Assembly (NCBI GenBank): GCA_015234045.1
Contig: JADFWU010000068.1
Location: 1-12,892 of the forward strand
DNA: 12,892 nucleotides
DNA from: Magnetococcales bacterium
GTDB lineage: Bacteria > Pseudomonadota > Magnetococcia > Magnetococcales > JADFWU01
Reading direction: 5' to 3'
Below, in pieces: positions 1 to 12,892 of the stretch (the first letter of the stretch is position 1; each line of letters begins with the position of its first letter). Under the pieces are notes generated by a model, which saw only the letters and a list, made by a program, of their open reading frames with translations, did no database searches and was not told the DNA's origin. Both the position numbers and the translations under genes were made by a program.

Positions 1-549
1 GCGTATGGTGATTGTGCCGGAACCGTCTTTATCAAAGTGGAGATCCTCGACATTGACGGCTACCACTTCACTTGATCGGGCCAGCATGTCACGGGCCATT
101 AACATCATGGCTACATCCCGGATATCGCGCTCGGAACTTAGGACGTTTTCGAGTATCCGAATTACATCAACGCTGGTTAATCCTCGGGCCTGTTTCTGTC
201 TGGTGCCTTTTGAGCGATTCATTCGTTTAATCGCTAACTTAACATCATTACTCTTGGTTGGATCTGGTAGGTCAGCCGCTCGGTGTAGGTGGGCGATTGA
301 GGCTATGTACCTTCTGACCGTGGCCGGTTTATACTCTTCGGCGCACTGGTCCACATATGCCCGGATATTCTCAGGTGTGGCCGGTAGGGATAGGACGCCC
401 TTTTGCTCACACCACTTGGTGAACTTCATGCTATCTGACTTGATGGCCCGTACCGTGTTTGGTGCAAATGCGTTCTCTGAGTCAATGGCGTACTTTTCCA
501 GCTTTGCTGCAATCTGATCTTCTGTCCGGGTAATAAGCGCTTTATTCAC
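1..549 (-). CDS. Tyrosine recombinase (XerC/D-like), C-terminal part cut off by the window edge
   Basis: The reading frame is open on the minus strand from a GTG at 549 to the left end of the window: 183 codons with no stop. A purine-rich GGGGGAG lies just upstream of the GTG and supports this start. Residues about 1-105 look like the SAM-like core-binding domain of tyrosine recombinases, with the pattern APNTVRAIKSD..FTKWCEQKG and later KPATVRRYIASIAHLH. After residue about 120 the catalytic domain begins; MLARSSEVVAVNVEDLHFD matches box I, including its catalytic arginine. The remaining catalytic residues and the tyrosine lie outside the window. It differs from the second integrase at 9841-10959. 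It could be a plasmid-type resolvase, the integrase of a neighbouring element, or part of this one. The family call is firm; its role is not. Confidence 0.85.
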   Translation of the reverse strand, partial: MNKALITRTEDQIAAKLEKYAIDSENAFAPNTVRAIKSDSMKFTKWCEQKGVLSLPATPENIRAYVDQCAEEYKPATVRRYIASIAHLHRAADLPDPTKSNDVKLAIKRMNRSKGTRQKQARGLTSVDVIRILENVLSSERDIRDVAMMLMARDMLARSSEVVAVNVEDLHFDKDGSGTITIR

Positions 550-556
550 GGCTCCC

Positions 557-600
557 CCTTATAATGTAAGATAAATGGTATTATGTAACGCAATAATGCA
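557..600 (-). promoter_or_regulatory. AT-rich upstream region of the recombinase with spaced direct repeats
   Basis: On the plus strand ATAATGTAA (561-569) and ATTATGTAA (580-588) form a direct repeat 19 bp apart, and ATAATG recurs at 593-598. They sit directly upstream of the minus-strand GTG start. The spacing is close to two helical turns, as expected for a regulator bound on one face. The region also holds poor matches to sigma70 hexamers on the minus strand (TTACAT and TTATAA, 18 bp apart). Promoter and operator function is inferred. Confidence 0.35.
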
Positions 601-985
601 TGCTTTTTGACACCATTTCAAGCCCATTTCGCTACCCATAACGCCACCCCCTTAAATCGGCCGCAACGCCTACGGCCTTGGGCGTTTTGTCGGTGATGCA
701 AAATAGGCTGCTTGAATCGTTTCGCGCCATCGATTTCGCAACAGCGCGTTATCGACTGGCCAAGAGTTGAGAATATCAGCCAGGAAAGAAAGAAGTGGGC
801 ACCTTCAGCGCTGGTGGTGATGGCTTCAATGGCATCCTGGTGACGGCCATCATGTGGAAGCCTTCATCCAGATCTATTGGCCGTATCGATGGGTATCGAC
901 TAAACAGCCATAAAAAGAAAGAAGCTTGGAAAAGAAAAAGTGATGAGCTTGTCATTTCTCATACGTAGGGGGGTTCTCACATGTT
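601..985. other. Intergenic stretch with no supported gene
   Basis: No open frame here has both a credible start and a ribosome binding site. A minus-strand frame from about 875 to 626 is open for roughly 80 codons but has no good start and no recognisable family. A short inverted repeat, ACGCC/GGCGT followed by TTTT, lies near 669-690 and could be a weak terminator. The right end (905-960) is purine rich. The stretch separates the leftward recombinase from the iteron cluster. Confidence 0.4.
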
Positions 986-1344
986 TTGTCCACACTATTA
1001 TATTATCTTATTGTTTTTAAAAGAAAGTAGTATAAAAAAGTGTGGACAGAAGGGTAAAAAGTGTGGACAGAACGGGTGGATTTGTGGACAAAACAGATGA
1101 GTTTGTGGACAGAACGACTATGATCTGTGGAAACTTTATCAGGCATAAAAAATTCTTTTCTGTCCACATTTTCAGACTTTTGTCCACAGCGTTAACGTCA
1201 TACTTATATCTATATAATCAACAGGATAAATCAGTTGTCAGCCCTTCGGTGTGGACAGAGTGAATATTTGAAATGTCCACAAATAAAACGCTATATAATC
1301 AAATTGATATGTTGGTTTTTTCCGATTTGTGGACAATGTGGACA
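986..1344. repeat. Iteron cluster of TGTGGACA octamers; candidate replication origin
   Basis: Exact TGTGGACA occurs on the plus strand at 1041, 1062, 1083, 1104, 1250, 1328 and 1337. Its complement TGTCCACA occurs at 987, 1161, 1181 and 1274. A degenerate copy, TGTGGAAA, is at 1126. The first four plus-strand copies are spaced exactly 21 bp apart and the fifth 22 bp, so they lie on one helical face. The 21 bp units share more than the octamer (often TGTGGACAGAACGG). AT-rich tracts lie between and beside the copies (995-1040, 1195-1235, 1283-1320). No exact copy was found elsewhere in the window. Such arrays are typical of iteron origins bound by a plasmid Rep or a satellite-phage primase-helicase. 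TTGTCCACA is also one base off a DnaA box. Origin function is inferred. Confidence 0.8.
1210..1302 (+). repeat. Pair of AT-rich 12-mers inside the iteron cluster
   Basis: CTATATAATCAA occurs at 1210-1221 and again at 1291-1302, 81 bp apart. Each copy is flanked by a TGTCCACA on its left (1181 and 1274) and a TGTGGACA on its right (1250 and 1328). The same three-part module is thus present twice. Repeated AT-rich 12- to 13-mers beside iterons are typical of DNA unwinding elements. The repeats are read directly; the unwinding role is inferred. Confidence 0.6.
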
Positions 1345-1450
1345 CATTTTTCACCACCCCCCTGAGTTTTTTTCTCTCAAGGGGTCAAAATCACCACCGC
1401 CTGACCTTCTTCTTTTTCAAAGCTGGCCCACTTCCAGGTGTCAACCATTG

Positions 1451-1511
1451 CTTCATGAGTGTTTGAGCATGAAGTCGTTCATGTCTAGCTTTTTGAATTG
1501 GTTCATATAAT
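1451..1511 (+). promoter_or_regulatory. Candidate activator-dependent promoter for the Mor-like gene
   Basis: CTTCATG (1451-1457) and CATGAAG (1468-1474) form a perfect inverted repeat with 10 bp between the arms. A perfect TATAAT lies at 1506-1511, and no good -35 hexamer is found 15-19 bp upstream of it. A dyad about 55 bp upstream of the expected start, combined with a strong -10 and no -35, is what an activated promoter looks like. Mor/C-family proteins bind dyads upstream of such promoters, so autoactivation is possible but inferred. Confidence 0.35.
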
Positions 1512-1557
1512 TCATACTGTTGATGGATGGTAACCATATTATTAGCGAGGCCGGTTC

Positions 1558-1935
1558 ATGATGCTCTCCTCAATCCCAGTTGAAGAACTCCCGGAATTGA
1601 TTCAAGTGATGGTTGGTGCGGTGGGTGCGACAGCTACGACCGCTTTGGTTCAAGGTCTTGGTGGGTCCACTGTCCGATTTCCAAAATGTGGGAAAGGGAA
1701 GACTTACGATGTTGTGGTGAAATTGATCGGCAAAGAGAAAGCCGAATCACTTCGCCATATTTTCAACAAGGAAGTAATCTATTTACCCTCATTGAAGACT
1801 TTCCGTGCCAAAGCCAGACAGCGAGAAATCATTCGTCGATACGATGATGGTGGTGTGACTGGGGAGGATTTAGCCGTTGAATTTGGTGTTTCTGTGCGTT
1901 GGGTATATGCGATTTTGAATCAGGAACGCATATAG
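1558..1935 (+). CDS. Mor-family transcription activator
   Basis: This 125-residue protein matches the Mor/C family of phage Mu middle and late transcription activators. The N-terminal part (residues about 8-45, LPELIQVM then GLGGSTVRFPK) corresponds to the dimerisation domain. IGKEKAESLRHIF and a second segment follow. The C-terminal part (about 88-121, REIIRRYDD, EDLAVEFGVSVRWVYAIL) is the helix-turn-helix. The length is close to Mor. GAGG at 1547-1550, 7 bp before the ATG, supports the start. Family members bind dyad sites as dimers and recruit RNA polymerase to promoters lacking a -35. It stands alone between the iteron cluster and a structured non-coding region ending in a terminator. Its target is not known; a dyad at 1451-1474 upstream of its own start is one candidate. 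Confidence 0.85.
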   Translation: MMLSSIPVEELPELIQVMVGAVGATATTALVQGLGGSTVRFPKCGKGKTYDVVVKLIGKEKAESLRHIFNKEVIYLPSLKTFRAKARQREIIRRYDDGGVTGEDLAVEFGVSVRWVYAILNQERI

Positions 1936-1970
1936 GGGGAAACCCTCACTCCCTCCGTGGTGGGCGGGTC

Positions 1971-2011
1971 GGTGTTGTGGATCATGGGACCACGGTCCGA
2001 TCCTCAACACC
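1971..2011. other. Long imperfect hairpin downstream of the Mor-like gene
   Basis: GGTGTTG-T-GGATC (1971-1983) pairs with GATCC-T-CAACACC (1999-2011), with one T-T mismatch. After a three-base bulge, inner GGACC pairs with GGTCC, making about 17 paired bases around a two-base loop. No T-run follows, so it does not look like an intrinsic terminator. It could be a structured leader or trailer, a protein-binding cruciform, or part of an origin. Function unknown. Confidence 0.5.
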
Positions 2012-2070
2012 TCAACCGAATGATAACATACGGTGAAACAGGCAGAATAAGAGATTTTTTATTGATAGAT

Positions 2071-2089
2071 CCGGGCGGGGACTGCCCGG
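2071..2089. other. Short GC-rich hairpin ahead of the terminator
   Basis: CCGGGC (2071-2076) pairs perfectly with GCCCGG (2084-2089) around a 7-base loop. It lies 6 bp upstream of the terminator stem. It may be part of the same transcript end or of a small RNA ending at the terminator. Confidence 0.4.
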
Positions 2090-2095
2090 TTAGAG

Positions 2096-2137
2096 GGGAA
2101 GCATAGAGCGTCTTTGAACGCCTGCTTCCCTTTTTTT
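2096..2137 (+). terminator. Rho-independent terminator
   Basis: GGGAAGCA (2096-2103) pairs with TGCTTCCC (2123-2130). An inner GCGT/ACGC pair lies within, and TTTTTTT (2131-2137) follows immediately. This is a complete intrinsic terminator on the plus strand. It ends transcription coming from the Mor-like gene or from a small RNA in 1936-2095, and separates it from the repressor region. Confidence 0.8.
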
Positions 2138-2395
2138 ATGGATGTGATATTCTGTTTCTACGGTGACTGGAACCGGGCGTGGCCCCTATGGTTTCAACTC
2201 ACTAGCGCCGATTCAGCCACGTGGATTAGGTCCCGATCTTCTTTTTCCCGGCTTCAGTTTTTCTCTTTTTTCAGTTGTGCTATCCTGAATTCACGGTGGA
2301 TGTGATCAGGCGTGGCCCTCATGATTGCATGCATTAGTCCGGTTCAGTCACGTGGACTCGGCCCCCTTTAAGCTCTTCTTGACTGCCTATTCAAG
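2131..2395 (+). repeat. Two imperfect ~133 bp tandem repeats, possibly structured RNAs
   Basis: Unit A (about 2131-2262) and unit B (about 2265-2395) align along their length. Each starts with a T-run. ACGGTG follows (2160 and 2293), then GGCGTGGCCC (2176 and 2309), then TTCAGYCACGTGGA ending at 2225 and 2356. The offset is 133 bp, falling to 131 bp after a 2 bp gap. In both, GCGTGGC can pair with G(C/T)CACGT about 35 bp downstream. In B the G-C pair becomes G-T, which would still pair in a plus-strand RNA but not in a minus-strand one. No protein is supported here. The end of B overlaps the 3' end of the repressor gene. Function unknown. Confidence 0.6.
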
Positions 2396-3049
2396 AATGC
2401 CTTGCAGTGTAAGTTCGTTCTTCTTAATTTGTTCCCGGCCTTCTCTACTTAGGAATTGTTCCCACTCATATGTTGTGCTGTTATTTTCATTCAAAGAAGT
2501 GGGAATCACCGGCTCAATATTGATAGCTCTAGAGGCAATAACAACTTCAGCCAATATAGAGAAACCTAAGCTGCGCTCATGAGACGAGATCTCATTGATC
2601 ATTGATTCTAAGTCTGTAGTCAGGCTTTCACCTTCTAAATCATGCTTTTTCAGAACACCAAGGAACACGTTAAGGATTCTGGTAATTTCAGGCACACCCA
2701 TTGAGACATAAGCTTTCCCACCTTTATCAAATCCCATACCGACTAATGTGCCTAAATTCAAAAGCTTAATAACTTCAGATTGCTCCTCAGAGATACCCTT
2801 TGATTCACCAAATAATAGCCAATCAGCGGTCACATCTTTTCCCAACGCTTTGACCATTTTGGCTAAAACTTCTGCTGAGGGAGAGAATTCGTCACGCTCA
2901 TACCTGCTAATCGTATCTCTCGCGATGCCTGATTTTTCTCCAAATTCAGCCTGATTTAGGCCAAGTCTTTTCCTTGCTGAACGTAGCCTAGAGCCAAAAT
3001 TCGACAAAGTCTCCGCATTTATTGTTGACATATTTGAATACCACGTCAT
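2387..3049 (-). CDS. CI-type XRE-family repressor without a peptidase domain
   Basis: The protein has 220 residues. Residues about 17-80 form a classic HTH_3 (XRE/CI) domain: FGSRLRSARKRLGLNQAEFG, SGIARDTISRYERDEFSPSAEVLAKMVKALG. The rest has no Ser-Lys LexA/S24 peptidase motif. RecA-stimulated self-cleavage is therefore unlikely, and release must come another way, for example by antirepressor binding. It is divergent from the Cro-position gene at 3110, and its start overlaps a candidate rightward promoter, the usual layout of a lysogeny switch. Two starts are possible, 3049 and 3031; neither has a good ribosome binding site, so the exact start is uncertain. Its role as element repressor is inferred from fold and position. 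Confidence 0.85.
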   Translation of the reverse strand: MTWYSNMSTINAETLSNFGSRLRSARKRLGLNQAEFGEKSGIARDTISRYERDEFSPSAEVLAKMVKALGKDVTADWLLFGESKGISEEQSEVIKLLNLGTLVGMGFDKGGKAYVSMGVPEITRILNVFLGVLKKHDLEGESLTTDLESMINEISSHERSLGFSILAEVVIASRAINIEPVIPTSLNENNSTTYEWEQFLSREGREQIKKNELTLQGILE

Positions 3050-3090
3050 ATTCTAAAGTCGTTGATATGATGTATACGTCTTACTATTGC
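3025..3090 (+). promoter_or_regulatory. Divergent control region with candidate rightward promoters and operators
   Basis: TTGACA (3025-3030) with CATATT (3047-3052) at 16 bp, and TTGATA (3062-3067) with TATTGC (3085-3090) at 17 bp, are two candidate rightward promoters. Two dyads overlap them: GAATA-N8-TATTC (3036-3053) and the near-palindrome GATGTATACGTC (3069-3080). These are plausible sites for the repressor and the Cro-like protein. No convincing leftward promoter could be picked out. Confidence 0.45.
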
Positions 3091-3109
3091 TGCAATTCTG
3101 GAGAATTAT

Positions 3110-3340
3110 ATGCAAAACCGCAATGATCTGAAACCAGGAAGAGACCTGTTCCTAAAGGTGAAGGCGGCTTTTATCCTTCAAGATACAACCATTACCCAGT
3201 GGTGCAAAGCTAATGAGATTTCAATTAGCGGAGCATCTTCAGCTCTCATCGGGTCATGGAACGGGCCTAAAGGAAAGGAGGTACGGCAAAGGGTCTATGA
3301 AGCCTCAGGAGCCGACAAGCTGATTATCAAATCTGATTAA
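3110..3340 (+). CDS. Small Cro-position DNA-binding protein
   Basis: The protein has 76 residues and GGAG at 3100-3103 as ribosome binding site. It is the first gene to the right of the divergent control region. Residues about 26-65 (TTITQWCKANEISISGASSALIGSW.GPKGKEVRQRV) look like the helix-turn-helix seen in small phage regulators next to CI-type repressors. By position it should act as Cro does, repressing the repressor promoter or its own. No specific named family could be assigned from sequence alone. Confidence 0.65.
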   Translation: MQNRNDLKPGRDLFLKVKAAFILQDTTITQWCKANEISISGASSALIGSWNGPKGKEVRQRVYEASGADKLIIKSD

Positions 3341-3379
3341 CCACGCCCACAACAACCCCTTAAGTTTAAAGAGGCAATA

Positions 3380-3916
3380 ATGAACAGCAACGAACTATCC
3401 CCATTCTCATGGGGAGAAATCTCCCTGTCCCAAGTTATCAACCAAAGTGGTGTGCCACATGTGACTCGACGCGCTATCGGTGAGTGGCTGGGATACTCCG
3501 AACCTAAGCATGCAATCTCCAAAATTTTGAAGCGGAACCCGTACATTGAAAGCTATGCAGTGGTGGTCAACTTGACCACCACTGACGGCAAAAATTACGA
3601 CACTCGCGTCTATCATCCCATCGGTTTCATGCTCATCGTCATGGAGTCCGGCCAACCCAAAGCCAAAGAGTTCAAGGAAGCGGTTGCCAACTTCGTCTGG
3701 AGCTTTTCCCGTCCATCTCCGTTGAAACTCAAAGAGCGTCTGGATTTGCACAAGTTGAAGCGCGGATTTATCCGAGATCTGACCAAAGCCAAAGACGCCT
3801 ATGAACGGCAAGCACTGGGTAACAGCCTCCGTGAAATTTGCCAATTCCTTGGTGAAACCATGCCGGAAGTCTGTTTGCTCGGTAAGGATGCAGATCAGTA
3901 CCAGTTGGAGTTGTAA
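3380..3916 (+). CDS. BRO-N/antirepressor-like phage protein
   Basis: The protein has 178 residues; an AAAGAGG motif lies about 6 bp before the ATG. The N-terminal half (about 25-110) looks like a BRO-N or P22-antirepressor-type domain. TRRAIGEWLGYSEPKHAISKIL is the first part; a hydrophobic strand region and VYHPIGFMLIVMESGQPKAKEFKEAVANFVW follow. The C-terminal part (about 115-178) is charged, helical and without recognised motifs. Proteins with this domain in phages and satellites are often antirepressors. Its position, two genes from a repressor with no peptidase domain, suits that role. The fold call is moderately sure; antirepression is inferred. Confidence 0.6.
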   Translation: MNSNELSPFSWGEISLSQVINQSGVPHVTRRAIGEWLGYSEPKHAISKILKRNPYIESYAVVVNLTTTDGKNYDTRVYHPIGFMLIVMESGQPKAKEFKEAVANFVWSFSRPSPLKLKERLDLHKLKRGFIRDLTKAKDAYERQALGNSLREICQFLGETMPEVCLLGKDADQYQLEL

Positions 3917-3941
3917 CCACTGCGCCAAACCAAATGAACCA

Positions 3942-3981
3942 AGCCAGGAAACAGCCGGGATTATCTCTTTGTTTCCTGGCT
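3942..3981 (+). other. Perfect 12 bp stem-loop after the antirepressor-like gene
   Basis: AGCCAGGAAACA (3942-3953) is the exact reverse complement of TGTTTCCTGGCT (3970-3981), with a 16-base loop. No T-run follows on the plus strand. It lies 26 bp after the upstream stop and about 77 bp before the next start. It could be a weak or factor-assisted terminator, an mRNA-stabilising or processing hairpin, or a protein-binding dyad. Confidence 0.5.
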
Positions 3982-4057
3982 ATTCTCATGACTAAAACCC
4001 GTTGCTAACTCCTCAAATATGGAACGGAAACAACTCTTTATTTAGAGGTTTAATGCA

Positions 4058-4294
4058 ATGTCGATAGATCTTGAAAAGCCACTGTTAAACAAACTGCCTA
4101 TAGATAATTTGTCAAACGTTTCCAGCATTTTGAATTTTATGGAATCAGTTTTTGCTGACTATACCAGGGATGATTTTGAACTGAATCTCCCAGGTAAGGC
4201 TGTTAACGGTCTCTGTCTCATTTTAGCCCTGTTGCGTGACTCTGTTGATGACGCATCCGACCGAATGATTGAAGCACCTGAAAGCACACAATGA
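4058..4294 (+). CDS. Small hypothetical protein
   Basis: The 78-residue frame has an AGAGG sequence 10-14 bp upstream of the ATG. The product is acidic and mostly helical (SNVSSILNFMESVFADYTRDDFEL, then a leucine-rich GLCLILALLRDSVDD). There are no cysteine pairs, no signal peptide and no convincing membrane segment. It ends 40 bp before the primase-helicase start and reads in the same direction, so it probably shares the transcript. The family is not recognised. It could be an accessory replication or regulatory protein. Confidence 0.55.
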   Translation: MSIDLEKPLLNKLPIDNLSNVSSILNFMESVFADYTRDDFELNLPGKAVNGLCLILALLRDSVDDASDRMIEAPESTQ

Positions 4295-4334
4295 CTATAT
4301 TTTCGTGTTTAAACTGGGACCAACGGAGCCAATA

Positions 4335-6920
4335 ATGAATGCGGATCAGTTGAGAGACTGCGTAGACCTGCACGACTTGGCGTCACGGCTTGGAATCAAT
4401 CGAGCCAAAAGCGGAAATTATCATGCACCTTGGCGTGATGATGGTGATGCCAGCATGTCTATTTTTGCTGGTGGCAAGAAGTGGAAGGATCACGGTTCTG
4501 ATCTCAGAGGTTCATGTATAGATCTCGTCATGAGTGTTCGGGGAATTACAATGCCCGAATCCATGCGGTTTTTACATGACCTGTACGGTTTTTCTCTGGA
4601 TAAGCCAGAAGTAAAACCAGCCAATCAAAACAGTGAAAGCAAGGCGGAATATGTGTGGCGAAAATCACGTACACATCCGAATTTGAATGAGGCTGAACAA
4701 TACCTCATCAATGCTCGAAAGTTGCCGGAAAAATTGGTGCGACAGTGGCGCGGCAAGGCGTTCGGTTTCTCTGATTGGAAGCCAAAAAATGGCAACCAGG
4801 ATGGTTATGGATCTACGGTGGTATTTCCGGTTAAGAATGCAACCGGTCAACTGGTGGCCGTCAACCAACGCTATCTTGATCCAGACCATGAACCAAAAAT
4901 GCGTGTGATCGGTGAGGCATCCGGTGGGTTCTTCGCATCCTGGCCGGGTGTTCTCAATTCACCGGTGATTTGGTTGGTAGAATCCCCCATTGATGCACTC
5001 ACGCTTTCCGCTTGTGGCTGTCCAGCGCTGGCGTTTCTGTCTGCAAGCATGGTGAAATCTTTTCCTCTTTCATGGCTTCAAAATGACCAACGCTTGATGA
5101 TACTCGGTGACTCCGATGGTGCTGGACAGCATGCAGCATTCGCCCTCTATCATCGGGTAATCAGTTGTGGTATTGCGGCTCAAATCGTTGACTGGCCTGA
5201 AGATATCAAAGATCCAAACGATGCCTTGCAACAGGGTAAATCTCTGGATGAAATCAAAGCATTTTCCAGAAAACCGGTGAAGGAATTGTTTCCTGCTGGT
5301 GCGCCTTTCTTGCCTGAATCAGAGTTTAAACGAACGAATAGATTTATCTGTGAATTAGACGCCTGTTATTTCTGGAAGGCTTCACAGAGTCCTGACGGTG
5401 AGGACTTTATTGAAGAACCGATTGCAGGTTTTCGCGTTTTTCGTATAGATCCGATCACCGTTCACAGTCCGGTTGCTGCTCTTGGTGGGATTCAAAATAC
5501 CTACAGCGCGTACCGTTCGTTGGTGATCTATCGGCGTGCGGATTCATCCGCCATGCAACGCAGGATCATTGATCTTGAGGACATCGGCAAGCCGACGACG
5601 TGGCAAAAAATGGGACACCTGCATGCACCACGCATGCTGTCTTTGATGCTGCAAACACTTGCCAGGGATCAGGAATACCACCATGAAACCGTGGATGTGA
5701 TCGGTTTAGTTCATGTCGGGAAACAGGTTCAAATCAACGATGCTGCAACCGCGTTTCTGGATGATGAACGGTGCGTTTATCACAGTCTTCGTTTTCCTAC
5801 AGCACCGATTAATGAAGCAGGCGCGATCCTTCAAAGCATGCGGGAGATGTTTCAACGGGATCTTGGTTTGATCCTAATGGCGTGGCACTTGGGGAGCATG
5901 ATGAAAGTCTTCCTTGGGTTCTGGCCACACTTATCGATATCTGCACCGGCAGGAGGCGGAAAAACCACGGTGGCGGGACATATGGAAAAACTGACAGGTT
6001 CCAAATGTGTTGGACAAAGTGAGTTAGCCACAAGTTATCGCCGAATGAAACTGCTTTCAAACCATCTTTATCCTGTCTTTTTAGATGAGGTGTCGAGAGC
6101 ATCCCGCCAAGATCTGAACGCCTTTGTGGACTTTCTGAACACAAGTTACCGCCATGAGCTACGCCACCATAATCAAAAGAACCTTTTTTTGGTGGCTGCA
6201 CCGGTCTGCATGATCGGACAGGACAACCCTACAGAAGATGCAGCACTCTCAACCAAGGTGATCCAGTTCGATCTGGATAAAGCTAAAGGCAAAATGTGGG
6301 ACCCTCACGGGCCTTTTCCTGTCAGGGAGTGGGCAGAGTGGCTATCTCACCGTTGGAACCGACAGAAGGCCATGGAACACCTACAACAGCATAAAGACAT
6401 CATGGTGCAGGCTGTACCTGAAGATACTGACCCGGCCACCATTGATCGGTTCCTAACCAACTATGCAGCACTACGACTTGCCGTTGATGAGCTATCGGCC
6501 TTCAGTGGCATCAACGTTGAGGACACCTTCAAGCGTCTGAACACCATCCTTCGTAACCACCTTGCTGAAACCGACACAGTACGCCGTGAATCAGTCGCTA
6601 TCCTGGATCGTTTAGCACGGGAAATTGTTATTACCAAAGAACAGGACCACCCACCATACAGGGTGAAAGACAGCCTTCTGCACATGCCAGCAAAAGCCAT
6701 CCTCGACTTCCTTCATAAACGTGGTCATCAGTTCCCTGTCACTTCTGCACGTCGTTTTACTAACCATCTTTTGAATGATGGATTCTTGGTTGAGAAAAGG
6801 AAGTCATTACGCATACATGGCATGGCCTATAAGTGTGTTGTTCTTTCACTGGATAACATGTCCAAAGCTGGCATTGACTGGCCTGTCAAAGAAGAGGAAA
6901 TGAACAATGGCCACCGGTGA
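4335..6920 (+). CDS. Primase-helicase (DnaG-like primase fused to AAA+ helicase)
   Basis: The protein has 861 residues from the ATG at 4335. CGGAG ends 6 bp before that ATG; an in-frame ATG at 4269 lacks a ribosome binding site. Residues 1-80 resemble a CHC2 primase N-terminus (YHAPWRDDGDASMSI, WKDHGSD) but lack the zinc-binding cysteines. A Toprim domain follows: WLVESPIDAL (E216), ILGDSDGAG (D259, D261) and KDPND (about 292-296). The second half is a helicase: Walker A SAPAGGGKTT (536-545) and Walker B VFLDE (581-585), with IGQDNP as a possible sensor about 50 residues later. The C-terminal 150 residues include a likely winged-helix region (VTSARRFTNHLLNDGFLVEKRK) that could bind DNA. Fused primase-helicases drive replication of P4-like satellites and plasmids. 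The iteron cluster at 986-1344 is a natural candidate for its origin; that link is inferred. Confidence 0.85.
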   Translation: MNADQLRDCVDLHDLASRLGINRAKSGNYHAPWRDDGDASMSIFAGGKKWKDHGSDLRGSCIDLVMSVRGITMPESMRFLHDLYGFSLDKPEVKPANQNSESKAEYVWRKSRTHPNLNEAEQYLINARKLPEKLVRQWRGKAFGFSDWKPKNGNQDGYGSTVVFPVKNATGQLVAVNQRYLDPDHEPKMRVIGEASGGFFASWPGVLNSPVIWLVESPIDALTLSACGCPALAFLSASMVKSFPLSWLQNDQRLMILGDSDGAGQHAAFALYHRVISCGIAAQIVDWPEDIKDPNDALQQGKSLDEIKAFSRKPVKELFPAGAPFLPESEFKRTNRFICELDACYFWKASQSPDGEDFIEEPIAGFRVFRIDPITVHSPVAALGGIQNTYSAYRSLVIYRRADSSAMQRRIIDLEDIGKPTTWQKMGHLHAPRMLSLMLQTLARDQEYHHETVDVIGLVHVGKQVQINDAATAFLDDERCVYHSLRFPTAPINEAGAILQSMREMFQRDLGLILMAWHLGSMMKVFLGFWPHLSISAPAGGGKTTVAGHMEKLTGSKCVGQSELATSYRRMKLLSNHLYPVFLDEVSRASRQDLNAFVDFLNTSYRHELRHHNQKNLFLVAAPVCMIGQDNPTEDAALSTKVIQFDLDKAKGKMWDPHGPFPVREWAEWLSHRWNRQKAMEHLQQHKDIMVQAVPEDTDPATIDRFLTNYAALRLAVDELSAFSGINVEDTFKRLNTILRNHLAETDTVRRESVAILDRLAREIVITKEQDHPPYRVKDSLLHMPAKAILDFLHKRGHQFPVTSARRFTNHLLNDGFLVEKRKSLRIHGMAYKCVVLSLDNMSKAGIDWPVKEEEMNNGHR

Positions 6921-7128
6921 ATCATGGCGTGACCGCACCATACTTCGGGCCAACTGGCACCAGCACCAATTGAACATGCCACGTCAACTGGCAATGGCCG
7001 TTGCCTCAATAGAAACCATGGACCGCCCGGAGTTCATCCCCGAACAGATGTGGCAATTCTTCGTGGATGACTGCACCAACTTTGCGTCCTGCTGGTCCAG
7101 GAAGGCCATGGAAAAGGAGTGTAAATAG
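6907..7128 (+). CDS. Small hypothetical protein overlapping the primase-helicase end
   Basis: The 73-residue frame overlaps the 3' end of the primase-helicase by 14 bp in another frame and ends 2 bp before the next gene. Such tight packing indicates one transcript with coupled translation. AGAGGA at 6893-6898 gives a reasonable ribosome binding site. The sequence has a basic N-terminus and FIPEQMWQFFVDDCTNFASCW near the end. The family is not recognised. Confidence 0.55.
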   Translation: MATGESWRDRTILRANWHQHQLNMPRQLAMAVASIETMDRPEFIPEQMWQFFVDDCTNFASCWSRKAMEKECK

Positions 7129-7130
7129 CC

Positions 7131-7622
7131 ATGGCTCGGAAGTGTTCAGTATGCGTCCACAAGCAACGCAAGAAAATTGACAAAGCTTTACTGGATGACG
7201 TGACGTATAGCGAATTAACGCGCCGATATGGGCTTTCAAAAGACGCCTTGCGCCGACACAAGAACGCCCATCTCACCGCGTCTCTGGTCAAAGCCAAAGA
7301 GGTCAAAGAGGTTGCCCATGGGGATGATCTTCTATCCCGTCTTCAAGGCTTGAGAGATCAGGCTCAACGCATCGCAAACAAGGCAGAGAAGAAGAACAAC
7401 TTCAATGCTGCTCTATCTGGTATCCGTGAGCTTGTCCGCATCGTTGAACTATTGGCCAAGCTGAAAGGAGATCTGAAGGAAGGGCCAACCTTTAACACCC
7501 TGATAGTTTCAACTGAGTGGCTCACAGTTCAAGCCTTGGTGGTCCAGGCATTGGAACCCTACCCGGAAGCTAAAAAGGCCGTTATGAACGCCCTGAGCGG
7601 AGTTTGTAATGCTCGCGGTTAA
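7131..7622 (+). CDS. Zinc-finger/HTH protein, probable terminase small subunit
   Basis: The protein has 163 residues, and AGGAG at 7115-7119 precedes the start. The N-terminus has C5 and C8 (KCSVCVHKQR), then a helix-turn-helix stretch (YSELTRRYGLSKDALRRHKNAHL) with H43 and H47. This spacing suggests a Cys2-His2-type zinc site holding a DNA-binding fold. A coiled-coil-like basic segment (about 65-120) follows. It lies directly before the terminase ATPase gene and overlaps it by 14 bp. Small HTH proteins in this position are typically terminase small subunits, which choose the DNA to be packaged and load the large subunit. That role is inferred from position and fold; it could also be a regulator. 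Confidence 0.6.
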   Translation: MARKCSVCVHKQRKKIDKALLDDVTYSELTRRYGLSKDALRRHKNAHLTASLVKAKEVKEVAHGDDLLSRLQGLRDQAQRIANKAEKKNNFNAALSGIRELVRIVELLAKLKGDLKEGPTFNTLIVSTEWLTVQALVVQALEPYPEAKKAVMNALSGVCNARG

Positions 7623-8370
7623 TGACATGGTCAATGAGCTACGGTATTCCTTGGATTCGGTGACCTTCGCCCGTGAGCGGTTGGGGTTTGAGCCGGATCC
7701 CTGGCAACAGAAGGCCATGCGCTCACCGGCAAAGCGGATACTTTTGAACTGTAGTCGTCAGTCAGGCAAGAGCACCAGTACGGCTATCATAGCCCTACAC
7801 ACGGCCATCTATCGTCCGCGCTCCCTATGCTTGATGGTGTCACCCTCAGAACGGCAATCAAAAGAGCTTTTCAAGAAGGTAAAAGGATTCTTTGCTGAGT
7901 TGGACCACCAACCCAAGTTGGATGAAGACAGCAAGCTAGGCTTTGCCCTGGCCAATGGATCACGGGTTCTCTCTCTTCCCAGTTCACCAGATACCATCCG
8001 AGGCTTCAGTGCTGTGGATCTTCTCATTGAGGATGAAGCCGCATTTTGCCAAGACAGCCTGTACCGATCCATACGCCCAATGTTGGCCGTATCAAATGGC
8101 AAAATGATCCTCATGAGCACCCCACGCGGTAAGGTCGGCCACTTCTATGAAGAGTGGGTGAATGGTGGGTCTGAGTGGGCAAAGATCAAGGTAACCGCCC
8201 ATGAGTGCCCACGGATTACCCCTGAGTTTCTGGAGCAGGAAATGAATTCATTGGGATCTCTCTGGTTCAACCAAGAATACATGGGCGTGTTTGCCGAACG
8301 TGAGGACAGTGTTTTTGACCATGACACGGTGATGTCGGCCATTAATCCAGAGATAAAGCCGCTGTTTTGA
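7609..8370 (+). CDS. Terminase large subunit, ATPase part
   Basis: The 253-residue protein carries only the ATPase half of a phage terminase large subunit. The translocating ATPase pumps DNA into a prohead. DPWQQKAM (30-37) is the adenine-binding region. CSRQSGKST (48-56) is the Walker A. LLIEDEA holds Walker B (D142, E143). LMSTPRG (168-174) is the coupling motif. The protein stops with TGA at 8368-8370, just where the nuclease domain of a normal TerL would begin. GGAG at 7599-7602 supports the start, and the 14 bp overlap with the upstream gene implies coupling. The nuclease domain is encoded by the next gene in the same frame after eight codons. See the split-terminase finding. Confidence 0.9.
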   Translation: MLAVNDMVNELRYSLDSVTFARERLGFEPDPWQQKAMRSPAKRILLNCSRQSGKSTSTAIIALHTAIYRPRSLCLMVSPSERQSKELFKKVKGFFAELDHQPKLDEDSKLGFALANGSRVLSLPSSPDTIRGFSAVDLLIEDEAAFCQDSLYRSIRPMLAVSNGKMILMSTPRGKVGHFYEEWVNGGSEWAKIKVTAHECPRITPEFLEQEMNSLGSLWFNQEYMGVFAEREDSVFDHDTVMSAINPEIKPLF

Positions 8371-8394
8371 AGTGGCATAACAACGGAGGAATCA

Positions 8395-9081
8395 ATGAAC
8401 AACACCTATCTCTTGGGATTGGATTTAGGCCAAGCAGGAGACTATACCGGCCTAACTATTTTTGAGTGTCTCAACAACAAAAGGCCACCGGTTTACCATC
8501 TACGCCATGTTGAGCGGCTCAAGCTTGGTTTGTCCTATCCAAAACAAGTGGATTTGGTAGCTGAACGACTGGCCAGAATACCCGGAATATCCACGTTGGT
8601 TCTGGATGCTACAGGCGTTGGACGGCCAGTAGTAGACATGATCCGACAACGCCGACTTCTGACTACAATCATTGCTGTCACCATCACCGGTGGTAATACG
8701 GTGAATGAGACCGATAAGGACACCTTTACCGTACCAAAACGGGATCTTGTATCTACGCTTCAAGTACTGTTCCAAAACGCCCGATTGAAGGTTGCACAAG
8801 GGTTGCCACAAGGCGAATTACTCATTGAAGAATTGTTGAATTTCAAAGTTAAAATCAACGTAAACAACCACGATTCATACGAAGCATGGCGAGACAAGGA
8901 CCATGATGATCTGGTTCTATCCGCAGCCCTTGCCTTGTGGTACGCAGAGCGGAAACCACCTGTTGAGTTCAGCTTCATACCAGTACCAAAAAGCACCCTG
9001 TTTGGAGAAAGTGCCCGATATGACCCGGATGATGATGAAAACGAGTCCAGCACGTGGGGTGGACGTGGTGGTGGCTACTGA
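8395..9081 (+). CDS. Terminase large subunit, RNase H-like nuclease part
   Basis: The 228-residue protein resembles the C-terminal nuclease domain of terminase large subunits, which cuts concatemeric DNA at packaging. The acidic residues fit an RNase H/RuvC-type fold: D10 in LLGLDLGQAGDYTG, D71 in LVLDATGVG, and D171/D172 in KDHDDLVLSAALALW. It has its own strong GGAGGA (8385-8390) 4 bp before the ATG. It lies 24 bp after the ATPase gene and in the same frame, so the two were probably once one ORF. The tail (about 200-228) is acidic, then glycine rich. A RuvC-like resolvase is a less likely alternative, given the neighbour. Confidence 0.8.
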   Translation: MNNTYLLGLDLGQAGDYTGLTIFECLNNKRPPVYHLRHVERLKLGLSYPKQVDLVAERLARIPGISTLVLDATGVGRPVVDMIRQRRLLTTIIAVTITGGNTVNETDKDTFTVPKRDLVSTLQVLFQNARLKVAQGLPQGELLIEELLNFKVKINVNNHDSYEAWRDKDHDDLVLSAALALWYAERKPPVEFSFIPVPKSTLFGESARYDPDDDENESSTWGGRGGGY

Positions 9082-9156
9082 TAGATGATAAACCAAACAA
9101 ACCTTATATAACAACTATTTAACCACATTTTAAACGACACACAGAGAGGAAGAACA

Positions 9157-9462
9157 ATGACCACTACCATGATGAGTGAACCAACCCTTAAAACTGTTCG
9201 CCACACCTTGGAGATCATCCACCCTGATGCTACCCCGGATGATCCATTTATTGCCGCCAACTATGAGACTACAACCCCGATTCCAATTCAGGTTGGTTCT
9301 ATCCTTAACCCGATTTCATGGCCTCACCTTCGGCCTAACATGACCACCGATGATCTGTTTGAAGTAACCCGGATTGAAGAAATGCTTTGGGAAAGTGAAG
9401 GCGTGGTGAAGCACAAAGCCACTGCCTATACCAAGTCGATCCCGGCCAACGATCACGACTAA
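9157..9462 (+). CDS. Hypothetical protein between terminase and excisionase
   Basis: The 101-residue frame has GAGAGGA (9144-9150) 6 bp before the ATG. It is rich in Thr, Pro and Asp. No signal peptide, membrane segment or known motif is visible. A 75 bp AT-rich gap precedes it, which may hold a promoter, though no convincing hexamers are seen. The family is not recognised. Confidence 0.6.
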   Translation: MTTTMMSEPTLKTVRHTLEIIHPDATPDDPFIAANYETTTPIPIQVGSILNPISWPHLRPNMTTDDLFEVTRIEEMLWESEGVVKHKATAYTKSIPANDHD

Positions 9463-9503
9463 CCAGCGAACATTCATCAAAGTTATGGAGAAAAGGCTTT
9501 TTG

Positions 9504-9568
9504 CTCCCGATCTGACCGCTCGATTTTCAGCGCCGGCCAGATCGGGAGAGTCTGATTCCCAGAATCAG
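9504..9568 (+). promoter_or_regulatory. Twin inverted repeats upstream of the excisionase gene
   Basis: CTCCCGATCTG (9504-9514) pairs perfectly with CAGATCGGGAG (9538-9548) around 23 bases. Just after it, CTGATTC (9552-9558) pairs perfectly with GAATCAG (9562-9568) around three bases. Neither is followed by a T-run. They lie in the non-coding gap before the excisionase-integrase operon, so they may be a leader RNA, operator sites, or recombination protein sites. Confidence 0.5.
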
Positions 9569-9619
9569 GGCGAAAACGGCCTTCCTCATTCACTGAAAAA
9601 ATGGGTAGGAGCAAACATC

Positions 9620-9841
9620 ATGCGAATGCTGACAACAGAAGAAGCGTTTGTATATGTCGGTTGCCGGTCTGTCAATCAGTTCAGGAGCGAAGTGAAACAG
9701 GGTGTATGGCCTGAACCTTTGGCAAAGCATAGCAGGCCACAACGCTGGTCACGTGAACAGCTTGACGCCACAATCTCAGGACGGCCACCCGCTCAACTGG
9801 ATGAAGTTGCCCTGATTGATAGAGCTTTGGGAATTGTCTGA
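9620..9841 (+). CDS. AlpA-type excisionase/regulator
   Basis: The product is 73 residues from the ATG at 9620, chosen because AGGAG (9607-9611) lies 8 bp upstream. A longer frame from 9485 would run through the twin inverted repeats and has no such site. The sequence is a MerR/AlpA-like winged helix: MLTTEEAFVYVGCRSVNQFRSEV, then GVWPEPLAKHSRPQRWSREQLDATISG. AlpA proteins regulate integrase genes or act as recombination directionality factors. The stop overlaps the integrase start by one base (TGATG), so the two are translationally coupled. That makes the excisionase role likely. Confidence 0.75.
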   Translation: MRMLTTEEAFVYVGCRSVNQFRSEVKQGVWPEPLAKHSRPQRWSREQLDATISGRPPAQLDEVALIDRALGIV

Positions 9842-10959
9842 TGAAGTATCTGAAAGAGGTGAAAGGTCGGTACTACTTCGCACCTTCTCCAGCTATGCGG
9901 AAGGCTGGATTTTCAGGTGTATCTTTCGGAGTGGATAAACAGGCTGCTGAAAAGAGAGTGTCCGCCCTAGCTGAAGAGTGGGAACAAATCCAGATCCAAA
10001 GCTATGATGAGCCGTTCCAGCCAAAGAGAGGGGATTTTACATGGTTGATAGCCCAGTTTCGAAGAGACCCGACATGGTATAGGTCCAAGGCTATCAGGAC
10101 TCAGGAGGAGATGGACTATGCCTTTCAGATTATTGAAAGCAGTCTAGGCAAGTTCGGTGTACGGGCATTTGTGCGTCGGCATGGGAGAGCGTTCTATAAC
10201 AACCTGAGACAGGAAGGCGCATCCGCCCACAAGGCCAAAAAGGTGATGAAATGGTTTCGGCGTCTTATGCGCTTTGCTCAAGAGGTCGGTGTCAGGGATG
10301 ACAACCCATTGGCTGAAATGAGGATAGAGAACCCTAAAGGCCGGGATCAAGTGTGGAGTAGGGAAGAGGTTGAAGCGGTCATAAATGCTGCACTGAATGG
10401 TGGAAAGGCCAGTAGTGGAAATGAAATTCCACCGCGCCCATCTATCGCCCTGGCCGTCATGATTGCCTATGACACATCCTTACCCCAACAAGACATATTG
10501 AGCCTGACATGGAATCAGTTTGATGGAGAAGGTCTCACGGTCGAATTAATAAAAAAGCGCGGCCAGCATGAAGTGTGGGTGCCTCTATCTAAACCCACTT
10601 TAGACTTGATGGAACAGCTAAAGCGAACCTCTACACATATCATTGTTTCAGAGGCGAATAATCAGCCATACATTGATCAGAACCAGAAAGACACCCGTAG
10701 CCGCTCACTCATATTTTCAAGGATGTTTCGACGGTTTAGGAAGCGTGCAGGCATTGAGAGACAATTAACATTTCATGACCTGAGACGTACCGCATTAACT
10801 GAGCTTGGAAACGCAGGTGCAACCAATGCAGAGATTGTTTCATTCTCTGGTCATAGCCTGAATAGCCGGGTACTTGATGTGTATGTGAAGCCTGATCAGC
10901 GAGCCGCTAGAAGAGCGTCGCAAAAGCGTCGCAACGTCGCAAAGGATTCTTTTAAGTGA
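9841..10959 (+). CDS. Tyrosine integrase at tRNA-Glu
   Basis: The protein has 372 residues. Residues 1-70 are an arm-type N-terminal domain and about 70-180 the core-binding domain. The catalytic domain carries H312-D-L-R315, H338 (FSGHS), and the nucleophile Y348 (DVYVKP). K238/K239 is in the beta-hairpin lysine region. Box I reads YDTSLPQQDILSLTW (210-224). Where most family members have the first catalytic arginine, P215 or a neighbour stands. The gene ends 9 bp from the CCA end of tRNA-Glu, strongly suggesting that the tRNA 3' end is the attachment site. It is coupled to the AlpA-like gene by a TGATG overlap. Integrase identity is sure; full activity is uncertain because of box I. Confidence 0.9.
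   Translation: MKYLKEVKGRYYFAPSPAMRKAGFSGVSFGVDKQAAEKRVSALAEEWEQIQIQSYDEPFQPKRGDFTWLIAQFRRDPTWYRSKAIRTQEEMDYAFQIIESSLGKFGVRAFVRRHGRAFYNNLRQEGASAHKAKKVMKWFRRLMRFAQEVGVRDDNPLAEMRIENPKGRDQVWSREEVEAVINAALNGGKASSGNEIPPRPSIALAVMIAYDTSLPQQDILSLTWNQFDGEGLTVELIKKRGQHEVWVPLSKPTLDLMEQLKRTSTHIIVSEANNQPYIDQNQKDTRSRSLIFSRMFRRFRKRAGIERQLTFHDLRRTALTELGNAGATNAEIVSFSGHSLNSRVLDVYVKPDQRAARRASQKRRNVAKDSFK
10916..10942 (+). repeat. Three CGTCGCAA repeats at the 3' end of the integrase gene
   Basis: CGTCGCAA occurs at 10916, 10927 and 10935, within the last codons of the integrase and about 30 bp from the tRNA end. They may be arm-type or accessory recombination sites, or simply codons for an Arg/Lys-rich tail. 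Low certainty. Confidence 0.35.
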
Positions 10960-10968
10960 TTGATTTTA

Positions 10969-11000
10969 TGGCGTCCCCAAGGGGATTCGAACCCCTGTTG
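10969..11000. other. Probable right attachment site (tRNA 3' end)
   Basis: The integrase gene stops 9 bp from the tRNA 3' end, and the tRNA is intact, as expected when an element integrates into a tRNA and restores it. The exact crossover and core length cannot be set, because the matching left site is not in the window. Confidence 0.45.
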
Positions 11001-11044
11001 CCGGCGTGAGAGGCCGGAGTCCTAGGCCTCTAGACGATGGGGAC
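10969..11044 (-). tRNA. tRNA-Glu (anticodon CTC)
   Basis: A full cloverleaf is read on the minus strand. Acceptor GTCCCCA (from 11044) pairs with TGGGGAC. Next come a D arm with AGAGGCCTAGG, anticodon stem CCGGC/GCCGG with loop CTCTCAC (anticodon CTC), and T arm GGGG-TTCGAAT-CCCC. The discriminator is G and CCA is encoded (10971-10969). The body matches gammaproteobacterial tRNA-Glu, which usually has TTC; CTC is the less common GAG-only isoacceptor. The adjoining integrase implies that the 3' half is the attachment site. No second copy of the 3' end was found left of the integrase in this window. Confidence 0.95.
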
Positions 11045-11064
11045 GTGAGAGGTCGGTGAGCGTC

Positions 11065-11093
11065 TTTATACTGATGCCCGGAGGCGGGCGCAA
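11065..11093 (-). promoter_or_regulatory. Promoter of tRNA-Glu
   Basis: On the minus strand TTGCGC (11093-11088) and TATAAA (11070-11065) are 17 bp apart, ending 20 bp before the tRNA 5' end. The spacer holds the dyad GCCCG-CCTC-CGGGC and the discriminator is GC rich. This is typical of stable-RNA promoters. The remaining gap up to 11195 shows no gene. Confidence 0.7.
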
Positions 11094-11195
11094 GTGTTTT
11101 TCTTCCGGCTCCGGGCTGTATTGCTCTTTTTAGATAGGGAAAATTTGTCGTTCACGTTACGCTTCTGAAGTTACGATTATAGCGATTTGTGATGC

Positions 11196-11582
11196 TTATC
11201 CGATAGCAATTGGAATCATAGTGCGGCTTTTACCAGCTTGTTTTAGCTCTTCCAGATACTCTTGCCAAAGTTGTTGCTGGTTTTTTCCCAGATCGAACAG
11301 GGTATCCCAGGAGTAAACGCCGGTGCCGTGGCTGTCGTCGAAGTTGATTTTTAAAGCATAATGTCCGATCGGTGTCATTTTCTCGATCTGGACAGAGCGT
11401 TTACCATAGATCAACTTGGCTTGGCTGGGGTGGTGGCCCATGCATTCAGCACATGGACAGAATACCCGCAGAAATTCCATGCTGTATTCAAACGTGTCGC
11501 CGTTATTGAAGGAAATTACGACTGTACGCTCTTCTGTTTTCTGACGGATCTCAGTGGGGATCCATTTACTTCCGTACTCCAT
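11196..11582 (-). CDS. DUF971 (GBBH-like N-terminal domain) protein
   Basis: The 128-residue protein matches the DUF971 family, the small domain also found at the N-terminus of gamma-butyrobetaine hydroxylases. The cysteine motif FCPCAEC (C42, C44, C47), with the nearby GHH, fits a metal-binding site. IGHYALKINFDDSHGTGVYSWDTL is the conserved C-terminal core, and the length is normal for stand-alone members. AGGAG lies 8 bp before the ATG. It follows nagZ after only 15 bp in the same direction, so the two probably share a transcript. Stand-alone members have no settled function. Confidence 0.85.
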   Translation of the reverse strand: MEYGSKWIPTEIRQKTEERTVVISFNNGDTFEYSMEFLRVFCPCAECMGHHPSQAKLIYGKRSVQIEKMTPIGHYALKINFDDSHGTGVYSWDTLFDLGKNQQQLWQEYLEELKQAGKSRTMIPIAIG

Positions 11583-11597
11583 GCCCAGGGCTCCTGA

Positions 11598-12707
11598 TCA
11601 AGATGGATGGGTTGTTGGTTCGGTGGGATCAACACTGTAACCCGCTTGGGCGATGATTTCGAGTTGATTTCTTTTGAGCTGGTAATCTTCATCGTCAAGT
11701 AGGGTGTGTAACGGTATGGACTGCTGTTTAAGAAGCGGATAAAAAGCCCTTTGAATTCGATGACGGGTGGTTTCAATACAAGGCGTTTGTTCGCGGGCTT
11801 GGGCGATGCCTTCCAGGGTCTGTTGTGCATCTTCCAGGCGGCCTGTGCAACAGAGCACCATATCGCATCCAGCCAGCATGGCGCGTTTGGTTCGCTCGGT
11901 CATTGTGCCGGTCAATGCGCCCATTTCTAAAGCGTCTGAGACGATCAGGCCATTATATTGCCAAGTGCGTCTAAGAAGTTGCTCAAGCGTTGCTGCTGAC
12001 CATGTGGCGGGCAGGGACTTGTCTAATCCAGTAGCGATGAGGTGAGCCGTCATCAGGGCAGGTAGCCGGTTAAGAAGGGCTTTGAAGGGCACCAATTCAT
12101 GCTTTTCCAATTGATCACGGGACTGTGTGACCACAGGAAGCGCTTTATGGGAGTCCGCCCGCGCAGCGCCATGGCCAGGAAAATGTTTTCCAACCGCTAA
12201 TACACCGCGATTTTCGAACCCATCCAACCATGCGCCAGCCAAGCGGATCACCTGCTGTGGTGAACTGCCAAAAGCACGTTCACCGATGACTGGGTCTGCT
12301 TCCGGTTCGTGTATGTCCAATACTGGCGCACAGTTAACATGGATACCGATAGAGGCCAATTCACGCGCGTTTAATTCACCAAATATCCGTGCCAGTCTCA
12401 GTGCATGATCAGGGTCTGCCTGTTCCAAATGGGCAAGATGTAACGCGCTGGGATAACGGGTCAGAGGATCACGAATACGTTGAACACGTCCACCTTCCTG
12501 ATCCAGCCAGATTGCGGGCGGATAGTAGTTTATCTTGGATATGTTTTCCAATAGTGACTGGAGTTGATCCAGATTTGCTATATTCCGGCTGAAAAGAATG
12601 ATGCCTGCCGGTTGATTTTCTTTGATGAAGGTTATCTCATCCGGTGTAAGATCCGGGCCTGATATGCCCATGACCAGATGAATGCCGGGATCAATATGAC
12701 TTCTCAT
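11598..12707 (-). CDS. nagZ: Beta-N-acetylhexosaminidase NagZ
   Basis: The 369-residue protein belongs to glycoside hydrolase family 3. NagZ is cytoplasmic and removes N-acetylglucosamine from anhydro-muropeptides in peptidoglycan recycling. In organisms with inducible AmpC it produces the inducer signal. The substrate-binding motif KHFPGHG (174-180) is present, with D185-S-H187 supplying the catalytic histidine and VSDALEM the nucleophile D258. IILFSRNI and WLDQEGGRVQRI are also family hallmarks. The C-terminal tail is somewhat longer than in the E. coli enzyme. The ATG at 12707 has only a weak AGGA upstream. No signal peptide is seen, as expected. The DUF971 gene follows closely. It is backbone, not part of the element. 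Confidence 0.95.
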   Translation of the reverse strand: MRSHIDPGIHLVMGISGPDLTPDEITFIKENQPAGIILFSRNIANLDQLQSLLENISKINYYPPAIWLDQEGGRVQRIRDPLTRYPSALHLAHLEQADPDHALRLARIFGELNARELASIGIHVNCAPVLDIHEPEADPVIGERAFGSSPQQVIRLAGAWLDGFENRGVLAVGKHFPGHGAARADSHKALPVVTQSRDQLEKHELVPFKALLNRLPALMTAHLIATGLDKSLPATWSAATLEQLLRRTWQYNGLIVSDALEMGALTGTMTERTKRAMLAGCDMVLCCTGRLEDAQQTLEGIAQAREQTPCIETTRHRIQRAFYPLLKQQSIPLHTLLDDEDYQLKRNQLEIIAQAGYSVDPTEPTTHPS

Positions 12708-12831
12708 GACTGAAGATCCTGAAGTAAACTGAACAGGTAATAATGACTCAATTAGAAGTTACGCAGTTGAATGACAGTATACGCTTTGGTGCCAGTTTCA
12801 ACCGGCAACTGCGTAAGGGCCACGGAAAAAA

Positions 12832-12892
12832 TTAATCATCCCATTCACTGGTCTCTTGATCCGTCCACTGCGTTCCAGAAAGGGTTACGTGC
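12832..12892 (-). CDS. C-terminal end of an unknown protein
   Basis: A minus-strand frame enters at the window edge and stops with TAA at 12834-12832. Its last residues are VTLSGTQWTDQETSEWDD, an acidic tail that looks coding. Only 19 codons are visible, so no family can be given. About 120 bp separate it from nagZ. That gap holds a small minus-strand hairpin near 12790-12806 and no clear terminator. Confidence 0.4.
   Translation of the reverse strand, partial: HVTLSGTQWTDQETSEWDD

Follow-up and report, generated by a model that had tools for sequence, protein, structure and literature searches.

The window analyzed here is a whole contig of 12,892 nucleotides from a Magnetococcales bacterium, in which a dense array of one octamer lies between two divergently transcribed genes: rec, encoding a tyrosine recombinase, and the gene of a Mor-family late activator (Table 1). 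The octamer, TGTGGACA, occurs in 11 exact copies at 987-1344, seven on the forward and four on the reverse strand, together with one degenerate copy, TGTGGAAA. Direct copies start at 1041, 1062, 1083 and 1104, a pitch of exactly 21 bp, and the degenerate copy follows 22 bp on. These counts bear out the first-pass annotation, which had reported 11 exact octamers and one degenerate copy on both strands within 360 bp (359 bp in our recount), with four copies 21 bp apart and a fifth at 22 bp; the fifth is the degenerate one. It was also held that chance would give essentially no such cluster, and this was confirmed with order-1 Markov sequences of the same composition and 400 bp in length, in which the commonest 8-mer occurs three (occasionally four) times, compared with 11 in the array. 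Two further statements, that exact copies exist nowhere else in the window and that the setting is AT-rich and non-coding, hold as well: a search of the whole window found no exact TGTGGACA outside the array, the GC content of the region is 0.32-0.38 against about 0.5 in the surroundings, and no credible gene overlaps it. The paired-octamer pattern, with 11-15 bp between copies, is unique to the array within the 3.65 Mb genome. Another repeat, CTATATAATCAA, has two copies, at 1210 and 1291, the latter inside the right-hand AT-rich spacer, and the C/G runs that border the array also border those of three related elements (L024, L026 and L023).

Table 1. Features of the window, with the genes of the element and the parts of the octamer array.
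Feature	Position	Strand	Remarks
Tyrosine recombinase rec	1..549	-	N-terminal 183 aa, cut by contig end
GGGGGG run	968..973	+	left border of array
Iteron array, proposed replication origin	986..1344	both	12 sites in 359 bp
Iteron 1, TGTGGACA	987..994	-	
AT-rich spacer	995..1040		about 78% AT, candidate melting site
Iteron 2	1041..1048	+	opens run of four at 21-bp pitch
Iteron 3	1062..1069	+	
Iteron 4	1083..1090	+	
Iteron 5	1104..1111	+	
Degenerate iteron, TGTGGAAA	1126..1133	+	22 bp on
Iteron 6	1161..1168	-	inverted pair with iteron 7
Iteron 7	1181..1188	-	
Iteron 8	1250..1257	+	
Iteron 9	1274..1281	-	
AT-rich spacer	1282..1327		about 74-76% AT, second candidate melting site
Iteron 10	1328..1335	+	outer close pair (9 bp) with iteron 11
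Iteron 11	1337..1344	+	
CCCCCC run	1357..1362	+	right border of array
Mor-family late activator	1558..1935	+	
CI-like HTH repressor	2387..3049	-	
Small phage protein	3110..3340	+	phrog_15281, no known function
BRO-N / antirepressor-like	3380..3916	+	
TOPRIM primase-helicase, proposed initiator	4335..6920	+	861 aa; Toprim_3 4e-11, phrog_5629 2e-92, DnaG fold of N part
C-terminal winged-helix domain, proposed iteron reader	6585..6884	+	residues 751-850; predicted fold, co-variation
Putative small terminase (HTH-like)	7131..7622	+	kept in all Magnetococcales elements; no Pfam match
Terminase large subunit, ATPase half	7609..8370	+	
Terminase large subunit, nuclease half	8395..9081	+	own gene
Integrase	9841..10959	+	
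tRNA-Glu, right attachment site	10969..11044	-	

The element in the window is probably about 12.6 kb long, and the 3' part of its tRNA-Glu is repeated on contig C88. The ends of its relatives are tRNA repeats, in tRNA-Val (G036, 10.4 kb), tRNA-Phe (G044, 12.2 kb) and tRNA-Ser (G039, 17.2 kb). No capsid or tail genes were recognised in these elements. The large terminase subunit is split into an ATPase gene and a nuclease gene in the window (7609-9081) and in L023-L027, with the two halves about 670 bp apart in L027. Judged from its sequence, an element with tRNA ends, a split terminase and no recognised capsid or tail genes has the anatomy of a phage satellite. The C-terminal half of rec is found in two more partial, stop-containing copies (G000:C77 11309-11806 and G000:C106 97912-98409), 96% identical to positions 1-112 of the window, and the contig may break inside rec because of these further copies. 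The primase-helicase, described in the first-pass annotation as a protein of 861 residues, has this length when read from the ATG at 4335, but an upstream TTG that would give 883 aa is also a possible start. Its gene lies about 3 kb from the array, which is found on its 5' side and does not adjoin it.

Close homologues of the primase-helicase (44-56% identity) are present in six elements of the order, the window's included, the relatives coming from Magnetococcales MAGs. All six carry a both-strand array of short repeats, and the word differs in each: TGTGGACA in the window, TGGACGG in L026, GTCAGGRAA in L023, AGGGTCA in L024, AGGGGGC in L025 and AGGGTGG in L027. A search for clusters of the same octamer near primase-helicase homologues, proposed at the outset as a check, yielded arrays, each with its own word. 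It had also been considered that homologous elements might lack the array; the reverse was found, with arrays in all six close elements and in most of the distant relatives. The layout is shared: about four direct copies follow one another at 21-bp pitch, then come a gap of some 31-37 bp and two inverted copies 20-21 bp apart, and in most elements close pairs at 8-9 bp stand on the outside. L025 departs from this with 11 bp between some of its direct copies and within its inverted pair. Spacings are near-identical in the window and L026, with 52/21/21/21-22 at the left and the inverted pair at 20-21 bp; the L027 array is cut by the contig end and its layout is less distinct. When nine arrays were pooled, 47 of the 51 same-strand neighbour gaps measured 8-12, 19-22 or 31-33 bp, while 5000 random placements gave 15 such gaps on average and never more than 26; the copies are helically phased. 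Some of the relatives have peculiarities of their own. The ends of the L023 contig (G024:C428, 14266 bp) overlap by exactly 127 bp and it is therefore probably a circular form, which additionally encodes a RepA_C initiator and a HigB/HigA-like pair. In the G039 element (L026, about 11580-11671) the primase-helicase frame shifts near the end of the ATPase part, as a broken copy or an assembly error.

The protein family extends well beyond the order. A set of 57 full-length homologues at about 25-30% identity was collected from IMG/VR, and an array was called where the count of an exact 7-mer exceeded an order-2 Markov null. A clear array was found for 27 of them; in 24 of these 27 it starts 93-1138 bp 3' of the gene, and most of these arrays cover about 360 bp, as in the window. 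When one mismatch was allowed, 18 of 40 formerly negative 3' regions (29 from IMG/VR and 11 from named phages and genomes) also passed, whereas none of the 26 controls, taken from the 5' side of the gene, did so. Because a few of these 18 are simple GC-rich or coding repeats, the number of the 57 homologues with an array at one mismatch is put at about 37-40. Among named Burkholderia phages, Carl1, KL3, Musica and Mana have arrays with 21/32/20/12-13 bp spacings. In KS5 the count stays within the null, the arrays of FLC5 and FLC10 are doubtful, no clear array is seen in KS14 and AP3, and none was found in G327, G287 and G007; KS14 has replication-initiation and partition genes of its own. A single-protein search of the genome contigs gave no match. 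The terms 'origin of replication' and 'iteron' are absent from the text of the KL3/KS5/KS14 genome paper (PMC3091744).

Co-variation of the word with the protein was analyzed with a partial Mantel test, which is open to inflation by shared ancestry and in which the other regions of the same protein served as control. Motif similarity correlates with the C-terminal 100 residues with a partial r of 0.55 across 31 elements (0 of 400 permutations), and of 0.64 in the 26 elements outside Magnetococcales, while the other regions show no significant correlation. In 50-residue windows the correlation peaks at 761-810, with a weaker secondary peak at 241-290. When plain identities are compared domain by domain within the six Magnetococcales proteins only, no clear signal emerges, and the larger set is needed. 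Residues follow the words as well: elements of GTGGA type have E-K/R in the wing (18/18), those of CGCGC type have D-T/A/I (3/3), and the GTGGGAC-type elements L125 and L153/L156/L173 share K-T-G-R before helix 3, and D-K. Outside these residues the two lineages, L125 and L153/L156/L173, are not closely related in the protein, and L125 has the GTGGGAC word and residues though its remaining protein is nearest to other classes. Partial exceptions to the pattern are L154 and L158. The nearest neighbour belongs to the same word class in 22 of 24 cases by the C-terminal domain and in 21 of 24 by the rest, which is weaker evidence.

Structure prediction points to the same domain. The model of the N-terminal half has the fold of a DnaG primase (2au3, E 7e-10), and the C-terminal domain modelled alone gives a winged helix with a pLDDT of 87. 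Among known structures it most resembles the C-terminal part of SaPIbov1 Rep (8tch 437-561; Z 8.3, rmsd 3.0, 102 residues aligned), with a Z that barely exceeds what small winged helices commonly score; the match is to a replication initiator, ranks first and covers most of the domain. Further matches are TcpK bound to oriT DNA (Z about 8) and SCCmec Cch (Z 5.4). A Foldseek search with this domain gave no match below E 0.001 and placed SaPIbov1 Rep seventh (E 0.02), compared with first in the second structural comparison. In the full-length model the ATPase part is of low quality, so that its helicase fold is putative. In L027 a separate ORF (5364-6194) carries two extra copies of the C-terminal winged-helix domain, which fits a free-standing DNA-binding module; this ORF may compete for the origin or control its copy number.

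We propose that the satellite very probably starts its replication at the array, and that the reader is the winged helix at the C terminus of the element's TOPRIM primase-helicase. An iteron origin served by this protein had been suggested by the first-pass annotation, and the suggestion gains support from the arrays of the relatives, the way the word varies with the C-terminal domain, and the SaPIbov1 Rep-like fold. On the other side, the array sits next to rec, about 3 kb 5' of the gene, where most phage relatives have it directly 3', and some homologues have no array.

The position of the array, immediately upstream of rec in the window, L023, L025 and L026, raises the question of whether it could be a set of accessory or arm sites for this neighbouring recombinase, used in integration, resolution or inversion. 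We consider this very improbable. Homologues of rec without this primase-helicase (L067-L072 and L074-L076) have no such array, and rec was rejected as its partner on this ground; array-bearing phages contain no rec or terminase homologue (tblastn, E 1e-4); and integration goes through the integrase at the opposite end, at tRNA genes. Elsewhere in the order, rec homologues are accompanied by an array only where a replicase is also present. L066 and L073 keep this setting of rec and terminase but encode other replicases, and a different array lies directly 3' of that replicase; upstream of rec, L066 has none. Since replicase and array are swapped together in these two elements, and rec occurs elsewhere without an array, the array follows the replicase, and the primase-helicase is the only tested window protein common to all array-bearing elements. 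In these related satellites, L066 (11046-14135) and L073 (1-969), the arrays are on both strands, with TTGTCCAA at about 9-bp pitch and GTTCCTAA.

Slightly less credible still is a packaging (pac/cos) site for the small terminase. This protein is kept across the Magnetococcales elements and lies near the other array of L066 and L073, but the array-bearing Burkholderia P2-like phages have P2-type terminases and only the primase in common. Moreover, the element whose word is nearest to that of the window, L026, ranks among the most distant in its terminases (48%/53%/43%), and L066, with closer ones (61%/72%), is without a window-type array. The terminase was disfavoured as partner by these distances, which contradict the word similarity; the latter follows the C-terminal domain of the primase. 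A regulatory or partition site, with operators for the repressor or Mor, a centromere or host DnaA boxes, deserves the same small weight as a packaging site. The array lies in the interval between rec and Mor, TGTGGACAA is one base off a DnaA box, and autoregulation is frequent among initiators. Against this, the array is present in G036, a complete element of 10.4 kb in which tblastn finds no CI or Mor homologue, and the co-variation is with the primase-helicase. Host DnaA alone, an alternative raised in the first-pass annotation, is unlikely, and DnaA was disfavoured as reader, since the window contains no TTWTNCACA box and the words are completely different among hosts of one order.

The origin reading brings together computed results, namely the array, its conservation with the protein family, the phasing, the word/C-terminal co-variation and the fold, and a mechanism can be suggested on it. 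The satellite, of about 12.6 kb and integrated in the tRNA-Glu gene of its host, would be induced to replicate by a helper phage. Its initiator would be the 861-aa protein, in which a DnaG/TOPRIM primase at the N terminus is followed by an ATPase/helicase in the middle and the winged helix at the C terminus. Several protomers may bind the octamers through the winged helix; with copies 10, 21 or 32 bp apart, they would all be on the same side of the DNA. Two helicase rings could then assemble on the oppositely oriented octamer sets, the adjacent AT-rich DNA would melt, and the primase-helicase would unwind and prime both strands. In the window the proposed origin would have shifted to a place beside rec, some 3 kb upstream of the gene.

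The window's own word was also looked for elsewhere, and six matches came up when IMG/VR was searched for three copies of TGTGGACA spaced at 21 bp. Of these, L182 and L183 were rejected as related arrays, being coding repeats of seven codons, and so was L184, which resembles a coding repeat (all-direct, three copies). L186, which resembles a DnaA-type region, was also rejected; it has 17 TGTGGACA among CCTGTGGAAA-like words over 5 kb (5776-10867) of a 97-kb contig. The remaining two, L181 and L185, represent another phage with its own TGTGGACA array, with ten copies in two inverted sets around about 265 bp of AT-rich DNA in L181 (320-726) and one set in the available stretch of L185 (2306-2375). 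This is apparently a convergent origin using the same octamer.

The results offer a candidate origin and a testable reader domain for a primase-helicase family of dozens of tailed phages and of satellites in magnetotactic bacteria, the latter being a compact Magnetococcales family with its own split terminase and no recognised capsid genes. With about thirty naturally occurring combinations of an origin word and its reader domain, the specificity between origin and initiator can be tested directly, and this specificity may determine which phages and satellites coexist in one cell. Tentatively, and with a little more doubt than belief, we suggest a widespread phage and satellite replicon family in which the helical geometry is fixed, the iteron word is repeatedly re-specified, and a readable code lies in helix 3 and the wing. 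If true, replication compatibility groups could be predicted from sequence (wing E-K/R for GTGGA, D-T/A/I for CGCGC, and K-T-G-R with D-K for GTGGGAC).

Parts of this arrangement are found in known replicons. In the P4 satellite, the alpha protein fuses primase and helicase in one initiator, which acts with ori1 and crr through short octameric iterons on both strands. The fused initiator and the short octamers on both strands are alike here, but the word differs, the primase-helicase matches only Toprim_3, Toprim_2 and weakly DUF7146 with no D5_N, P4-alpha or Primase_Cterm Pfam match, and there is no second iteron locus (crr) in the genome, where paired octamers occur at the array only. The Burkholderia P2-like phages KL3, KS5, Musica, Mana and Carl1 have the same primase-helicase family (27-28% identity) and the array 3' of the gene at 20-21/32/10-13 bp spacing; they differ in being complete tailed phages with a CGTGGC-type word. 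A Rep_3 or RepA-type initiator has no Pfam match among the ten window ORFs scanned, RepA_C being found only in the circular relative L023, and a DnaA-dependent origin is not indicated by any TTWTNCACA box in the window. SCCmec elements encode Cch/Cch2, AAA+ helicases that bind short direct repeats through their C-terminal domain (PMC7581432). The structural match of the C-terminal domain is the likeness, whereas SCCmec has few iterons, a separate primase-polymerase (PMC7581432) and is a different element type. Closest in logic is the Rep-ori system of SaPI/PICI, with an element-coded helicase initiator, a C-terminal dsDNA-binding domain and many short iterons (PMC7581432, PMC6092414). Shared with it are the element's own helicase initiator, the predicted SaPIbov1 Rep-like C-terminal fold, multiple short iterons and, in most phage relatives (24 of the 27 with arrays), an array directly 3' of the gene. 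Unlike SaPI/PICI, in which the SaPIbov1 and SaPI5 primases are placed in the AEP family (PMC7581432), a DnaG/TOPRIM primase is here fused to the helicase in one protein, the window array is not 3' of the gene but about 3 kb 5' of it, and the octamers are asymmetric and stand in several mixed-orientation groups. As to the SaPI/PICI pattern of two iteron sets around one AT-rich region, the window has several groups with AT-rich spacers at 995-1040 and 1282-1327, an arrangement that can be read either way. The working logic is thus already known from SaPI/PICI and P4 origins; the initiator is of a new type, and its architecture, the family-wide geometry and the position of the Magnetococcales array away from the 3' side of the gene differ.
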